Origin: Armatimonadota bacterium
Lineage (GTDB): Bacteria; Armatimonadota; UBA5829; DTJY01
NCBI GenBank assembly: GCA_029907255.1
Contig: JARYMF010000005.1
Coordinates: forward strand, 62,001 to 126,000
Direction of reading: 5' to 3'
Length of the DNA stretch: 64,000 nt
This document shows, piece after piece, positions 1 to 64,000 of the stretch. The translations under genes and the position numbers were made by a program. Within the stretch, counting starts at the first letter, position 1. The number at the start of each line of letters is the position of its first letter. Under the pieces are notes generated by a model. That model was not told where the DNA came from and did not search any database. It was given only the letters and a program-made list of their open reading frames with translations.

Positions 1-639
1 TGAAAGTTTCTCGTTGTCCACCCACTGCCTTCTAAGAATTGTTGCCAAACAAAGGAATGCAAAAATGACAAGAAGTACAAGGACACCCCAAGCAAGGAAT
101 GGCGTAATCCATGCATCCCATGGGACAGCTTCTCCAGCTCTAAGCCGCTCGTAGAAACGCAATGCCACAAACTGTTTTGCTTCACCCTGGGGGTCAAATG
201 GTACAATCCACTTCTTGATATAAGGGTAGAATAGTTCCTGCCACCTATTAGTTGAGTTTGCAAAATAATTTGGAGTAACTAATAAAGGAATAATCTTCTC
301 CATTATGCCACGCGAGGAAATCATCGAGGCAACTAGCATCATACAGTAAATCATCATCAGCTCGCCAGCGGACAAGCCAAATCTACTTCGAAGCCTCTGC
401 ATTCCTTTATTGAGCAAAACTATGAAAAAGAAGATACCAATAACAGCAGGCGGCATTTGAAGAAAACCAATTTGGATGCGCATGATGACCAACTCGGCAT
501 ATGAAACCACAAAACAAGTGGCGGCAACCAACGCAAGGCCAATCATGAGCGCTCGAAAAGATATGCCAATCCGCCCGCTTCGATACTCCGAAACACTGGT
601 ATTCGCCTGTTGCCTAATTTCCTTCCGACTTGCTTCCAT
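1..639 (-). CDS. DUF6785-family integral membrane protein (C-terminus cut by window edge)
   Basis: The minus strand reads open from about 639 to the window edge, about 213 residues. The translation has a short cytoplasmic N-terminus, a hydrophobic stretch near residues 23-45, a second near 50-65, a third near 82-97, then a soluble segment and another hydrophobic helix ending in RRQWVDNEKLS. This order, and the arginine/tryptophan/EKL motif after the fourth helix, matches what I remember of DUF6785 membrane proteins (common in Armatimonadota and Planctomycetota, function unknown). Two ATG codons are possible, at 645 and 639. I chose 639 because it overlaps the stop of a short upstream reading frame as TAATG. 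The gene continues beyond base 1, so its length and stop are unknown. Confidence 0.75.
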   Translation of the reverse strand, partial: MEASRKEIRQQANTSVSEYRSGRIGISFRALMIGLALVAATCFVVSYAELVIMRIQIGFLQMPPAVIGIFFFIVLLNKGMQRLRSRFGLSAGELMMIYCMMLVASMISSRGIMEKIIPLLVTPNYFANSTNRWQELFYPYIKKWIVPFDPQGEAKQFVALRFYERLRAGEAVPWDAWITPFLAWGVLVLLVIFAFLCLATILRRQWVDNEKLS

Positions 640-713
640 TACCATGTTTTCTTGCAGACGTAATCCAGGCGCCAATTGTAGAAGGAAATAATCATTCCCT
701 CGACAGAGGCCAT
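639..713 (-). other. Short upstream ORF (24 codons) overlapping the DUF6785 start
   Basis: An ATG at 713 is preceded about 12 bases upstream by AAAGGA and opens 24 codons (ending ...DYVCKKTW) whose TAA shares its last A with the ATG at 639. This stop-start overlap is the usual geometry for translational coupling. The peptide is not recognised. It could be a leader peptide, the true N-terminus after a frameshift, or chance, since 24 codons is short. Confidence 0.3.
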
Positions 714-804
714 AATATCGTGGTTCCTTTCGAAGAGGATACGAATAGAGTATAGCTATTGAACCAGGCGCATGTCAATGGCCAGCTAACGCTAGCATGC
801 TGGT

Positions 805-1440
805 TTACGCTATATATGGTAGGAGCATTTCCCAAGTGATGCTGCCTGCACGAAGTACCCTGGGTGGCGTTTCCGTTACATCAAGGACGGTTGACGAAAC
901 TTGGATTTCGGTAGGACCAGCATCAATGACAAGCTCAATCTTTCCTTCTAAATAGGTCAGCACCTGCTCCGCGGTTGTTGGAGGAGGTTCACCGGAAGTA
1001 TTAGCACTTGGGGCTACGATTGGCGTCCCCGCCTTCTTAATTAAAGCAAGCGCAACCGGGTGGTCTGGAATGCGAATGCCAATCTTGCCCGTTCCAGCAG
1101 TTATTAGTTTAGATACACGAGGAGATGCACGCAGTACCAATGTAAGCGGCCCAGGCCAGAAGTGCTCCATAAGCCGCTTCGCTACGTCCGAAATCTCTAC
1201 AGCAAGCGAAGAAACATCTTCAACAGATGCTATCTGCACCGGCAGCGGATTATTCTTTGGACGCCCCTTGACCTCAAAGACTCGTTCCACTGCCCTCTCA
1301 TTGAAAGCATCAGCACCTAAGCCGTAGACTGTTTCCGTAGGAAAAGCTACCAGCTCCCCTCGCCTGATTGCCTGAGCCCCTTGGAGAATCACCTGGGGGT
1401 CGGGGCTTTCTGGATTAGTTCTTAACACAAGTGTGCGCAT
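805..1440 (-). CDS. tsaC: L-threonylcarbamoyladenylate synthase (TsaC/Sua5/YrdC family)
   Basis: This is the cytoplasmic enzyme that makes threonylcarbamoyl-AMP from threonine, bicarbonate and ATP for t6A at position 37 of ANN-decoding tRNAs. The protein is essentially one YrdC domain: PTETVYGLGADA near the N-terminus, the KGRPKNNPL basic nucleotide-binding loop, then SANTSGEPPPT. At about 211 residues it is the short TsaC form, without the C-terminal Sua5 domain. The frame can extend to a TTG at 1452, but the ATG at 1440 (MRTLVLRT) is the more natural start. Either way the 5' end overlaps the 3' end of prmC by 26-38 bases, implying translational coupling. It is the last gene of the rpmE-DUF1385-prfA-prmC-tsaC operon, an order known in many bacteria. 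Confidence 0.93.
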   Translation of the reverse strand: MRTLVLRTNPESPDPQVILQGAQAIRRGELVAFPTETVYGLGADAFNERAVERVFEVKGRPKNNPLPVQIASVEDVSSLAVEISDVAKRLMEHFWPGPLTLVLRASPRVSKLITAGTGKIGIRIPDHPVALALIKKAGTPIVAPSANTSGEPPPTTAEQVLTYLEGKIELVIDAGPTEIQVSSTVLDVTETPPRVLRAGSITWEMLLPYIA

Positions 1441-2305
1441 TGTATTTACCAATCACTACCCTTTCCACGCCACCCAGGTCGCGCTTTGAGCGTATATGTG
1501 TGAATCCTGCCGAAGCTAGTAATGCCTTCACGGCATCTGACTGCCCGCAACCGACCTCCAAAATCAGCAGGCCACCCGGCTCCAAGTATGATGGTGCCTC
1601 ACAGGCAATTCTCCTGTGGTACTCAAGGCCGTCGGGCCCTCCATCTAGCGCTACCAGTGGCTCGTATCGAAAAATCTCTGGCTGAAGATTTGGAATCTCG
1701 TCTGTAGGTATGTACGGCGGGTTTGAAACAATGACACTAAAGGTCAGACCTGCCAATGGCTCGAGAAGGTTTCCAAGCCGAAGTTTGATTCTCTGTGCCA
1801 AAGCGTGTTTTTCCACATTTCTGCGTGCAACCTCAAGTGCTTGCTCGTATGAATCCGTACCAAAAACCATCGAATCGGGAACTGACTTTGCCAATGCAAT
1901 TGCAACTGCACCGCTTCCTACTCCAACCTCGGCGACCATTGGTGACGCAATGCCTCTAAGAGCTGAAAGTGCAGTCTCAACTAGGACTTCGGTTTCCTGC
2001 CGAGGAATTAGAACTGCCGGCGTGACCTCAAGGTCAAGTCCATAGAATTCCTTATGGCCAATGATATAAGCAAGCGGGACTCTTTGTTCGCGAAAACGAA
2101 GCCAAGACTCAAAATGGCCGACAACTACGCAATCAAGAAGTTCCTCTGGATGGGCAAATAGATATGACCTCGGCACGCCCAATAATTCTGAAAGCATCAC
2201 CTCGGCATCCAGTAGAGGAGTATCTACCTCGACTTTTTCGAGGACGGCAACGGCTTTGGTGAGGATTTGCTTGATTGTTGGCTTGAAGGTAGTTTTAGTT
2301 TGCAT
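1415..2305 (-). CDS. prmC: Peptide chain release factor N5-glutamine methyltransferase
   Basis: PrmC (HemK) methylates the glutamine of the GGQ motif of release factors using S-adenosylmethionine. The 296 residues show the usual N-terminal helical domain (about 1-90), then a class I methyltransferase fold with the AdoMet loop EVGVGSGAVAI (about 126-136) and the catalytic NPPY motif (residues 195-198) that holds the substrate amide. The length is normal for the family. The gene begins 4 bases after prfA, which encodes its substrate, and its end overlaps tsaC. The ATG start follows purine-rich sequence in the 3' end of prfA. No oddities were seen. Confidence 0.95.
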   Translation of the reverse strand: MQTKTTFKPTIKQILTKAVAVLEKVEVDTPLLDAEVMLSELLGVPRSYLFAHPEELLDCVVVGHFESWLRFREQRVPLAYIIGHKEFYGLDLEVTPAVLIPRQETEVLVETALSALRGIASPMVAEVGVGSGAVAIALAKSVPDSMVFGTDSYEQALEVARRNVEKHALAQRIKLRLGNLLEPLAGLTFSVIVSNPPYIPTDEIPNLQPEIFRYEPLVALDGGPDGLEYHRRIACEAPSYLEPGGLLILEVGCGQSDAVKALLASAGFTHIRSKRDLGGVERVVIGKYNAHTCVKN

Positions 2306-2309
2306 TAGC

Positions 2310-3386
2310 CTAAGCTACTTCTTCTTCACCCTTCAGGCGCTCAGCTTGATCTGCGCTAATTAGCTGGTCTACCATTTCCTGGATGTCGCCATCCATAAAG
2401 CTATCAAGCCGATAAATTGTGTAGCCAATTCGGTGGTCTGTTACGCGTCCCTGAGGGAAATTATAAGTGCGAATTTTATCGCTTCTATCTCCGGACCTTA
2501 CCATGCTCCGCCGCGTTTCGGTAATTTCATTTTGTTGTTCACGAGTCATGCGTTCGAGGAGATGTGCGCGTAGCATGCGCATTGCCTTTTCCTTGTTTTG
2601 AAGCTGAGAGCGTTCATCTTGGCAAGTAACTACGATGCCGGTAGGCTTATGGGTGATACGGATGGCAGTTTCGTTCTTTTGAACATTTTGCCCGCCTGCG
2701 GAAGAAGACCTGTAGGTTTCTATTTCAAGGTCGTCAGGGTCTATCTCAACTTCAACTTCTTCTGGCTCCGGCAAGACGGCTACGGTCGCTGCTGATGTAT
2801 GAATGCGTCCGCCACTTTCCGTCTGAGGAACGCGCTGGACGCGGTGAACACCGCCTTCGAACTTAAGCATGCTGTATGCGCCTTTTCCTTCGACCGCCAT
2901 TATCGCTTCTTTAAAACCACCAATACCAGTTTCATTAGCGCTCAAAAGCTCAGTTTTCCAGTGTTTGCGCTCAGCATACCGAGAATACATGCGAAGCAGG
3001 TCGCCTGCAAAAAGCGCAGCTTCCTCGCCACCTGTACCAGCTCGGATTTCAATAATGACGTTTTTCTCGTCATTTGGATCTTTTGGCAGGAGCATGATGC
3101 GAAGTTCTTGCTCTAACTGACGCTCTTTCTCTTTGAGCCTATCCAATTCGGCTTGGGCTAGATTGCGCATTTCCTCGTCGAGTTGTTCGCGAAGGAGTTC
3201 CTCAGTATCTAGCTTTTCCTGGTGCGTGCGTTTATATTCCCGATACTTAGTCACAATATCGGTGAGGTCAGCGTGCATCTTGGCTATCCGCTGGTACTCC
3301 TTTGGATCAGCCAGTAACTGCGGATCACTTAGCTTATCAGTTAGCTCGTCGTATCGTTGTTCTACTTCTTGTAGGCGTTCAAACAT
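2310..3386 (-). CDS. prfA: Peptide chain release factor 1
   Basis: RF1 recognises UAA and UAG in the ribosomal A site and triggers peptidyl-tRNA hydrolysis. The 358 residues are full length. A coiled N-terminal domain (1-100) is followed by the codon-recognition region, whose tripeptide reads PQT (187-189), fitting the PxT pattern of RF1. The catalytic GGQ sits at 231-233 within [29 protein letters not shown] (119-130) is also typical. RF1 rather than RF2 is supported by the PxT motif and by the absence of the RF2 programmed frameshift. The gene starts 35 bases after the DUF1385 gene and is followed at once by prmC. Confidence 0.97.
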
Positions 3387-3421
3387 GGTCAGCTACACAA
3401 ACTTTTTCCACAAATTGATTA

Positions 3422-4465
3422 TTAAGCCGCCTGTGGAACCGGAGAGCCAGACTCACGCTCCTTATCCAGGACTGCCTCGAGCGCCTTCAATGCGACCTCA
3501 ACTTGGTCATCCGAAGGCTGGCGAGTTGTTAGTTTTTGAAGTAGCAAGCCTGGTGCAAGGAAGAAATTAACAACTTTCGAATCCTTATGCCTTCCTGCAT
3601 ATCTTATAGCTTCATATGCCAAGCCTGCAAGAACCGGCAAGAGGGCTAGCCGAGAGATAATTCTAAGATACCAGATATGATGCCAGCCCAGAAATGCAAA
3701 AAGAAAAATGCTTAATACTAGCACAAGGAGTATAAAACTTGTTCCGCATCGCTGATGAATTGTTCCATGCTTTGCAAAGTTCTCGGGAGTAAGCTCAAGC
3801 CCGGCTTCGAAGGTGTTTATCACTTTGTGCTCCGCGCCGTGATATTCGAATACCCGGCGAATATCCTTCATCAATGAAATAGCAGCCACATAGCCCACGA
3901 AAAGCGCAAGGCGGAAAATCCCTTCGGCAAGATTTAGAAGTATACTGCTTTTGATAGTTTTTTCAAGTAAGCCGATAACAATATGTGGGAGGATAACAAA
4001 CAAGCCTACTCCAAGCCCAAGCCCGAGAACAAGCGTTCCTCCAATAGCGATATCATTTACCGTGCTCTTCTTTTTTAGTTCGCTTTCGCCAGCCGTTCCT
4101 ACAAGGAACAAGGCGCTCGATAGTACTATGCTTTTCAGTACGCCAAACAGCCCGGCCACTGTTCCTTGTCCTCCCTTTTGTTTCTTGGGATTTGCATTCT
4201 CAATGTCCTCCATTGCTACATTTGCAGAATACATAAGCGATTTTATCCCAAGAACCATAGCATCTATAAGCGCTAAAGTGCCGCGGAGGAAAGGTTTGTT
4301 TAGCCATTGGAACCTGCGAAGTAAGGATTCCACGCTCTCCTGTTGGACGACTATTTCCCTATTCATCTTGCGGCAGGCGACGGCAAAAAACCGCGGGCTT
4401 CGCATCATAACGCCCTCGATAACCGCCTGTCCGCCATATTGAACGTTGTTTTTCTGCTCTGCCAA
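3422..4465 (-). CDS. DUF1385 family integral membrane protein
   Basis: The 347-residue protein opens with the family signature YGGQAVIEGVMMRSP and carries four or five hydrophobic segments (roughly residues 105-125, 140-165, 180-200, 240-260, 265-285). AEHKVINTFE in the middle is also conserved. DUF1385 (YqhQ in Bacillus) is a membrane family of unknown function often found beside rpmE and prfA, as here. The start is a TTG at 4465 with GGCAGAGAG about 9 bases upstream, 4 bases after the rpmE stop. No function can be assigned beyond membrane location and the conserved linkage to translation genes. Confidence 0.9.
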   Translation of the reverse strand: MAEQKNNVQYGGQAVIEGVMMRSPRFFAVACRKMNREIVVQQESVESLLRRFQWLNKPFLRGTLALIDAMVLGIKSLMYSANVAMEDIENANPKKQKGGQGTVAGLFGVLKSIVLSSALFLVGTAGESELKKKSTVNDIAIGGTLVLGLGLGVGLFVILPHIVIGLLEKTIKSSILLNLAEGIFRLALFVGYVAAISLMKDIRRVFEYHGAEHKVINTFEAGLELTPENFAKHGTIHQRCGTSFILLVLVLSIFLFAFLGWHHIWYLRIISRLALLPVLAGLAYEAIRYAGRHKDSKVVNFFLAPGLLLQKLTTRQPSDDQVEVALKALEAVLDKERESGSPVPQAA

Positions 4466-4469
4466 GGGT

Positions 4470-4712
4470 TTAGCTCTCTGCCTTTTCCTTCTTCTCTTCT
4501 GACTTTTCTTCAGACTTCATGCCGTATTTCTGAAGGAATTTGTCTACCCGACCTTCGGTATCAACGATTTTTTGGCGGCCTGTAAAGAACGGATGGCACA
4601 CCGAGCAAATCTCAACCCGAATTTCGGGTATCGTTGACCGAGTTTCGAATGTGTGGCCACATGCACAAATCACTTTGCAAGGCCTGTATTCAGGATGTAT
4701 TCCTTTCTTCAA
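4470..4712 (-). CDS. rpmE: 50S ribosomal protein L31, zinc-binding (C+) form
   Basis: L31 bridges the two ribosomal subunits. The N-terminus [19 protein letters not shown] and the later [14 protein letters not shown] identify it. Cysteines at 16, 18, 37 and 40 make it the zinc-binding form. After the normal core (about 66 residues) there is a charged tail of alternating Lys, Glu and Ser, making 80 residues, slightly longer than usual. The start is TTG at 4712 with GGGGAG 7-8 bases upstream. As first gene of the operon it is preceded by a strong promoter and by a leader hairpin followed by seven U residues, which could couple operon expression to a ribosomal signal. Confidence 0.96.
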
Positions 4713-4743
4713 TCTTATCTCCCCTTAAAAAGTTAAACTATCG

Positions 4744-4787
4744 AAAAAAATCCACCGGGCCGCGGAACCAAGTTCTAAGCCCCGTGG
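4744..4787 (-). terminator. Hairpin plus U-run in the rpmE leader (candidate attenuator)
   Basis: On the minus strand CCACGGGGC (from 4787) pairs with GCCCGGTGG (to 4752) with one mismatch, and is followed by GGA then seven T (4750-4744). A small GAAC/GTTC stem lies inside the loop. The structure falls between the predicted promoter and the rpmE start, so it would act on the operon's own transcript, as an attenuator or a 5' stabilising hairpin. Confidence 0.5.
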
Positions 4788-4796
4788 AACGCCGTT

Positions 4797-4825
4797 ATTA
4801 TAACATATTCCGTCCTTCTTGGCAA
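4797..4825 (-). promoter_or_regulatory. Sigma-70-type promoter for the rpmE-prfA-tsaC operon
   Basis: Reading the minus strand, TTGCCA (4825-4820), a 17-base spacer, then TATAAT (4802-4797), with a TG one base before the -10 (extended -10). Transcription would begin near 4790, about 80 bases upstream of rpmE. Confidence 0.7.
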
Positions 4826-4893
4826 TGTATTGGTCTCCATGTAAATACCCAAAACATCCAAGAAATACATGCAAGCGGTAATATTGTTTGGAG

Positions 4894-4923
4894 TTCACCA
4901 TTTTAGGATGAATGGGGTATACT
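4894..4923 (+). promoter_or_regulatory. Possible promoter for the threonine aldolase gene
   Basis: TTCACC (4894-4899), an 18-base spacer and TATACT (4918-4923) precede the gene; initiation near 4930 would leave a leader of about 25 bases containing CGGAGG. The -10 is good and the -35 fair. Confidence 0.45.
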
Positions 4924-4954
4924 ATGAAGGATGAAATTGCCCGGAGGCGAAAAG

Positions 4955-5995
4955 ATGATTGACTTGATAAGTGATACTGTTACATTACCCACCCCCGAAA
5001 TGCGAAAGGCAATGGCAGAGGCGGAAGTGGGCGACTCTCAGCGAGGCGAGGACCCAACTGTCAATGCCCTTCAGGACGCCATATGTGAACTTTTGGACAA
5101 GGAAGCCGCGCTATTCCTGCCTTCTGCAACTATGGCAAATCAAATTGCCTTCAAAACCCACACCAAACCAGGCGATGAAATAATCATGGATTGGCGCTCG
5201 CATGCAATCCAATTTGAAGGCGGCGCCCCAGCGTTTCTTTCCGGCGTATCAATATATCCACTCCACGGCGAACGGGGCATCTTCACCGAGGAAAACGTTC
5301 TTGCCGCGCTGAGGCCAGACGACCCCCATGCGCCGAGAAGCAGGCTGGTTTCGGTTGAGCAAACCCAGAACCTTGGCGGCGGGGCAATTTGGCCGTTGGG
5401 GAAGTTGATGGCAGTCGCTGACATTGCGCGGCAACATGGCTTATCTGTTCACATGGATGGGTCACGCCTGATGAATGCTGTTGTCGCAAGCGGCATCTCG
5501 GCAAAAGAATATGCATACCCAGTAGACTCAGTTACATTATGCTTTTCAAAGGGGCTAGGAGCGCCAGTTGGAGCTGCTCTTGCAGGTGAAAAGGACTTCA
5601 TTAAGGAAGCGCGCCGCTACCAGCAAGTTTTCGGTGGAGCAATGCGACAAGCCGGGATAATTGCCGCTGGGGCACTCTATGCTCTCCGACACCATGTTGA
5701 TCGGCTGGCTGAGGACCACGCAAACGCTAAGCTCCTTGCCGAACGCCTAGCGGATGAGGGGATTGATATCAAGCCTGAGGAAGTCGAAACGAATATCCTC
5801 TTCTTCCAAACTGACAGCATTGGTATGACTGCTATAGAGTTTACACAAAAAATGCGCGAGCGAGAAGTTCGAATGGGAGCATATAAAGATAACCGCGTCC
5901 GTGCAGTAACACATCTAGGAATTACCCGAAAAGAAATTCTGGAAGTTGCAAGAAGAGTCCATGAAATGCTGGTGGACGAAAGACTTGGGCGGTAA
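4955..5995 (+). CDS. Low-specificity L-threonine aldolase (PLP enzyme)
   Basis: This family cleaves L-threonine or allo-threonine to glycine and acetaldehyde with pyridoxal phosphate. The N-terminus MIDLISDTVTLPTPEMR and GDSQRGEDPTVNALQ are hallmark sequences. SVEQTQNLGGG and HMDGSRLMNAVVASG mark the PLP site, and the lysine of LCFSKGLGAPVG is the predicted Schiff-base residue. The frame is open from an ATG at 4931, but the ATG at 4955 matches the family N-terminus and has GGAGG at 4943-4947, so I start there (346 residues, normal length). It stands alone downstream of the divergent rpmE operon. Confidence 0.9.
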   Translation: MIDLISDTVTLPTPEMRKAMAEAEVGDSQRGEDPTVNALQDAICELLDKEAALFLPSATMANQIAFKTHTKPGDEIIMDWRSHAIQFEGGAPAFLSGVSIYPLHGERGIFTEENVLAALRPDDPHAPRSRLVSVEQTQNLGGGAIWPLGKLMAVADIARQHGLSVHMDGSRLMNAVVASGISAKEYAYPVDSVTLCFSKGLGAPVGAALAGEKDFIKEARRYQQVFGGAMRQAGIIAAGALYALRHHVDRLAEDHANAKLLAERLADEGIDIKPEEVETNILFFQTDSIGMTAIEFTQKMREREVRMGAYKDNRVRAVTHLGITRKEILEVARRVHEMLVDERLGR

Positions 5996-6049
5996 TTTGA
6001 AGTCTTTTGATAATGTTTAATTCTCTCGACAGCGCGGAAGTAGATATGT

Positions 6050-6793
6050 GTGAGTATAGAAAATGACGCTATGCAGGAAGCTTGTCCACATAAACTTCAG
6101 GGTGGCGCAGAGGAAAAGCAAAACCTCAAGAGCGCTATTAGAGAGCTAATATTTGGTGCAGAGGATGGCCTAGTTTCCATTCTCGGCCTTGTAACAGGCG
6201 TAGCTGCTGGAACTACAAGCTCGCAGGTGGTTCTACTAGCTGGCACAGCTGGCGCCATCTCAGGGGCAATCTCGATGGCTGCCGGTAATTACCTCGGCGT
6301 CAAATCTGAAATTGAAGTCCTCCAACGACAGCTCCACGAGGAAGCCCAGAGTATCAAAGAGCACCCAGAACATGAGCGAGCAGAACTCGTAGAATACTAT
6401 CGTCAACATGGCATGACGCCTGAAGAACTCAAAGTTTGTGTGTCAGCTGTCACTCGCAACCCAAACTTTTTAATGGAGGAAATGGCAGCTCATGAATATG
6501 GAATCTCGCCAAAAGAGCTAAAGAACCCCGCATGGAGGGCATTTTGGATTTTTGCTGCGTATATCTTAGCAGCAATATTTCCGGTTTTGCCGTATGCTTT
6601 TTTCCCACATGACTTTGCACTCGTAGTCTCCATTATTGGAACAGTTATAACATTATTTGCCGTAGGTGCTGCAAAAACAATTTATACTCGGCTCAATCCA
6701 ATAAAGAGCGGGCTCGAAATGCTGGGCATTGCAGCTCTTGCTGGCATAGCAGGTTTCGTGGCTGGTCATTTTACAGCCGCCTATGGTATGTGA
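6050..6793 (+). CDS. VIT1/CCC1-family membrane transporter (predicted iron/manganese)
   Basis: The 247-residue protein begins at GTG 6050 with GGAAG about 10 bases upstream. After a short N-terminus it has ELIFGAEDGLVSILGLVTG, the usual first helix of vacuolar iron transporter homologues, then AISMAAGNYLGVKSEIEV. A cytoplasmic helical region rich in Glu and His (about 90-150; the metal-binding domain in characterised members) follows, then three C-terminal membrane segments ending near GFVAGHFTAAYG. Family members move Fe(II) or Mn(II); substrate here is inference. An ATG eight codons in is an alternative start. No metal-responsive element was seen upstream. Confidence 0.82.
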   Translation: MSIENDAMQEACPHKLQGGAEEKQNLKSAIRELIFGAEDGLVSILGLVTGVAAGTTSSQVVLLAGTAGAISGAISMAAGNYLGVKSEIEVLQRQLHEEAQSIKEHPEHERAELVEYYRQHGMTPEELKVCVSAVTRNPNFLMEEMAAHEYGISPKELKNPAWRAFWIFAAYILAAIFPVLPYAFFPHDFALVVSIIGTVITLFAVGAAKTIYTRLNPIKSGLEMLGIAALAGIAGFVAGHFTAAYGM

Positions 6794-6917
6794 CCTCGTA
6801 GACTCATATCTGCTTCTGATATCAGAAGAAAACTCAACGACCTACTGAAACACTACAGCTATGAGAAGCGTATTATTTTAAAACGACTTCCAAACCACCT
6901 AACCCAGTAACCAAGTA

Positions 6918-6946
6918 TGTGATTCCATAGGTGAATAAGGTATAAT
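6918..6946 (+). promoter_or_regulatory. Possible promoter of the duplicated-domain secreted protein
   Basis: A perfect TATAAT lies at 6941-6946, with only a weak -35 (TGTGAT, 6918-6923) at a 17-base spacing. Placement 41 bases before the ATG fits. Confidence 0.35.
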
Positions 6947-6986
6947 TTATTTAGGACTTGTTCTGCACAAATAAGGAGGCAATATA

Positions 6987-8234
6987 ATGAAGCGACAACT
7001 CCTAACCATTTTGCTTGCAGTTCTCTTGCTATCATGCTGGAATTTGACCATTAGCGAGCGGGCGCATGGCGCAGAGTTCACCACAAAAATCTTCCGGGCT
7101 GCCGCAATTGGTCTTGCGGTAGACGCTGCTGCCCCACAGTTGGACAAATTTATTCGTACTGTAACGTTTAACAATGGTGTCCCGGTTGGAACGGCAACGA
7201 AAGTCGTGCCCATCCTAAGCGTAGGCGAAAAAGGATATGTTGGTGCCGCGCAAATAGCCGGACCGGATTCTTATGTAAAAAGCACAAAGGCAGTATGGCT
7301 TTACGAAGACAACTTCAGCAACAATGAATTTAGACTGAAGGTTTACGTGCCAACAAGCAGTTTGAATCCATTGGAACTCAAACGCACGCAGAAAGTTGGA
7401 ATTTCTGCAATCATTGATGTTTCGCTTGACGGGCGGTGGAAAGGTCAAACTATCAGTCGCGGCGTAGGGCCCGGCGAAATCCTAAAAGCAGGAGTGGTGG
7501 CAATTGCTATTAATGCCGCCGCAGATCCGCTCAACAAGGCAATAAACTCAATTACCAAAGGGCTAGATTCCAACACAAAAGTTGTTCCTATTGCCACTAT
7601 TGGCGACAAAGCATACATTGGCGGCGTGCAAGTTTCCGGTCCAAGCAAAGAAGTGAAGGCAGTGAAGACTTGCTATCAGTATGAAGAAATCTTCGACGAT
7701 GGTAAATTCAGAATCAAGATTTTTGTTCCATCGGATTCCACCAGTCCGCTAAAGATAAAGCGTATCGCCGGCGTTGGGGTAACAGCGCTGATTGACACAA
7801 GCATAGCCGACCAGCAGAGAATTCGAGAGCGCCAAGCTGACTGGTACAGATTAAAGCCAATATACCACCCTCTTGAGGATGTCCTCGGAAACAGGTTTAG
7901 AAGCGATATAATCACCACCGAACGTCATGACCAAGGTCTTCATAAGGGCTGGTACATTGGCAAAGGCAACCTAAGAAAAAGGATAACCGGAATCTGGGTA
8001 GACCGCTATCAGGCTCTTGATCCCAAAGACCGTGAAGACTTTGTTGTGTGGTGGAATATTCACTATAAAGATAAACCAGAAGAGCTAGAAGCAAGATGGC
8101 GAGAATGGATTAGAACTCGAGAGGAACTGCGCGAGAAAGCCAGATATCGCTTGGAAAACGATGAAGAAAGAGAAAAGGCTAAAGGCAAGAGCAATAACAA
8201 AGAAAAAGGTGTTGGCAAAGGCAAAAAGAATTAG
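6987..8234 (+). CDS. Secreted protein with two internal repeats and a lysine-rich tail; function unknown
   Basis: The 415-residue product starts at ATG 6987 behind AAGGAGGCAATATA. It has a Sec signal peptide (basic MKRQ, hydrophobic LLTILLAVLLLSCW, likely cleavage near residue 29). The body is a duplication: about residues 31-150 and 165-285 share the pattern AA(I)GLAVDAAAxxLDK, TKVVPI..VG.K.Y(V/I)GxxQ(I/V)(A/S)GP, KAV..YE..F...FR(L/I)K(V/I)(Y/F)VP, and a closing GI/GVSA(L/I)ID(V/T)S. After the repeats a basic, tryptophan-containing region (about 300-380) resembles no family I can name. The tail is almost all Lys, Glu, Gly and Asn. It is a monocistronic unit with its own terminator. Role not assigned. 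Confidence 0.75.
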   Translation: MKRQLLTILLAVLLLSCWNLTISERAHGAEFTTKIFRAAAIGLAVDAAAPQLDKFIRTVTFNNGVPVGTATKVVPILSVGEKGYVGAAQIAGPDSYVKSTKAVWLYEDNFSNNEFRLKVYVPTSSLNPLELKRTQKVGISAIIDVSLDGRWKGQTISRGVGPGEILKAGVVAIAINAAADPLNKAINSITKGLDSNTKVVPIATIGDKAYIGGVQVSGPSKEVKAVKTCYQYEEIFDDGKFRIKIFVPSDSTSPLKIKRIAGVGVTALIDTSIADQQRIRERQADWYRLKPIYHPLEDVLGNRFRSDIITTERHDQGLHKGWYIGKGNLRKRITGIWVDRYQALDPKDREDFVVWWNIHYKDKPEELEARWREWIRTREELREKARYRLENDEEREKAKGKSNNKEKGVGKGKKN

Positions 8235-8246
8235 GTTGGGTTAAAA

Positions 8247-8280
8247 AGCGGCCTCTCCCAAGCAAGAGGCCGCTTTTTTT
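8247..8280. terminator. Bidirectional intrinsic terminator
   Basis: AGCGGCCTCT (8247-8256) and AGAGGCCGCT (8265-8274) form a perfect 10-bp stem with an 8-base loop. Seven T follow on the plus strand and an A-run (T on the minus strand) precedes it. It serves the plus-strand repeat protein and the convergent PfkB gene. Confidence 0.93.
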
Positions 8281-9214
8281 ATTGATTGATAGAATGCCAA
8301 AATGGGTTCTCCGATCGCTTCCTTAAGAAAGAAAGTGCCTCCATAAGAGTTGGAATCCCTGGCCTACCACCTAGCTTAGTACATTTCATCGCAGCCACAG
8401 CGCTTGAGAATTCGACTATCTCGCGGTATGGCCAATCGTTGAGAATTCCGAAGGCAAACGTGCCGTGAAAAACATCGCCAGCCCCTGTTGTATCAATTAC
8501 ATTTACTTTGAACGCTGGCTGGTGAAACGTTCCTTCATTGGTCGCATATACACAGCCGCGCTCTCCAAGGGTTACAACTGAATAACGCCTTCGCCCAGAC
8601 AGCATAACCTGCGCAGCTTCTTGAGGATCTTTCTTGCCAGTGTATTCTCGCGCAAAACGCTCGGAGGCAATCAAAGCATCTGTGTGTTCCGCAAGTTCCA
8701 CAGATGCTTCACGAACACTGCCTGCGTCATAAACAACTGGTATGCCTGCCTCATTCGCCAACTTAGCTGCTTTCACAGCGGCCCAAGTGTCGTGGCCATC
8801 TGTTAGCAATACACGGCAGGAGGTGAGCACATTGCTGTTAAGTTCTTCTGGCTGTAGAGGCGTAACGCCCGAGCGAGTCCAGAATATTGTCCGCTTTCCC
8901 GTATGACGGTTAATCACAATAAAGGCAAACTGAGAACTAGCGCCCTTTTGGATTATGACATGCTCAGTGCAAACTCCTTCTTTTGCAAGCTCGGCTAACA
9001 TGAATTTTCCAAAGTCATCATCGCCAACTTTGCCAACAAACGCAACCCGTGCTCCAAGTCGTGCAAGTGCAACTGACGCAGTCGCAGCGGGGCCACCTCC
9101 TTGCTTGCTGAACTGCAAAAGCTCAATCTTCGTATCTTCCTCAGGATAATGAGGCACAATTCCAAGATAATCCGTTGCACTGTATCCAAGGCAGATTACA
9201 TCAAACTCAGCCAT
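8279..9214 (-). CDS. PfkB-family carbohydrate kinase (ribokinase-like)
   Basis: A cytoplasmic ATP-dependent sugar kinase. With the ATG at 9214 the protein starts MAEFDVICLGYSATD, typical of the family; upstream in-frame ATGs at 9229 and 9220 are possible. GGGPAATASVALARLGA (substrate-side glycines) and VGDDDFGKFMLAELAKEGV form the PfkB N-terminal signature, and DTTGAGDVFHGTFAFGI is signature 2 with the catalytic aspartate and anion hole. Length of about 311 residues is standard. The start overlaps the end of the ROK kinase gene by 8-23 bases, so the two are probably co-translated. The substrate is not readable from sequence. Confidence 0.9.
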   Translation of the reverse strand: MAEFDVICLGYSATDYLGIVPHYPEEDTKIELLQFSKQGGGPAATASVALARLGARVAFVGKVGDDDFGKFMLAELAKEGVCTEHVIIQKGASSQFAFIVINRHTGKRTIFWTRSGVTPLQPEELNSNVLTSCRVLLTDGHDTWAAVKAAKLANEAGIPVVYDAGSVREASVELAEHTDALIASERFAREYTGKKDPQEAAQVMLSGRRRYSVVTLGERGCVYATNEGTFHQPAFKVNVIDTTGAGDVFHGTFAFGILNDWPYREIVEFSSAVAAMKCTKLGGRPGIPTLMEALSFLRKRSENPFWHSINQ

Positions 9215-10199
9215 TTGCATTCTTTTCATCCCATATTAGGCTTGCAGCACCAAGAAGCCCTGCGTTATTTCCTAGCTGTGCTTTCGTTATACGAACTGGG
9301 TCCTTCTCACGTCTTAGGCTATGTCTCATTGCAATTTCCCACGCAGGCTGAAGCAGTAGATCGCCCATCTCCGCCACGCTTCCGCCAACAACAACAAGCT
9401 CTGGGTTGAAGAGATTGAGCAAACTTACGAATCCCCAGCCGAGATATTCGCCGGCTTCACGGATAACCTCAGTAGCAAATTCATCGCCAGCCAACGCTGA
9501 TTGCGCCAGGAAAAATGCCCCCATCTTGTGATTTGAGCGAATCATGCGAATAAGCTGGGTGTCCAGCTTTCTCTCTTCTGCTAACGCAAGTGCACTATTC
9601 GCCATTGCTGTGCCAGAAGCATATGCCTCTAAGCATCCACGACTTCCGCAGTTGCAAGGCCGGCCATCGCAGTCAATTACCATATGGCCAATTGCCCCTG
9701 CAGCACCCATTGCTCCTTGAACAAGCTTACCATCGCAGAATACCCCGCCACCGATGCCAGTACCGATTGTTAAAAGAACAAAATTTCTCGACCCACGAGC
9801 AGCCCCAAACATCCACTCGCCTAATGCTGCTGCGCTCGCATCATTAATTACTCGCACAGGAAGACAGAAACGTCCCTCCAGAATACCTTTAATTGGCATA
9901 CCAACCCAACCCGGAAGAAGAGGCGTGGCTGAGAAAACAACGCCAGTTTCCGGATTGATTTGTCCTCCAGTAGCGACTCCAATGCCTTCGACTCCGGCTG
10001 ACGATGACGAGACCAATTCAGCAATGAGCTCCGCAACGCGCTCCATGACCGCTTTGCCACCCTCAGCCGCATTCGTAGGCCTCTCCAATAGTCGGATAAC
10101 GTTGCCCTGCCGAGTAACAAGGCCGCCCGCAATCTTTGTTCCACCAATGTCAATTCCAATGGTAAGCTTGCTCATCTTCCCTTTGTGAGTTAGATTCAT
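9207..10199 (-). CDS. ROK-family sugar kinase
   Basis: ROK proteins are glucokinases, N-acetylmannosamine kinases and related enzymes. The 330 residues show the ATP phosphate loop GIDIGGTKIAGGLV, the catalytic region VINDASAAALGEW, GTGIGGGVFCDGKLVQG, and the zinc site HMVIDCDGRPCNCGSRGCLE with its His and three Cys. No DNA-binding helix-turn-helix precedes the kinase domain, so it is an enzyme rather than a NagC-type repressor. The ATG at 10199 has AAGGAAG about 10 bases upstream; a second ATG at 10175 is possible. It is co-transcribed with the PfkB kinase, suggesting two successive or alternative sugar phosphorylations. Confidence 0.92.
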   Translation of the reverse strand: MNLTHKGKMSKLTIGIDIGGTKIAGGLVTRQGNVIRLLERPTNAAEGGKAVMERVAELIAELVSSSSAGVEGIGVATGGQINPETGVVFSATPLLPGWVGMPIKGILEGRFCLPVRVINDASAAALGEWMFGAARGSRNFVLLTIGTGIGGGVFCDGKLVQGAMGAAGAIGHMVIDCDGRPCNCGSRGCLEAYASGTAMANSALALAEERKLDTQLIRMIRSNHKMGAFFLAQSALAGDEFATEVIREAGEYLGWGFVSLLNLFNPELVVVGGSVAEMGDLLLQPAWEIAMRHSLRREKDPVRITKAQLGNNAGLLGAASLIWDEKNANG

Positions 10200-10461
10200 G
10201 GATTGCTTCTTCCTTCATCCGCAATATCAGACTCGCTACTACTGGCATTGGTTGCTTATAAAAACATTTAAGGAAACACACTAATTAATTCGCTGAGCTC
10301 CATAAGCTCTTGAATAAATCGTTGTTCGACTGCATACTTTGCGCTATTATGTTCGATACACTACTTTCACATTTTCTCTCTTTTGGCTAATATGAGGTTG
10401 ATAGTTTCCTTGGATACTATACCGCTCGATTTCTGCATTCGATTTTTGGAGGAAAACAAAG

Positions 10462-11688
10462 ATGAAAGACGAACTTGGACACCGCCGCATTGGCCGACGA
10501 ACACTTTTGAAGGCTTTTAGCATCATTGGCACTGGGTTGGCAGCTGGAATGTTTCGCAGGAATAGCCTATCAGCTGGTTCATCCAATTACTCAACCTCAA
10601 CCAGTAAAATTCCAATCATAGATATTACAGACCTTTACCATCCATATCAGGACCCAGGAGATAATTTTGATTTGATTGCCGCATATGGATTGCCCGAAGT
10701 AGACTTGAGGGCTGTGATTCTCGACGTCACAGACGAGTATCGGAAACCTGGCGACCCCCGCCAAAAACCTGAATATCGTGATGAAACTGGTCCGCGCGAT
10801 CCTGGAATCATTCCCGTCATGCAACTCAATTACATATTTGACCGCAATGTTCCCTTCGGCATTGCGCCGTTTACCCGAATGAAATCGCCGGATGATAAAA
10901 TGCTCGACGTCCCAAAGTTTCAACAATTTGGGATTGAGCTTATCCTTAAAGTTCTCAAAGAGTCGGAACAAAAAGTCGAGATTCTTTCTTTTGGTTCAGC
11001 AAGAGCGCTGGCGGCTGCATACAATCGGGAGCCTAAGTTACTGCGAGAAAAAGTCAGAAAAATCCATCTTTCGGCAGGATCATCCTCGCCAGAGTTCTTA
11101 GAATGGAATGTGATGCTAGACCCGAAAGCCATTGTATGCCTCCTAAGCTCCGACCTTCCAATCGCTATTTACCCATGCGGTACAGGCAAAGGTGCATTCG
11201 ATCTCGGTCCAAACAACAGCTACTATCTACTTGAGAACCTAAATTTCATAAGCCAAATGGATTCTAAATTGCAAAGATATGCGGCATATTCATTTGAACG
11301 ATTAACCCGACCTGACTTCATCAACTTCCTTGAAGAAGATTTACCTTTGGAAGTGTTGAACCGAATATGCAGTCGTCGGCACAATGTTTGGGAAACCGCT
11401 TTATGGGCGCAAGTTTCTCGCAGAAAGCTAGTCCAGCGTGCAGATGGGACATACCGCCTTATCCCCCAGGCTGAGATAAAACCGGGTGACATTGTCCTGC
11501 CAAATAACCTGGTTTCATGCAAAATCAAAGTGCGCGATGACGGCATCTTCACATTTGAGAAAACGAAAGAAAAATCAAATTTCGAAATTTATGAACGAGG
11601 TGACTCTGAAATAAATCAAAAGGCAATGCGGGAGGCACTAGCTGCTTTATACATATCGTTCAGCCCATCCTTATCGCCTAAAAAGTAG
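10462..11688 (+). CDS. Tat-exported nucleoside-hydrolase-like protein
   Basis: The 408-residue protein begins at ATG 10462 (TTGGAGGAAAAC just upstream). Its N-terminus has a twin-arginine motif, GRRTLLKAFSIIGTGLAAG, so folded export by Tat is predicted. The mature part starts IPIIDITDLYHPYQDPGDNFDLIAAYG, which resembles the calcium-binding DxDxxxDD start of inosine-uridine nucleoside hydrolases (here the second aspartate pair reads DN). The SAGSS and later EDLPLEVLN segments fit the same fold loosely. Substrate and even catalytic competence are uncertain because the aspartate cluster is not canonical. It stands alone between divergent genes. Confidence 0.65.
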   Translation: MKDELGHRRIGRRTLLKAFSIIGTGLAAGMFRRNSLSAGSSNYSTSTSKIPIIDITDLYHPYQDPGDNFDLIAAYGLPEVDLRAVILDVTDEYRKPGDPRQKPEYRDETGPRDPGIIPVMQLNYIFDRNVPFGIAPFTRMKSPDDKMLDVPKFQQFGIELILKVLKESEQKVEILSFGSARALAAAYNREPKLLREKVRKIHLSAGSSSPEFLEWNVMLDPKAIVCLLSSDLPIAIYPCGTGKGAFDLGPNNSYYLLENLNFISQMDSKLQRYAAYSFERLTRPDFINFLEEDLPLEVLNRICSRRHNVWETALWAQVSRRKLVQRADGTYRLIPQAEIKPGDIVLPNNLVSCKIKVRDDGIFTFEKTKEKSNFEIYERGDSEINQKAMREALAALYISFSPSLSPKK

Positions 11689-11783
11689 GTTTTACTTTAT
11701 TTCACAAAAGTGATACACTTTAGTCAAGACACACCGGTATGAGGAACAAGCAGTGAAAGTCCGATAATCTTAACGTCTCGCTG

Positions 11784-12542
11784 GTGATGCACACTATGAA
11801 GAACGAGATTACCCCTGAAGTTCTCCAACAAAAATTGGCTCGCGCACTTAAAGCCAAGGCTGTGCTGACGGAAAGAACAAAGCAGCTCCAGCAACAGATA
11901 GATGATTTTCGCAGGCGTGAAGAAGTAATGAATCACATAGCATACGAGCTGCTTGAACGCCAGCGGGAGGTCAATTATATGCTTCACCGCGCAAGCTCTG
12001 TCCTCCATCAGCTTCAGGACACCAATTTGGCAATAGAAGGTGAATTAAAACAACTTAAAGGCGAACTTCCCGAGCCAGAAGACCCAAAGTGGGAAGAAAC
12101 GGTTGCCAAAGTCAACGAGCTTTTTGAGAAGAGTCGCAAACTCGCAACAGAAGTGCAAAATGAAATCACGCGCGGAATCTCCAAAGAAGAGCCCCTGGAA
12201 TCTGCGAAATTTACAGAGGCATCGGCTTCGAACAAAACAAATATAAATGCTCAAGAGCAGCCCGAGGCTAAAGACCCCCAAGCCCAAAATGAAGCAGAGA
12301 CGATCTCAAGCGAAGATGCATGTAAAGCAAGCAAAACTTTGGAGGAAATAGGAGAGCAAAGCGAAACTACAGACTTGGAACAGCCACCTGAGAAATCCGC
12401 GAACGAAGATGACCCAATCGAGCAATTTTTCCGAAGCATTCAGTGCGACGAAACTGGCCGAATCGCTGGAAAAATAGAAACCACCGAATCAAAACGCGGG
12501 CTAATGAGCCGCCTACGCCAATTTTTTCACATTGGACCATAA
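11784..12542 (+). CDS. Coiled-coil protein with acidic linker; function unknown
   Basis: Residues about 10-90 form a strongly heptad-like helix (LQQKLARALKAKAVLTERTK and onward), then a second helix around 95-135. A low-complexity region of about 90 residues rich in Glu, Ser, Ala and Gln follows. The C-terminus is a short basic, possibly amphipathic helix (KRGLMSRLRQFFHIGP) that could touch the membrane. No signal peptide. The frame opens at GTG 11784; the ATG at 11796 (MKNEITPE) is equally plausible, and no clear ribosome-binding site settles it. I do not recognise a family. It is convergent with the STAS gene. Confidence 0.65.
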   Translation: MMHTMKNEITPEVLQQKLARALKAKAVLTERTKQLQQQIDDFRRREEVMNHIAYELLERQREVNYMLHRASSVLHQLQDTNLAIEGELKQLKGELPEPEDPKWEETVAKVNELFEKSRKLATEVQNEITRGISKEEPLESAKFTEASASNKTNINAQEQPEAKDPQAQNEAETISSEDACKASKTLEEIGEQSETTDLEQPPEKSANEDDPIEQFFRSIQCDETGRIAGKIETTESKRGLMSRLRQFFHIGP

Positions 12543-12566
12543 CCCGGGAAACGGATTTATTTGACA

Positions 12567-13010
12567 TTAGCCGCCTATCCGCTTGTTTCGCATAAAAGAT
12601 GTCGGTCCGCTAATTGGTGGTGTCTTTTGCTCTCTTTTCGAGCTTATAATTGGTGGCGCTCCCCCAGCTATAGGCACAGACGTGGTACTTCCTTCGGCTA
12701 AATTAAACAGATTCAATAAACCGGTAATCTCCAAAACCCTGTACACCCGCGAATTCTTACACGACAATATAAAGCGAACGCCTCGTTTTTCAGCTTCGAC
12801 CCAAATTGCGACAAGCGCAGCAAGGCCGGTGCTGTCTATGTATTCAATTTGGTCCAGATTTACAAGAAGCTTTTCTACATTATCAATCCACGAATCCACT
12901 GCAAACAAGAGGCGGCGGCTTGTATAAGAGTCAAGATCTCCTATCAGCCTGAGTACTCGGGTCGTCCCAATCTCGTTTACTCCTATTTGAAATATTTCCT
13001 TACTTGTCAT
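12567..13010 (-). CDS. STAS-domain anti-sigma factor antagonist (SpoIIAA/RsbV-like)
   Basis: Such proteins release a sigma factor by binding its anti-sigma kinase when unphosphorylated. I start at ATG 13010 (MTSKEIFQIGV), which has GGAGGTTAAG directly upstream, giving 147 residues. The STAS domain covers about 8-105. YIDSTGLAALVAIW contains the expected phospho-acceptor serine, S60, within DSTGL. The last 40 residues are Pro/Ser/Gly-rich and basic, an unusual extension. Likely partners in this window are the RsbW-like kinase (21833-22306) and the PP2C phosphatase (19694-21742), though they are 7-9 kb away. It follows the SIMPL gene with a 25-base gap. Confidence 0.88.
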   Translation of the reverse strand: MTSKEIFQIGVNEIGTTRVLRLIGDLDSYTSRRLLFAVDSWIDNVEKLLVNLDQIEYIDSTGLAALVAIWVEAEKRGVRFILSCKNSRVYRVLEITGLLNLFNLAEGSTTSVPIAGGAPPIISSKREQKTPPISGPTSFMRNKRIGG

Positions 13011-13035
13011 CTTAACCTCCAATCTTCGCAAGCAG

Positions 13036-13788
13036 CTACCGAATTAAGTAAGTAAGTGTTACCGAAGCATTTACGGTAACCTCTCCAGGAAAAATAGGCG
13101 TTGGTGTGGTTGCAGTGGGAGCGGCAGCCCCAAACCTATAGAAAATGGGAGGCGGAACGACCCCCACGCCGCCTTGCTGAATAGACCGTACCTGTACTAG
13201 TCTTAATCCAAGTTCATTTGCCATAGTACGAGCATTTTCTCTTGCATTTGCAACAGCAGCTTTTAGGGCTTGCTGTTTGGCAACAGAATCATTCTGCAAA
13301 ACAAAATCCACACCTTGGACTTCGTTAGCTCCCGCCGCAACCGAGTCATCGATGATTCTTGGGACAAGATCAAGTTGCCCAGTTCTGACAGTCACGATAT
13401 TGGTAACGTTATAGCCCACAATCGGAGGCTGACCTTGCTGAGAGCTTCCCTCGGGGAAGCGACGTACTGGCGAAATCTGAAACGTAGATGTTTCTATATT
13501 CGCGGCTGGAATGCGAAGTGCTTTAAGAGCAGCAGCTATGGCATTTGCCTTCCTCGCATTCTCTTCTCGGGCTTCGACAGCAGTTTTTGCCTCGCTCTCC
13601 ACGCCAAGCCGAACAATCGCAAGATCGGGGCGAACCCTCACTTCGGCATTGCCAGATGCCGTTAACAAAGGAGGCTGCCTATCGGAAGCAAGCTGTGGCC
13701 AACAACATGAAGGCGCTAATAATGGTAATAATATAAGAACAATAATAAAGCATGAAACCAGCGATTTGTTAACAAATGTTTCAGACAT
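13036..13788 (-). CDS. SIMPL-domain (DUF541) periplasmic protein
   Basis: The 250-residue protein has an N-terminal signal peptide (VSCFIIVLILLPLLAPSCC; the cysteines near residues 28-29 leave a lipoprotein possible). A full SIMPL domain follows: ASGNAEVRVRPDLAIVRLGV, ANIETSTFQISPVRRF, GYNVTNIVTVR, and KAAVANARENARTMANELG, which are conserved across DUF541. The fold is implicated in envelope or oxidative-stress roles in a few species, but no biochemical function is firm. It lies just upstream of the STAS gene on the same strand, so co-transcription is likely. Confidence 0.88.
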   Translation of the reverse strand: MSETFVNKSLVSCFIIVLILLPLLAPSCCWPQLASDRQPPLLTASGNAEVRVRPDLAIVRLGVESEAKTAVEAREENARKANAIAAALKALRIPAANIETSTFQISPVRRFPEGSSQQGQPPIVGYNVTNIVTVRTGQLDLVPRIIDDSVAAGANEVQGVDFVLQNDSVAKQQALKAAVANARENARTMANELGLRLVQVRSIQQGGVGVVPPPIFYRFGAAAPTATTPTPIFPGEVTVNASVTLTYLIR

Positions 13789-13980
13789 AGTCGATCAGCC
13801 TTTCCGCCGGGTGCGAATATTTGCGGATGGGGAGGATATCAAAAGTTTCATCCCCCTGCTCCGGTACTTCTTAAACCAATCCAGACCGGATACAGATTTT
13901 CTCAGGTTTGCCAATGCAAAAACAAAAAGGCAGAAGCAAAAGCAGACGTAGGATACCTTATGCCAGCAACCATCAATTGC

Positions 13981-14089
13981 CAGCATCTGCCGGACCCCGT
14001 GCTTCAGGTTTTACTCACTTCTCTTGCCCGCCCACTTGGCATGGGCGGGCAGTCAGTGAGTTACCATACACGAGGTCCGGCAAATGCTG
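13981..14089. repeat. Three-tier long hairpin (109 nt) in a gene-free gap
   Basis: The 350-base gap 13789-14138 has no convincing gene but contains nested inverted repeats. The outer arms at 13981-14001 and 14069-14089 are 21 bases with two mismatches (both G-U wobbles on one strand). A middle 7-bp arm pair lies at 14013-14019 and 14055-14061, and a perfect 9-bp GC-rich inner stem at 14026-14034 and 14042-14050 closes a 7-base loop. Either strand could fold. It may be a structured RNA, a palindromic repeat element, or an mRNA 3' structure for the CDF gene ending at 14139. No long U-run adjoins it, so it is not a classic terminator. Confidence 0.7.
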
Positions 14090-14138
14090 CCAGCCTCCGG
14101 CTTGTTTTAATATATCCATATTGATGGGAAATTAAACT

Positions 14139-15005
14139 TTAGGCGTTGCTGTCTTCTTCAGCAGGCTCAACATGGGTAACGATTGTAACATTTTCGAGCT
14201 CAGACCGAATCTTATCCTCCACCTCTTCGGCTAGCTCGTGAGCGGTTGTGAGGCTCATATCGCGAGGCATTAGTAAATGAACGTCTATGTGGCGCTGGGC
14301 GCCTGCTTTTCGCGTTCTGAGTTTATGAAAATCAAGAATTCTAGGTTCTGAATTGATAATTTCAACGATTCGCTCCATTTCAGCCGCTGGAAGTTGGGAA
14401 TCCATCAAAGGCCCAATAGCTTTCCTTGAAAGCTGGATGCCAATCCAACCAATCCATAAGGCGACACACAGACCAATTAAGCGGTCGAGAATCACGAAAT
14501 TGGTCAAATGAACCAGAATCAGACCAAAGAGCACGCCTAAGGAAGTATACACATCAAGTCTGAGATGATGGCCATCAGCTTCAAGTGCAATCGAATCTGT
14601 CTGCTTAGCGACACGGAAAAGGTTTGCTGACACAAGAAAATTCGCCACAGCAGAGACCAACATTATAACCATACCAAGGTCAAGACGCTCCACTGGAGCA
14701 TTGGTTATAATACGCTCAATGCTTTCATACACTATGTATGCGCCTGCTACAATAATCAAAAGGGCCTCGACTGTGCCCGAAAGGTTTTCAAACTTACCAT
14801 GGCCATATGCATGCGCTTCGTCTGCAGGTCGGTCGGCAAAAAGCACCGCGATATAGGCAATAACAGCGGCAATTAGGTCCACCGCCGAGTGTACAGCCTC
14901 AGCAAGGATGCTCATTGACCCACCAATTATGCCTATGGCTCCCTTCGCTAGCACCAACAAGACGTTCGATATTATTGATAGTCTCGCAGCACCAGTTTTA
15001 TCCAT
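14139..15005 (-). CDS. Cation diffusion facilitator (CDF) metal efflux transporter
   Basis: An inner-membrane divalent-metal/proton antiporter. The 288 residues contain about six membrane helices. Helix 2 has AEAVHSAVDLIAA and helix 5 ALEADGHHLRLDVYTS, giving the paired HxxxD metal-site motifs of CDF transporters. A C-terminal cytoplasmic domain (about 205-288) has conserved histidines (HKLRTRKAGAQRHIDVHLLM). The leader reads as a NiCo riboswitch followed by a terminator, pointing to cobalt/nickel (or a related transition metal) as the inducing substrate. That match is by eye against the known motif. Confidence 0.93.
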   Translation of the reverse strand: MDKTGAARLSIISNVLLVLAKGAIGIIGGSMSILAEAVHSAVDLIAAVIAYIAVLFADRPADEAHAYGHGKFENLSGTVEALLIIVAGAYIVYESIERIITNAPVERLDLGMVIMLVSAVANFLVSANLFRVAKQTDSIALEADGHHLRLDVYTSLGVLFGLILVHLTNFVILDRLIGLCVALWIGWIGIQLSRKAIGPLMDSQLPAAEMERIVEIINSEPRILDFHKLRTRKAGAQRHIDVHLLMPRDMSLTTAHELAEEVEDKIRSELENVTIVTHVEPAEEDSNA

Positions 15006-15037
15006 AGCAGAAACTTTTTTCCATCATTTTCGCAAAC

Positions 15038-15079
15038 AAAAAACCTGCGGGTACAAATGACAGAGTAGTCCCGCAGGTT
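15038..15079 (-). terminator. Regulated terminator of the CDF leader
   Basis: On the minus strand AACCTGCGGG (15079-15070) pairs perfectly with CCCGCAGGTT (15051-15042), followed by a run of T (to 15038). The 5' half of this stem is also part of the riboswitch core (last hairpin and GGGAC), so aptamer and terminator are mutually exclusive. Confidence 0.85.
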
Positions 15080-15145
15080 GAACCTGCTGCTTGTTAACAC
15101 AAGCCCGGCACCATCCCATTAATGGGATCGCCTGTTCTAACGATG
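15061..15145 (-). promoter_or_regulatory. NiCo (czcD-type) cobalt/nickel riboswitch, by eye
   Basis: Reading the minus strand from about 15145, the order is AACAGGC, a hairpin GATCCCAT/ATGGGATG, GTGCCGGGCT, a hairpin CTTGTG/ACAAG, GCAGC, then CAGGTTCAACCTG followed by CGGGAC. This reproduces the NiCo consensus layout: CAGGC - stem - GCCGGGC - stem - GCAAC-like - stem - GGGAC around a four-way junction. It sits 55-140 bases upstream of a CDF exporter, the usual target of this class, and overlaps a terminator, giving an expected ON switch with metal. The weakest point is the outer P1 helix, which I can only draw imperfectly. Confidence 0.8.
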
Positions 15146-15232
15146 TGTTTTCGTAATTATGAGATTTTTCAATAATATTATAGGCAGTCTATACAATCAA
15201 GTCAAGGCAAAAATCTTACTTTCAGATGTTTC

Positions 15233-15261
15233 TTGACACACTTACCCTTGTTTGCTATACT
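15233..15261 (+). promoter_or_regulatory. Strong sigma-70-type promoter for ndk
   Basis: TTGACA (15233-15238), a 17-base spacer and TATACT (15256-15261) lie 37 bases before the ndk ATG. Confidence 0.8.
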
Positions 15262-15297
15262 TTCGCCGTTTCAGAAAAAAATTAATCTGGTGAACAG

Positions 15298-15714
15298 ATG
15301 GAACGCACACTTGTGCTAATCAAGCCGGACGCTTTTGAGCGCGGGCTGGTTGGCCAAATTATTAGCAGATTCGAAAATCGCACTTTCAAAATCAAAGCCC
15401 TAAAGCTCATACGGCCTTCAAGAGAGCTGGCCGAGCGCCACTATGCAGCTCACAAAGGCAAGCCGTTTTATGAGCTAGCGGTAAGCTTCCTAACCTCCGG
15501 TCCTGTAGTCGCAATGGTATTAGAAGGTGAAAATGCAATCGAAATTGTGCGAACAATGACCGGAGCAACCGAGCCTTGCAAAGCACAGCCAGGCACGATT
15601 CGAGGCGATTATACCTTGAGCGTAACATACAACTTGGTGCACGCTTCTGATTCCCCAGAGAATGCGGAGGCCGAGATTGCAATCTGGTTCAAACCAGAGG
15701 AAATACTGCCGTAA
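15298..15714 (+). CDS. ndk: Nucleoside diphosphate kinase
   Basis: Transfers the terminal phosphate of ATP to nucleoside diphosphates through a phospho-histidine. MERTLVLIKPDAFERGLVG is the universal N-terminus; the active histidine is in YNLVHASDS (H115), and TEPCKAQPGTIRGDY is the conserved nucleotide site. 138 residues is normal. It is expressed from a good promoter (15233-15261) and has no close same-operon partner; the next gene starts 115 bases later behind its own ribosome-binding site. Confidence 0.97.
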   Translation: MERTLVLIKPDAFERGLVGQIISRFENRTFKIKALKLIRPSRELAERHYAAHKGKPFYELAVSFLTSGPVVAMVLEGENAIEIVRTMTGATEPCKAQPGTIRGDYTLSVTYNLVHASDSPENAEAEIAIWFKPEEILP

Positions 15715-15829
15715 CCTTCCAATCGGAACCCCAGTTAAAGGATGGCTTGCTTCGCCATTGGAACCTGCCTCTTAAGGTAAATATCGCAGGCGCTCAATAT
15801 TAGGTAAAAATTATTCAGGAGTGTGTACG

Positions 15830-16882
15830 ATGTGGAAACTTACACGCAGAGAATTCCTCAAAGGAGCTGCTGCCGGAATCGGCATATACGGCGCAGCTTC
15901 AGCATCTCTTGGAGCCATTGCAGAAGAAACTTCCAAGAAATCCCGTATCGTAGTCGTTACAAGCCCAAACATCATCGTGGATAGAGACAAAAACACCAAC
16001 ACTCCATCAAAACTCGGGATGGAATCAGTAGGCGAAGTCGACCCCAGCCTCGACCAGAAGGTTTTAAACTCAATGGTCGCAGAAGGTATCAAAGCATTTA
16101 CTGGGGAGAAGACAGAATCGGCCGCATGGAAAAAGCTATTTAAGCCTAATGATATCGTTGGGATAAAAGTCAACTGCCTATTTTCAGTTGGCGCATCCAC
16201 CCACCCAGAAGTGGTGGCGTCTTTAATAGCTGGCCTTCGAAGTGCAGGTATTCCAGCGGCAAACATCATCGTATGGGACCGCAACAATCGAGAGATGAAG
16301 AGCGCCGGCTTTGTTATCAATAATAGCGGTTCAGGCGTCCAATGTTATGGAACAGAAGGCAACTATGAAGATGAACCAACACAAATGGGCAGTTTTAACG
16401 GCCGCTTGAGCAAAATATTAACACAAAAGATTACTGCACTTATTAACGTGCCAATCCTTAAAGACCATAGTATTTCTGGCATTACTTGTGCTATGAAAAA
16501 CCACTATGGGTCGCACAACAACCCTGGCGACCATCATGCAAACGGTTGTGACCCCTATTTGGCTGACTTAAACTCTGTTCCGGCAATCAGAGAGAAAACA
16601 AGGCTTATCGTCTGTGATGCAATTAGGCCCCAATGCCACGGCGGACCCGGATACAGACCCGATTTTGTTTGGGAATACAAATCGCTTCTTTTTGCAGCTG
16701 ATCCCGTGGCTCTTGATTTTATGGGCTGGCAAATAATCGAAAAAAGGCGTGCTGAGATTGGCCGAAAGCCACTAGCACAGGAAGGGCGTCCAACAAAATT
16801 CATCGAAACCGCCGCTTCAAAGAGGCTTGGCACAAATGACCCAACCAAGATGGAAATAATTAGAAAAGTTGTTAATGTCTAG
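15830..16882 (+). CDS. Tat-signal DUF362 domain protein (first of a pair)
   Basis: The ATG at 15830 follows AGGAG by 9 bases; an in-frame GTG at 15821 is less likely. The N-terminus LTRREFLKGAAAGIGIYGAA is a twin-arginine signal, so the protein is probably exported folded. DUF362 features follow: DIVGIKVNCLFSVGASTHPEV, GIPAANIIVWDRNN, TALINVPILKDHSISGITCAMKNHYGS (conserved PILK.H and K.N), CDAIRPQCHGGPG, and ADPVALDFMGWQII. Some DUF362 proteins carry ferredoxin domains or sit beside them, but there is no CxxC cluster here. Role unknown. It is followed by a second DUF362 gene and a polyferredoxin on the same strand, a recurring association that suggests an exported redox or cofactor process. 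Confidence 0.85.
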   Translation: MWKLTRREFLKGAAAGIGIYGAASASLGAIAEETSKKSRIVVVTSPNIIVDRDKNTNTPSKLGMESVGEVDPSLDQKVLNSMVAEGIKAFTGEKTESAAWKKLFKPNDIVGIKVNCLFSVGASTHPEVVASLIAGLRSAGIPAANIIVWDRNNREMKSAGFVINNSGSGVQCYGTEGNYEDEPTQMGSFNGRLSKILTQKITALINVPILKDHSISGITCAMKNHYGSHNNPGDHHANGCDPYLADLNSVPAIREKTRLIVCDAIRPQCHGGPGYRPDFVWEYKSLLFAADPVALDFMGWQIIEKRRAEIGRKPLAQEGRPTKFIETAASKRLGTNDPTKMEIIRKVVNV

Positions 16883-16936
16883 CGAAGGCGGGTAAGCTGA
16901 ATTCTCCATTAGTTATTAAGTATTATGGAGGATAAA

Positions 16937-17857
16937 ATGGAAAACAAATACAGTCGTCGGGAATTCTTAAGACGTGCAGGCATAGTAGGTGCATCAACCT
17001 ACGGATTTCTTTTAGCAGGTGACGAGCTCCTTGACATCTTAGAAGAAGCCAAAGCCGCCGGGCAACCAACATTGAGCATTGCATCCAAGGGGTCTCCTGA
17101 GCGCCTTGTAAAAAAAGCAATTGATGGACTTGGCGGAATTGGAAAGTTCGTAAAAAAAGGAAGCAAGGTTCTCATCAAACCCAACCTTGCATGGATTAGA
17201 ACCCCAGAAACCGCCGCAAACACAAACCCGCAGGTACTTGCTGGCATAATTAAGTTGTGTAAAGCTGCTGGAGCAAGCTCTATCATAGTATTTGATCACA
17301 CCTGCGATAATGGACCAGCAGCATTCAAAGCTAACGGCGCCGCAAAAGTCGCATCTGATTTAGGCGTCCAACTTATTTCTGGCCACAGCAGAAGCCTATA
17401 CAAGAAAATCAATATTCCGAAAGGCAAGATTTTGAAATCCGACGAATGCGCGAAATTTATACTGGAAGCTGATTGCTTTATCAATGTACCCATTGCCAAA
17501 GTTCACGGCAGCACAGGAATAACTGCGAGCCTAAAAAACATGATGGGCGCAAATTGGAACCGACAGGCATGGCACCAAAACGGCCTCAACCAATGCATCG
17601 CCGACTACTTCACCGCTGTGAAGCCCGACCTAATTATATTAGACGCCGTCCGCATACTGCTAACCCGCGGTCCAAAGGGGCCGGGGGAGACAAAAGATGT
17701 TGGCCAGGTGATTGCGTCCACCGACCCAGTTGCAATTGATGCATATGCCGCAACCCTTTTGGGCAAAGAACCATCAAGCATAGGCCATATCACAGCAGCC
17801 GCTGCCCATGGTTTAGGTCAAATCAATCTGAAGAAAGTAACAATTAAGCGAGTATGA
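16937..17857 (+). CDS. Tat-signal DUF362 domain protein (second of a pair)
   Basis: The ATG at 16937 (MENKYSRREFLRRAG) has GGAGG 7-8 bases upstream; an ATG at 16925 is possible but sits within the ribosome-binding site. The Tat motif SRREFLRRAGIVGAS is clear. The domain reads VLIKPNLAWIRTPETAANTNP, AGASSIIVFDHTCDN, DCFINVPIAKVHGSTGITASLK with the same P.AK.H core as its neighbour, LDAVRIL, and STDPVAIDAYAATLLGK. At about 306 residues it is shorter than the first copy. The two diverge enough to be old duplicates rather than a recent tandem copy. It lies 54 bases after the first gene and 90 before the polyferredoxin. Confidence 0.85.
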   Translation: MENKYSRREFLRRAGIVGASTYGFLLAGDELLDILEEAKAAGQPTLSIASKGSPERLVKKAIDGLGGIGKFVKKGSKVLIKPNLAWIRTPETAANTNPQVLAGIIKLCKAAGASSIIVFDHTCDNGPAAFKANGAAKVASDLGVQLISGHSRSLYKKINIPKGKILKSDECAKFILEADCFINVPIAKVHGSTGITASLKNMMGANWNRQAWHQNGLNQCIADYFTAVKPDLIILDAVRILLTRGPKGPGETKDVGQVIASTDPVAIDAYAATLLGKEPSSIGHITAAAAHGLGQINLKKVTIKRV

Positions 17858-17947
17858 ATATATGGTTGAAGGCTTGAGTATAACCGAGATTTCCAATTTC
17901 GCCGAGAGCCAAAAGCCAATACTACACCATTCCATATTTTTACTACG

Positions 17948-19519
17948 ATGACAAAGACCGTCCGCCGAATCTGCCAAATTATCTTTCTTGTCATTTTCCT
18001 GGTGCTGATACTTATAACCGCCTACCCTTTCGAGCATAACCTTGCGACCGACCTTTTCGTCCAACTCAGCCCGCTGGTTGCTTTAGGGGCGAGCATTGCG
18101 TCGCGAACTCTAATCTGGGAAGCCATCAGCTTTTCCCTAATTATCATCGTGCTGAGCATAATCCTAGGAAGGGTATTCTGTGGATGGATTTGCCCCTTAG
18201 GCACAACCCTTGATATATCCGATGCACTTTTCTTCCGAAACCGACGTAAAAAGACTTCAAATTCGCCTCACAAAATTAAGTACTGCATCCTAGCTGGATT
18301 ATTTGTGACTGCTCTATTTACCACACAGGCAATTTACTTGCTTGACCCAATGTGCCTATTCACACGAACTGTCATTCTTGCATTCATAGCGCCTGTGCAA
18401 ATGATGCTTAAGTGGTTAAACGAGCTCGGTAACGCTTGGGCGTCCGGCACATTTGAACCAACTATTTGGCTAGGAACAAGAATAAGCAGCTTCCTAGGAA
18501 TGCGCCCTTTCGTTTCGAACACTCAAGTTTACTTCCGAAGTAGCCTTCTAGTTTTTGCTATCTTCGCCACAATTATTGGGCTTAATAGCATCTCGCGCCG
18601 TTTCTGGTGTCGAAACCTCTGTCCACTTGGTGCGCTCCTAGGTCTATTTTCATGGTCTCCAATACTCAAACGAAAAGTCGGAACAAAGTGTAATGAGTGC
18701 TCGCGCTGCAGAACCGACTGCAAAATGAATGCAATACCAAAAAACCCCAGGCTCACAAAAGCCACCGAGTGCATTGTGTGTTTTGACTGCGTTGAGATAT
18801 GTCCACAAAACACCGTGAGCTTTGGCATTCGATTGAAGCCTGAACGTCATAAAGAAACAGCGCTTGATATCTCACGGAGACATGTGCTTCAAGGTGCGGG
18901 AATCGGGCTGGCTTTTGCCGCATTAGTCAAAGTAGACCCCGCTCGCAAGCTCGCCATCAATGGCGAAATGCCAATTAAGCTGAGCAGTGATACTCTCATC
19001 CGCCCGCCTGGTTCGGTAGCTGAGGATAAGTTCATAGCCAGGTGCGTAAGGTGTGGAATGTGCATGAAAGCTTGTCCCACGAATGGCTTACAACCAGCCT
19101 TCCACGAAGCAGGAATTGAAGGCTTCTGGACGCCAATTCTCATGCCAAGAATCGGATACTGTCAGGAAGACTGTAATATCTGCGGTAGTATCTGTCCAAC
19201 TAATGCAATCGAACCGTTCGACACAGCAGAAAAGAAGCACATTTTTATTGGTACAGCTTGCATTGATCGAAGCAAATGCATTGCCTGGTATGCTGATAAG
19301 AAATGCCTAGTCTGTGACGAACACTGCTCCTACAAAGCCATTTACTGGAAGGTAGTTGATGGAACCAACCGCCCGTTTGTTAATGAAAAGAAGTGCGTCG
19401 GGTGTGGAATTTGCGAAGCAAAATGCCCCATCCAACCCTTTGCCGCAATCCGAGTATACTCCTATGGCGATAAACGCCACATGACACGCGACGAACAGAA
19501 AACATGGTCTGAAAGTTAA
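17948..19519 (+). CDS. Fused NapH/NapG-like membrane and periplasmic polyferredoxin
   Basis: The 523 residues split in two. The first part (1-300) is NapH/NosR-like: membrane helices with CGWICPLG (C78, C82) and CRNLCPLG (C221, C225), then two 4Fe-4S sets around CNECSRCRTDC (248-258) and CIVCFDCVEICP. At 309-330 comes ISRRHVLQGAGIGLAFAALV, an internal twin-arginine-like motif plus hydrophobic helix, exactly what starts a NapG protein. The second part (365-510) is a NapG-like ferredoxin with CVRCGMCMKACP, CQEDCNICGSICP, CIAW..CLVCDEHC and CVGCGICEAKCP. So one chain appears to carry electrons from the quinol side to periplasmic clusters. It follows two Tat DUF362 genes and is a plausible donor for them. 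No good ribosome-binding site precedes the ATG at 17948. Confidence 0.87.
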   Translation: MTKTVRRICQIIFLVIFLVLILITAYPFEHNLATDLFVQLSPLVALGASIASRTLIWEAISFSLIIIVLSIILGRVFCGWICPLGTTLDISDALFFRNRRKKTSNSPHKIKYCILAGLFVTALFTTQAIYLLDPMCLFTRTVILAFIAPVQMMLKWLNELGNAWASGTFEPTIWLGTRISSFLGMRPFVSNTQVYFRSSLLVFAIFATIIGLNSISRRFWCRNLCPLGALLGLFSWSPILKRKVGTKCNECSRCRTDCKMNAIPKNPRLTKATECIVCFDCVEICPQNTVSFGIRLKPERHKETALDISRRHVLQGAGIGLAFAALVKVDPARKLAINGEMPIKLSSDTLIRPPGSVAEDKFIARCVRCGMCMKACPTNGLQPAFHEAGIEGFWTPILMPRIGYCQEDCNICGSICPTNAIEPFDTAEKKHIFIGTACIDRSKCIAWYADKKCLVCDEHCSYKAIYWKVVDGTNRPFVNEKKCVGCGICEAKCPIQPFAAIRVYSYGDKRHMTRDEQKTWSES

Positions 19520-19693
19520 GCCTCGGCGCGAAGATATTTAATCACGTTTCACTGCTCCGCATTTAATGGTACAACAAAAAAGTACATATTTTAAGCTTCT
19601 TAATGCAAAAAGCACTTGCATGAAAATCATGCTTGCTAGCTCCAATAACAATTTAAAGGCAGGAACCACATCTGCCAGGGAAGTGGATATTTA

Positions 19694-21742
19694 ATGGCTG
19701 CTAGCCTTGCCAATGGAATACTATCAAGCATACCGCAGGAGGATTTTCATTCAATACTAGTTGCCACACTTGCAAAGATTCCTTGTTTATTCTTCATTTT
19801 ATCATCCCCAGACTACCGGATTATTTTTCTAAATGACCATATGGCCTCGCTAGTCAAAAACTTAGGGCTTAAAGAACCTGCGGATGCACTAAACAAGACC
19901 CCTTGGGAAGTATCATCCGAACTAAAACAACTAAAACCGCCATTAGATCACCTCAGGGATACCGTCGAAACGCTCAAGACAGAGAATTTAAAACTCAACA
20001 TTGGCGGACGCACTATGTACTTCGATGTCATAGCCATTCCAAACATCAACCCCTGCACAAAAGAAATAAGTTCTATTTCGGTTTTCTGCCTTGATGTCAC
20101 AGAGCGAAAGAATACTGAGGATACCCTCAGAGATAGTGAACAGAAATATCGCGCCCTAATGGAAACCTCTCCTGACTCGATAACTGTAACAGACCTAAAT
20201 GGAACAATCACGATGTCCAACGCTAAAATGCGTGGGATAACAGGCTATTCTGCCGCAGAGCTTCTGGGGATGAACGTCATTGATTTGGTTGCTCCAGAGG
20301 ACAAGCCTCGGGCGAGAGAAACCGCCCGCCTAGTTTCCGAAGGACAAACTGTGCACACCGAGCACATCCTAGTTCGCAAAGATGGGTCCCATTTCCATGG
20401 GGAAATTAGCATATCCCCGTTAAGGAACGAAGAAGGAGCAATAATAGGGGCAATTATAGTTGCGAGGGACATTACCCAGCGAAAACAGATTGAAGAACTA
20501 AATGCAGTACTCAGCACAATAACTACCGCGCTTATATCGACTTTCAACTACGATGAGATAATGCGACGTGTCGTTGAAGAAACCAGCAGATTGGCGGGCG
20601 CCGACGCAGTTGGGGTATGCGTGCATGAAGATGACTCTTGGGTGGTTAAGTATCTGCATAATCTGCCTGAGAGCATTTGGGGGCTGCGAATTAGCGACAA
20701 GGAAAATCCTGCTTTTGCGTTGGTTGCCGCAAGCCGAGAACCCTTGGCGATAAGTGATGTTTCGAAAGAGACAATTATTGCATCCGCCGCAAAAGTTTTT
20801 AACGCTAAATCAATTATGCTTGTTCCTCTCATTATAAGAAATGAGGTAATAGGTATTCTTTTCATTATTCGCCGAAAGGAACCCATTGGCTTTTCAGACC
20901 AGGAAGTTAATTTTGCCCGAAAGCTTGGTGATTCAGTGTCACTTGCGCTAGCAAATGCGCGGCTCTACGAGGCGCAACGTGAAGCGGCTAGGCGAGAAGC
21001 AGAGGCACGCCTTGAGGCTCAACAGCAATTAGCACAATTGCAAAAAGCCCTATTGCCGCCAAAACCAACTATTGGTAAGGGATACAACGTAGCAGCCAAA
21101 TATATACCAGCACTAAGAGCAGAGATTGGCGGCGACTTCTACGATGTTTTCCCCACGGAATCGGGAAGAATAGGAATTCTCATAGGCGATGTATCTGGCA
21201 AAGGAATTGAGGCAGCGGCACTTGCGGCTTCGACCCGGAGCACAGCAAGAGCTTTTGCATACGAAACATCAAGTGCAGCTACAACCCTTAGCCACACAAA
21301 TTCCGTCCTTATCAACCAAGGTTATACCTCTGGTTCGTTTGTAACATTATTCCTAGGCATTCTAGACCTTGACACGGGAAAGTTAGGATACTCAATCGCA
21401 GGACAACCTCCGCCTTTGGTACGCAGGGGAACGACTGGCGAAGTAGAAACCCTCTTACTCGGCCAACCGCCGCTGTGTGTTTTAGAGAAGTTAGAGTTTG
21501 AAGAGCACTCAACCATGCTAAACCCCAATGACAAGTTCATCCTTTATACGGATGGAATCATTGAAGCCCGGCACGATTTAAGCTTCTTTGGGGCAGAAGA
21601 ACTCAAAAAAATCATTCAAAAATTCGGCGCTCGTTCTTGCCAGTATCTGTTGGACGCAATACTCAAAGCCATCAACAACTGGACTGGAGGCCAGCTTTCC
21701 GATGATATTGCACTCATAGTTATCGAGCGAACCATTGGCTAG
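19694..21742 (+). CDS. PAS-PAS-GAF-PP2C (SpoIIE/RsbU-type) sensor phosphatase
   Basis: The 682-residue cytoplasmic protein has two PAS domains (about 25-140 and 150-265; the second with LMETSPDSITVTDLNG and PAC-like HGEISISPLRNEEG), a GAF domain (about 275-425), a short coiled linker (430-460) and a SpoIIE-type PP2C domain (about 470-680). AEIGGDFYDVF and LIGDVSGKGIEAAALAA provide the metal-binding aspartates, and GQPPPLVRR, FILYTDGIIEA and LSDDIALIVIER complete the phosphatase motifs. The likely role is to dephosphorylate a STAS antagonist in response to small molecules or redox sensed by PAS/GAF. It is convergent with an RsbW-like kinase gene 90 bases away, and the STAS gene at 12567-13010 is a candidate substrate. 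Confidence 0.93.
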   Translation: MAASLANGILSSIPQEDFHSILVATLAKIPCLFFILSSPDYRIIFLNDHMASLVKNLGLKEPADALNKTPWEVSSELKQLKPPLDHLRDTVETLKTENLKLNIGGRTMYFDVIAIPNINPCTKEISSISVFCLDVTERKNTEDTLRDSEQKYRALMETSPDSITVTDLNGTITMSNAKMRGITGYSAAELLGMNVIDLVAPEDKPRARETARLVSEGQTVHTEHILVRKDGSHFHGEISISPLRNEEGAIIGAIIVARDITQRKQIEELNAVLSTITTALISTFNYDEIMRRVVEETSRLAGADAVGVCVHEDDSWVVKYLHNLPESIWGLRISDKENPAFALVAASREPLAISDVSKETIIASAAKVFNAKSIMLVPLIIRNEVIGILFIIRRKEPIGFSDQEVNFARKLGDSVSLALANARLYEAQREAARREAEARLEAQQQLAQLQKALLPPKPTIGKGYNVAAKYIPALRAEIGGDFYDVFPTESGRIGILIGDVSGKGIEAAALAASTRSTARAFAYETSSAATTLSHTNSVLINQGYTSGSFVTLFLGILDLDTGKLGYSIAGQPPPLVRRGTTGEVETLLLGQPPLCVLEKLEFEEHSTMLNPNDKFILYTDGIIEARHDLSFFGAEELKKIIQKFGARSCQYLLDAILKAINNWTGGQLSDDIALIVIERTIG

Positions 21743-21832
21743 CATCCGCAACAATGACCACAGTTGATGAACCATCTTTATCAATGTAGATAGTTTCGGT
21801 TCGGCAAAAACTGAATTATTAAAAAGAGGATT

Positions 21833-22306
21833 TTAGTAGTCAAAAGCTCGCTTTACAATGCGAAGACGTGTGTAGCCATCAAGGAATCGATATTCTATAT
21901 CATCGAGAACCTCGCGCATGATATATCTGCCAAAGCCGCCATTGCCACTCAAGCAATCATTAGGAAACTCAATCGCTGTGTCGAAGCTTTCTCCCTTGTA
22001 ATAAAACTCGACCACCAACTCTCGAGAAGACGTGGCATTTACTACCAGGAAGATATTGTCGCCGCCTCCATATTTTATTGCATTGCTGAACGCCTCGCCT
22101 ACAGCGAGTTCAAGGTCACAGGTAGCAGCATAATCATGAAGTTTATTAAGCGCTAGAAACGATACAATTCGCCGAATCCTGGAGCATTCAGAAGCATGCG
22201 GGCGAACTCGCATTTCAACATAGCAACCAATTTCGTCTGGTCTCACATTACAACACTCCAGTCGGCAATCGAGAGCGATGGAATTCCTAACTTCTCTAGA
22301 ATGCAT
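21833..22306 (-). CDS. RsbW/SpoIIAB-like anti-sigma serine kinase (HATPase_c_2)
   Basis: The 157-residue protein has the GHKL ATPase N box LELAVGEAFSNAIKYGGGD (Glu/Asn) and the G-box region NGGFGRYIMREVLDDIEY, as in RsbW-type kinases that bind a sigma factor and phosphorylate a STAS antagonist. The N-terminal 30 residues are poorly conserved and the ATG at 22306 has no clear ribosome-binding site, so the true start may be internal. It faces the PP2C phosphatase gene, and together with the STAS protein the three roles of a partner switch are present in the window. No sigma factor is encoded here. Confidence 0.87.
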   Translation of the reverse strand: MHSREVRNSIALDCRLECCNVRPDEIGCYVEMRVRPHASECSRIRRIVSFLALNKLHDYAATCDLELAVGEAFSNAIKYGGGDNIFLVVNATSSRELVVEFYYKGESFDTAIEFPNDCLSGNGGFGRYIMREVLDDIEYRFLDGYTRLRIVKRAFDY

Positions 22307-22397
22307 AGAAACGCTTGCTACATGTGCGACACTATAGCAAGATAAACAAGGTGAGTCAATAGCTTTATTAGCTTTGTATGCTATTTATGGGGTCCAC

Positions 22398-23291
22398 CTA
22401 CACTTGAACCGATTCGGTTTTGCCGCTCTGTACAGAGCGTTCTGCGGCGTCTAGCATTGCCATTACTTCCAGTGTATCCTCCATTTCGACAGGGACATCG
22501 CCGCCTTGGAAGAATTTCCCCACCAGCTCAAGCTCATCTGAGTAAGCCCTAGCCATATTTACGACAAAGGGCTCAGCTTTGTCCTTTGTTCGCAGACAAC
22601 CGCCGTAAATCCACGAACCCTCATTCAATTCAACAACGCCGCGCACACCCTCAGGATAATCCACAATTGCAACAACGCCCGCACCATCGCGCCGAGCTGT
22701 AACTGCAATCGCTCCTCGACCCATCGCACGTTCGAGCATTTCGAAAGCATGGACGCCATACCATACAATCGAGCTTCCTGCTGGAGCCTTACCGAGCGGG
22801 CCATACACAGTAACAAATTTCGGCACAGGTATTGTTTTACAAGCCTCAATTAGCTGGGGCACAAAGCGCAAAGAAGACGCCGAGAAAACTCGGACGTTTT
22901 TCTCTTTCGCCAATTCATAGATTTTCCTGCCGTTTTCGATTGTGTCAGCCAATGGCTTATCCAAGAATATTGGTTTGCCAAGGTCGGCGCATTTGGTGAA
23001 ATACTCCAAATGGTAAGCAGGATCGTTTATTTCAAGCATTATCGCATCGCAGTTGGCGACTGCTTCTTCAAAGTCAGTTGTAACTTTTACTCCCCACTGC
23101 TCCAACTGTTCCTGTCTCTTATTCAAGCCTTCCTCATCTTGGAAGGGCGTTTCGAACCTGAGACAGGTGACAGCTCTCATTCCAACAACCCTTTGCTCTG
23201 GTGCACAATCTGGTGACTGCATCCTTCTTGCAAACTCAATTGTATGGCTGGTATCTAAACCGATTAAAGCTACTTCCAACTCCTTAATCAC
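22398..23291 (-). CDS. Gfo/Idh/MocA-family oxidoreductase (divergent Rossmann start)
   Basis: Starts at GTG 23291 with GGAGGT 8 bases upstream. The 297 residues follow the family plan: Rossmann domain, DAIMLEINDPAYHLEYFTKC, and GKPIFLDKPLADTIENGRKI (the conserved EKP motif here reads DKP), then an alpha/beta substrate domain with YGVHAFEMLERAMGRG. The first strand reads VALIGLDTSHTIEFA in place of the usual GxGxxG, so NAD(P) binding may be altered. Substrate unknown; in related genomes such enzymes process sugars or inositols. It is monocistronic. Confidence 0.87.
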   Translation of the reverse strand: MIKELEVALIGLDTSHTIEFARRMQSPDCAPEQRVVGMRAVTCLRFETPFQDEEGLNKRQEQLEQWGVKVTTDFEEAVANCDAIMLEINDPAYHLEYFTKCADLGKPIFLDKPLADTIENGRKIYELAKEKNVRVFSASSLRFVPQLIEACKTIPVPKFVTVYGPLGKAPAGSSIVWYGVHAFEMLERAMGRGAIAVTARRDGAGVVAIVDYPEGVRGVVELNEGSWIYGGCLRTKDKAEPFVVNMARAYSDELELVGKFFQGGDVPVEMEDTLEVMAMLDAAERSVQSGKTESVQV

Positions 23292-23500
23292 CGTAGTACC
23301 TCCGAAAACTTATAAGTTAAAAAAGACAATAGCTAAGGACAAAGCTGGCGATTGCAGTATCATTACCAAATTCCTCATTTCCGCTACCCAAAGCATTATT
23401 CCTTCTAATGAGTAAACTTTTGCGAGCGAAATTTGCAAAAGAGTGAAAACAAGCCTTCAACCAAAAACTTAGCAACATTTGTGCTTGCATTGGAAAAATA

Positions 23501-23529
23501 AAGGCGGGGCCAGCGTCTAGCCCCGCCTT
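23501..23529 (-). terminator. Intrinsic terminator of the TonB receptor gene
   Basis: AAGGCGGGGC (23501-23510) and GCCCCGCCTT (23520-23529) form a perfect 10-bp stem with a 9-base loop. On the minus strand it is followed by a T-rich stretch (TTTATTTTT), 30 bases after the receptor stop. Confidence 0.9.
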
Positions 23530-23558
23530 TTCAGCTCATAAAAACCTGGTAATACGTC

Positions 23559-25829
23559 TTAGAACTTTCTTACATATCCCATACTTACAAACCTTGGCGA
23601 AATCCATGCTGTTGGTTCGCCGTCTTCACCCCTATCCAGTGCTCCCCCAACATTGAATAGGTTTCCGATATGCAAGTACATCTGTCCCTGGGGCAGCCAG
23701 CCACCGGTAATCTCGCGCATTATGCTTAAATTGAAAACCAGGTGGGGCGAAACGCGGCGAGAATTCACTGGCTCGTCGGCAAGGTTATAGGGAAGTCCAC
23801 TCCCGTACTCTCCCATCAGACTGTAGCTCCAACCCTTATTCATGTAGTTTAGCACGAGCACGGCAGTGTGTCTCTGGTCCCAATCCACATACTGCATTAC
23901 ACCAGGCGTGACGGTTTCTCTATCATTGCTAGCCTGGGCTTTAGACACAGACCAGGTGTATGCCAACCAGCCCGACCAATTATTGCTCGGGCGCTTCTTG
24001 AACATAATCTCGACTCCCTTGCTAGTTCCCTCGCCGAGATTATCATACACAAATGGAGGTGCAGTTGGGTCCTCAGGGTTGATAGACCGCACTTGAAGAA
24101 GGTCAACGAACTTCCTGTAGAATGGCGTTATCTGAAGCAAGCAATCCTTTGCAACTTCACGTTCCCAACCAATGTCGAACTGTGAACTGCGCTCCGGTCT
24201 CAGGTCAGCGTTTCCAAGTCCGTACCACTCATTCCAAACAGGGTTCGTATAGTTGCGCTCGATAGCCTGGGTGTAAACAAACTGAATCATCTTACCCCAC
24301 GAGCATCGTAGTCGCGTTTTTGGGTCAACGACGTAGGCAAGTCCCAACCTCGGGCTGAGCTGTGATTCAGAAGTATCAGGGTTGACGACCTTGTCATACT
24401 TCATGCGGTCATACCTCAAGCCGACTTCGGCAGACCACCGGTCGTTAAGGGTCATTTGGTCTTGAAGATAAAGGCCTGTCTGCACTGTATCGGTATTGGC
24501 GGTATACTCATAATCGCCATAAGCCGGCACAGTCGCCCAGTAGTTATTGTCGCTCACCATGCGAATCGCACCTGCCTTAAGCAGATGCTTTGGTGAGAGC
24601 TGATTAGTGTAATCAAACTGGAGGCCAAACGTCTCCGACTTGGCATCCCACCAATATCCAATGTCGTCAGATATTGCATCAACCTGCCACTTATTGGTCA
24701 ACAGATAGGACCTGAGCGTAAAAAATGATTTAGAGTTAATAGTATGGTTAAGGGTAAGCGCTGTAAGCGAATAAGACTGGTGTTGGTGGTCACGCTCAGG
24801 CGGAATCTCAACAAGTCCGCTTGTGCCATATGTATAAGTATGAACAGAAGGAAACTGATATTTAGCCGAACCGTTTGCCACTAACAGTGTAAGCTTATTC
24901 CTATTGTTCATTGGGTAGGTAAACTTGCCAATCATATCGGCACAGTCGGCTTCGTTGTATTGCAGTCGTTCAAACTCCGAATGCCAAAGATATGCACCGA
25001 CATAGTAGTCAAGTCCATTTGGAGTTGCTCCACCAATCTCGGGATAAACACCCTTGAAAGCATTCGACCCACCGATTACCTCGAGGGACACGCCAGGGAA
25101 GTTTCGACCGCTTTTTACCACCTGGTTGAATACGCCGGAGATTGCGTTCCCATACTCAGGTCTATATCCACCTGTGTAGATTTCCATCTTATCCATGCCA
25201 ACAGTTGCAGCGTTTGTACCAAAGGAGTTTGTAAGCGGTTCGGTAATTGGAATGCCATCGAGCATCCAATTCACCTGGTTCACGCGCCCTCCTCGAATGT
25301 GGGGATAACCCTCAGCATCAGATACTACTCCTGGCTGTGTTGCCACTAGCCCTGGGGCTTGATAAAGGAATTGGGGCTGGCTTCTGACCATCTTTTCCTG
25401 GTGTTGGTCAACCACATACATTGTGGGAACCATATCTTTTTGAATCATCGGCCTTGACTCGGTAACGACAACTTCTTCCTCCTCAGCCACGGCCTGCTCC
25501 ATCGAGAAATTGACGGTAGCAGTAACATCCATAAGCACCGACACCTTTTCTGCCCGCGCGTCGGAGTAGCCTACCAGGCTAGCCGTTACCTTATAATCCC
25601 CAGGAGGCACGTTAGTTATGACATAGTAACCATTGGAATCTGTTACCGTCGTTAAATCCGTGCCTTCAACAATAATGTTGACTCCAGCCAGCTTCTCGCC
25701 GGTTGCCGAATCAGCCACGACACCGGAAATTATACCCGTTGTGCCCCCATAGACAGGCAAACTGACTACGACAACCATCTGGAGCGCAAACGCCAGAGCC
25801 AATGCGGCGCATATCATTCGTCTGCGCAA
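23559..25829 (-). CDS. TonB-dependent outer-membrane receptor with carboxypeptidase-like N-terminal domain
   Basis: The 756-residue protein starts at TTG 25829 with GGAGGG 9 bases upstream (an ATG four codons in is the alternative). After a signal peptide ending near 28 there is a CarboxypepD_reg-like domain (about 32-115; GIISGVVADSATGEKLAGVN, DSNGYYVITNVPPGDYKV). The plug domain follows (about 130-250; VSDAEGYPHIRGGRVNQVNW, GGYRPEYGNAISGV), then a beta-barrel with alternating aromatic strands ending in SMGYVRKF, a typical barrel terminus. It lacks the neighbouring SusD or ABC genes that would reveal its substrate. The EEEEVVVTESRP stretch before the plug resembles a TonB box region. No TonB/ExbBD genes are in the window. 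Confidence 0.93.
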   Translation of the reverse strand: MRRRMICAALALAFALQMVVVVSLPVYGGTTGIISGVVADSATGEKLAGVNIIVEGTDLTTVTDSNGYYVITNVPPGDYKVTASLVGYSDARAEKVSVLMDVTATVNFSMEQAVAEEEEVVVTESRPMIQKDMVPTMYVVDQHQEKMVRSQPQFLYQAPGLVATQPGVVSDAEGYPHIRGGRVNQVNWMLDGIPITEPLTNSFGTNAATVGMDKMEIYTGGYRPEYGNAISGVFNQVVKSGRNFPGVSLEVIGGSNAFKGVYPEIGGATPNGLDYYVGAYLWHSEFERLQYNEADCADMIGKFTYPMNNRNKLTLLVANGSAKYQFPSVHTYTYGTSGLVEIPPERDHQHQSYSLTALTLNHTINSKSFFTLRSYLLTNKWQVDAISDDIGYWWDAKSETFGLQFDYTNQLSPKHLLKAGAIRMVSDNNYWATVPAYGDYEYTANTDTVQTGLYLQDQMTLNDRWSAEVGLRYDRMKYDKVVNPDTSESQLSPRLGLAYVVDPKTRLRCSWGKMIQFVYTQAIERNYTNPVWNEWYGLGNADLRPERSSQFDIGWEREVAKDCLLQITPFYRKFVDLLQVRSINPEDPTAPPFVYDNLGEGTSKGVEIMFKKRPSNNWSGWLAYTWSVSKAQASNDRETVTPGVMQYVDWDQRHTAVLVLNYMNKGWSYSLMGEYGSGLPYNLADEPVNSRRVSPHLVFNLSIMREITGGWLPQGQMYLHIGNLFNVGGALDRGEDGEPTAWISPRFVSMGYVRKF

Positions 25830-26093
25830 TTCAAATCCCTCCTACACTTAATTTGCAAATATACAACCAAGGCAAAATGGTTTCCATCTGTAAAAAGCCT
25901 ACTTCTTCAATTCGATTTTCGGCAGTTTACCTATCCATCTTTAGGTAAATTTCACAGGCCAAAACAAATGAAAAACTGTTTAAAATCAAGGATTGACAAT
26001 ATGCTGGATAAGTGTTTGAATTGTTCTATAACCGCTTATGCTAATAAAAGAAAGGCTAAGAAGAAGAGCCAGTAAATAAAAGGGAGAACATTA

Positions 26094-27752
26094 ATGGCAT
26101 TTGCAAGCAATCTATATGGTATATCAATATGGCTCTTGGTATTTGCAACTGGCTGGTTCGTAATGCTTACAGAATTGGTAGCCGCACGCGTTCTAGCTCC
26201 CTATTTTGGCAACAGCATTTACGTATGGGGCAGTGTTATTGCAATTTTCCTAGTCACGCTTGCAATTGGCTATGCTTATGGAGGTCGGCTAACTAGAAAA
26301 TCAATTTCGGCTTTCGTTCCCATAACCTTGGCCGCAGCAGCAGGTTTGTATGTTGCCGCCACACCACTCTATCAAGATTTACTCTCGGGATGGCTCTGCA
26401 AAACGGGGCTTGAGCTAAAATGGGGAGCGCTGTTTGCGTCCATCATTTTGTATGGTCCACCCATGGTTCTACTTGGAAGCGTATCTCCGTACTGCATTCA
26501 ACTAGCAACCAAGGTGCATACCGAAGCTGGCCACCATGCAGGCTTGCTATATGCTATCTCCACTGTGGGAAGCTTTGGTGGAAGCCTGGTTACTGCCTTT
26601 TACCTAATACCAATGCTCCCATTAACAGCAATTACGGTGATTGCCGGTATAACACTGGCTGCAATTGCTCTAATTGTTGCTCTTGTTATATTAAAGAGAA
26701 CTCTCCTGGCTGTTGGGCTAACTGCGATATTGGCTGTGGTTGCGGTAATATTAGGATGTCGCCATAACGGTTCATCTTGGCATGCACTTAAGGCATACCA
26801 GTATCCACTACAAAACTACCTCCTTAGCAATACTCCTCCTTCGGAAATGCGCCCAATTTTAGAGAAAGCGCAAGCAGAAGCGCGCAAGGAAGCAGAAAAG
26901 TTTATGCAAATGCCCGCTACTACAATCCTTGAGCGAGAAACACCTTATCACCACATCCACATCTATCAAGAAGGACCAGTACGTAAGTTGGTATTTGGAA
27001 AAGCCCAATTCCGTTCGCCACAAAGTGTTATTGATATGCGAGATCTCCGATACCATTCTTCCGAGTATACAATGCTATCATTTGCCGCAATGCTTTACCA
27101 ACCCAAGCCCAAGCGGGTTTGCATTATCGGGATAGGTGGGGCAGTTATCCCTCGAGCATTAGAGTTGTGTGTTCCCGGCGTGAAGATAGATGCAGTAGAA
27201 ATAGACCCCACAATTGTCCAACTAGCACAGAAGTACTTTTATTGGCGACCAAGCAAGAATACTCGCATATACATTGGAGATGGCCGTTGGTTTTTGAGTT
27301 GTTGCATCACAAATAAGAAACCGAAATACGATTGGATAATACTCGATGCTTATAGTGACGACTATGTGCCGTTTCATCTCACCACTGTTGAATTCTTCAA
27401 TATAGTAAAACGTGCGCTAGCTCCGAATGGCGTGGTAGCATCTAACCTTGCCGTTACGGACGACCTTTATGGCTGTGAAGCACGCACACTTCATGCAATT
27501 TTCGGAAACGCAACTTCCTTTATTGGACATCGCAGCGGCAATATAATCCTTGTCGCCCAAAATGGCCGGAGCAAATCTCTTACTGCAGAGGAAGCAGCCA
27601 AAGCGGCAAAAAGAGTCAAACTCCCGCCCAATTCCGGTATAGACATGCGACATATAGTCAGCTGTCTTGCGGAACAAATGACTTACGCCCCTACAGGACC
27701 AATCCTAAGCGATCGCTGGTCGCCGGTTGAGATATTACTTAAGCGCCAATAA
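26094..27752 (+). CDS. Membrane-fused spermidine-synthase-like protein
   Basis: The 552 residues start at ATG 26094 behind AGGGAG. The N-terminal 220 residues hold about six or seven membrane helices (first LLVFATGWFVMLTELVAARV, with APYFGNSIYVWGSVIA, the usual signature of these fusions). A linker follows, then a soluble methyltransferase-like domain (about 330-500): VCIIGIGGAVIPRALELC, DAVEIDPTIVQLAQKYF, YIGDGRWFL, DWIILDAYSDDYVPFHLTTVEFF. This is the fused MFS/spermidine synthase family. Whether it makes a polyamine is doubtful because these membrane forms are biochemically uncharacterised. It is followed after 208 bases by ggt. Confidence 0.88.
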   Translation: MAFASNLYGISIWLLVFATGWFVMLTELVAARVLAPYFGNSIYVWGSVIAIFLVTLAIGYAYGGRLTRKSISAFVPITLAAAAGLYVAATPLYQDLLSGWLCKTGLELKWGALFASIILYGPPMVLLGSVSPYCIQLATKVHTEAGHHAGLLYAISTVGSFGGSLVTAFYLIPMLPLTAITVIAGITLAAIALIVALVILKRTLLAVGLTAILAVVAVILGCRHNGSSWHALKAYQYPLQNYLLSNTPPSEMRPILEKAQAEARKEAEKFMQMPATTILERETPYHHIHIYQEGPVRKLVFGKAQFRSPQSVIDMRDLRYHSSEYTMLSFAAMLYQPKPKRVCIIGIGGAVIPRALELCVPGVKIDAVEIDPTIVQLAQKYFYWRPSKNTRIYIGDGRWFLSCCITNKKPKYDWIILDAYSDDYVPFHLTTVEFFNIVKRALAPNGVVASNLAVTDDLYGCEARTLHAIFGNATSFIGHRSGNIILVAQNGRSKSLTAEEAAKAAKRVKLPPNSGIDMRHIVSCLAEQMTYAPTGPILSDRWSPVEILLKRQ

Positions 27753-27892
27753 CAAACATCCCTATCTCGTCTATTTTGTGTTACATATCGAAGGCTAATT
27801 AAATCATCCGCCACTAAGAAAACAACTCTTTCTACAACTGATGCCAATCACAACGGCATTCACTGCTAGCCCATATTTAAGAGAGCAACAAT

Positions 27893-27910
27893 AGGAATTT
27901 TATAATTCCT
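27893..27910 (+). promoter_or_regulatory. Dyad overlapping a TATAAT in the ggt upstream region
   Basis: AGGAATT (27893-27899) and AATTCCT (27904-27910) flank TTAT, and TATAAT at 27901-27906 lies within the dyad. It could be a repressor operator over a -10 element 50 bases before ggt; no convincing -35 was found. Confidence 0.3.
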
Positions 27911-27960
27911 AGACGAAAAATTGGTTAAGAAAGACAATTGCGGGGAGGCTTGCAAATCCT

Positions 27961-29541
27961 ATGGATAACGAATGCATAAGCATAAAAACTGGTGAAGTCA
28001 TCGGACCTCATCCTAGGGCGGTAGAAGTTGGAAAGCGCGTGCTCGCGGAAGGCGGAAACGCAGTTGATGCAGCAGTGGCAGCCGCATGGGTCTCAGCGGT
28101 TGTGCGACCAGACCAGAACGGAATATGTGGATACGGTGGTGCTATTGTTATTCACTTTGCCAATGAAAAGCAAACGCATTGCATAGATTTCGATACTGAA
28201 GCCCCGGGCGCAGCACATGAGAATATGTATTCGCTTGTAGAAGACCCCAATGCACTTTACCGTTATGTGGACGCAAACAAGGCAAACCAGCGAGGATATC
28301 TATGTATATCGGTGCCCGGTACAGTTGCCGGACTCTCGCACGCCGCTGAGAAATTTGGCACAATGAGCCTTTCTGACCTTATCCAACCCGCTATTCAAGC
28401 TTGTTATGAGGGTTTTGATATAGACACTTACTTAGCTGGACTCCTCAAAAATCAAGCGGAGACGTTTATGCAATATCCTGGCACAAAAGCCATGTTCTAC
28501 CCAAATGGAGAACCACTTCCAGAGGGCACAATAGTACCAAACCCTGAATCTGCAGAGGTCCTTAAAGCAATAGCCAAAAATGGACCAGATGCTTTCTACA
28601 AGGGAGAAATTGCGCATCATATTGCAAAACATGTTCAACAATACGGTGGAATACTTACCTATGAAGACATGGCTGCCTATCGTCCTAGAACTCCTCAGGC
28701 AATCGAAGCCGCAGTCGGTAATCTGACGATTATGACGGCGCCTCCCCCGGCAGGTGGGATAAGCCCGCTGCAGGCAACCTTAGTTTCTGACCAACTTAGC
28801 AAAATGATTGACCTCGAACCAAACAGTCCGGAGGAAATTCGTTCACGTTTAGAAGTTTTGCGCCTAGTTTGGTGGGACCGCTTCGACCACCTTGGCGACC
28901 CAGCTTTTGTATCATTCCCTTATCTTAGCCTAATCGAAAGCGGCTATGCTGGAGAACTGGCTTTTAGAGTCAAGCATGTTCTAAACCAAAAACCGACGAA
29001 CCTGGGACCGGAAAGCCAAGCGGGCCAAGGAGGCACGGTGCATATTTCTGCAGTTGACAAGGATTGCAATCTCGTATCTCTTACGCTAACCCATGGCCTT
29101 GGACTGGGTTCGGCAGTTGTGATTCCTGGCACCGGAATGGTTATGAGCGGCGGCATGTTCTTGTTCGACCCCGCCCCAGGCAAAGCGAATTCCCCTGCCC
29201 CAAGGAAGCGACCGCTCAACAACATGTCGCCAACGATTATACTAAAGGACGGAGAACCATTTATTACAATTGGAGCAACTGGCGGCAGAAAAATCATTGG
29301 CAATATGCACAGCGCACTTGTTCATATTGCTAGGGGCTTAAACGTAAGAGAAGCATTTCTTGCTCCTAGGATTCACTTTGAGACACGCGGCAAAGTATTT
29401 ATCGAATGTGCTTCCCCAGAAACCCAGGAATATCTTAGGGCATGGGGGTTTGATGTTTGCCAAGGTAGCGCAGAACTAGTTGGCATTCAACTAGACCTCG
29501 ATGCCGAACGGATAATTTCTGCCAGTTGGCGCCCGAAATAG
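27961..29541 (+). CDS. Gamma-glutamyltransferase family protein
   Basis: An Ntn-hydrolase that cleaves or transfers gamma-glutamyl groups (glutathione and related). The 526 residues contain GGNAVDAAVAAAWVSAVVRP and NGICGYGGAIVIHF, typical of the large subunit. GQGGTVHISAVDKDCNLVSL carries the predicted self-cleavage and catalytic threonine (TVH in place of TTH). NNMSPTIILKDGEPFITIGA and GGRKIIGNMHSALVHIARGL follow, as in small subunits. No signal peptide is visible, whereas characterised bacterial GGTs are periplasmic, so this copy may be cytoplasmic or belong to a related acylase/hydrolase clade. Start: ATG 27961 with GGGGAGG about 13 bases upstream. The GNAT gene follows 11 bases after the stop. 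Confidence 0.9.
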   Translation: MDNECISIKTGEVIGPHPRAVEVGKRVLAEGGNAVDAAVAAAWVSAVVRPDQNGICGYGGAIVIHFANEKQTHCIDFDTEAPGAAHENMYSLVEDPNALYRYVDANKANQRGYLCISVPGTVAGLSHAAEKFGTMSLSDLIQPAIQACYEGFDIDTYLAGLLKNQAETFMQYPGTKAMFYPNGEPLPEGTIVPNPESAEVLKAIAKNGPDAFYKGEIAHHIAKHVQQYGGILTYEDMAAYRPRTPQAIEAAVGNLTIMTAPPPAGGISPLQATLVSDQLSKMIDLEPNSPEEIRSRLEVLRLVWWDRFDHLGDPAFVSFPYLSLIESGYAGELAFRVKHVLNQKPTNLGPESQAGQGGTVHISAVDKDCNLVSLTLTHGLGLGSAVVIPGTGMVMSGGMFLFDPAPGKANSPAPRKRPLNNMSPTIILKDGEPFITIGATGGRKIIGNMHSALVHIARGLNVREAFLAPRIHFETRGKVFIECASPETQEYLRAWGFDVCQGSAELVGIQLDLDAERIISASWRPK

Positions 29542-29552
29542 GAGTATTAAAA

Positions 29553-30035
29553 ATGGACAATTTAACAATTCGCCCAGCACGGCTTGAAGATGAAGAGAGG
29601 CTAGCCGAGATTATAGTGGCTGCTTTCGGCGAATCAACTATTCACGCAAGAAGAGAAAAGTTATATGGCATTCTCGGCGGCATCACATGGCAACAGCGAA
29701 AGGCAGAGGAAATTCGAAATACGCTCAGAAGCCGCCCTGATTGCGTATGGGTTGCCGAATTAAATGGCAAGATTGTTGGATTCGTTACATATATCTTACA
29801 CGACGGTGAGCTTGGAGAGATCGGAAATAACGCAGTAGACCCAGCATTTCAAGGGCGAGGCATAGGAAAGGCACTTTACAAACATGTGCTCAACCTAATG
29901 CGCGAAAAGGGCTGCCGATACGTCGAGGTCGAAACTGGTCTTGACGAGGCCTATGCTGCCGCCCGTGCCGCATACGAAAAGGTAGGATTCCGCCCCTTGT
30001 TCCAATCAATTAGGTATACTATGAAGCTGAAATAG
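29553..30035 (+). CDS. GNAT-family N-acetyltransferase
   Basis: Starts at ATG 29553 (MDNLTIRPARLEDEERLAE) with GGAG 7-10 bases upstream; a TTG at 29526 inside the ggt gene opens the frame earlier but is unlikely. 160 residues, a single GNAT domain: VWVAELNGKIVGFVTYI, NAVDPAFQGRGIGKALYKHV (the Q/RxxGxG/A acetyl-CoA loop) and AAYEKVGFRP at the C-terminus. The acceptor is unknown. It is likely co-transcribed with ggt, which suggests an amino-acid or peptide substrate, but this is inference. Confidence 0.9.
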   Translation: MDNLTIRPARLEDEERLAEIIVAAFGESTIHARREKLYGILGGITWQQRKAEEIRNTLRSRPDCVWVAELNGKIVGFVTYILHDGELGEIGNNAVDPAFQGRGIGKALYKHVLNLMREKGCRYVEVETGLDEAYAAARAAYEKVGFRPLFQSIRYTMKLK

Positions 30036-30125
30036 CTTATCGTTGAGCTTCATAGCCAGAGAAGCTAGAAAAGCAAACAGGGTTTTGTCCATAAAACTTG
30101 AGATGCAAACCTTGTGCGTTAAAAA

Positions 30126-30164
30126 TGCCCTCCTTCATCTAACGTTTGCTAATGAAGGAGGGCA
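30126..30164 (-). terminator. Intrinsic terminator of the small barrel protein gene
   Basis: TGCCCTCCTTCAT (30126-30138) and ATGAAGGAGGGCA (30152-30164) form a perfect 13-bp stem with a 13-base loop; on the minus strand five T follow. It lies 30 bases after the stop at 30194. Confidence 0.92.
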
Positions 30165-30193
30165 CGGGGTAAAGACTGCCTGGTAGGCTTCGT

Positions 30194-30829
30194 TTAGAAG
30201 GTTGCGTTCCAGCCTAGTCTGATGAAGTAGTCTGGTTTTGTTGCAGAACTATTTGGAAAACTGTGTGCCGCCCACAGGGTGGCCGTTTTCCCTATTTGCA
30301 ACCTAAATCCAGCTGTTAATCCATTCTCTTCGCCTGAGATATAATCCGCTTGGACTGCAAACTTCGGGCTGAGGGTCTTGTCAAATCCAAGCATCACGCT
30401 GGAAACACCCTCCATTTTAATCACCCCAGCATGCAGTCGAGCAGGCTTGAAGCTTTTGCTCATTACCAGGTAAGGCTGCTTCTCCGTATTACGAGAGAAG
30501 TTTTGGACGCCTATAGCAACTGCTGGACGACCACCATCCTCCTCCAAGCATCTCCATTTGGCGTTCATCCAAGCATCAAGGTGTCCATCTTCTATTCTCT
30601 GGTCTACGCCGACCTCTACACCGTTACCCGCTCCTATCTGGAGGAGCACATATGAATCCCCCTCGGGGCCAAAGCGCATCCCCCCAGAGTATGGGGTCTC
30701 CACCATAAAGACATCCTTTTCAAGGACGTCAGCAGTCGGGATTATATTGAGACCTGTTGGTGAGCAATAGCTATTCCCCAGGCATATACAGACAAGGCTG
30801 AGCGCAAAAACATATTTTAATTTGCGCAA
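30194..30829 (-). CDS. Predicted small outer-membrane beta-barrel protein, YjbH-like
   Basis: Starts at TTG 30829 with a perfect GGAGGTG 8 bases upstream. 211 residues: signal peptide MRKLKYVFALSLVCICLG then TGLNIIPTADVL, a start that recalls YjbH-type exopolysaccharide barrel proteins. The body alternates hydrophobic and polar residues in short strands (YVLLQIGAGNGVEVGVDQRI, ARLHAGVIKMEGVSSVMLG, FAVQADYISGEENGLTAGFR) and ends YFIRLGWNATF, with a C-terminal aromatic as expected for BAM substrates. Function is not assignable. It is divergent from the GHL10 gene and monocistronic. Confidence 0.7.
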   Translation of the reverse strand: MRKLKYVFALSLVCICLGNSYCSPTGLNIIPTADVLEKDVFMVETPYSGGMRFGPEGDSYVLLQIGAGNGVEVGVDQRIEDGHLDAWMNAKWRCLEEDGGRPAVAIGVQNFSRNTEKQPYLVMSKSFKPARLHAGVIKMEGVSSVMLGFDKTLSPKFAVQADYISGEENGLTAGFRLQIGKTATLWAAHSFPNSSATKPDYFIRLGWNATF

Positions 30830-31134
30830 ATTTCACCTCCTCCGCTCAGGCAAGTCGTCCTCCCCCAATGGTAATACTCGGCGATTTGCTTTGTATACAT
30901 GAGAGTGAAAACTTAAAAAGCAAGATTTTGTATTAGCGCCATTGTAATATTAATTGTTGAAAGATTCATAAAATGGCATTCTTTCTGATATTAGCCGGCT
31001 CAACTCCCAGCAACTAACACAGCGACTTTGGAAATGAGATTATGTTTATCATAGAGTGAATGCACCTTCAACATTTGCATATCAAGTTGCGTCCTATTAC
31101 TGAATAGGAATTTAACAGCACAGGAGGCAAGTAA
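30830..31134. other. Divergent intergenic region, no gene seen
   Basis: This AT-rich 305-base stretch separates divergent starts at 30829 and 31135. It must contain both promoters, but I see no -10/-35 pair good enough to call on either strand. GGAGGTG (minus) and CAGGAGGC (plus) are the two ribosome-binding sites at its ends. Confidence 0.6.
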
Positions 31135-33813
31135 ATGAAGTTTGGTTTGTCCAGGGCTAGCATAAGTATTCTCAGTATTGTCATGCTACTATTGCTTGCA
31201 ACATTCGCCTTTGCGCAGGATGAATGGAGCACCGTACCCTCGCTTTTCCAATATTTGAAGGATAATTATGGCCAAAATTCGGAGGCGATAGTATCAGCCG
31301 AAGGAACTGCCCCCAGCGAGAAACAATACCAGGAAGCTCATAAAGACGCCAAATTGCTTCCTCTAGAAAAACTTGCATCATTGTATTGCCTGAGGCTCTT
31401 TCAGCAGGACGGCATTTTCGTCCTTGCCCCTGCGAAAAGACCTGATTTGACGGACTTGGCGAAAGGGCGAGCAAAACCGATAAGGCCACTCTCAATGCTT
31501 ATAAACCAATTAGTTTTCAGTATGACCAACCGTCAACTTCGTCTCCTTGGCTCGCAAAATGGACTACCATTTTCTGAGCTTACAACCGACCAGCAAAAAA
31601 TTATGGCCGAAATTTTCTCAGGACCAAGGGCTGTTGTTCCAGTGGAACCCGGGCAAAATGCAGACCTTTCTAAGGCAAAACCGGCCGAAAAGCTGGATAT
31701 TAAGAATTGCTACCTGACTGCGCACCTATCGGTAGATTACTTAACCATCCAAGGTCCACAGTCTGAAAATCAGCGCTATCCGTTTGGTTCATACTTCAAC
31801 ATAAATTGCACCCAACCAAGGAGCAAGGCAGGATGGGTTCTTGCAGACTTACGAATCAGAGATGAAGGTGGATATAGACTAAGACGGATGCCTCCACCAT
31901 GGGAGCCAAAGCAAATAGACAACTGCATAAAAGAATCTGATTTGAATTTTTCTCTAAAAGCCCTCAACAAACCAATTCAACTGTCAGGTACAACAACCAT
32001 TAGTGAACTTTCGTCGGTAATTTCCAATAGTACAGGTATCAAGCTTTATGCAAGCCCAGGCTCAAACAACATTCAGCTATATGTTCAAGGTCGAGGTGTT
32101 TCTGCAGGCCGGCTATTAAAAGCGGTCGCCTTGGCAACGACGGGAACATGGCGGCGCTTCGAGGATGGATACATATTCTCAGTTGACCGAATGGGCATTG
32201 GCCAAATTGCAGCCAGATATCGTGAACTTCAAAATAAACTCACGGCTGACCAACAAAACATTGATAACAAAACCTCTGATTCAATCAAGCGGCACAATAT
32301 TTTGACAATGCTGCCTCTTGATTTAACAGGACGCTTTAAATTAGGCAATCAACAACTAGAATCTCTGGTTCTGAATGATGCCGCTGGAGGGCTTACTTGG
32401 GACTCAATCAAACCAACTCAGAAAGCCTTCATCGAGAAAGAGCTGATTACTGCAGAGGGGAGAGGCTCACTACCGGCTGACCGAAAGTTGGTATCCGTCA
32501 TCCCAAACATCGTTGTTAAGCTTACCTTCAACTTCCAAAATCCCGGGCCAGTTGAGCTGTCATGGGAAGCACCCGGCGGAGTCGCGGGAGTTGAAATATT
32601 CCCTATCAGGTATACCTCCTACGACCGGACTGCATCTTTAAAAGATGCTGAGTCGGGCACTCGTGTAGTTTTAAATTCGCCAATGCGCGCGTGCGTTTGG
32701 AAGCCTGCCGCAGGTGAATCACCCGAATTTATAGCCAAATCACTTAAGGAGCATGGTTTTAACAACTTATTCCTGCGAGTTTTTACTTCCGGATATACTG
32801 CGTTTCCGAGTCGGAACTTTCCGATGATGCAAGGTTTAGACCAAGATTACCTTAAAAGGGTAATCATAGCAGCGCACAATCAAGGAATTAAAGTTTTCGC
32901 TGTGCTTGACGTTCTCCGCTGGTCAGATGGGACAAATAAGAACTGGGTGAGAAAGGAAACTGGGTTGCTTGATTTCGATATTTTTGGCCGAACAAGGTCC
33001 GAAAGCCTTGCCGCAACAAAGATTAGCGACGCCGATTTAGCCGATTTGGAATTCTACTACGGCGAAGGAACCACAGGCAATGCAGTCAATCCAGCAAATC
33101 CTGAAGTCAGCGTTAGGCTTCGTGCCCTGCTCGATGAGCTTTCTGCTTATGAGATTGATGGATTAGCCCTCGACTATACGTCAATGCTTATTCCAACGTC
33201 AAGAGGAAGTATGAGATATGGTGGTTCCCTGCCAAATCCAATTGGGAACCCTGGCCATAACGATGTTATGCGGCGGGAGTTTTTTATTGAGTTTGGAGCG
33301 GATTCCATTGATATACCCGAAGGTCCAATTCGCAATCTAGATTGGCTTCCACTCCAACAGATAGTCTCCGCATGCACTGGGCTCCAAGGCCAATGGGAAC
33401 TGCTGTACAGAACAGCATGCGATAATTTGCTAGACTCGCTTCTCAGAAGATGGAACTCGTCGAAGAAAAATTCGCCTGTCTGGCTTATAGATACATTTGG
33501 AATCGAAAGGCCATCACACGACCTCTCGGGGTTCAAGAAGCGCATTCAAGGAGTTATACGTACATTCGCCCCATATTCAACAGACGAAGACGGATACTAC
33601 AATGAGGATTTCGAAATAATTCCTATCGTTAGAGCAACAGAGCGAGTGGGAACTGCACGCTTTGTAAATACCATAATTAGCTTGCAGTCTCCAGGTTTTA
33701 GTAGTGCCCAGCCTTTGGCAGCTAAAGGCATAGTTGTTGACCTTACCGCCGCTGGGAAACGCAAAATTGACTATCTAACTCTTATTACCTCTCCTGAAGA
33801 GAAATCCCAGTAA
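31135..33813 (+). CDS. Secreted STN-like/GHL10 glycoside-hydrolase-like protein
   Basis: The 892-residue protein (ATG 31135, AGGAGG 7-8 bases upstream) has a Sec signal peptide (residues 8-27, cleaved after AFA). Residues 28-260 are unrecognised. About 271-350 reads FSLKALNKPIQLSGTTTISE... and GVSAGRLLKAVALATTGTWR, resembling the STN/secretin N-terminal domain found in outer-membrane systems. From about 516 to 830 there is a GHL10 (PF02638-like) TIM barrel: SPMRACVWKPAAGESPEFIA, HGFNNLFLRVFTSGYTAFPS, AHNQGIKVFAVLDVLRW, and YEIDGLALDYTSM. GHL10 proteins are predicted hydrolases with few tested activities. The combination with an STN-like domain is unusual. It precedes the c-di-GMP riboswitch but is not under it. 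Confidence 0.8.
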   Translation: MKFGLSRASISILSIVMLLLLATFAFAQDEWSTVPSLFQYLKDNYGQNSEAIVSAEGTAPSEKQYQEAHKDAKLLPLEKLASLYCLRLFQQDGIFVLAPAKRPDLTDLAKGRAKPIRPLSMLINQLVFSMTNRQLRLLGSQNGLPFSELTTDQQKIMAEIFSGPRAVVPVEPGQNADLSKAKPAEKLDIKNCYLTAHLSVDYLTIQGPQSENQRYPFGSYFNINCTQPRSKAGWVLADLRIRDEGGYRLRRMPPPWEPKQIDNCIKESDLNFSLKALNKPIQLSGTTTISELSSVISNSTGIKLYASPGSNNIQLYVQGRGVSAGRLLKAVALATTGTWRRFEDGYIFSVDRMGIGQIAARYRELQNKLTADQQNIDNKTSDSIKRHNILTMLPLDLTGRFKLGNQQLESLVLNDAAGGLTWDSIKPTQKAFIEKELITAEGRGSLPADRKLVSVIPNIVVKLTFNFQNPGPVELSWEAPGGVAGVEIFPIRYTSYDRTASLKDAESGTRVVLNSPMRACVWKPAAGESPEFIAKSLKEHGFNNLFLRVFTSGYTAFPSRNFPMMQGLDQDYLKRVIIAAHNQGIKVFAVLDVLRWSDGTNKNWVRKETGLLDFDIFGRTRSESLAATKISDADLADLEFYYGEGTTGNAVNPANPEVSVRLRALLDELSAYEIDGLALDYTSMLIPTSRGSMRYGGSLPNPIGNPGHNDVMRREFFIEFGADSIDIPEGPIRNLDWLPLQQIVSACTGLQGQWELLYRTACDNLLDSLLRRWNSSKKNSPVWLIDTFGIERPSHDLSGFKKRIQGVIRTFAPYSTDEDGYYNEDFEIIPIVRATERVGTARFVNTIISLQSPGFSSAQPLAAKGIVVDLTAAGKRKIDYLTLITSPEEKSQ

Positions 33814-33864
33814 TTTTACGGGGTAAAAGCCCATATTCTTGTACCAATAATTATATTGGTAACT

Positions 33865-33969
33865 AGCAACCGAAAAAGGCAAACTCGTCGAAAGGCGGGG
33901 ACGCAAAGCCGCTGGGTCTAACTCTCCCGACGATTAGGAGACATGACTGCCAGGCTGCCGAAGTTAGCT
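33865..33969 (+). promoter_or_regulatory. GEMM-I (cyclic di-GMP) riboswitch aptamer
   Basis: The plus strand reads GGCAAACTCGTCGAAAGGCG then GGGACGCAAAGCC, with the GAAA tetraloop between them, exactly the P2 hairpin of GEMM-I RNAs. GCTGGGTCT, a variable hairpin (TCTCCCGACGATTAGGAGA) and TGCCAGGCTGCCG supply the P3 side with the tetraloop receptor. P1 is AGCAAC (33865-33870) with GTTAGCT (33963-33969) and one bulge. In my hand alignment to the Vc2 RNA, the ligand-contacting positions 20 and 47 are G and A, which favours c-di-GMP over cGAMP. Downstream genes: a 76-residue orphan and pcrA. Confidence 0.92.
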
Positions 33970-34041
33970 GATTACCGCGGGACAACCATTTTCCCATTTT
34001 AGGAAGCATAAATGGAATCCCGCAGTAACCACAGCGCTTAA
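33967..34041 (+). promoter_or_regulatory. Riboswitch expression platform with a nine-codon leader ORF
   Basis: GCTG-A-TTACCGCGGGA (33967-33982) pairs with TCCCGCAGTAACCACAGC (34018-34035), and CCATTT (33986-33991) pairs with AAATGG (34010-34015). The long stem uses the 3' strand of aptamer P1, so the two are exclusive. Inside, AGGAAG (34001-34006) is 5 bases before ATG 34012, which opens MESRSNHSA and stops at 34041; the inner stem hides that ATG. A weak GCGC stem and CTATTTTT follow at about 34034-34056, perhaps a terminator. Direction of control is not clear. Confidence 0.55.
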
Positions 34042-34087
34042 TGGCGCCTATTTTTGCGTTTCCTAAACAGGGTCGGGGCACAACAAT

Positions 34088-34318
34088 ATGGACCTTGCGG
34101 AATCCGAACTTGCCAAACCTGCCATCGAAAGGTTCAAGGTCGAAGTACTAGGCGGAGATGCGGTTTTTCTCACAGACCGCAGGCTCGGCCACAAGATCTA
34201 TATGGCACCTAAACGTATGTCTCGACCAGAATTACGCCGCTATATTGCCCTTCTAAACAGCGACCTCAAACGCCTAACAATCCAAGATTTTTTTGCCAAA
34301 TACGGTTTGCGCGGATAA
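34088..34318 (+). CDS. 76-residue orphan protein downstream of the c-di-GMP riboswitch
   Basis: MDLAESELAKPAIERFKVEV begins a compact, soluble, mixed-charge protein with no signal peptide or membrane helix. It has a predicted beta region (VEVLGGDAVFLTDRRLGHKI) followed by helical segments (SRPELRRYIALLNSDLKRL, TIQDFFAKYGLRG). I recognise no family. The evidence for a real gene is its position directly after a riboswitch and expression platform, its codon pattern resembling neighbours, and lack of any better ORF. The ribosome-binding site is weak (GGTCGGGG about 9 bases upstream). pcrA starts 71 bases later and may be co-transcribed. A DNA/RNA-binding or regulatory role is guesswork. Confidence 0.6.
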   Translation: MDLAESELAKPAIERFKVEVLGGDAVFLTDRRLGHKIYMAPKRMSRPELRRYIALLNSDLKRLTIQDFFAKYGLRG

Positions 34319-34389
34319 TTAAACTCAAAGTGCAAACAACTATACCTTCCCAGAAAGGCAGACGATGGGCTATAATGTCATAGACGCCC

Positions 34390-36549
34390 ATGGAACATAT
34401 CCTCAAAGACTTGAATCCCGCCCAAAGGGAAGCCGTATGCCACTCAGAGGGTCCTCTCCTGATTTTTGCAGGAGCAGGAAGCGGCAAGACTCGTGCTCTT
34501 ACTTACCGAATGGCTTATTTGATTGGTGCAAAGGGTGTAAGGCCGTCCAATATCCTTGCAGTTACCTTTACCAATAAAGCCGCGCGGGAAATGAAAGAGC
34601 GCATTAAAGGTTTAGTTGGAAGTCGAATGCTAGAACAGATGTGGGTTGGTACTTTCCACTCCGTCTGTGCCCGAATGCTTCGAGAACGAGGCGACCGAAT
34701 TGGTTTGGATAGGAACTTTGTCATATTCGATGAACAAGATCAACTCACGCTTCTTCGCGAATGCCTGGAGCAGCTAAACATTGACGAAAGATTTTACCCT
34801 GCTAGGCAAATACAATGGCATATCAGTCATGCTAAAGAACAGATGATTATGCCTGAAGAATATATCAACCTCTACAAAGGTGCTCTCGAGAACCAAATCG
34901 GAAAAGTTTACCCCCTCTACCAAAAGAAGCTTCTTGAAAATCGGGCACTTGACTTCGACGACTTAATTTTATATGCCGTGTGGCTACTCCGAGAATGCCC
35001 GGACGTTCGCCAACATTACCAACAAAAATTCAAGCATATTCTCGTAGATGAATATCAGGATATTAATCATTCTCAGTTTCAATTTGTGAAACTACTTGCC
35101 GAGGAACATCGGAATATCTGCGTAGTTGGAGACGACGACCAAAGCATTTATTCATGGCGTGGCGCAGATGTGGGAATTATACTAGGATTCACAAAGCATT
35201 TTCCAGATGCAAAAGTGGTGAAGCTTGAGCAAAATTACCGCTCGACTCGGAATATCCTCGACGCAGCCTATCATGTTATCTCAAAAAACTCTACACGCGC
35301 TGAGAAAAAGCTTTGGACGGAACGCGGGGAAGGGGCGCTCCTCGATAAAATCGAAGCGTCGGACGAGCACGACGAGGCGTCGCAAGTTGTTAACCGGATG
35401 CGTGATAAGGTTTTGGCAGGTGAAAGGGAATATTCCGATTTTGTGGTGCTATACCGGACAAACGCTCAGTCACGTGTGTTTGAAGACGTTCTCCGCAACT
35501 ATCGCGTGCCATACAAGATTATTGGAGGCTTCAGATTCTACGAGCGCAAAGAAATCAAAGATTTGCTAGCCTACCTTCGCCTTGCTTACAATCCCTCAGA
35601 CACCGTAAGCCTACTGCGCATCATTAACGTTCCTCCACGTGGAGTTGGGCCTATCACCATCGAGCGTATACGGGACTTCGCTGAAAAAGAGGGCATAAGC
35701 CTCTACGAAGCATTGCACCGGCTAGAAGAAATAGAAGTACCTCGTGCACGACGTGAGTTGAATGCACTTGCCAAGCTAATCGAGTTTCTCCATTCTAAAC
35801 AAGAGGAATACTCTGTGGGTAAACTACTAATCGAGATTGTGGAGAACACCAATTACATAACAGAGCTTCAAAAACAAGGGACTCACGAAGCAGAAGCAAG
35901 GGTAGAAAACGTTAAAGAGCTTTTCTCAGTAATAAAAGAATTCGAGGAAATAAGCGAGAATCCAACGCTAGCCAAGTTCCTCGAAGAAATGGCACTAATG
36001 TCGGATATTGACAGCTATGAAGAAAATGAAAATGCAGTTGTGCTTATGACCCTTCACTCAGCAAAGGGACTAGAGTTTCCTGTAGTTTTCATGGTTGGCA
36101 TGGAAGAAGGTATATTCCCTCACAGCCGCTCTATGCAAAGCAGAGAAGAGCTTGAGGAGGAACGCAGGCTGTGTTATGTTGGAATGACGCGAGCTAAAGA
36201 TGAACTTTGCTTAAGTTATGCACATACTCGGACTCTGTTTGGCGAGCACAGGCGCATGGTTCCGTCTCGGTTTATTAGGGAAATTCCGCCTGAAATGTTC
36301 GTTACCCATAGGCCGACAACACAAGCTGATATGCCAACTTCACAGCTTTGGGTGGGCACTGAAAAACAAAGAGGACCGACAATAGCCTTCAAGATTGGAG
36401 ACTATGTAAGACACAGCGTTTTTGGCTTGGGAATAGTGATTGATATTAAATCAGATGACAAAGACGTACAAATCACGGTTGCTTTCGAAGAAATTGGCGT
36501 AAAAAGGCTAATGCTTTCATTTGCGCCGCTTGAAAAGGTAGAAGTTTAG
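34390..36549 (+). CDS. pcrA: UvrD/PcrA-family superfamily 1 DNA helicase
   Basis: A 3'-to-5' ATP-dependent helicase for repair and replication-fork clearing. The 719 residues start MEHILKDLNPAQREAV (Q motif). Walker A is FAGAGSGKTRALTYR, then TFTNKAAREMKERI (motif Ia), LVDEYQDINHSQ (motif II), GDDDQSIYSWRGAD (III), LEQNYRST (IV), VVLMTLHSAKGLEFPVVF (V) and CYVGMTRAKDELCL (VI). The C-terminal about 70 residues (VRHSVFGLGIVIDIKS...) form the PcrA-type tudor-like domain. The length is typical of PcrA. A TATAAT lies at 34371-34376 but without a good -35. It could also be read through from the riboswitch transcript. Confidence 0.97.
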   Translation: MEHILKDLNPAQREAVCHSEGPLLIFAGAGSGKTRALTYRMAYLIGAKGVRPSNILAVTFTNKAAREMKERIKGLVGSRMLEQMWVGTFHSVCARMLRERGDRIGLDRNFVIFDEQDQLTLLRECLEQLNIDERFYPARQIQWHISHAKEQMIMPEEYINLYKGALENQIGKVYPLYQKKLLENRALDFDDLILYAVWLLRECPDVRQHYQQKFKHILVDEYQDINHSQFQFVKLLAEEHRNICVVGDDDQSIYSWRGADVGIILGFTKHFPDAKVVKLEQNYRSTRNILDAAYHVISKNSTRAEKKLWTERGEGALLDKIEASDEHDEASQVVNRMRDKVLAGEREYSDFVVLYRTNAQSRVFEDVLRNYRVPYKIIGGFRFYERKEIKDLLAYLRLAYNPSDTVSLLRIINVPPRGVGPITIERIRDFAEKEGISLYEALHRLEEIEVPRARRELNALAKLIEFLHSKQEEYSVGKLLIEIVENTNYITELQKQGTHEAEARVENVKELFSVIKEFEEISENPTLAKFLEEMALMSDIDSYEENENAVVLMTLHSAKGLEFPVVFMVGMEEGIFPHSRSMQSREELEEERRLCYVGMTRAKDELCLSYAHTRTLFGEHRRMVPSRFIREIPPEMFVTHRPTTQADMPTSQLWVGTEKQRGPTIAFKIGDYVRHSVFGLGIVIDIKSDDKDVQITVAFEEIGVKRLMLSFAPLEKVEV

Positions 36550-36600
36550 AATTAAGCAACTCAATTACTCGCTTCCTGATATCCCTTGGAGGAACAAGAA

Positions 36601-37638
36601 ATGGAAAAAGTCGGTTTCGGAATCATTGGTGCGGGACAATGGGGAGAGCTACACGCGAGGGTGTATGCCTCGTCACCACACGTAATTCTTGCCGGCGTGT
36701 GCGACTTAATTGAGCATCGTGCCGAGTCAATTGCGCAAGCGTATGGTGCTGTTCACTACAAAGATTACGCTGAGCTTCTTGCAGATGAAGCTATCAGTGC
36801 AGTCTCCATCGTCACGCCTGACTTCGCACACGCGGAAATCGCTCTAGCGGCAGCAGAAGCAGGCAAACATATTCTTGTCGAAAAACCCCTCGCTATGACG
36901 GTCGAAGAATGTCAAGCAATCATTGATGCCGCCAAACGTTCAAACGTAAAATTAATGGTTGATTTTCACAACCGCTGGAGCCCGCCATTCTACAAAGCAT
37001 GGGAAGCAATCCGCCGAGGTGATATCGGTGAGCCGCAGCATGTTTACTACCGCCTTAACGACACAATCTACGTGCCAACAACGATGCTTACCTGGGCAGA
37101 AAAGTCTACGGTGGAATGGTTCATAGGTACCCACTCAATAGACACCATCCGCTGGTTACTCCAAGACGAAGTTCGACGAGTATACGCTGTTTCACGATCG
37201 CGTGTTCTTAAAAAAATGGGCATTAATACCCCAGACTTTTATCAGGTTACTCTGGAATTCAACTCAGGCGCAACAGCGCATGTTGAAAACTCCTGGATTC
37301 TTCCAAAGACAACACCGAATATAATTGACCTCAAATGCGAAATTATTGGCGATAAAGGTGCACTGTACCTTGATACAAGTCATGCACGAATTTTGGAAAA
37401 GTATACAGAAACCGAGGCCTCCTACCCCGATGTTCTAGTTATGCCTCAAATTTACGGCGCGCAGATGGGTTTTGCTGCGGAAAGCATTCGCCACTTCATC
37501 GATTGCGTTCTACATGACCGCGAACCGAGGGTAACAGGCGAAGATGGCCTCATAGTAACTCAAATTATTCAAGCGATTGAACAATCAGCAAGAACAAATA
37601 ACCCCGTAGAAATACCAGTTTTTTGCAGTAGTAGTTGA
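36601..37638 (+). CDS. Gfo/Idh/MocA-family oxidoreductase
   Basis: Starts at ATG 36601 (MEKVGFGIIGAGQWGELHAR) with GGAGG 10-14 bases upstream; the frame opens earlier at a TTG within the ribosome-binding site. 345 residues: Rossmann GxGxxG (IIGAGQWGELHA), SIVTPDFAHAEIALAAAEAGK, HILVEKPLAMTVEECQ with the EKP motif, DFHNRWSPPF, and FIGTHSIDTIRWLL with the catalytic His-containing HSID. A typical NAD(P)-dependent sugar or cyclitol dehydrogenase; substrate unknown. Located 51 bases after pcrA, perhaps in the same transcript. A strong promoter for the next gene overlaps its stop codon. Confidence 0.95.
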   Translation: MEKVGFGIIGAGQWGELHARVYASSPHVILAGVCDLIEHRAESIAQAYGAVHYKDYAELLADEAISAVSIVTPDFAHAEIALAAAEAGKHILVEKPLAMTVEECQAIIDAAKRSNVKLMVDFHNRWSPPFYKAWEAIRRGDIGEPQHVYYRLNDTIYVPTTMLTWAEKSTVEWFIGTHSIDTIRWLLQDEVRRVYAVSRSRVLKKMGINTPDFYQVTLEFNSGATAHVENSWILPKTTPNIIDLKCEIIGDKGALYLDTSHARILEKYTETEASYPDVLVMPQIYGAQMGFAAESIRHFIDCVLHDREPRVTGEDGLIVTQIIQAIEQSARTNNPVEIPVFCSSS

Positions 37639-37663
37639 CTAGGTAGCCATAACAAGTTATAAT
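37635..37663 (+). promoter_or_regulatory. Promoter overlapping the MocA stop, for the Ycf48-repeat gene
   Basis: TTGACT (37635-37640), 17-base spacer, TATAAT (37658-37663). The TGA within TTGACT is the MocA stop. The implied leader to the ATG at 37862 is about 190 bases; I see no riboswitch in it. Confidence 0.7.
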
Positions 37664-37861
37664 AAACAAGCTGGTGCTTCTCGTATAGATGGGTAATAAA
37701 ATTCCTTGTGATTTTTCCGCTTGATTCAAAATTACCGCCACGGATGGTTTTCGCCAGCCGAATTATCCTATCGCATACTTCTTTGATGTGCATAATGCCG
37801 CTTTACTCCAAGATCTTAATCTCATTACTTGTTGCAAATCCGTCGTTAAAGTGATTAAAAA

Positions 37862-40324
37862 ATGACAAATATCAGAACAATCCTGTGCATATTAGTTTGG
37901 GTCATCGGAACAGTTTTCCCCTTGCCAGCATTCGCGGCATTATCCGGATGGTTTTGGCAAAACCCACTGCCACAGGGGAACAACTTAGCAGACGTACACT
38001 TCGTAAGCGCTTCCGTCGGCTGGGCTGTTGGCGATGTCGGCACAATCTTAAAAACAACTGATGGAGGCGTTACATGGAATGTTGCGTCCTCACCAACCCT
38101 TAACAATCTGACAAGCGTGCATTTTGTTGACAATGTCAACGGCTGGATTTGCTCTCAAGAAGGCTTGATTTTCAAAACAACAAATGGGGGTTCTAGCTGG
38201 AACAATTCAAGTCCGTCGTCCCCAATTGCAGCAAGCTCTATATACTTCATAGATAAAAACACTGGATGGGTTGCGGGAGACGGAATACTCAAGACCACCA
38301 ACTCTGGGGCAACATGGTCTGTTCAGCTATCAGGCACAAACACTCCGTTCCTAAATTCCATCTTTTTCATAAACTCTCAGGAAGGATGGGCGGTAGGGGC
38401 AATAGACCCTGAAACTGGACAAGGAACAATTCGCCACACTACCAATGGTGGTCAGAATTGGGAAAAGCAGACGTCTAACGTAGACTATGAGCTTATCTCT
38501 GTATACTTCGTAAGCCCAACGCATGGCTGGGCTGTTGGCGCCAATGGAACAATTATAACTACATCAAATGGTGGAGCTACTTGGGTACCCCAAACATCTG
38601 GCACCACAAATATGTTAAATTCTGTGCAATTTTTATCCGACAGCATAGGCTATGCAGTTGGACAAAGCGGCGAAATATTATATACCAACGATGGTGGCAC
38701 CAACTGGCAGAAGCGAAATATGCCAGGCGTTAACAGTTCACTGAACGGAGTATTCTTCATAAACTCCAGTACCGGTTGGGTAGTAGGCGCAGGAGGCAAA
38801 ATTCTCTTAACGACAAACTCGGGACTAACATGGAACTTACAAGCCGGTTCGAGTATAGGTAAGTTGAATGCGGTATGGTTTGTTGACACGGAAAATGGTT
38901 GGGCGGTAGGAGATGCTGGAGTCATACTTCACACAACTACCGGTGGAACCACTTGGTCGATGCAGAATTCAAACACTGGGCAAATCTTATTTGGTGTTCA
39001 TGCCATTAGCAGGTTGAAATGCTGGGCAGTAGGGGGAGGTGGCACCATACTTGCCACTACAGATGGCGGTGAAACCTGGTTTCCCCAATCATCAGGGAAA
39101 ACATTAACGCTCAAAGGTGTTTATTTCCTAGATGAAAACAAGGGATTTGTGTTGGGACAGAGCGGCACAATATTAAAAACAACAAACGGTGGCAACACCT
39201 GGCAATCCGTAACATCAGGAACCACTTCTACCCTTAATTCCATCAGATTCGCAGATGCGCTAAATGGCTGGATTGTTGGAAATAGTGGCGTTGTACTTAA
39301 AACAGTTGATGGTGGTGAAAGCTGGACTAGGTTGCCAACCGGTAAAACTTCGATGTTGACCTCCGTTGACTGCTGGAGCTCAACGCATGCTTGGATTGCT
39401 GGCAACCTGTTCGATGATAATCTAATAACACAGATACTAAGGACCACCAATGGTGGAGCAAGTTGGTCTTCTGTACCCGCAGGTGTAGGAACAAACACCC
39501 TTTACGCGCTTGACTTTATTGACAACAATTATGGCTGGGGTGTTGGTGATTTGGGAGCGATTACCCGAACGCAAAACGGAGGCGACAGCTGGCTGAAACT
39601 TACCTCTCCAACAAGTAACCCGCTTAATTCGGTTTGTTTTGTAAATTCCCGTATAGGCTGGGCAGTGGGAGCAATGGGGACCATCTTGAAGACAATGACC
39701 GGTGGAGAGACGATAGAAGAAGTAAACAATATTAGCGACCTGTTTACCAAGCTAGACAATTCGTGGGTAAGCCTCTCAAATAAAATCGTCTCTGCCAAGT
39801 TTAGCGATCATTTTTACATCCAAGAGCCCAGCCGTTGCTCAGGCATCAGAGTACATTGGAATGGCCCAATGCCTGCCGAAGGAGATGTCGTCACTGTCTT
39901 CGGCATGCTTTCTACATCAAACGCTGAGCGGCAAATTGAAGCAGTTAAAGTACACAAATCAGGCAGCTTAGGACAGACACCAAGCCCTCTGGGAATTTGC
40001 AACCGCAACCTTGGAGGAATAAGCCCAGGTCCGCCGACACCGAGTGTGTTTGAAGCAAATGGCCCTTATAACATTGGACTCAAGGTTAGAGTCTGGGGTG
40101 AAGTAACAGCGGTAGTTCCTAACAGCCATTTTTATATCGACGACGGAGCACACCTCACCGACCAATATGGCAACATCGGCGTGAAGGTACTTGCGCCGCC
40201 TCCTGCTGGGCTAGAAATTGGAAAGTTTGCAATTGTAGTTGGTATTAGCGGTGCGGAAATTTCAGGGTCGCAGATTATTCGGGTAATTCGCGTGCCCGAA
40301 TCAGGCACGATAACCTTCTACTAA
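37862..40324 (+). CDS. Secreted protein with 14 Ycf48-like repeats and C-terminal OB-like domains
   Basis: The 820 residues begin with a signal peptide (TILCILVWVIGTVFPLPAFA). From about residue 40 to 620 there are 14 repeats of about 43 residues, each built on GWAVGxxGTILKTTDGGxTW and SVxFxDxxxGW, a seven-bladed-propeller-type motif as in Ycf48/HCF136; 14 copies would fit two propellers. After that, about 630-700 and 725-815 look like two OB-like beta-barrels (HFYIQEPSRCSGIRVHWNGP, HFYIDDGAHLTDQYGNIGVK share a pattern). Ycf48 aids photosystem assembly, but in non-phototrophs these secreted repeats are uncharacterised. The repetition gives a 129-base DNA periodicity. It is convergent with the Nif3 gene. 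Confidence 0.9.
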   Translation: MTNIRTILCILVWVIGTVFPLPAFAALSGWFWQNPLPQGNNLADVHFVSASVGWAVGDVGTILKTTDGGVTWNVASSPTLNNLTSVHFVDNVNGWICSQEGLIFKTTNGGSSWNNSSPSSPIAASSIYFIDKNTGWVAGDGILKTTNSGATWSVQLSGTNTPFLNSIFFINSQEGWAVGAIDPETGQGTIRHTTNGGQNWEKQTSNVDYELISVYFVSPTHGWAVGANGTIITTSNGGATWVPQTSGTTNMLNSVQFLSDSIGYAVGQSGEILYTNDGGTNWQKRNMPGVNSSLNGVFFINSSTGWVVGAGGKILLTTNSGLTWNLQAGSSIGKLNAVWFVDTENGWAVGDAGVILHTTTGGTTWSMQNSNTGQILFGVHAISRLKCWAVGGGGTILATTDGGETWFPQSSGKTLTLKGVYFLDENKGFVLGQSGTILKTTNGGNTWQSVTSGTTSTLNSIRFADALNGWIVGNSGVVLKTVDGGESWTRLPTGKTSMLTSVDCWSSTHAWIAGNLFDDNLITQILRTTNGGASWSSVPAGVGTNTLYALDFIDNNYGWGVGDLGAITRTQNGGDSWLKLTSPTSNPLNSVCFVNSRIGWAVGAMGTILKTMTGGETIEEVNNISDLFTKLDNSWVSLSNKIVSAKFSDHFYIQEPSRCSGIRVHWNGPMPAEGDVVTVFGMLSTSNAERQIEAVKVHKSGSLGQTPSPLGICNRNLGGISPGPPTPSVFEANGPYNIGLKVRVWGEVTAVVPNSHFYIDDGAHLTDQYGNIGVKVLAPPPAGLEIGKFAIVVGISGAEISGSQIIRVIRVPESGTITFY

Positions 40325-40328
40325 AGTT

Positions 40329-41420
40329 TTAATCAGCACCAAGTATTAATTCGTCCACATATTCTACAGTCACCCCATGTGGCGAAAGTATATCATGGAG
40401 CCTAGGAGCAAGGGCAATCATTCCTGGCCGTTCAGTTTCAAAATGCCCAGCATCAATAACCATCAACCCAAGCGTTCGGGCCTCCACAAACCGATCATGC
40501 CTCAAATCGCCAGTTACAAATACATCCACCCCTTTTGAATACGCCGCCTCGACCTCTCCGCTGCCACCTCCTCCAACGACCGCCACTGTCTCGACCGGCG
40601 CACCCGAATCACCGGACACGCGAAGTACCTCGTTATTAAGCACATCTCGAACTAAACAGCAAAATTCGCCAAAGGTGGTTGGTTCCCGCAATTTTCCATA
40701 CCTACCCAACCCCCACTCCTTGCCTTTGTTCCAAAGGGGATAAACATCATACGCAACTTCTTCGTAAGGATGAACCGCCAACATAGCACGCAAGACATCA
40801 TGCAAGCGCTTCTCAGGAACGATTGTTTCAAGCTTAAACTCCGCTGTCTGCTCCAATTCACCTACATGGCCAATATATGGTGTTGCACCCTCCAACGGTT
40901 TGAAAGTCCCAGTTCCCGGAGAGCGAAAAGTGCAGTGAGAATAATTGCCAATCCATCCTGCACCGGCTTCGCATACAGCATTAAGAACGTCATCCACAGC
41001 TTCATTTGGCACAAATACCGCAAGCTTGAAAAGCTTCTCGCCGCCAGTAACCTTGAGAATCTGGGGATCTGCAATTCCCAGCCGGTCTGCCAGAACATCA
41101 TTGATGCCACCATCCGCACAATCGTAGTTTGTATGCATAACGTAGAGACTCACGCCTGCATTCACTAGCGCATAGACTATTTTCTGGGGGTATTGGTCTA
41201 GCCGAATTGAACGTAACGGGTTGTATATTAGCGGGTGGTGCGCGATAATTAAATCGGCTGACCTAGATTTTAATAACGGAAGGGTAACATCAACTGTCAC
41301 AACTATCGAGCGAACATCCTGGCCTGGGTCTCCAATCATTAATCCAATTCGGTCATCTGGCAACATCCGCTCGGGTGGGGCAATATCTTCAAGTATTGGT
41401 ATAATATCGCGCAATAGCAT
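40329..41420 (-). CDS. Nif3-like dinuclear metal-centre protein
   Basis: Nif3/YqfO proteins form toroidal hexamers with a two-metal site; some are annotated GTP cyclohydrolase 1 type 2. The 363 residues carry IIAHHPLIYNP (the His pair), MHTNYDCADGGINDVLADRLG and near the end GDLRHDRFVEARTLG with DAGHFETER (His and Glu ligands). The middle (about 125-230) is the PII-like insertion of YqfO types (VFVPNEAVDDVLNAVCEAG, PEKRLHDVLRAMLAVHPYEE). Biochemical role unsettled. It ends 5 bases from the convergent Ycf48 gene and starts 49 bases after the desulfhydrase stop. Confidence 0.94.
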   Translation of the reverse strand: MLLRDIIPILEDIAPPERMLPDDRIGLMIGDPGQDVRSIVVTVDVTLPLLKSRSADLIIAHHPLIYNPLRSIRLDQYPQKIVYALVNAGVSLYVMHTNYDCADGGINDVLADRLGIADPQILKVTGGEKLFKLAVFVPNEAVDDVLNAVCEAGAGWIGNYSHCTFRSPGTGTFKPLEGATPYIGHVGELEQTAEFKLETIVPEKRLHDVLRAMLAVHPYEEVAYDVYPLWNKGKEWGLGRYGKLREPTTFGEFCCLVRDVLNNEVLRVSGDSGAPVETVAVVGGGGSGEVEAAYSKGVDVFVTGDLRHDRFVEARTLGLMVIDAGHFETERPGMIALAPRLHDILSPHGVTVEYVDELILGAD

Positions 41421-41468
41421 ATTCAGCCTCCGCAGGGAACTCCTACCGCCAAGCGAAAACCTACTAAC

Positions 41469-42479
41469 TCACTGACTAAGGGCAACTGCCTCATCGTAGA
41501 ATATATCTTTATACGCAAAAAGGCCTCCCGCGCCGCCAGTATGCCAAAAGAGAACTGGGCGTTCGCTACCAATCTTGCCTTCTCTCGCAAGATCAATCAA
41601 ACCAGCCATCGCCTTCCCCGTGTAAACAGGGTCGAGTATCAAACCCTCCGTCCTCGCAGCCAACAGTATCGCATGCTTGCCACTTTCTGTTGGAATGCCA
41701 TATGCTTCCCCAATATACCCATCGTATATCTCAAATGCATCAAATGTTAGCTCACCATCTGCCCTCAGAAGATCCCAAACACCAACCGTAATTTTCCTCA
41801 TTTGTTCTCGGATATGAGCGGCTGAACGACTTACCGAAATTCCTATTACGCGAGCTTCGGGCAGGAAAAGGTGGCATCCGACAACAACCCCTGAAATTGT
41901 TCCGCACGACCCAACTGCTAAAACTATGTCGGGGTTCACAATACCCAAATCATCCAACTGATGCGCAAGTTCCTGAATGGCTTTCACATAACCCAACGCC
42001 CCAAGAGGAGTGGACCCACCAACAGGGATTACGTATGGCTTCCTTCCCTGAGATTTCAATCGTTCCGCCTCTGCAGCCATAACGTCTTCAAGTTGAACAC
42101 CGCCTACGCCTGGAAGGAAACGAATTTCGGCACCGAAGATGGTATCAAGAAGAAGGTTGCCCTGAAATTCGTCAGGCTTTGGGTCGTTCAGAAAAAGAAT
42201 TGCATCCATTCCAAGTTTTCGAGCAGCTGCCGCAGTCATTCGAGCGTGGTTCGATTGCCGTCCCCCACATGTGAGGACAACATCAGCGCCAAGCTTTTTT
42301 GCTTCAGCCATTAAGTACTCCAGCTTCCGAGCTTTATTTCCTCCAAGCGCAAGCCCTGTGGCATCATCACGCTTGACAAGTAGCCGGCTAACGCCAATTT
42401 CCGCTGCCAAACGAGGCGCATCTTCAAGCGCCGTCGGAAGATGTGCAAGCTTGATTCGTGGCAAATCGTCTAGTATCAT
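41469..42479 (-). CDS. PLP-dependent D-cysteine desulfhydrase / ACC-deaminase-like enzyme
   Basis: The frame extends upstream to 42668, but the ATG at 42479 (MILDDLPRIKLAHLPTALED) matches the family N-terminus, giving 336 residues and avoiding overlap with the divergent gene. KRDDATGLALGGNKARKLEYL holds the PLP lysine; TCGGRQSNHARMTAAAARKL and GSCGTISGVVVGC are conserved cofactor contacts, and WHTGGAGGLFAY closes the domain. Family members degrade D-cysteine or 1-aminocyclopropane-1-carboxylate; residues that separate them were not checked. A divergent cysteine desulfurase gene (142 bases away) supports a sulfur-amino-acid link. Confidence 0.88.
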   Translation of the reverse strand: MILDDLPRIKLAHLPTALEDAPRLAAEIGVSRLLVKRDDATGLALGGNKARKLEYLMAEAKKLGADVVLTCGGRQSNHARMTAAAARKLGMDAILFLNDPKPDEFQGNLLLDTIFGAEIRFLPGVGGVQLEDVMAAEAERLKSQGRKPYVIPVGGSTPLGALGYVKAIQELAHQLDDLGIVNPDIVLAVGSCGTISGVVVGCHLFLPEARVIGISVSRSAAHIREQMRKITVGVWDLLRADGELTFDAFEIYDGYIGEAYGIPTESGKHAILLAARTEGLILDPVYTGKAMAGLIDLAREGKIGSERPVLFWHTGGAGGLFAYKDIFYDEAVALSQ

Positions 42480-42620
42480 AGCATTGCAATTGTACCCTTT
42501 GAAAAAAGTATAGTCAATGCAAATGAAAGGAAGAACTGGCGAATTAGGGAATATAGTTTCAATGTGGGGACAGTTGGTGGAAATCATCCCTAATTTTTCC
42601 CTTCGCCCAAGGAGGATTCC

Positions 42621-43775
42621 ATGAAAAAACTTATATATATGGACAATGCTGCAACAACTCCGATGCATCCAGAAGTACTTAATGCGATGATGCCCTTCTT
42701 AACCGAGGAATATGCAAATCCTTCGACACTTTATTCATTTGCAGGGAAACCAAGGCAAGCAGTCGAAGATGCTCGCGCGCAAGTCGCTTCATTAATTGGC
42801 GCAAACACAAAGGAGATATACTTCACCAGCGGCGCAACTGAGTCGGATAACTGGGCAATCAAAGGCACTGCTTTTGCGCTTAAATCTAAAGGAAACCACA
42901 TTATTACCAGTGCAATTGAACATCATGCCGTCATTGAACCCTGCGAATTCCTCAAAAAGCAGGGTTTTAATATAACTTTCCTGCCGGTAGATTCGGATGG
43001 CTTAGTAGACCCCGAAGATGTAAGAAACGCAATTACAGATCAAACAATTTTAATTTCAATAATGCACTCAAATAATGAAATTGGCGTAATCGAGCCAATA
43101 GCCGAAATTGGAGAAATTGCTCGCGAGAAGGGTATTCTTTTCCACACAGACGCCACTCAGTCTGTTGGCAAGGTCCCAATCAATGTTAACGAATTGAAAG
43201 TAGACATGCTTTCGCTATCGGCACATAAGTTTTATGGGCCTAAAGGAGTGGGAGCGCTCTATATCCGAAAAGGCGTTAGGATTGAAAACTTTATGCACGG
43301 CGGCGGCCAAGAAAACGGCAAGCGCGCAGGCACCCACAATGTGCCTGGCATCGTTGGCCTTGGGAAAGCCGCAGAGCTTGCAAAGGAAACCATGGCGGAG
43401 GAAGCAGAATACCTAACTCGCCTAAGAGATAAACTCATCCAGGGAATTCTCACAAGAATCCCCGACAGTCGACTGAACGGGCATCCTACCAAACGCCTCC
43501 CCAATATTGTAAACGTCAGCATCAAGGGAGTCGAAGGCGAATCTATGATTATCTCTCTCGATATGATGGGCATCTGTTCGTCAAGCGGTTCCGCTTGCAC
43601 CTCCGGAACGCTTGAAGCCTCGCATGTACTTCTCGCCCTCGGCTTGCCCCATGAGCTCGCTCATGCCTCCCTAAGGCTTAGCCTTGGCCGCGAGAATACA
43701 GAAGAGGACGTGGATACAGTTATCAATGCTCTGCCCGATATTGTTAAAAGACTGAGAACCATATCACCAATGTAG
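42621..43775 (+). CDS. Cysteine desulfurase (NifS/IscS family)
   Basis: Makes persulfide sulfur from cysteine for Fe-S clusters or other thio-compounds. 384 residues, ATG 42621 with AAGGAGG about 8 bases upstream. YMDNAATTPMHPEVLNAM, FTSGATESDNWAIKGTA, FHTDATQSVGKVPIN, LSLSAHKFYGPKGVGAL (PLP lysine) and SSGSACTSGTLEASHVL (active-site Cys in the longer flexible NifS/IscS-type loop) are all present. No iscU or tRNA thiolase gene is adjacent. It is divergent from the D-cysteine desulfhydrase-like gene, possibly sharing a control region of about 140 bases. Confidence 0.95.
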   Translation: MKKLIYMDNAATTPMHPEVLNAMMPFLTEEYANPSTLYSFAGKPRQAVEDARAQVASLIGANTKEIYFTSGATESDNWAIKGTAFALKSKGNHIITSAIEHHAVIEPCEFLKKQGFNITFLPVDSDGLVDPEDVRNAITDQTILISIMHSNNEIGVIEPIAEIGEIAREKGILFHTDATQSVGKVPINVNELKVDMLSLSAHKFYGPKGVGALYIRKGVRIENFMHGGGQENGKRAGTHNVPGIVGLGKAAELAKETMAEEAEYLTRLRDKLIQGILTRIPDSRLNGHPTKRLPNIVNVSIKGVEGESMIISLDMMGICSSSGSACTSGTLEASHVLLALGLPHELAHASLRLSLGRENTEEDVDTVINALPDIVKRLRTISPM

Positions 43776-43814
43776 GAAATAGGCAAACACTGGATGGTTC
43801 TTAAAAGGAATACC

Positions 43815-43844
43815 TTGACAAAACCTCCTCCCAAGTGCTATACC
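43815..43844 (+). promoter_or_regulatory. Promoter of the Lys/Pro-rich lipoprotein-like gene
   Basis: TTGACA (43815-43820), 18-base spacer, TATACC (43839-43844), 38 bases before the GTG start. Confidence 0.65.
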
Positions 43845-43882
43845 AAAGTCAGGCTCTCGCCTATGGTAAGGAGGTACCTATA

Positions 43883-44668
43883 GTGCGTTCGGTAAGAATT
43901 GCTGCAATTTTGTCCATAATAGCTCTTTTTTCGATTCTGACATTATTCGCATCGGGCTGCGGCCGCCAAGAATCAACAGAAACAACTCCGCAAAACATCG
44001 GTATTGCTCAAGCCAAAGAACAGCCCAAAGAGGCTGCAAAGCCCGCCTCATCAACACAAAAGGAAACACCCAAGGCTTCCGCCTCTCCCAAATCCAAGCA
44101 GGCTAAAGCCGATGCCAATCCAAAACAAAAGCCTCAAGCAAAGTCCCAAGAGAAACCAAGTGTGCCGTCGAAAGCCAAATCTCAGGAAAAGCCTCAACCA
44201 AAGCCAACCAAGACACATCAAGAACCCACACCAAAGCCAGCACCTGGGGCGCTCTATATTGACAGTGAAGACCCCAGATTTGTCGAAGGGCCCAGGCCCG
44301 ATTTGCCAACTGACGGCTCACCAGTTGTCATAACCTATCGCATTCCGCGAATGTTCAGCCTCAATTTCAAAGGGCGTGAAACCAATGAAGGAACGCAGGG
44401 CATTAGTTTTATGACGATGACCATCTCAGGCGAAGCAGGGTCGGACACCGAAATACATCTTGTGGTTCGAGACAGAGCAAAACCTATCGAGCCAATTTTC
44501 CGCATCACCGCAAAAAATGCAAAGAAGGGACAAACCTGGAGGAAATCCATCACTGGAATGGAGATAGAAGCCAAACTGCTTGATTATGCAACAGATTCCG
44601 GACTGTCAATTACCGGTCCTGCTTTGGTTATAATCAAAGTTCAAATAAGAGCAACACTAAAGCCATAG
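43883..44668 (+). CDS. Predicted lipoprotein with Lys/Pro/Gln-rich linker; function unknown
   Basis: I start at GTG 43883, which has AAGGAGGT about 8 bases upstream (the frame opens at 43835 but without a site). The N-terminus RSVRIAAILSIIALFSILTL followed by FASGCGRQ suggests a signal peptide with a cysteine that could be lipidated, though the lipobox is imperfect. About 100 residues of Lys, Pro, Gln, Ala and Ser repeats (SKAKSQEKPQPKP and similar) could span the cell wall or periplasm. A small folded domain of about 130 residues ends the protein (VITYRIPRMFSLNFKGRETN, IHLVVRDRAKPIEPIFRI). No family recognised. About 260 residues. Confidence 0.75.
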   Translation: MRSVRIAAILSIIALFSILTLFASGCGRQESTETTPQNIGIAQAKEQPKEAAKPASSTQKETPKASASPKSKQAKADANPKQKPQAKSQEKPSVPSKAKSQEKPQPKPTKTHQEPTPKPAPGALYIDSEDPRFVEGPRPDLPTDGSPVVITYRIPRMFSLNFKGRETNEGTQGISFMTMTISGEAGSDTEIHLVVRDRAKPIEPIFRITAKNAKKGQTWRKSITGMEIEAKLLDYATDSGLSITGPALVIIKVQIRATLKP

Positions 44669-44920
44669 ATTCTTCCCTTAGCTTTCAAGTAAAAATGCGA
44701 CAAGAATACAACCAGCGCCAGTACCGATGGTAAGCAGCCCTTTGCCGCCTCTGCCGCTATCCAAAACAATGCCAAAATAACCGCAAATGTTTCTACCAAA
44801 AGTATACTCGCCACTCTTCCAGTCTGAAAAGCTTCTACCCCAAACCAAAAAGATGCACGTGCTTTTTCTTACTTTTTGACCCAAGACAAAATTTTTCCGC
44901 AAACAAACCTATCTAATTTC
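44669..44920. other. Intergenic stretch before the thioredoxin promoter; no confident gene
   Basis: The minus strand is open from 44902 to 44678 (74 codons, ending in a Gly-rich hydrophobic segment GTGAGCILVAFLLES). It overlaps no gene, so it could be a tiny membrane protein or remnant, but it lacks a ribosome-binding site. Nothing else is visible. Confidence 0.4.
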
Positions 44921-44949
44921 TTGACAACCTTCCGTTGTTGCAATAGAAT
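44921..44949 (+). promoter_or_regulatory. Promoter for the thioredoxin gene
   Basis: TTGACA (44921-44926), 17-base spacer, TAGAAT (44944-44949), about 65 bases before the ATG. Confidence 0.75.
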
Positions 44950-45014
44950 AGCGCAAGCTGTGAGCCTAGCCACCCCTCCATTAACCAATTCTGCAAGGAG
45001 AAATAACAAAGAAA

Positions 45015-45338
45015 ATGAGCAACGTAAAAGAGGTTACCGATGAAGATTTCGAGCAGGAAGTTCTGCAATCCACCACCCCAGTCCTTGTTGACTTTTGGGC
45101 ACCATGGTGTGGACCTTGCCGAATGATTGCACCCATCGTAGAAGAAGTAGCCCAAAATTACGAGGAAAAGCTCAAGGTCGCCAAGGTTAATGTAGACCAG
45201 TCCCCATTGGTCGTCGCGCGATTCAGAATAATGAGCATCCCTACCTTAATGCTATTTAAAAATGGGAACGTCATTGAAACGATTGTGGGTGCAGTGCCAA
45301 AAAATCAGATTGTTGAAAAAATACAGCCGCACATTTAA
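45015..45338 (+). CDS. trxA: Thioredoxin
   Basis: A cytoplasmic dithiol-disulfide reductant. 107 residues with VDFWAPWCGPCRMIAPI (active site WCGPC) and the cis-proline loop MSIPTLMLFKNG. Start ATG 45015 follows AAGGAG by about 13 bases. Standard in length and motif, with no associated thioredoxin reductase in the window. It has its own promoter and is followed by an independent promoter for the ABC ATPase. Confidence 0.97.
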   Translation: MSNVKEVTDEDFEQEVLQSTTPVLVDFWAPWCGPCRMIAPIVEEVAQNYEEKLKVAKVNVDQSPLVVARFRIMSIPTLMLFKNGNVIETIVGAVPKNQIVEKIQPHI

Positions 45339-45395
45339 CTCACAGTCACGGTTTCCGCTATCCCAATTTCCAATTCCCTTATTAACCTGCATCCG

Positions 45396-45425
45396 TTGAC
45401 AAGAAGTGAGGGCCTTAACTATAAT
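45396..45425 (+). promoter_or_regulatory. Promoter for the MsmK-type ATPase gene
   Basis: TTGACA (45396-45401), 18-base spacer, TATAAT (45420-45425), about 48 bases before the ATG. Confidence 0.75.
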
Positions 45426-45473
45426 TGATTATCGGAAATTTTCCTGAAACAGCATGAGGAGGTACGCCATAAT

Positions 45474-46580
45474 ATGGCCGGCGTCATACTGAAGAACCTA
45501 ACTAAGACTTTTAAGACTGTCGTCGCAGTCAAAAATATGAATCTTGAAATAAAGGACAAGGAATTCTTGGTCCTCGTTGGCCCTTCAGGCTGTGGAAAGA
45601 CGACAGCGCTTAGAATGATTGCGGGACTCGAAGAAGTCACCGAGGGCGAGATTTACATCGGGGACCGCCTCGTAAACGACGTTTCGCCCAAAGACCGAGA
45701 TATTGCCATGGTTTTCCAAAACTATGCGCTCTATCCCCATATGAGCGTCTACGACAATATGGCATTTGGGCTGAAACTCCGCAAAGTCCCCAAGCAAGAA
45801 ATCAAGAGGCGCGTCACCGAAGTTGCACAAATGCTCGGCCTTACCGACCTGCTCGACCGCAAGCCAAAACAGCTTTCCGGCGGTCAAAGGCAGAGAGTGG
45901 CTCTTGGCCGTGCTATTGTCCGCGAACCAAAAGTCTTCCTCATGGACGAACCCCTATCCAACCTTGATGCAAAGCTCCGCGTCCAAACCCGCGCCGAGCT
46001 CATCAAACTGCACCGACGGCTCGGAATAACTACTATTTATGTAACCCACGATCAAGTCGAAGCGATGACAATGGGGGACCGAATTGCCGTTATGCGCGAC
46101 GGGGTTGTTCAGCAAGTAGACACTCCTCTCGGCTTATACAACAATCCCGCAAACATGTTCGTCGCTGGCTTTATCGGTACGCCGGCTATGAACTTCATCG
46201 AAGCAACACTCCTGAAAGCTAGCGACAGATACGTCGTTGATGCCGGAAGCTTCAAAGTGGTAATTCCCGAATCGAAAAATGGTAAATTCGAATCATACGT
46301 CGGTAGGAAGGTTATCTTCGGCATTCGCCCAGAAGACATCTTCGATAAAGCCCTCAGCCCCCTAGTGAAACCCACCGAGGAAAATACTATCAAAGCCCTG
46401 GTAGATGTTATCGAGCCCATGGGACCCGTTTGCACAATGTACCTCACGACCGGAAACCACAACCTAGTCGCGACAATTGACGCCGACACAAAGGCAAAAG
46501 AAGCAACCGAAATGGAAATCGTCTTTGACATGGAAAAAAGCCACCTCTTCGATCCCGAAACCGAGGCGGCAATTTATTAA
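45474..46580 (+). CDS. ABC transporter ATPase, UgpC/MsmK carbohydrate type
   Basis: Energises carbohydrate importers. 368 residues: Walker [36 protein letters not shown] (Q loop), signature [14 protein letters not shown], Walker [14 protein letters not shown], and [15 protein letters not shown] (H loop). The C-terminal regulatory OB/TOBE domain (about 240-368; [10 protein letters not shown]) identifies the UgpC/MsmK/MalK group. No permeases or binding protein are adjacent, so it probably serves several importers encoded elsewhere, as MsmK does in Gram-positive bacteria. It is flanked by its own promoter (45396-45425) and terminator (46611-46641). ATG start with AGGAGGT about 11 bases upstream. 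Confidence 0.95.
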
Positions 46581-46610
46581 AACCTTTGCAAAAAGATTAG
46601 AGGATTAAAC

Positions 46611-46641
46611 AGGGCCTTGGTGGGACGCCGAGGCCCTTTTT
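46611..46641 (+). terminator. Intrinsic terminator of the MsmK-type ATPase gene
   Basis: AGGGCCTT (46611-46618) and GAGGCCCT (46630-46637) form an 8-bp stem (one G-U pair) with an 11-base loop, followed by five T. Confidence 0.85.
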
Positions 46642-46649
46642 GACAGCCT

Positions 46650-47546
46650 ATGAAAAAGCTTTTCATCACAGGCGGAAGCGGCATGCTCGGGAGCTATGCC
46701 GCCGTTCAAGCGGCGGAAAAAGGTTGGGACGTCACTGCCTCGTATAGACACAACGCCATCGAACTGCCAGGCTGTCGAACCGTTCAACTAGAGCTCTCGA
46801 ACGCCGAACAAGTGCTAGAGGTAATCGCCAGCGCCTCGCCCAACGCAATTATCCACACCGCCGCACAAGCAAAACCCGATTTCTGCGAGCAAAATAAACT
46901 CGCGGCTTTCGAAGCCAACGTCATCGGAACTTTTAATATTGTCCGCGCCGCGGAGAAAATTGGCGCGCACCTCGTTCACATATCCACCGACACCGTCTTC
47001 AACGGCGAGAAAAACCCTTATAAGGAAAACGACACGCTTTCCCCACCCAACTACTACGGTCTAACCAAAGCCGCGGCGGAGGCGGCCGTTGCAACTTCAA
47101 ACGGCGGCTGGGCTATCGTCCGCACATCAATTATCTTTGGCCCGCGTAAGTTCCCCTTCCAAGAATCCTTCTCCGACAAAATAATTGACGCCCTTAAGGC
47201 TGGCAACAGAATCAAAGCCTACGCAGACCAATATCGGTGCCCAATCCCTGCATGGAATCTTGCCGACGCTTGCCTCGAGATTGTCGAACGCCGACTCACC
47301 GGCATCTTCCATGTCGAGTGCCCCGACGTCGTCTCACGCCTGGAGTGGGCACTGAAAATCGCCGAGGTCTTCAATCTCCCTAAATCGCTAATCGAACCAA
47401 TGTATATGGACTCTTCTCCAGGAATCGCCAACCGCTCCAAAATACTTGTGCTCGACGTTTCTAATACTATCCAAAAGCTCCACACCCCGCTACTCGGATT
47501 CGAAGAAAGCATCAACGAATTGAAACGCAGGATGACAAATGACTAG
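46650..47546 (+). CDS. RmlD-like NAD(P)-dependent sugar-nucleotide reductase (extended SDR)
   Basis: 298 residues starting MKKLFITGGSGMLGSYAAVQ with the GxxGxxG cofactor loop. IIHTAAQAKPDFCEQNKLAAF, LVHISTDTVFNGEKNPYKEN and YYGLTKAAAEAAV (catalytic YxxxK) follow the RmlD (dTDP-4-dehydrorhamnose reductase) pattern. C-terminal VFNLPKSLIEP fits the same group, but no rfb/rml partners are nearby, so the substrate is unknown. It starts only 9 bases after the previous terminator's T-run, without a visible ribosome-binding site, so it may be leaderless or use another start. Codon choice here looks more GC-rich than in the first half of the window. Confidence 0.87.
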   Translation: MKKLFITGGSGMLGSYAAVQAAEKGWDVTASYRHNAIELPGCRTVQLELSNAEQVLEVIASASPNAIIHTAAQAKPDFCEQNKLAAFEANVIGTFNIVRAAEKIGAHLVHISTDTVFNGEKNPYKENDTLSPPNYYGLTKAAAEAAVATSNGGWAIVRTSIIFGPRKFPFQESFSDKIIDALKAGNRIKAYADQYRCPIPAWNLADACLEIVERRLTGIFHVECPDVVSRLEWALKIAEVFNLPKSLIEPMYMDSSPGIANRSKILVLDVSNTIQKLHTPLLGFEESINELKRRMTND

Positions 47547-47681
47547 ACAATTCCCTACTCTTGGGGTTATCATACGTTATACATAAGCAACCACAGCCAA
47601 CCTGTTCAGCCCAAATTGACATTCCATCGGCTCAAAGTACATTAAAAGCAAACAGCACCGACAAAGGAGCGCGATGCCAAA

Positions 47682-48659
47682 ATGACCCATAAAACAAGCC
47701 ACAGCCCATATGTAAGGTGGACGCTCGCCATTATCGTTTTCTTGCTCGCCTGTGCCGCTTGCCTGAACTCCAACAACCCAGCTTTGTGCCTGCAGGGGTT
47801 CGCACTAAAACAAGCCATCCCAGCCGATATCGAAATCATACGCAACGTGGAATACGGTAAAGGCGGGGACGAACCTCTCACACTCGATATCGTCCGCCCA
47901 AAACGCCCGTCCATCAAACCAATGCCAGCCGTTATCTTTGTTCACGGCGGGGGATGGCAAAGTGGAAGCAAGGAGGCAGGTATTCGAAAAATCATCCCAC
48001 TCGCCCAAAACGGGTATTTCTGCGTTACAATTAATTACCGCCTCACTGATAAAGCCCCTTTCCCCGCTCAAATCGAGGACTGCAAATGTGCTGTTCGGTG
48101 GCTCCGCGCCCACGCCAAAGATTACAACGTTGATTCCAATCACATCGGCGCTTGGGGCTCCTCCGCCGGCGGCCACCTCGTCGCCCTCCTAGGTACATCA
48201 GGCGGCGTGAAAGAACTTGAAGGGAACGGCGGATGGGAAAAGTTTTCTAGCAAAGTCCAAGCCGTCGCCGATTACTTCGGTCCCACTGACTTTCTATATT
48301 GGGCAGAAGAGGCGAAGAAAAAAGGATTTAACATCGAAGAGCTAGAGCGAAAGCGCGCAAATGGAGCAATCTCCAAACTCCTTGGGGGACCTTTCTCTCA
48401 GAAAATTGACGTTGCGAAGAAAGCCAGCCCCACTACCTACGTTGATAAAAAAGATCCGCCGTTTTTCATCGCGCATGGCGAAAACGATAACCTCGTCCCC
48501 CTCAGCCAAAGCAAGGTATTATACGAAGCTCTGAAGAAAAATGGAATTGAATGCATGCTCCACATCGTGAAAGGTGAGGGGCACGGCTTCAAAACCCCCG
48601 AAACCGATAAATTGGTTATGGATTTCTTCGACAAACACCTAAAGGAAAGGAAGAAGTAA
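47682..48659 (+). CDS. Alpha/beta-hydrolase esterase (BD-FAE/lipase-like), first of tandem pair
   Basis: 325 residues with an N-terminal hydrophobic signal or anchor (LAIIVFLLACAACLN). The oxyanion loop is FVHGGGWQSGSKEAG, the nucleophile elbow GAWGSSAGGHLVALLG (Ser), the acid in AHGENDNLVPLSQS and the base in VKGEGHGFKTPE (His). The family cleaves short acyl or feruloyl esters on polysaccharides, and secretion would suit that. The next gene is a paralogue 1 base downstream of the stop, so the two are co-transcribed. Confidence 0.9.
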   Translation: MTHKTSHSPYVRWTLAIIVFLLACAACLNSNNPALCLQGFALKQAIPADIEIIRNVEYGKGGDEPLTLDIVRPKRPSIKPMPAVIFVHGGGWQSGSKEAGIRKIIPLAQNGYFCVTINYRLTDKAPFPAQIEDCKCAVRWLRAHAKDYNVDSNHIGAWGSSAGGHLVALLGTSGGVKELEGNGGWEKFSSKVQAVADYFGPTDFLYWAEEAKKKGFNIEELERKRANGAISKLLGGPFSQKIDVAKKASPTTYVDKKDPPFFIAHGENDNLVPLSQSKVLYEALKKNGIECMLHIVKGEGHGFKTPETDKLVMDFFDKHLKERKK

Positions 48660-48660
48660 A

Positions 48661-49620
48661 ATGTACACAACGGCCTCGTTCGCCCTAATCTTCGCTTTAA
48701 TCCCGCTAGCAATTGCCGCGGTCGTTCCCGCAACCGAAAAGCAAACCGCGCCAACAAAGTCCGAGTTCCAAATACCCGATGACATCGAGCTAATAAAAGA
48801 CATCCCCTACAGCCCCGACGGAAACGAAAAGCATAGATTGGACATTCTCCGCCTAAAGAAACCGCCAAAAGACCCTATGCCCGTAATAGTCTGGATACAC
48901 GGCGGAGGGTTCCGCGGTGGAAGCAAGACATCCGGATATCCGCGCCTCATCCGCTTCGTTAGACGCGGATACTTGGGCGTTACAATTGACTACAGATTCA
49001 GTACCGAAAAAATATTCCCAGCGCAAATCCACGACTGCAAGTGTGCAATTCGGTTCCTCCGCGCACACTCAAAGAAGTACAACCTAGACCCCGAAAGGAT
49101 AGGCGTTTGGGGCGCATCCGCAGGCGGTTACCTCGTGTCCATGCTTGGTACAACCAGCGGAATAGAGGAATTCGAAGGGAACGGAGGCTGGCAAGAATAT
49201 TCCAGCCGCGTTCAAGCCGTGGTAGACTTCTATGGAATGACGGACTTCCTAGCGATAGAAGAGTTGGTGAAGCAAGGCAAAGCGACCGAGCGCTTTATGA
49301 TTCACGACGGGAAGGATTCAGCCTCGGGGCTCCTCGGTGGACCCTTCTGGGAGAACCCAGAACTCTGTCGGAAAGCCAGCCCAACAACATACGCATCAAA
49401 AGACGACCCGCCGTTCTACATCTTTCACGGCGACAGCGACCCACTAACTCCGCACAGCCAAAGCCAATTGCTCCACGACGTGCTGAGAAAAGCGGGAGTC
49501 GAATCCCATATCTACATAGTGAAAGGTGGAAAACACGGGTGGCCCTCGCGACCCGATGTTGACGAAAAGATAGACGCATTCTTCGACAAGCATTTGCTGA
49601 AGAAAAAGCCATCAAAGTAA
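48661..49620 (+). CDS. Alpha/beta-hydrolase esterase (BD-FAE/lipase-like), second of tandem pair
   Basis: 319 residues. Its order of motifs is the same as in the upstream gene: IHGGGFRGGSKTSGYP, GVWGASAGGYLVSMLGTTSG, FHGDSDPLTPHSQ, VKGGKHGWPSRPDV. FPAQIHDCKCAIRFLRAHSK matches the upstream copy nearly residue for residue, so the two arose by tandem duplication and then diverged. An N-terminal signal peptide is likely (FALIFALIPLAIAAV). AAAGGAAG sits about 9 bases before the ATG. Differences in the acid region suggest different acyl or sugar preferences. Confidence 0.9.
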   Translation: MYTTASFALIFALIPLAIAAVVPATEKQTAPTKSEFQIPDDIELIKDIPYSPDGNEKHRLDILRLKKPPKDPMPVIVWIHGGGFRGGSKTSGYPRLIRFVRRGYLGVTIDYRFSTEKIFPAQIHDCKCAIRFLRAHSKKYNLDPERIGVWGASAGGYLVSMLGTTSGIEEFEGNGGWQEYSSRVQAVVDFYGMTDFLAIEELVKQGKATERFMIHDGKDSASGLLGGPFWENPELCRKASPTTYASKDDPPFYIFHGDSDPLTPHSQSQLLHDVLRKAGVESHIYIVKGGKHGWPSRPDVDEKIDAFFDKHLLKKKPSK

Positions 49621-49737
49621 AAGGGCAATCCCCAAAGGCAAACGCGGAGTCCAACATCGGCCGGCAAGCACTTTCGCGGGTTCATAGTAAACTAACCAAC
49701 CAAGCTGAAGCCGCTCACAACCAAAATAAGCCAAAGC

Positions 49738-49808
49738 GAATCCCCCCGCTCAAAGGCAGGAAAAAACAAGCTAGGCTCTCCAACCAATACCGCCAAGCGG
49801 GGGGATTC
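49738..49808. repeat. 13-bp perfect inverted repeat near the start of the gene-free gap
   Basis: GAATCCCCCCGCT (49738-49750) and AGCGGGGGGATTC (49796-49808) are exact inverted copies separated by 45 bases. The right copy continues TTCGCAGTGCTCTCC. It may be a decayed mobile or palindromic repeat; no transposase or target-site duplication was seen. Confidence 0.55.
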
Positions 49809-49997
49809 TTCGCAGTGCTCTCCTAAATATGCCTTCCGCCCAACCAAACCCAAATCAATTAACCAAACCGAACCATCCCTTTTGCAAAAAAGAATAGGCG
49901 ATTGCACAAATGAATTAGGCGCATCTAGCACAAAAACCAAAAGCACACTATCTCAAATCAAGGCATTTTTAACTTGATTTGCCGCTAGAACAACAAC

Positions 49998-50186
49998 TTT
50001 GTACCGTTGTGCAATATTTTTAGACCGCGGTACAAAAATGTTAGACCGCGGTACAACATTGTTAGACCGCGGGACAACATTGTTAGACCGAGGGACAAAA
50101 ATGTTGTACCGAAGTACAAAAGTGTTGTACCGAAGTACAAAAATGTTGTACGACTGTGCAAAAGTTTTGCACAAAAGTACAAAGAG
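49998..50186. repeat. Nine-copy tandem array of a 21-bp dyad-symmetric unit
   Basis: Nine units of exactly 21 bases, starting at 49998, 50019, 50040, 50061, 50082, 50103, 50124, 50145 and 50166. The consensus core is TTGTACCGCGGTACAA (variants TTAGACCGCGGGACAA, TTGTACCGAAGTACAA, TTGCACAAAAGTACAA), palindromic or nearly so, with an A/T-rich spacer such as AAATG or CATTG. 21 bases is two turns of B-DNA, so all dyads face the same side. Because 21 is a multiple of three, several frames stay open and encode heptads such as LDRGTKM, but none has a good start. It lies in the middle of a 1.3 kb gene-poor gap (49621-50933). Confidence 0.9.
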
Positions 50187-50933
50187 ATTGAACCGCCTCA
50201 CATCAAAGTTTGCAATTGGTTGGTAAACTTCCACAAAAGCGGCAACAAGCATTGAAGAAAAGAGTAAAAAAAGCAAGAAAATGGGTAGAAAAAGAGTACC
50301 TAATCCAACAAAATCGCAAACTCTTTTTAATAAGGCAAAAGCGAGGCGCATGCTGTTTAGCGCTTATTGAACTCTTTTGAATACGCCAGCCGCTTTTGCA
50401 GTTGCTTTGTTTGCAGTTTTCGTCACTGCTCGAACGGCGAATAAAAATGGGTGAAAGCCGCAAGCCCCAAACGGCAGTCGGCGGCACCTTTCCAATATCT
50501 CGACATGCGCAGTGTCCAGTCCTTCGTGCAAATCCCAACTCTCTGCGCACCGAGGAGCAACAGCCAAATAGCAAAGTCGCCATAAATACTTAGGCGGCTC
50601 TATATGGTTGTCAGCACAGATTTATTGGGTATACTCCTTATGACTATTTTTGCTGAATCAACCGCTGGCTTTCACCAATGGTGCTTGACAAATTATAGGA
50701 ATTAGGTTTTTCTACTCATAAAGAATGCATGTTTGGGGTAAATAACAAACATAGTAAGAAGACATGCGGCAGTCAAACAACCAAAGCCGAACCCAGCCCG
50801 AAATCTGCAAATGTTGGGAGGAGGCTCTTTGAACGCGGCAGTTAGCGCTTATAAAAGGATATTCTAGGCTAGCCATGGAACTAGAAATTACTCGCTTAAC
50901 CAACAACCAAGGGACAAAAGGGGGCAAAAAAGT
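50187..50933. other. Gene-poor stretch between the 21-bp array and the radical SAM genes
   Basis: About 750 bases with no convincing gene. The longest ORF (minus, 50583-50203, 126 codons) is Cys/Ser/Arg-rich and low in coding character. Around 50455-50580 there is a GC-rich patch (GGGTGAAAGCCGCAAGCCCC onward) unlike its surroundings. TTGACA at 50685-50690 has no acceptable -10. The last bases hold the ribosome-binding site (AAGGGGGC) of the radical SAM gene. Confidence 0.55.
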
Positions 50934-52298
50934 ATGAACAGACCAGCTTTTGCGACAAAGAGTCGTTCATTCGCCTTGAGGCAAATGCTCGCACTTTTGA
51001 GCAAGTTCTCTGACGACAGCATTATCAAGATAACGCGGGCGGCAGAAATTGTTGCGCGGCATCCCGAACATAAGAAGCAGATTGCATGGATTAGGGACCT
51101 CTTTGAGCAAGGTCATCCGTCCATTGAACTTGCCCGCAGGGTCTTGCGCGACACCAGTCCCAAGGTGCGCGAGGGTGTAATAATGAACCTTTTTGTTCGA
51201 GGGGTGTGGGAAGGCGCAGAAAAGCGGAAGCAGTTCGAAGCCCTCCACGGCTACTATCCGCCCTTCCTTCTTGTCATCAGTCCAACGATGAGATGCAATC
51301 TTAGATGCTGGGGATGCTACGCTGGAGCGTATGACCAAAAAGAAGAACTGACCACGGAAGAAGTAGACAGAATAATAACCGAAGCAAAAGAAATGGGCAT
51401 CCATTTCATCACTATATCTGGCGGGGAGCCATTTATCCGCAAAGACCTCCTAGATATATACAAAAAGCATAATGACGTTGCGTTCCAAATTTACACAAAT
51501 GGCACACTAATAGACGAAGAGACCGCAAAGTTGCTAGGAGAGCTTGGCAACGTCGTTCCAGCCATAAGCGTCGAAGGATTCGAGCAGGAAACAGATGAGC
51601 GGCGGGGGAAAGGCGCCCACAAGAAGATAATCGCGGCAATGGAAGCCCTCAAAGCCAATGGATGCATTTACGGATTCTCTGCAACAGCGACCAGCCGCAA
51701 TGTAGACGTCTTGACCGACGAAAGATTCATTGACTACTACATCGAACAGGGGGCTTACTTCGGCTGGTTCTTCACGTACATTCCCATAGGAAAGAACCCA
51801 TCGCTTGACCTTATGCCGACGCCGGAGCAACGCGACCGCCTTCGCGCTCGCACGCTGGAGATAAGACGCACACGGCCGATATTCGTCGGCGACTTTTGGA
51901 ACGACGGGCCTCTTACCAGGGGCTGCATGGCTGGTGGCAGGCTTTACGCCCACATTAATCATAGGGGCGACGTTGAACCCTGCGTGTTCTCGCACTTTGC
52001 GGTTGACAACATACGCAGTAAGTCTTTGAAAGAAGCCCTAGACTCGGAGTTCTTCCGTGCAATTCGGAAGAAACAGCCTTTCAACGAGAACCACCTTACG
52101 CCCTGCATGATAATAGACAATCCACACGTCTTGAGAGAAGTTGTCTGCAAGTACAACGCGTTTGCAACCGATGGCGGCGAAGCACTTCTCACCACGCTTG
52201 CTCCTGAGCTTGATAACTACGCGAAGGCATACCAGGCAATCGCCATTGTACCTTGGGAGCAAGGGTATGATTGGGCGAAAGGAGAGGAGCAAAAATGA
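50934..52298 (+). CDS. Radical SAM protein with SPASM-like C-terminal cysteines
   Basis: 454 residues. A helical N-terminal region (1-110) precedes SPTMRCNLRCWGCYAGAY, whose C121, C125, C128 form the CxxxCxxC iron-sulfur motif (WGC rather than the common x-x-C aromatic). HFITISGGEPFIRKDLL supplies the GGEP SAM contact. The C-terminal half has RGCMAGGRLYAHINHRGDVE, PCVFSHFAVDNIR and TPCMIIDNPHVL, whose cysteines resemble a SPASM/twitch cluster. Substrate unknown. The stop codon overlaps the next radical SAM start (ATGA), so the two are translationally coupled and likely act in one pathway. Confidence 0.92.
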   Translation: MNRPAFATKSRSFALRQMLALLSKFSDDSIIKITRAAEIVARHPEHKKQIAWIRDLFEQGHPSIELARRVLRDTSPKVREGVIMNLFVRGVWEGAEKRKQFEALHGYYPPFLLVISPTMRCNLRCWGCYAGAYDQKEELTTEEVDRIITEAKEMGIHFITISGGEPFIRKDLLDIYKKHNDVAFQIYTNGTLIDEETAKLLGELGNVVPAISVEGFEQETDERRGKGAHKKIIAAMEALKANGCIYGFSATATSRNVDVLTDERFIDYYIEQGAYFGWFFTYIPIGKNPSLDLMPTPEQRDRLRARTLEIRRTRPIFVGDFWNDGPLTRGCMAGGRLYAHINHRGDVEPCVFSHFAVDNIRSKSLKEALDSEFFRAIRKKQPFNENHLTPCMIIDNPHVLREVVCKYNAFATDGGEALLTTLAPELDNYAKAYQAIAIVPWEQGYDWAKGEEQK

Positions 52299-53656
52299 AA
52301 GCAACATTAATAGCGCCCCGAATGGAGGAAGAGAAATCCTACGAAGAAGATCCGAAACCTCTTTTTCCTCCGTTATCGCTTATGACAGTGGCATCGCTGA
52401 CCCCCGAAGACGTTGAGGTCGAACTCATTGACGAATCGGTAGAGCCCATAGATTTTGATACAAACGCCGATTTAGTTGGCATCACAGCCACAACAGCGGC
52501 GGCAAATAGAGCATACGAAATAGCCGACTGCTTTCGAGAACGCGGAAAGTGCGTAGTCATTGGGGGAGTCCACGCCACAGCACTGCCCGAGGAAGCGGCG
52601 AATCATGCAGATGCCGTAGTGGTTGGTGAAGCAGAGGGAAAATGGGAGGCAGTAATCGAAGACTTTCGCCAAGGCAGACTACGCAAATTCTATACAAGCG
52701 AAGACCGTCCAAACCCTGAATGCATCCCTTCACCCAGGCGCGACCTAGTTGATGCAAAAGACTACCTTTTTGCGTACACAGTGCAAACTACTCGCGGATG
52801 TCCCTTTAATTGTTCATTCTGCTCAGTAACCTCTTTCTTTGGCCGCACATACCGTATGAGACCTGTGCAAGCCGTTGTGGAAGAAATCCAATCGCTTCCG
52901 GGAAACCTCATTCTAATTGTGGACGACAACATAATGGGACATCCAGCCTATGCAAAGAAACTGTTCGAAGCCCTAAAACCGTTGAAAAAGCAATGGTTTG
53001 GACAGGCTTCGCTCAGTATACTTAAGCACCCGGAGCTAATGACATTAGCCGCCGAAAGTGGGTGTAAGGGACTTTTCATTGGGATGGAGACGCTTTCCGA
53101 CGACACTTTGAAAAACATCGGAAAAACTATCAACACAAAGACAAACTATAAGGAAGTAGTTGCTCGGCTTCATGATGTGGGTATTGCCGTTCTTGCCGCC
53201 TTCATTTTCGGATTTGACGAAGACGACCAAAGTGTATTCGAAAGAACTGTTGAATTTGTTAACCGCGCAAAGATTGATGCGGCGCAATTTTCGATTTTGA
53301 CTCCATTCCCAGGGACGCGGATTTTTCACGAATTTGAATCGGAAGGCAGGATAATAGATAAGAACTGGAGCCATTACGATGGTGCCCACGTCGTATACAA
53401 GCCGGCGCGTTTGAAACCAGAAGCGCTTCTTGAGGGACTGCGAAATGCCTACCGCCAAGTATATTCTACCAGCTCCATACTTCGCAGACTTGGTCCTGCA
53501 CTAAAACTGCGGTTTGCCGCAATTGCACTAAACACGGCATATCGGCGAAGGATTATAAACTGGCTGAAGAAGCTAGGCATTGAACAGCGACAGCAAGCCG
53601 ACCTAATGCCGCCGAGCAGTACACCACATAAGGATTCGCAAATACTAAAGGCTTAG
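52295..53656 (+). CDS. Cobalamin-binding-type radical SAM protein
   Basis: Starts at ATG 52295, overlapping the previous stop, with AGGAGAGGAG about 8 bases upstream. 453 residues: an N-terminal B12-binding-like Rossmann domain (about 1-140; VGITATTAAANRAYEIAD, VVIGGVHATALPEEA, lacking an obvious DxHxxG) and a radical SAM core with TTRGCPFNCSFCSVTSFFG (C159, C163, C166). LILIVDDNIMGHPAYAKKLF and GLFIGMETLSDDTLKNIGK follow the B12-binding radical SAM pattern. A C-terminal DUF4070-like tail (about 370-450) is probable. Such enzymes often methylate or rearrange lipids and natural products. Substrate unknown. Confidence 0.9.
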   Translation: MKATLIAPRMEEEKSYEEDPKPLFPPLSLMTVASLTPEDVEVELIDESVEPIDFDTNADLVGITATTAAANRAYEIADCFRERGKCVVIGGVHATALPEEAANHADAVVVGEAEGKWEAVIEDFRQGRLRKFYTSEDRPNPECIPSPRRDLVDAKDYLFAYTVQTTRGCPFNCSFCSVTSFFGRTYRMRPVQAVVEEIQSLPGNLILIVDDNIMGHPAYAKKLFEALKPLKKQWFGQASLSILKHPELMTLAAESGCKGLFIGMETLSDDTLKNIGKTINTKTNYKEVVARLHDVGIAVLAAFIFGFDEDDQSVFERTVEFVNRAKIDAAQFSILTPFPGTRIFHEFESEGRIIDKNWSHYDGAHVVYKPARLKPEALLEGLRNAYRQVYSTSSILRRLGPALKLRFAAIALNTAYRRRIINWLKKLGIEQRQQADLMPPSSTPHKDSQILKA

Positions 53657-53915
53657 ATTTTGCCCCAAATTGTATGAACTTCGGCTAATCAAAGTTCGCC
53701 GAAAGCCATACAAAAGCCGCCGCAAACTGCCCCAATTTTGCTAGCACTTGAATTTTGAGCAATAATCCGCCAGATAGTTTGCCAGTCTCTCCAACCTCGA
53801 AATATTCCATGGCAAAACAAATCTATTTGCGTCTTTCCATGCAGGGGGGATTGCAAAAAATGCAAGTGAGTTGTAGAATTTTCTGCTGACGCGGTTTTCA
53901 GCGCAGGAGGAGTTC

Positions 53916-54809
53916 ATGAACGAGAGAGAATACCCGGGGGCATGCAAGCTTGCTGGTTTGACGCCAGATGAACTTAGGAACACGATTGTTCGTAAGGAGA
54001 AGCTCTCGCCCACAATAACCCGCATGGAGATAAGAGCCCCGCTAATCGCACGTGCGGCAAAAGCTGGGCAGTTCGTTATGGTTTGGGTTGGCGAAAAGAG
54101 CGAGCGCGTGCCTCTCACAATATGCGATTGGGACGTTGATAAAGGCACAATTACGATTATCTTCCAAGAGGTCGGCTTCAGCACAAAGGAGCTTGGGCGA
54201 CTTGAAGAAGGCGAAGACATTGCAAGCATTGCTGGACCACTTGGAAAGCCGACGGAGATTGACAACTTCGGCACCGCTGTTGTTGTTGGAGGGGGCGTTG
54301 GAACCGCCATTGCGTACCCAATCGCTAAATCACTAAAGAAGGCGAATAATAAACTAATCGTTGTCGTTGGCGCACGCGAGAAATCGCTAGTTTTGCTTGA
54401 GAACGAAATGCGAAAAATCGCCGACGAGCTCATCATCACCACTGACGACGGCTCATATGGGCGCAAGGGATTAGTAACGGATGCGCTCAGCGAACTCCTC
54501 GAATCTCAGAAAGTTGACATGGTATTCGCCGCCGGCCCGCTTCCGATGATGAAAGCTGTTGCAATGACGACACAACCTTACGGCGTTAAGACAATCGTAA
54601 GCCTCGACCCGATTATGATTGACGGCACGGGGATGTGCGGTGGCTGTCGGGTAACAGTCGGCAGAAAGACGATGTTCACATGTGTAGACGGCCCTGATTT
54701 CGATGCCCATCAAGTGGACTGGGATGAACTCAGGGCGCGAAAAGCATACTACTTTGACGAAGAAAACAAAGCCAACGCTAACGCACTTGTTGATGGAGCT
54801 AAGAAGTAA
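53916..54809 (+). CDS. nfnA: Ferredoxin-NADP+ oxidoreductase subunit alpha (NfnA-like)
   Basis: The flavin/iron-sulfur small subunit of the bifurcating NADH-dependent reduced ferredoxin:NADP+ oxidoreductase (also called sulfide dehydrogenase or GltB-like). 297 residues from ATG 53916 with AGGAGGAG 4-10 bases upstream. The FAD-binding part contains RVPLTICDWD, GPLGKPTEID, VGGGVGTAIAYPIAKSLKK (NAD-binding) and the C-terminal 2Fe-2S cysteines MCGGCRV with TCVDGPDFDAHQVDW. It is immediately followed by its large subunit (stop TAA then ATG). The pair could also be a glutamate-synthase-like complex, but this gene order and both lengths fit NfnAB. Confidence 0.93.
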   Translation: MNEREYPGACKLAGLTPDELRNTIVRKEKLSPTITRMEIRAPLIARAAKAGQFVMVWVGEKSERVPLTICDWDVDKGTITIIFQEVGFSTKELGRLEEGEDIASIAGPLGKPTEIDNFGTAVVVGGGVGTAIAYPIAKSLKKANNKLIVVVGAREKSLVLLENEMRKIADELIITTDDGSYGRKGLVTDALSELLESQKVDMVFAAGPLPMMKAVAMTTQPYGVKTIVSLDPIMIDGTGMCGGCRVTVGRKTMFTCVDGPDFDAHQVDWDELRARKAYYFDEENKANANALVDGAKK

Positions 54810-56219
54810 ATGGCAGAGATAAAACCCCGAAACCCAATGCCGCAACAAGATCCCGCGGTTAGGATTAAAAACTTCGACGAGGTTGCTCTTGGTTACACTG
54901 AGGAGCTGGCTTTGGCGGAAGCCGCTCGATGTTTGAATTGCCCGAAGAAACCTTGCGTCGCCGGTTGCCCCGTGAATATTGACATCCCGAAGTTCATCGA
55001 GCTAATCAAGAACAAAGATTACATCGGGGCGGCGCGAGAGATAAAAAGGACGAACTCCCTTCCCGCGATATGCGGAAGAGTTTGCCCACAGGAGGAACAA
55101 TGCGAGAAGGTCTGCGTGCTTGCTAGGAAATATGAGCCCGTCGCAATTGGTCGGTTGGAACGATTTGCCGCGGATTATGAAGCGGCTTGTGCTAATCCTT
55201 TCAACGTTCCAAAGCCCTCGAACCCCGAACTATCGAGGTACCACGTTGCTGTAATAGGGAGCGGCCCCGCGGGACTCACGGTTGCGGGCGACCTTGCAAA
55301 GATAGGCTACTCTGTCACAATATTTGAGGCGCTTCACAAGCTAGGCGGAGTCTTAAGATACGGCATCCCGGAGTTTAGACTCCCTCGCGCAGTGTTGGAC
55401 CGCGAGATAGACTACGTTAAATCGCTTGGCGTCACCTTCCTAACAAATGTAATCATTGGCCGCACGTTCCGACTGAATGATCTATTAGAGCAGGGCTATG
55501 ATGCAGTATTCATCGGGACAGGTGCAGGCGCTCCGAAACTTTTGGGTATACCCGGGGAGAATCTTTCTGGCATCTACTCTGGCAATGAATGGCTCACCAG
55601 AATCAATCTAATGAGGGCGCATCGAGATGACTACGCCACTCCACTTAAGAAACCGAAGAAGGTTTGCGTTGTGGGCGCTGGGAACACGGCAATGGACTGT
55701 GCTAGAACAGCTCTGCGGGTTGGCGCCGAGAAAGTAACGATTGTCTATCGAAGAAGCCGCACTGAGATGCCTGCTCGTGCGGAGGAGGTCGAAAATGCCG
55801 AGCAGGAGGGCGTTGTTTTCCAACTTTTAACAAACCCAAAGCGCTTCATAAGCGACGATAACGGCGCCGTGAGGGCGATGGAATGCCTCCGCATGGAGCT
55901 TGGCGAGCCGGATGAATCAGGCAGACGCCGTCCCATCGCCGTCGAAGGGTCGGAGTTCGAGATTGAATGCGACATGGTGATTGTTGCTCTTGGGCAGAAT
56001 CCCAACCCACTGATTCGCCAGACGACGGAAGGGCTAAAGACGGAGAGTTGGGGAGGCATAATTATTGACCCCGAGACTGGGATGACCTCAATTCCAGGCG
56101 TTTTCGCAGGTGGCGATGCGGTTACCGGCGAGGCTACTGTCATCTCGGCGATGGGCGCGGGCAAGATTGCAGCGAGAGGCATAGATAAATACATACGGGA
56201 GAAATACGGACTGGAATAG
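54810..56219 (+). CDS. nfnB: NADPH-dependent glutamate synthase-like large subunit (NfnB/GltA-like)
   Basis: 469 residues. Two 4Fe-4S clusters in the N-terminal third: ARCLNCPKKPCVAGCPVNID and ICGRVCPQEEQCEKVCVLA. Then two nucleotide domains: VIGSGPAGLTVAGDLAKIGY (FAD), VVGAGNTAMDCARTALRVGA (NADPH), ending IPGVFAGGDAVTGEATVISA and GAGKIAARGIDKYI. Partner of the preceding gene, with no gap between them. Together they would exchange electrons between NADH, NADPH and ferredoxin in the cytoplasm, consistent with an anaerobic or facultative lifestyle (inference). Confidence 0.94.
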   Translation: MAEIKPRNPMPQQDPAVRIKNFDEVALGYTEELALAEAARCLNCPKKPCVAGCPVNIDIPKFIELIKNKDYIGAAREIKRTNSLPAICGRVCPQEEQCEKVCVLARKYEPVAIGRLERFAADYEAACANPFNVPKPSNPELSRYHVAVIGSGPAGLTVAGDLAKIGYSVTIFEALHKLGGVLRYGIPEFRLPRAVLDREIDYVKSLGVTFLTNVIIGRTFRLNDLLEQGYDAVFIGTGAGAPKLLGIPGENLSGIYSGNEWLTRINLMRAHRDDYATPLKKPKKVCVVGAGNTAMDCARTALRVGAEKVTIVYRRSRTEMPARAEEVENAEQEGVVFQLLTNPKRFISDDNGAVRAMECLRMELGEPDESGRRRPIAVEGSEFEIECDMVIVALGQNPNPLIRQTTEGLKTESWGGIIIDPETGMTSIPGVFAGGDAVTGEATVISAMGAGKIAARGIDKYIREKYGLE

Positions 56220-56358
56220 AAGTCAACTGCTGGCGTACGGGACTCCTTCGCCCCCAGTGTTCACGAGGCTATCTGCGTTTAATGCCCAGCAAATCCCAAC
56301 TCAAACACCCCAACAACCGTTGCCGTCGGGGATAATGAGCATCGGACCGCAGTGCTCT

Positions 56359-56538
56359 TCAAAATTGCCTCGACTTGCTTAGAGCGATAAGTATTATAGC
56401 CAATAGGGCGGCTGCCAATCCAAGCCAGAAAGAAACACGCGCACCAAGTAATACAGGCTCATCCGGACGCCATCTGCTCGAAACGACATAAAGCGCAATA
56501 ATAAGCACCACGAGAAGAACTAATTCGGCTGTCTTCAT
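56359..56538 (-). CDS. 59-residue membrane protein with two predicted helices
   Basis: The minus strand opens at ATG 56538, with AAGAGG just upstream and AGGAAGG a little further, and stops at 56359. The protein begins MKTAELVLLVVLIIALYVV, a hydrophobic helix, has a short loop SSRWRPDEPV, then a second helix (ARVSFWLGLAAALLAIILIA) and the basic end LSKSRQF. No family recognised. It lies in the 430-base gap between nfnB and the heparinase gene, immediately downstream of which the rest of the gap (56220-56358, 56539-56648) shows nothing. Its short length makes it easy to miss. Confidence 0.6.
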   Translation of the reverse strand: MKTAELVLLVVLIIALYVVSSRWRPDEPVLLGARVSFWLGLAAALLAIILIALSKSRQF

Positions 56539-56648
56539 CCTCTTTAATCCTTCCTAAGCTCTTTGCTCTTGCAAGCTGTGCGGCTCAGAAATGCCAGATG
56601 CGATTTTAAAGATTACTACCCGAACACTCTTGTTACAAAAAACTTATT

Positions 56649-59600
56649 TTAGCGTTGCTTTACAAATCTAACGGCATCAGCCACAAAGTATCTGCCATCC
56701 TCTTTGGAACGATTAACGCCCTTAATAGTATTACCAATTGCGTTGAAATCGAACACACCTAAAGTAGCCCATTTTCCTGCGTTCTTTTGCTGGTCTATAA
56801 TCTGCGAAGACCTGCTATTCACAATGTATTCGACTTCGTGGCTGAGCGGCAGAAGCGAACGTGGAATGTGAACTTGTACTTCATACTTGCCGGTATCAGG
56901 TAAGATTACCCTCCACTCAGCCCATTCATTGCGCCCAACGTCGGTCTCATGCTGAAGATATGAAATGCCAATCGGCTCGCCATCCGGCATCGGTCCCCAC
57001 TCTCGACTTTCCATGCGTGAAAACCCAAGGTCGGTGTCATCTACGACAACTGCTTTCGGCTTATCGGCAAATGGATAACACACTTCGCCAAAGAACTTCC
57101 GCGGTGGACCGCCGTTTATCGAGACAAACGAACATTTTCCGCCATTTATTCTTAGCGACGGCTCCTCTTCCCGGCACCAGACGCGAAGTATTCCATTGTT
57201 GTACTCCACATCTAACGTGCCAATCTGCCTATCAGACTTCGCGAGAAGAGTGTTTCCCAACCAAATCTCCGACCCCTCAACCCACGAGAACGCCTTAACC
57301 CTGCCGTCTCTTAAGATGCGGATAAGCGATGCCCGAGCAACTGCAGAAAATTCGCTCGATGATATTTTGCGGATATTCGGTTCCAAAGGGCGGCACAATC
57401 CAATGTAATCTTTGCCCCAAACTGTTTTAACCGAAAATGCATAAATGCCAGGAACGTCCAACGGAATAAGACTTTTGACCGCAACCCTTTTGCAGCCCTC
57501 CTCAGCTTTCCAGGGATAGAGAAGAGTTGCCAGCGATGTTTTGCCACTTGCAAGCTTTTCGTACACAACAACTGGGGCATTTTCCTTTACACCGGCCTTG
57601 AAGGCAACATAGCCGTCCTCCTTCCGCGCTGTTAGGCCTTCGCGGAGTATGGGGACAACAGCAATGTTGCCGCCACTGGGGTATGTAGTTTCGGCGACCA
57701 AGCGTGAGTTTAGCTTTACCTCGCCGGGGGCGAAGTGCCAATACTGTTCCAGCTTGTGATTTCCCTCAAAGTATAGCTGGTCGCTCACGAGCCAGTAGTC
57801 AGGCTTTACGAAAATAATTTCACGGTCGCTAACAGTATGCTGATAAAAGCGATTGCGGCCATCGAAATAATCCATAAACTTCGTTGAAGCCCAGTGAGAA
57901 TACTCTGTCGTTCGCCCATAATTCTCATAATTCCGTCCGTCTATCAAGACAACATTGTGGGCTTTTGCAATCCAAAACCAGTCATGGTCAGCTGAGTAAT
58001 TATACCTGCCAGGATCAACTAACAAAGGTCTGCCAAACGCATAAACTACGGGAGCGGTGAGGTCGAAGTGCCCATGCGTGCCAATCCAATTGCCATTGTG
58101 GACGGCAAGATAGGTTGAATCTTCAAAATTACCGCGCATAAAATAATAGCCACTGCAAGGAAAACAATTAGAGATGGGCGACGGCTGCTTCCCCTTCTTT
58201 CCTTGAGTAGCAAAGTACTCTAGATCTTGGCGGCCTAGAATCTTTGCGACCTCAGACAGTTCCTCCGCATAGTTCTCACTGTCGGAATCTCCGAACATTG
58301 GCGTCATTCCGTTTGGCTGGGTCAAGTATCCTAAAAAGGTATACATTTTGCCCAAGATGTCCCGCATATCCGAAGGAATGGGGATTCCCTTTTCATTTGC
58401 TCGAATGAGAAGCGACTTTAGGCGGCGAGCACAAATACCGTGGTAGTTCGGCGCTGCTTCGTTAAGTACGCCATCGGCGCATAAAGATTCATGCGAAAGC
58501 TCCACAAGCTTCTTAACGGCAAAATCCGCCCATTCGCGCCAGTATTTGTATTCGGGGTTGTCTAGCGCATTGTTTAGAAGCGCATCGTATACCTGAAATC
58601 CCCAATTGCCGCCCCACCCCTGACCGCCATTGGTAATACCGCTGTAGAGAAGCTTGCCGAATTGAATTTGAAAGTGGATAAAAGCCATGCGTGTGTCGGT
58701 TTCAAGATTCGGTGATTTCATCAACTCCCCATAATAATACCAAGCATTACCGCCAAACTTGCGCGCAATTTGAAGGCCTGAATAAGCAGCATTATTCCAG
58801 TCAACTCCTGGTTTTGTTGGCGGTGGATTATCAAGCATCCAAGCAACATAAAACTCGTTTGCCTTCTTTGCGTACCTTTCATCGCCGCTGTTTATATATG
58901 CATAGCCCAAGATTCTAGGAAGCCCCCAATTGCAAAGATACTCGGCAAGACCTCCTTTGCCAGGAACAGGATTCGCCCACCAATTTATGCGCTCACCAAG
59001 ATAGAAATCCAAGCCTTGGTGCTCGACCACATGCTTTAGAGCTTTCTCGGCGGGAGTGAAATTTGCCTGCGGATTCTTCTTTGGCATTATCTTGGGGTCG
59101 TGCCACTGAGAAAGCGATCGAGAATCAAAATGAGCAACCGTCTCTTTGATTGCTTGTTCCCAATTCTCCGCCTTGACGGCTAATTTAACCTTTTCCATAC
59201 CGGGCGCATCAAGGTCAAAATCAGAGAAAAGCTCACGCATCAAGGTTTCATGGTCAGCCTTGCGCTTGACTAACACTTTAAAAAATAGATTACCATTCGC
59301 ATCGGCATATATCCCGGCTCTGCCATCGCCTTTGCCGTTATGGGTTAGCTCAAAATAGTAGCTTTTATTCGGCTCTGCTGGACAACGAACATAGAAAGGA
59401 TTTTCGCCTAGCACGTTCTTAACGGTTACATCACTTAGGGTATATTCAGCAAGCTTCCTGGACTTTGCTTGCGAGTCCCACAAAGTTAGCGTCACAGCTT
59501 CTCCGGACTGCCATTGCTCAGGCGATTGATCAAGGTATACGGTTATGCGGAATATTTCGTGGACATTCTCGCCTGTGGTAAAACTATGTCCTATAGGGGA

Positions 59601-59771
59601 GTTAGAGGTCACCTCGAGCCGAAGTTCTTTGCCACCGGACATCTGGTCAACGATTGCATAATTAAGGATATCGTCTAACACCTGTCCGGCAGCCGCGTAA
59701 GAAATGGAGGCAATAATCAATAGAATCTGGCAAAAGGTCTTCTGCACAGATAAAAGTCGAGAGTCAACCAC
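56649..59771 (-). CDS. Secreted heparinase II/III-family lyase with C-terminal golvesin-like domain
   Basis: 1040 residues starting at GTG 59771 (GGGAGG about 14 bases upstream); signal peptide (QILLIIASISYAAAG). Residues 30-170 are a beta-rich domain of unknown type. About 250-520 is an alginate-lyase/heparinase-type helical toroid (SLCADGVLNEAAPNYHG). About 540-760 is the heparinase II/III beta-sandwich with YLAVHNGNWIGTHGHFDLTA and LIDGRNYENYG, which contain the expected His and Tyr near the active site. About 895-1037 resembles the golvesin/xanthan-lyase C-terminal domain (EWAEWRVILPDTGKYEVQVH). It should cleave uronic-acid polysaccharides outside the cell; the substrate is unknown. Confidence 0.9.
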   Translation of the reverse strand: MVDSRLLSVQKTFCQILLIIASISYAAAGQVLDDILNYAIVDQMSGGKELRLEVTSNSPIGHSFTTGENVHEIFRITVYLDQSPEQWQSGEAVTLTLWDSQAKSRKLAEYTLSDVTVKNVLGENPFYVRCPAEPNKSYYFELTHNGKGDGRAGIYADANGNLFFKVLVKRKADHETLMRELFSDFDLDAPGMEKVKLAVKAENWEQAIKETVAHFDSRSLSQWHDPKIMPKKNPQANFTPAEKALKHVVEHQGLDFYLGERINWWANPVPGKGGLAEYLCNWGLPRILGYAYINSGDERYAKKANEFYVAWMLDNPPPTKPGVDWNNAAYSGLQIARKFGGNAWYYYGELMKSPNLETDTRMAFIHFQIQFGKLLYSGITNGGQGWGGNWGFQVYDALLNNALDNPEYKYWREWADFAVKKLVELSHESLCADGVLNEAAPNYHGICARRLKSLLIRANEKGIPIPSDMRDILGKMYTFLGYLTQPNGMTPMFGDSDSENYAEELSEVAKILGRQDLEYFATQGKKGKQPSPISNCFPCSGYYFMRGNFEDSTYLAVHNGNWIGTHGHFDLTAPVVYAFGRPLLVDPGRYNYSADHDWFWIAKAHNVVLIDGRNYENYGRTTEYSHWASTKFMDYFDGRNRFYQHTVSDREIIFVKPDYWLVSDQLYFEGNHKLEQYWHFAPGEVKLNSRLVAETTYPSGGNIAVVPILREGLTARKEDGYVAFKAGVKENAPVVVYEKLASGKTSLATLLYPWKAEEGCKRVAVKSLIPLDVPGIYAFSVKTVWGKDYIGLCRPLEPNIRKISSSEFSAVARASLIRILRDGRVKAFSWVEGSEIWLGNTLLAKSDRQIGTLDVEYNNGILRVWCREEEPSLRINGGKCSFVSINGGPPRKFFGEVCYPFADKPKAVVVDDTDLGFSRMESREWGPMPDGEPIGISYLQHETDVGRNEWAEWRVILPDTGKYEVQVHIPRSLLPLSHEVEYIVNSRSSQIIDQQKNAGKWATLGVFDFNAIGNTIKGVNRSKEDGRYFVADAVRFVKQR

Positions 59772-59888
59772 TAAGATTAGAAAACCTCCCTAGAAGCATC
59801 AGGCATGCCAAAGCCAGCCTTATTCAAAAATTTACAAGGCTTTAAATGCTACCTATCCCAAAAACATACTCTCCACTAAATGGCAAGC

Positions 59889-61187
59889 CTATTGAGCATA
59901 TTTTTCACGGACCCGCTTAGCTATTACGCAAAATCTTTGGGCAAGGTCGGAGATGGAGTGAACCTCCTGGCCTATCAAATAAGTCGTAAGCTTGTCATTG
60001 AAAGGCGATACCCACTTTGCGGGGAGTTTTCCTGCGCCGAGGATAGCACCCATAATCGAACCCGCGGTGGCACCAGTGCAGTCAGTATCTATGCCGCCCA
60101 TAACAGTATGCGAAATTGTCTTTTCAAAGTCACCGTCCCCATAGAAAAGGCCTGCAATCGTAATAGCAGCATTGTTTAGAGTGTGCGCGTTGCTCATGCC
60201 AGCGTATTTTTCCTCGATGCGGCCCAAGGTAGTTTCCCAATCGCCATCGGCTTTGCACCAACGAAGTGTTTGCTTTACAGTTTCAGCCAAACGGCATTTT
60301 GCTGGAATCTCAGAAAGCCCAACTTGCAAGCATTTTATTGGATCATCAATAACAAACGCCGCCGCAATCACAGCCGAGAAAAACATCTCGCCATAGGTCC
60401 CATTCATCACATGGCTCACTGAGGCATCGCGATATGCAAATTCAGCCGCAATTTCAGGCAAGCCGGGAGCCGCATATCCCCAAGGATCCGACCGTATGTC
60501 TGCGCCAATCCACTCCATGTATGGATTGCCCTTTAGCGCCGTTTTTGGCGGTTTAATCCCTTTCTTAAGGTTTTCGAGTGCCACATGCTCCGCCGTGCAC
60601 GCCATCGGCAAGTACTTAAGCCATAATCGTCCTACGTCTTCGGTCGTGAAATCAATCCCAACTTCCTCTAGAATAAGCAAACCAAGCACCGTATATGCAA
60701 GGTCATCGTCTGGTCCAACGTGATCAATATTGTCCCTGAAAAAGTTATCCATCGGCTCGGAGTAGTGGATGCCTGAACGGTGCGTAAACTTCCAATACTC
60801 AGCAAGCGGATAAGGCTGTCCAAGTTTGAGTGCAAAATACTTTATCTTCTTTCGACTCCATCCCTCCACAGGAATGCCTAAAATACAGCCTGCGCTCCTT
60901 CCAAGCAATGCGCCGAGCATTTTGTCGTAAAGCTTATCGTCTGTGAGGCTATACGGCAGCGTGCGTGGCCCTTTGGGTCGAGCAAGCCTTATATGTTCTA
61001 GCTCTACCGGCTCGTGATATTTGGTTGTAAACGGAGGATTAACCCTTTCGAGTATCCGCGATAAGTCTGCCAAAAAGCCACGGGCTTCTTTTTCAATTGC
61101 CGAGACATCTGCACCCTGTTCCTTTCGCAATTCAAGCCAAGCCTTAAAAGTCTGGTATTCTTGATCAAGCTTTGGAAAGTACGACAC
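59889..61187 (-). CDS. ADP-ribosylglycohydrolase-family protein
   Basis: I start at GTG 61187 (VSYFPKLDQEYQTFK), with AAGGAGA 7-8 bases upstream; the frame opens at 61238 but with no site. 433 residues. The family signatures are GALLGRSAGCILGIPVEGWS, DHVGPDDDLAYTVLGLLIL (metal-binding acidic cluster) and GGIDTDCTGATAGSIMGAIL (second acidic cluster, TDCTGA). These bind two magnesium ions in DraG-like enzymes, which remove ADP-ribose from proteins. In genomes like this many homologues are thought to act on small molecules, so the substrate is open. No ADP-ribosyltransferase lies nearby. Confidence 0.92.
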   Translation of the reverse strand: MSYFPKLDQEYQTFKAWLELRKEQGADVSAIEKEARGFLADLSRILERVNPPFTTKYHEPVELEHIRLARPKGPRTLPYSLTDDKLYDKMLGALLGRSAGCILGIPVEGWSRKKIKYFALKLGQPYPLAEYWKFTHRSGIHYSEPMDNFFRDNIDHVGPDDDLAYTVLGLLILEEVGIDFTTEDVGRLWLKYLPMACTAEHVALENLKKGIKPPKTALKGNPYMEWIGADIRSDPWGYAAPGLPEIAAEFAYRDASVSHVMNGTYGEMFFSAVIAAAFVIDDPIKCLQVGLSEIPAKCRLAETVKQTLRWCKADGDWETTLGRIEEKYAGMSNAHTLNNAAITIAGLFYGDGDFEKTISHTVMGGIDTDCTGATAGSIMGAILGAGKLPAKWVSPFNDKLTTYLIGQEVHSISDLAQRFCVIAKRVREKYAQ

Positions 61188-61466
61188 TTTGGTTTCTCCT
61201 TGATACTCGCAGGCAAAAAGGCACCTGCAGAATTTCACTTATATTTAAGAAACTCTCCAACCGACTTTGCAGGAAAAACTTACACCAAGACGAAGTTTCT
61301 GATAATTAGTAGATTTTGTCAAGACTTAGCCAAGCCACCCACAGCTTAAAAGCAAAATATGAATTTAACGGTTGTCTGGAAAACCGGCATACAGGAGGAG
61401 TCAAGGCTCTCGGGTAGAAATATAATAAGGCTTAAAATTGAATTAAAAGGAGAAGTCGCGAAAACG

Positions 61467-64000
61467 ATGTCGAATAGAGACCTAGTTTTGGGAATAGATG
61501 TCGGATCGGTGAGCGTAGACACCGCCGTCCTCAACAGGAACGGCGAAATCCTTGAAACGCAATACGTCCGGCATAAGGGCCGGCCCATGCAGGTCGCAGC
61601 ACAATTAATCGAAGACACGGTTTCTAGATTCGATAAAATATCTCAACTTGCGACCACTGGCACAGGCGGACGGCTAATTGCCGATGTCCTCAAAGGAAAG
61701 TTTGTAAACGAGGTCATCGCTCAAGCCGCCGCTGCTACGCATCTTCATCCTCAGGTTCGGACTATTATTGAGATAGGCGGCGAGGATTCAAAGCTTATCT
61801 TCCTGCGACCTGAGGAACGAAACGGCATGGCCGCAATTGCCGACTTTGAAATGAACACAGTTTGCGCCGCTGGCACTGGATCATTCCTCGACCAACAAGC
61901 AAGCCGAATGGGCCTCACAATCGAAGAATTCGGACAAATGGCGCTTAAATCAAAAAACCCTCCAAGAGTTGCCGGTAGGTGCAGCGTCTTCGCCAAAAGT
62001 GATATGATTCATCTGCAGCAGAAAGCAACGCCTGTTGAAGATATTGTTGCCGGACTATGCTTGGCACTTGCGCGCAACTTCAAAAGCACAGTTGGCGCCG
62101 CCAAAGATTTACAACCTCCCGTAGCATTTCACGGCGGCGTAGCAGCAAACCCAGGTATCGTTCGCTCATTAAAAACCGTGCTTAATCTGAGCGACGATGA
62201 CCTTATTATCCCCAAGGAATTTGGATGCACGGGCGCGATTGGCGCTGCGCTAATTGCAATTCACGAAGGCGGCCCAGAACCAGATTTCTCGAAGCTTTCG
62301 CAACTAAAGGAGCACAGCGACCTAGCCTCTGAGGAGCGCGGTCGTGATAAGCCACTAAAACTAGAAAAATCTATTCTGCCAACAGACAACTCTGTTTCGC
62401 CTCCTGCAAAAACCGAAAGAAAAATTCCAGCATATCTAGGCGTAGATGTTGGCTCGATTAGCACTAATGTAGTGGTTCTTGATGCCAACAAACGCGTGTT
62501 AGCTAAGCGGTATTTAATGACAGCCGGCCGCCCAATCGAGGCGGTAAGACAAGGGCTAAAAGAAATCGGTGAGGAAATTGGCGATCTTGTCGAGATTAGA
62601 GGTGCATGTACGACCGGGTCGGGAAGATACCTAATTGCCGACTTCATTGGTGCTGACGTAGTCAAAAATGAAATTACCGCCCAAGCCAGAGCCGCTGCAG
62701 AAATAGACCCCGAGGTAGACACTATATTTGAAATTGGCGGTCAAGACTCAAAATATATAAGCTTACAAAATGGTGCAATCGTCGACTTTGAGATGAATAA
62801 AGTCTGTGCAGCAGGCACAGGGTCATTCCTCGAAGAGCAGGCGGAGAAGCTAGGGATAAGCATCAAAGAAGAGTTCGGCAATCTTGCCCTGTCATCGAAG
62901 TCACCAATTAACCTTGGTGAGAGATGTACAGTCTTCATGGAAACCGAGCTCGTGCGCAATCAACAAGCAGGCGCAAGCACTGAAGACTTAGTAGCCGGGC
63001 TAAGCTACTCAATAGTGCGCAACTACCTCAACCGAGTAGTTGGAACGAAGCCCATCGGCAAGCGCATTTTCTTCCAGGGTGGAGTCGCCGCAAACAAGGG
63101 AGTCATAGCCGCCTTCGAGATGGTAACCGGTCAGCCGATTATCGTGCCCAAGCACCACGAGGTTACAGGGGCAATCGGTTGCGCATGTATAGCCATGGAC
63201 GAAGACAAGGGGCAAGGCAGCAAATTTAAAGGCTTTGACCTCAGCCAACGGTCATATGAAATTACCTCCTTTGAATGCAAGGAATGTGCAAACCAGTGTG
63301 AAATAAACCGTGTCGTAGTTGAGGGTGAGAGGCCGCTTTTCTACGGCAGTCGGTGTGAAAAATATGACGTTGACCGGCGGACACAAGTGGTTAGCAAATA
63401 TCCTGACCACTTCGCTGAACGCACGGAGATGCTTCTCGAACCCTACGTGCCAAAGGAACCAATAACGGCTGATGCACCTAGAATTGGCATTCCCCGATGC
63501 CTCCTATTCTACGAGCTTTATCCATTCTGGCAGGCGTTCTTCAAAGAATTGGGCTGTGAAGTTGTTATCTCTGACCCAACTACCAAGAAGATAATCCATG
63601 ATGGAGCCGAAAGCTCCGTTGCAGAAACATGCTTCCCAATGAAAGTAGCATTGGGGCACGTATTAAATCTCCTAAATAAAGAGATAGACTACATATTCCT
63701 GCCTAGCGTAATTAATCTGCCTTTGCCCGACCGACGAATGACTGATAGCTTTGTTTGCCCGTATGTACAAAGCTTTGTATATACAGTCAAATCGGCGGTA
63801 AATTTCACAGCAGCTGGCGTTAAGACGCTCGAGCCAGTAATATACCTCCAGCTCCCCACTCGACATCGAATTAAGGCATTAGAAGACGTGGGGAGGCAAT
63901 TGGGCAAGTCGCGAAGACAAGTAGCCAATGCTGTTATTGCCGCCCAGGAAAATCTCGAGCGCTTCCAACGCAAGCTTGAAGCACGCGGACGGGAAGTTTT
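61467..64000 (+). CDS. 2-hydroxyacyl-CoA dehydratase activase (BadF/BadG type), C-terminus cut off
   Basis: The frame is open from ATG 61467 (AAAAGGAGA about 14 bases upstream) to the window edge: 844 residues visible. Two ASKHA ATPase domains: about 1-270 (LGIDVGSVSVDTAVL, EIGGEDSKLI, NTVCAAGTGSFLDQQ, FHGGVAANPGIVRSL) and about 325-590 (LGVDVGSISTNVVVL, EIGGQDSKYI, NKVCAAGTGSFLEEQAEKLG, GGVAANKGVI). Each carries the Cys that binds the subunit-bridging 4Fe-4S cluster (CAAGTGSF; GERCTVF). A Cys-rich link (FECKECANQCEINRV) follows, then a DUF2229-type domain from about 670. Such proteins inject ATP-driven electrons into acyl-CoA dehydratases or benzoyl-CoA reductases, typical of anaerobes. Confidence 0.94.
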   Translation, partial: MSNRDLVLGIDVGSVSVDTAVLNRNGEILETQYVRHKGRPMQVAAQLIEDTVSRFDKISQLATTGTGGRLIADVLKGKFVNEVIAQAAAATHLHPQVRTIIEIGGEDSKLIFLRPEERNGMAAIADFEMNTVCAAGTGSFLDQQASRMGLTIEEFGQMALKSKNPPRVAGRCSVFAKSDMIHLQQKATPVEDIVAGLCLALARNFKSTVGAAKDLQPPVAFHGGVAANPGIVRSLKTVLNLSDDDLIIPKEFGCTGAIGAALIAIHEGGPEPDFSKLSQLKEHSDLASEERGRDKPLKLEKSILPTDNSVSPPAKTERKIPAYLGVDVGSISTNVVVLDANKRVLAKRYLMTAGRPIEAVRQGLKEIGEEIGDLVEIRGACTTGSGRYLIADFIGADVVKNEITAQARAAAEIDPEVDTIFEIGGQDSKYISLQNGAIVDFEMNKVCAAGTGSFLEEQAEKLGISIKEEFGNLALSSKSPINLGERCTVFMETELVRNQQAGASTEDLVAGLSYSIVRNYLNRVVGTKPIGKRIFFQGGVAANKGVIAAFEMVTGQPIIVPKHHEVTGAIGCACIAMDEDKGQGSKFKGFDLSQRSYEITSFECKECANQCEINRVVVEGERPLFYGSRCEKYDVDRRTQVVSKYPDHFAERTEMLLEPYVPKEPITADAPRIGIPRCLLFYELYPFWQAFFKELGCEVVISDPTTKKIIHDGAESSVAETCFPMKVALGHVLNLLNKEIDYIFLPSVINLPLPDRRMTDSFVCPYVQSFVYTVKSAVNFTAAGVKTLEPVIYLQLPTRHRIKALEDVGRQLGKSRRQVANAVIAAQENLERFQRKLEARGREV

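Follow-up and report, generated by a model that had tools for sequence, protein, structure and literature searches.

A predicted c-di-GMP-I riboswitch in the leader of a small orphan protein gene in Armatimonadota

The ligand pocket of GEMM-I riboswitches has been described in the Vc2 RNA, in which G20, A47 and C92 touch c-di-GMP (PMC4744006), and for which the list of contacts includes C46-A47-A48-A49-G50 (PMC7288161). The identity of nucleotide 20 bears on ligand choice, since a cGAMP riboswitch that undergoes the A20G change comes to sense c-di-GMP instead (PMC6456294). Both ON and OFF switches are known among GEMM-I elements: Cd1 is an OFF switch, while the pilM switch of Geobacter metallireducens, a cGAMP riboswitch, has been validated as an ON switch in which the terminator sequesters the ligand-pairing C (PMC9262584).

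We analysed a stretch of 64,000 nucleotides (the window) from an Armatimonadota genome of 3.2 Mb, referred to here as G000. Scanning the whole window against all Rfam models with cmscan returned two RNAs, one of which was a GEMM-clan aptamer at 33869-33963 on the forward strand, matched by RF03167 over its full length (1-80/80) with 67.8 bits (gathering score 59) and an E-value of 6.9e-14. In a whole-genome search, the parent model RF01051 matched the same element at positions 1-87/87 with 75.9 bits (gathering score 35; E 4.9e-15). Four RF01051 elements were present in the genome, including paralogous elements at C9 and C4, and RF03167 recovered the same four. These scores place the GEMM element far above chance, and the covariance search that the first-pass annotation had suggested was thus highly significant. 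The window also contains a NiCo riboswitch on the reverse strand (15064-15149; RF02683, 53.3 bits). It is followed by an evident terminator-like sequence and precedes a gene resembling a cation diffusion facilitator transporter (14139-15005, reverse strand), as expected for the class.

The architecture of the aptamer was examined by RNAfold and duplexfold of an extended region. The 5' strand of P1, UAGCAACCG (33864-33872), pairs with 33959-33970, and the pairing of UAGC-AAC-CG with CG-(AA)-GUU-(A)-GCUG is longer than that of the Rfam model. In the orthologous leader of a second genome (G003), comparison of the sequences showed P1 as CAGC-GAC-CG with CG-AA-GUC-C-GCUG, so that a compensatory change from AAC/GUU to GAC/GUC keeps the pairing. 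The cmscan alignment placed the P2 hairpin at 33884-33899, with a GAAA tetraloop at 33890-33893. The GAAA loop, GGGACGCAAAGCC and P1, from which a GEMM-I pattern had been claimed earlier, were therefore all found in the aptamer. The RNA class is well known, and this is a GEMM-I switch of the standard type whose predicted target gene is new.

We then considered how the aptamer could control expression. The aptamer 3' strand, CAGGCUGCCGAAGUUAGCUG (33951-33970), also forms the 5' half of a terminator and acts as the switching strand in folds computed with and without constraints. It can pair with the terminator 3' half, CAGCGCUUAAUGGCGCCU (34031-34049), across a long hairpin, GAUUACCGCGGGA...UCCCGCAGUAACC (33970-34030), that joins the two halves, and a U-tract, AUUUUU, follows, so that the 3' part of the terminator extends over 34031-34055. 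The equivalent of the 3' half in G004 is GGCAGCUUGG-UUUUU. The aptamer proposed earlier is real, but its core spans 33869-33963, and the terminator with the long hairpin (33951-34055) also belongs to the unit. The terminator sequesters the ligand-pairing C of the aptamer, and folding computations indicated that terminator and aptamer pairings are mutually exclusive in the orthologues. The unconstrained fold (ViennaRNA) contained the terminator stem in all four orthologous leaders and, with ligand energy not counted, lay 9-17 kcal/mol below the fold in which the aptamer was forced (free and forced, in kcal/mol: G000, -63.3 and -54.5; G001, -64.4 and -53.3; G003, -66.9 and -50.3; G004, -62.6 and -49.4). 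In G000, the unconstrained fold keeps P2 and P3 beside part of the terminator stem, so that the two structures compete less clearly there than they do in G004. Simple terminator-like hairpins barely exceeded the chance expectation for this region. A consensus promoter search found no strong sigma-70 promoter upstream of the aptamer.

Since the aptamer itself supplies, with its 3' strand, one half of the terminator, an ON switch is predicted, and we consider it quite probable that the leader of the small-protein gene carries a transcriptional c-di-GMP-I (GEMM-I) ON switch. We infer both that c-di-GMP is bound and that binding turns the gene on. When c-di-GMP is absent, 33951-33970 would pair with 34031-34049 to form the terminator, which is followed by U5, and transcription would end ahead of the open reading frame. 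When c-di-GMP is present, P1 and P3 would hold 33951-33970, the terminator would be blocked, and the 76-residue protein would be made. Control in the opposite direction, or at the level of translation, has precedent in the two-way use of GEMM-I and in Cd1 (PMC9262584), but we regard it as improbable here, because in the orthologues the aptamer 3' strand is used by the terminator and a U-tract lies directly behind, although this tract is weak in G003.

The gene that follows the putative ON switch (34088-34318, forward strand) encodes 76 residues and has a weak Shine-Dalgarno sequence. Orthologues were found in three further genomes, G001, G003 and G004, with 97%, 59% and 43% identity, respectively, to the G000 protein; the four genomes represent three genera, two of them belonging to one genus. 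The orthologues have the same start and 25 of 76 residues are invariant. Between G000 and G001 there were six synonymous and two non-synonymous changes (dS 0.12, dN 0.012), and synonymous sites were saturated between this pair and G003 and G004. In all four genomes the gene lies directly behind a GEMM-I element on the same strand, starting about 160-210 nt behind the GGCAAA motif. Purifying selection, together with the position of each orthologue behind GEMM-I, indicates that the open reading frame is a real gene, as had been proposed from the G000 sequence by itself, and it represents a small-protein family that was previously unlisted. The clustering of homologues proposed in the first-pass annotation thus yielded a family linked to GEMM-I throughout. 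No homologue was found outside the taxonomic family among the 291 genomes of the phylum that were searched, and in a genome-contig collection only the G004 record was matched (JANYKG010000143.1, an Armatimonadetes MAG). The one other genome of the family (the fifth; completeness 99%) had no copy of GEMM-I, GGDEF, FlgM or the open reading frame. The tie between gene and switch therefore spans three genera, with a natural negative in a family member that has no c-di-GMP genes.

The gene next downstream was also considered as the true target of the riboswitch, with the 76-residue reading frame as a bystander leader peptide. It encodes a PcrA/UvrD helicase (34390-36549, forward strand), may be reached by read-through, and follows the small gene by 71 nt on the same strand in both G000 and G001. 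However, the switch and the small gene stay together in G003 and G004, while the gene behind them is a different one: an 885-residue protein in G003 and, as named from its sequence, a formate-THF ligase in G004. In addition, the small protein has remained 43-59% identical from end to end, with synonymous change saturated. The variation of the next gene among orthologous loci indicates that the conserved unit consists of the aptamer and the small gene and that the helicase is incidental. We therefore regard this alternative as very unlikely, and synteny rules out the helicase as a conserved target. The earlier identification of the next gene as a helicase was correct for this genome, but the helicase has no place in the conserved unit. 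A promoter-like TTCCCA-18-TATAAT at 34347-34376 did not stand out from what chance would give in this region. Elsewhere in the window, 30194-30829 on the reverse strand encodes a secreted-looking protein of 211 residues with a weak, below-cut-off match to YjbH (exopolysaccharide; E 0.00056).

The RF03167 model carries the name c-di-GMP-I-GGC, which could indicate a variant with an altered ligand. In its favour, the E-value in cmscan was lower for RF03167 and the score exceeded gathering. When the model consensus is read against the numbering of the pocket, the label 'GGC' appears to denote positions 20, 47 and 92. The consensus, GACGCGAAGCC, has G at position 47, whereas the window reads GACGCAAAGCC at this motif, with A47 at 33905, and the cmscan alignment shows a mismatch here. 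The same A47 was present in 112 of the 113 RF03167 matches in the phylum (one could not be parsed by the script), and G20 in 103 of the 113. The bit score was, moreover, higher for the parent model (75.9 vs 67.8). The element resembles the GGC class in overall sequence and structure and passes its gathering score, but is without the G47 that marks the variant consensus. The label is thus an effect of overall similarity, and a changed ligand is highly doubtful; nucleotide 47 rules out drawing one from the RF03167 name. As the model picks up more than 100 Armatimonadota elements without the defining G47, automated annotation will wrongly assign these to the variant class, and in this phylum the Rfam label calls for caution in inferring a changed ligand.

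The remaining pocket positions of the element were also canonical, with G20 at 33878 and either C of the CC dinucleotide at 33958-33959 as C92. With A47, they lead us to predict c-di-GMP as the ligand, and not a variant ligand or cGAMP; on the earlier question of c-di-GMP versus cGAMP, these nucleotides favour c-di-GMP. G000 encodes five GGDEF proteins. The Hypr signature is a Ser in place of the normal Asp of GGDEF proteins, and the motifs read by script in two of the five were GGEEF with the usual Asp and no Hypr Ser. That the element is a cGAMP (GEMM-Ib) riboswitch is the least probable reading, for although ligands are easily switched on GEMM-I scaffolds and A20 elements occur in related genomes, it carries G20 and not A20, the change from A to G gives a c-di-GMP sensor (PMC6456294), and the two GGDEF motifs that were read have no Hypr residue. 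A20, the mark of GEMM-Ib, was seen in seven Armatimonadota elements (L092, L098, L100, L101, L106, L115 and L078), mostly in genomes that carry G20 elements too; L100 and L101 precede the 64-residue MxIPEAKQYLG family, and L092 precedes an HD-domain signalling gene.

The earlier description of the product as an unrecognised small soluble protein was borne out. Searches with the single sequence and with a four-row profile gave no significant match in Pfam, NCBIfam, PHROGs or PDB sequences, and no membrane segment or signal peptide was apparent by eye. An AlphaFold2 model from four sequences predicted a confident small alpha+beta domain (pLDDT 88, pTM 0.76) with strands at 16-21, 25-30 and 36-38 and main helices at 46-62 and 65-71. 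Foldseek found no fold match to this model with E below 0.1 (best E 0.33 in PDB and 0.13 in BFVD). Our best guess is that the protein serves in the cytosol as a small regulator or adaptor when c-di-GMP is high, in the sessile state, and the part of c-di-GMP-controlled effector given to it earlier is a putative one. A riboswitch before an uncharacterised gene is among the few clues, readable from sequence, to when that gene is used, and the switch marks this one as probably part of a motility or attachment signalling network. A small orphan protein that is invisible to family libraries is thereby tied to probable c-di-GMP control.

We also called the first gene behind 93 GEMM sequence matches in Armatimonadota by script and clustered the products by BLAST, with heuristic starts and a few matches being spurious. 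FlgM-like genes made up 28 of the 93 (the one in G000 matched Pfam FlgM with E 2.7e-13), and clusters of five each, named from sequence, resembled HD-GYP/GGDEF signalling proteins and subtilases. Motility genes are thus the main GEMM-I target theme in the phylum, as elsewhere. GEMM-I precedes an FlgM-like anti-sigma-28 gene at L002/L043 (G000:C9:88669-88771) and 27 other loci, and in several of these leaders the terminator uses the aptamer 5' strand (GUUUGCC-UUUUU), so that at high c-di-GMP more FlgM would be made and the late flagellar genes would be turned off. Among the 93 there were also four small orphan families: the 76-residue family (four members), a 64-residue MTIPEAKQYIGKN family (four), a family of about 70 residues, MLNIYEPVAESG (four), and a Cys-rich family, MANVCSNYDVRGCPA (three). 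A small orphan protein as target is therefore a repeated theme in the phylum. The 64-residue family (MTIPEAKQYIGKNCWISWTDR...), found behind GEMM-I at L044 (G000:C11:50216-50369), L050, L110 and L119, had no Pfam match. The Cys-rich orphan of about 66 residues (MANVCSNYDVRGCPASFYLNC) lies behind GEMM-I at L042 (G000:C4:169323-169460), L049 and L091; in G000 it immediately precedes an HD-GAF-GGDEF protein, and it is possibly a redox or metal-binding partner. A broader proposal, which we hold tentatively and with somewhat less than even confidence, is that Armatimonadota GEMM-I RNAs switch on at least four unrelated, lineage-specific families of small proteins (about 55-80 residues) as dedicated c-di-GMP outputs beside flgM, and that the 76-residue protein is a new c-di-GMP-regulated adaptor with a new small fold.

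Compared with described systems, the expression platform would follow the switching logic of the pilM cGAMP riboswitch, in which the terminator is likewise formed from the aptamer 3' strand and takes the ligand-pairing C (PMC9262584); the differences here are G20, of the c-di-GMP type, and the long hairpin inserted in the terminator loop. The leaders of flgM and HD-GYP/GGDEF genes in Armatimonadota contain the same type of aptamer, but their targets are known (FlgM as anti-sigma-28; cyclase or phosphodiesterase). With c-di-GMP-I (RF01051) the element shares a full-length match, the G20/A47/C92 pocket, the GAAA tetraloop, the P1-P3 architecture, a position upstream of a gene and a genome with GGDEF proteins, and it differs in that the target is a small protein of a family absent from the libraries searched.
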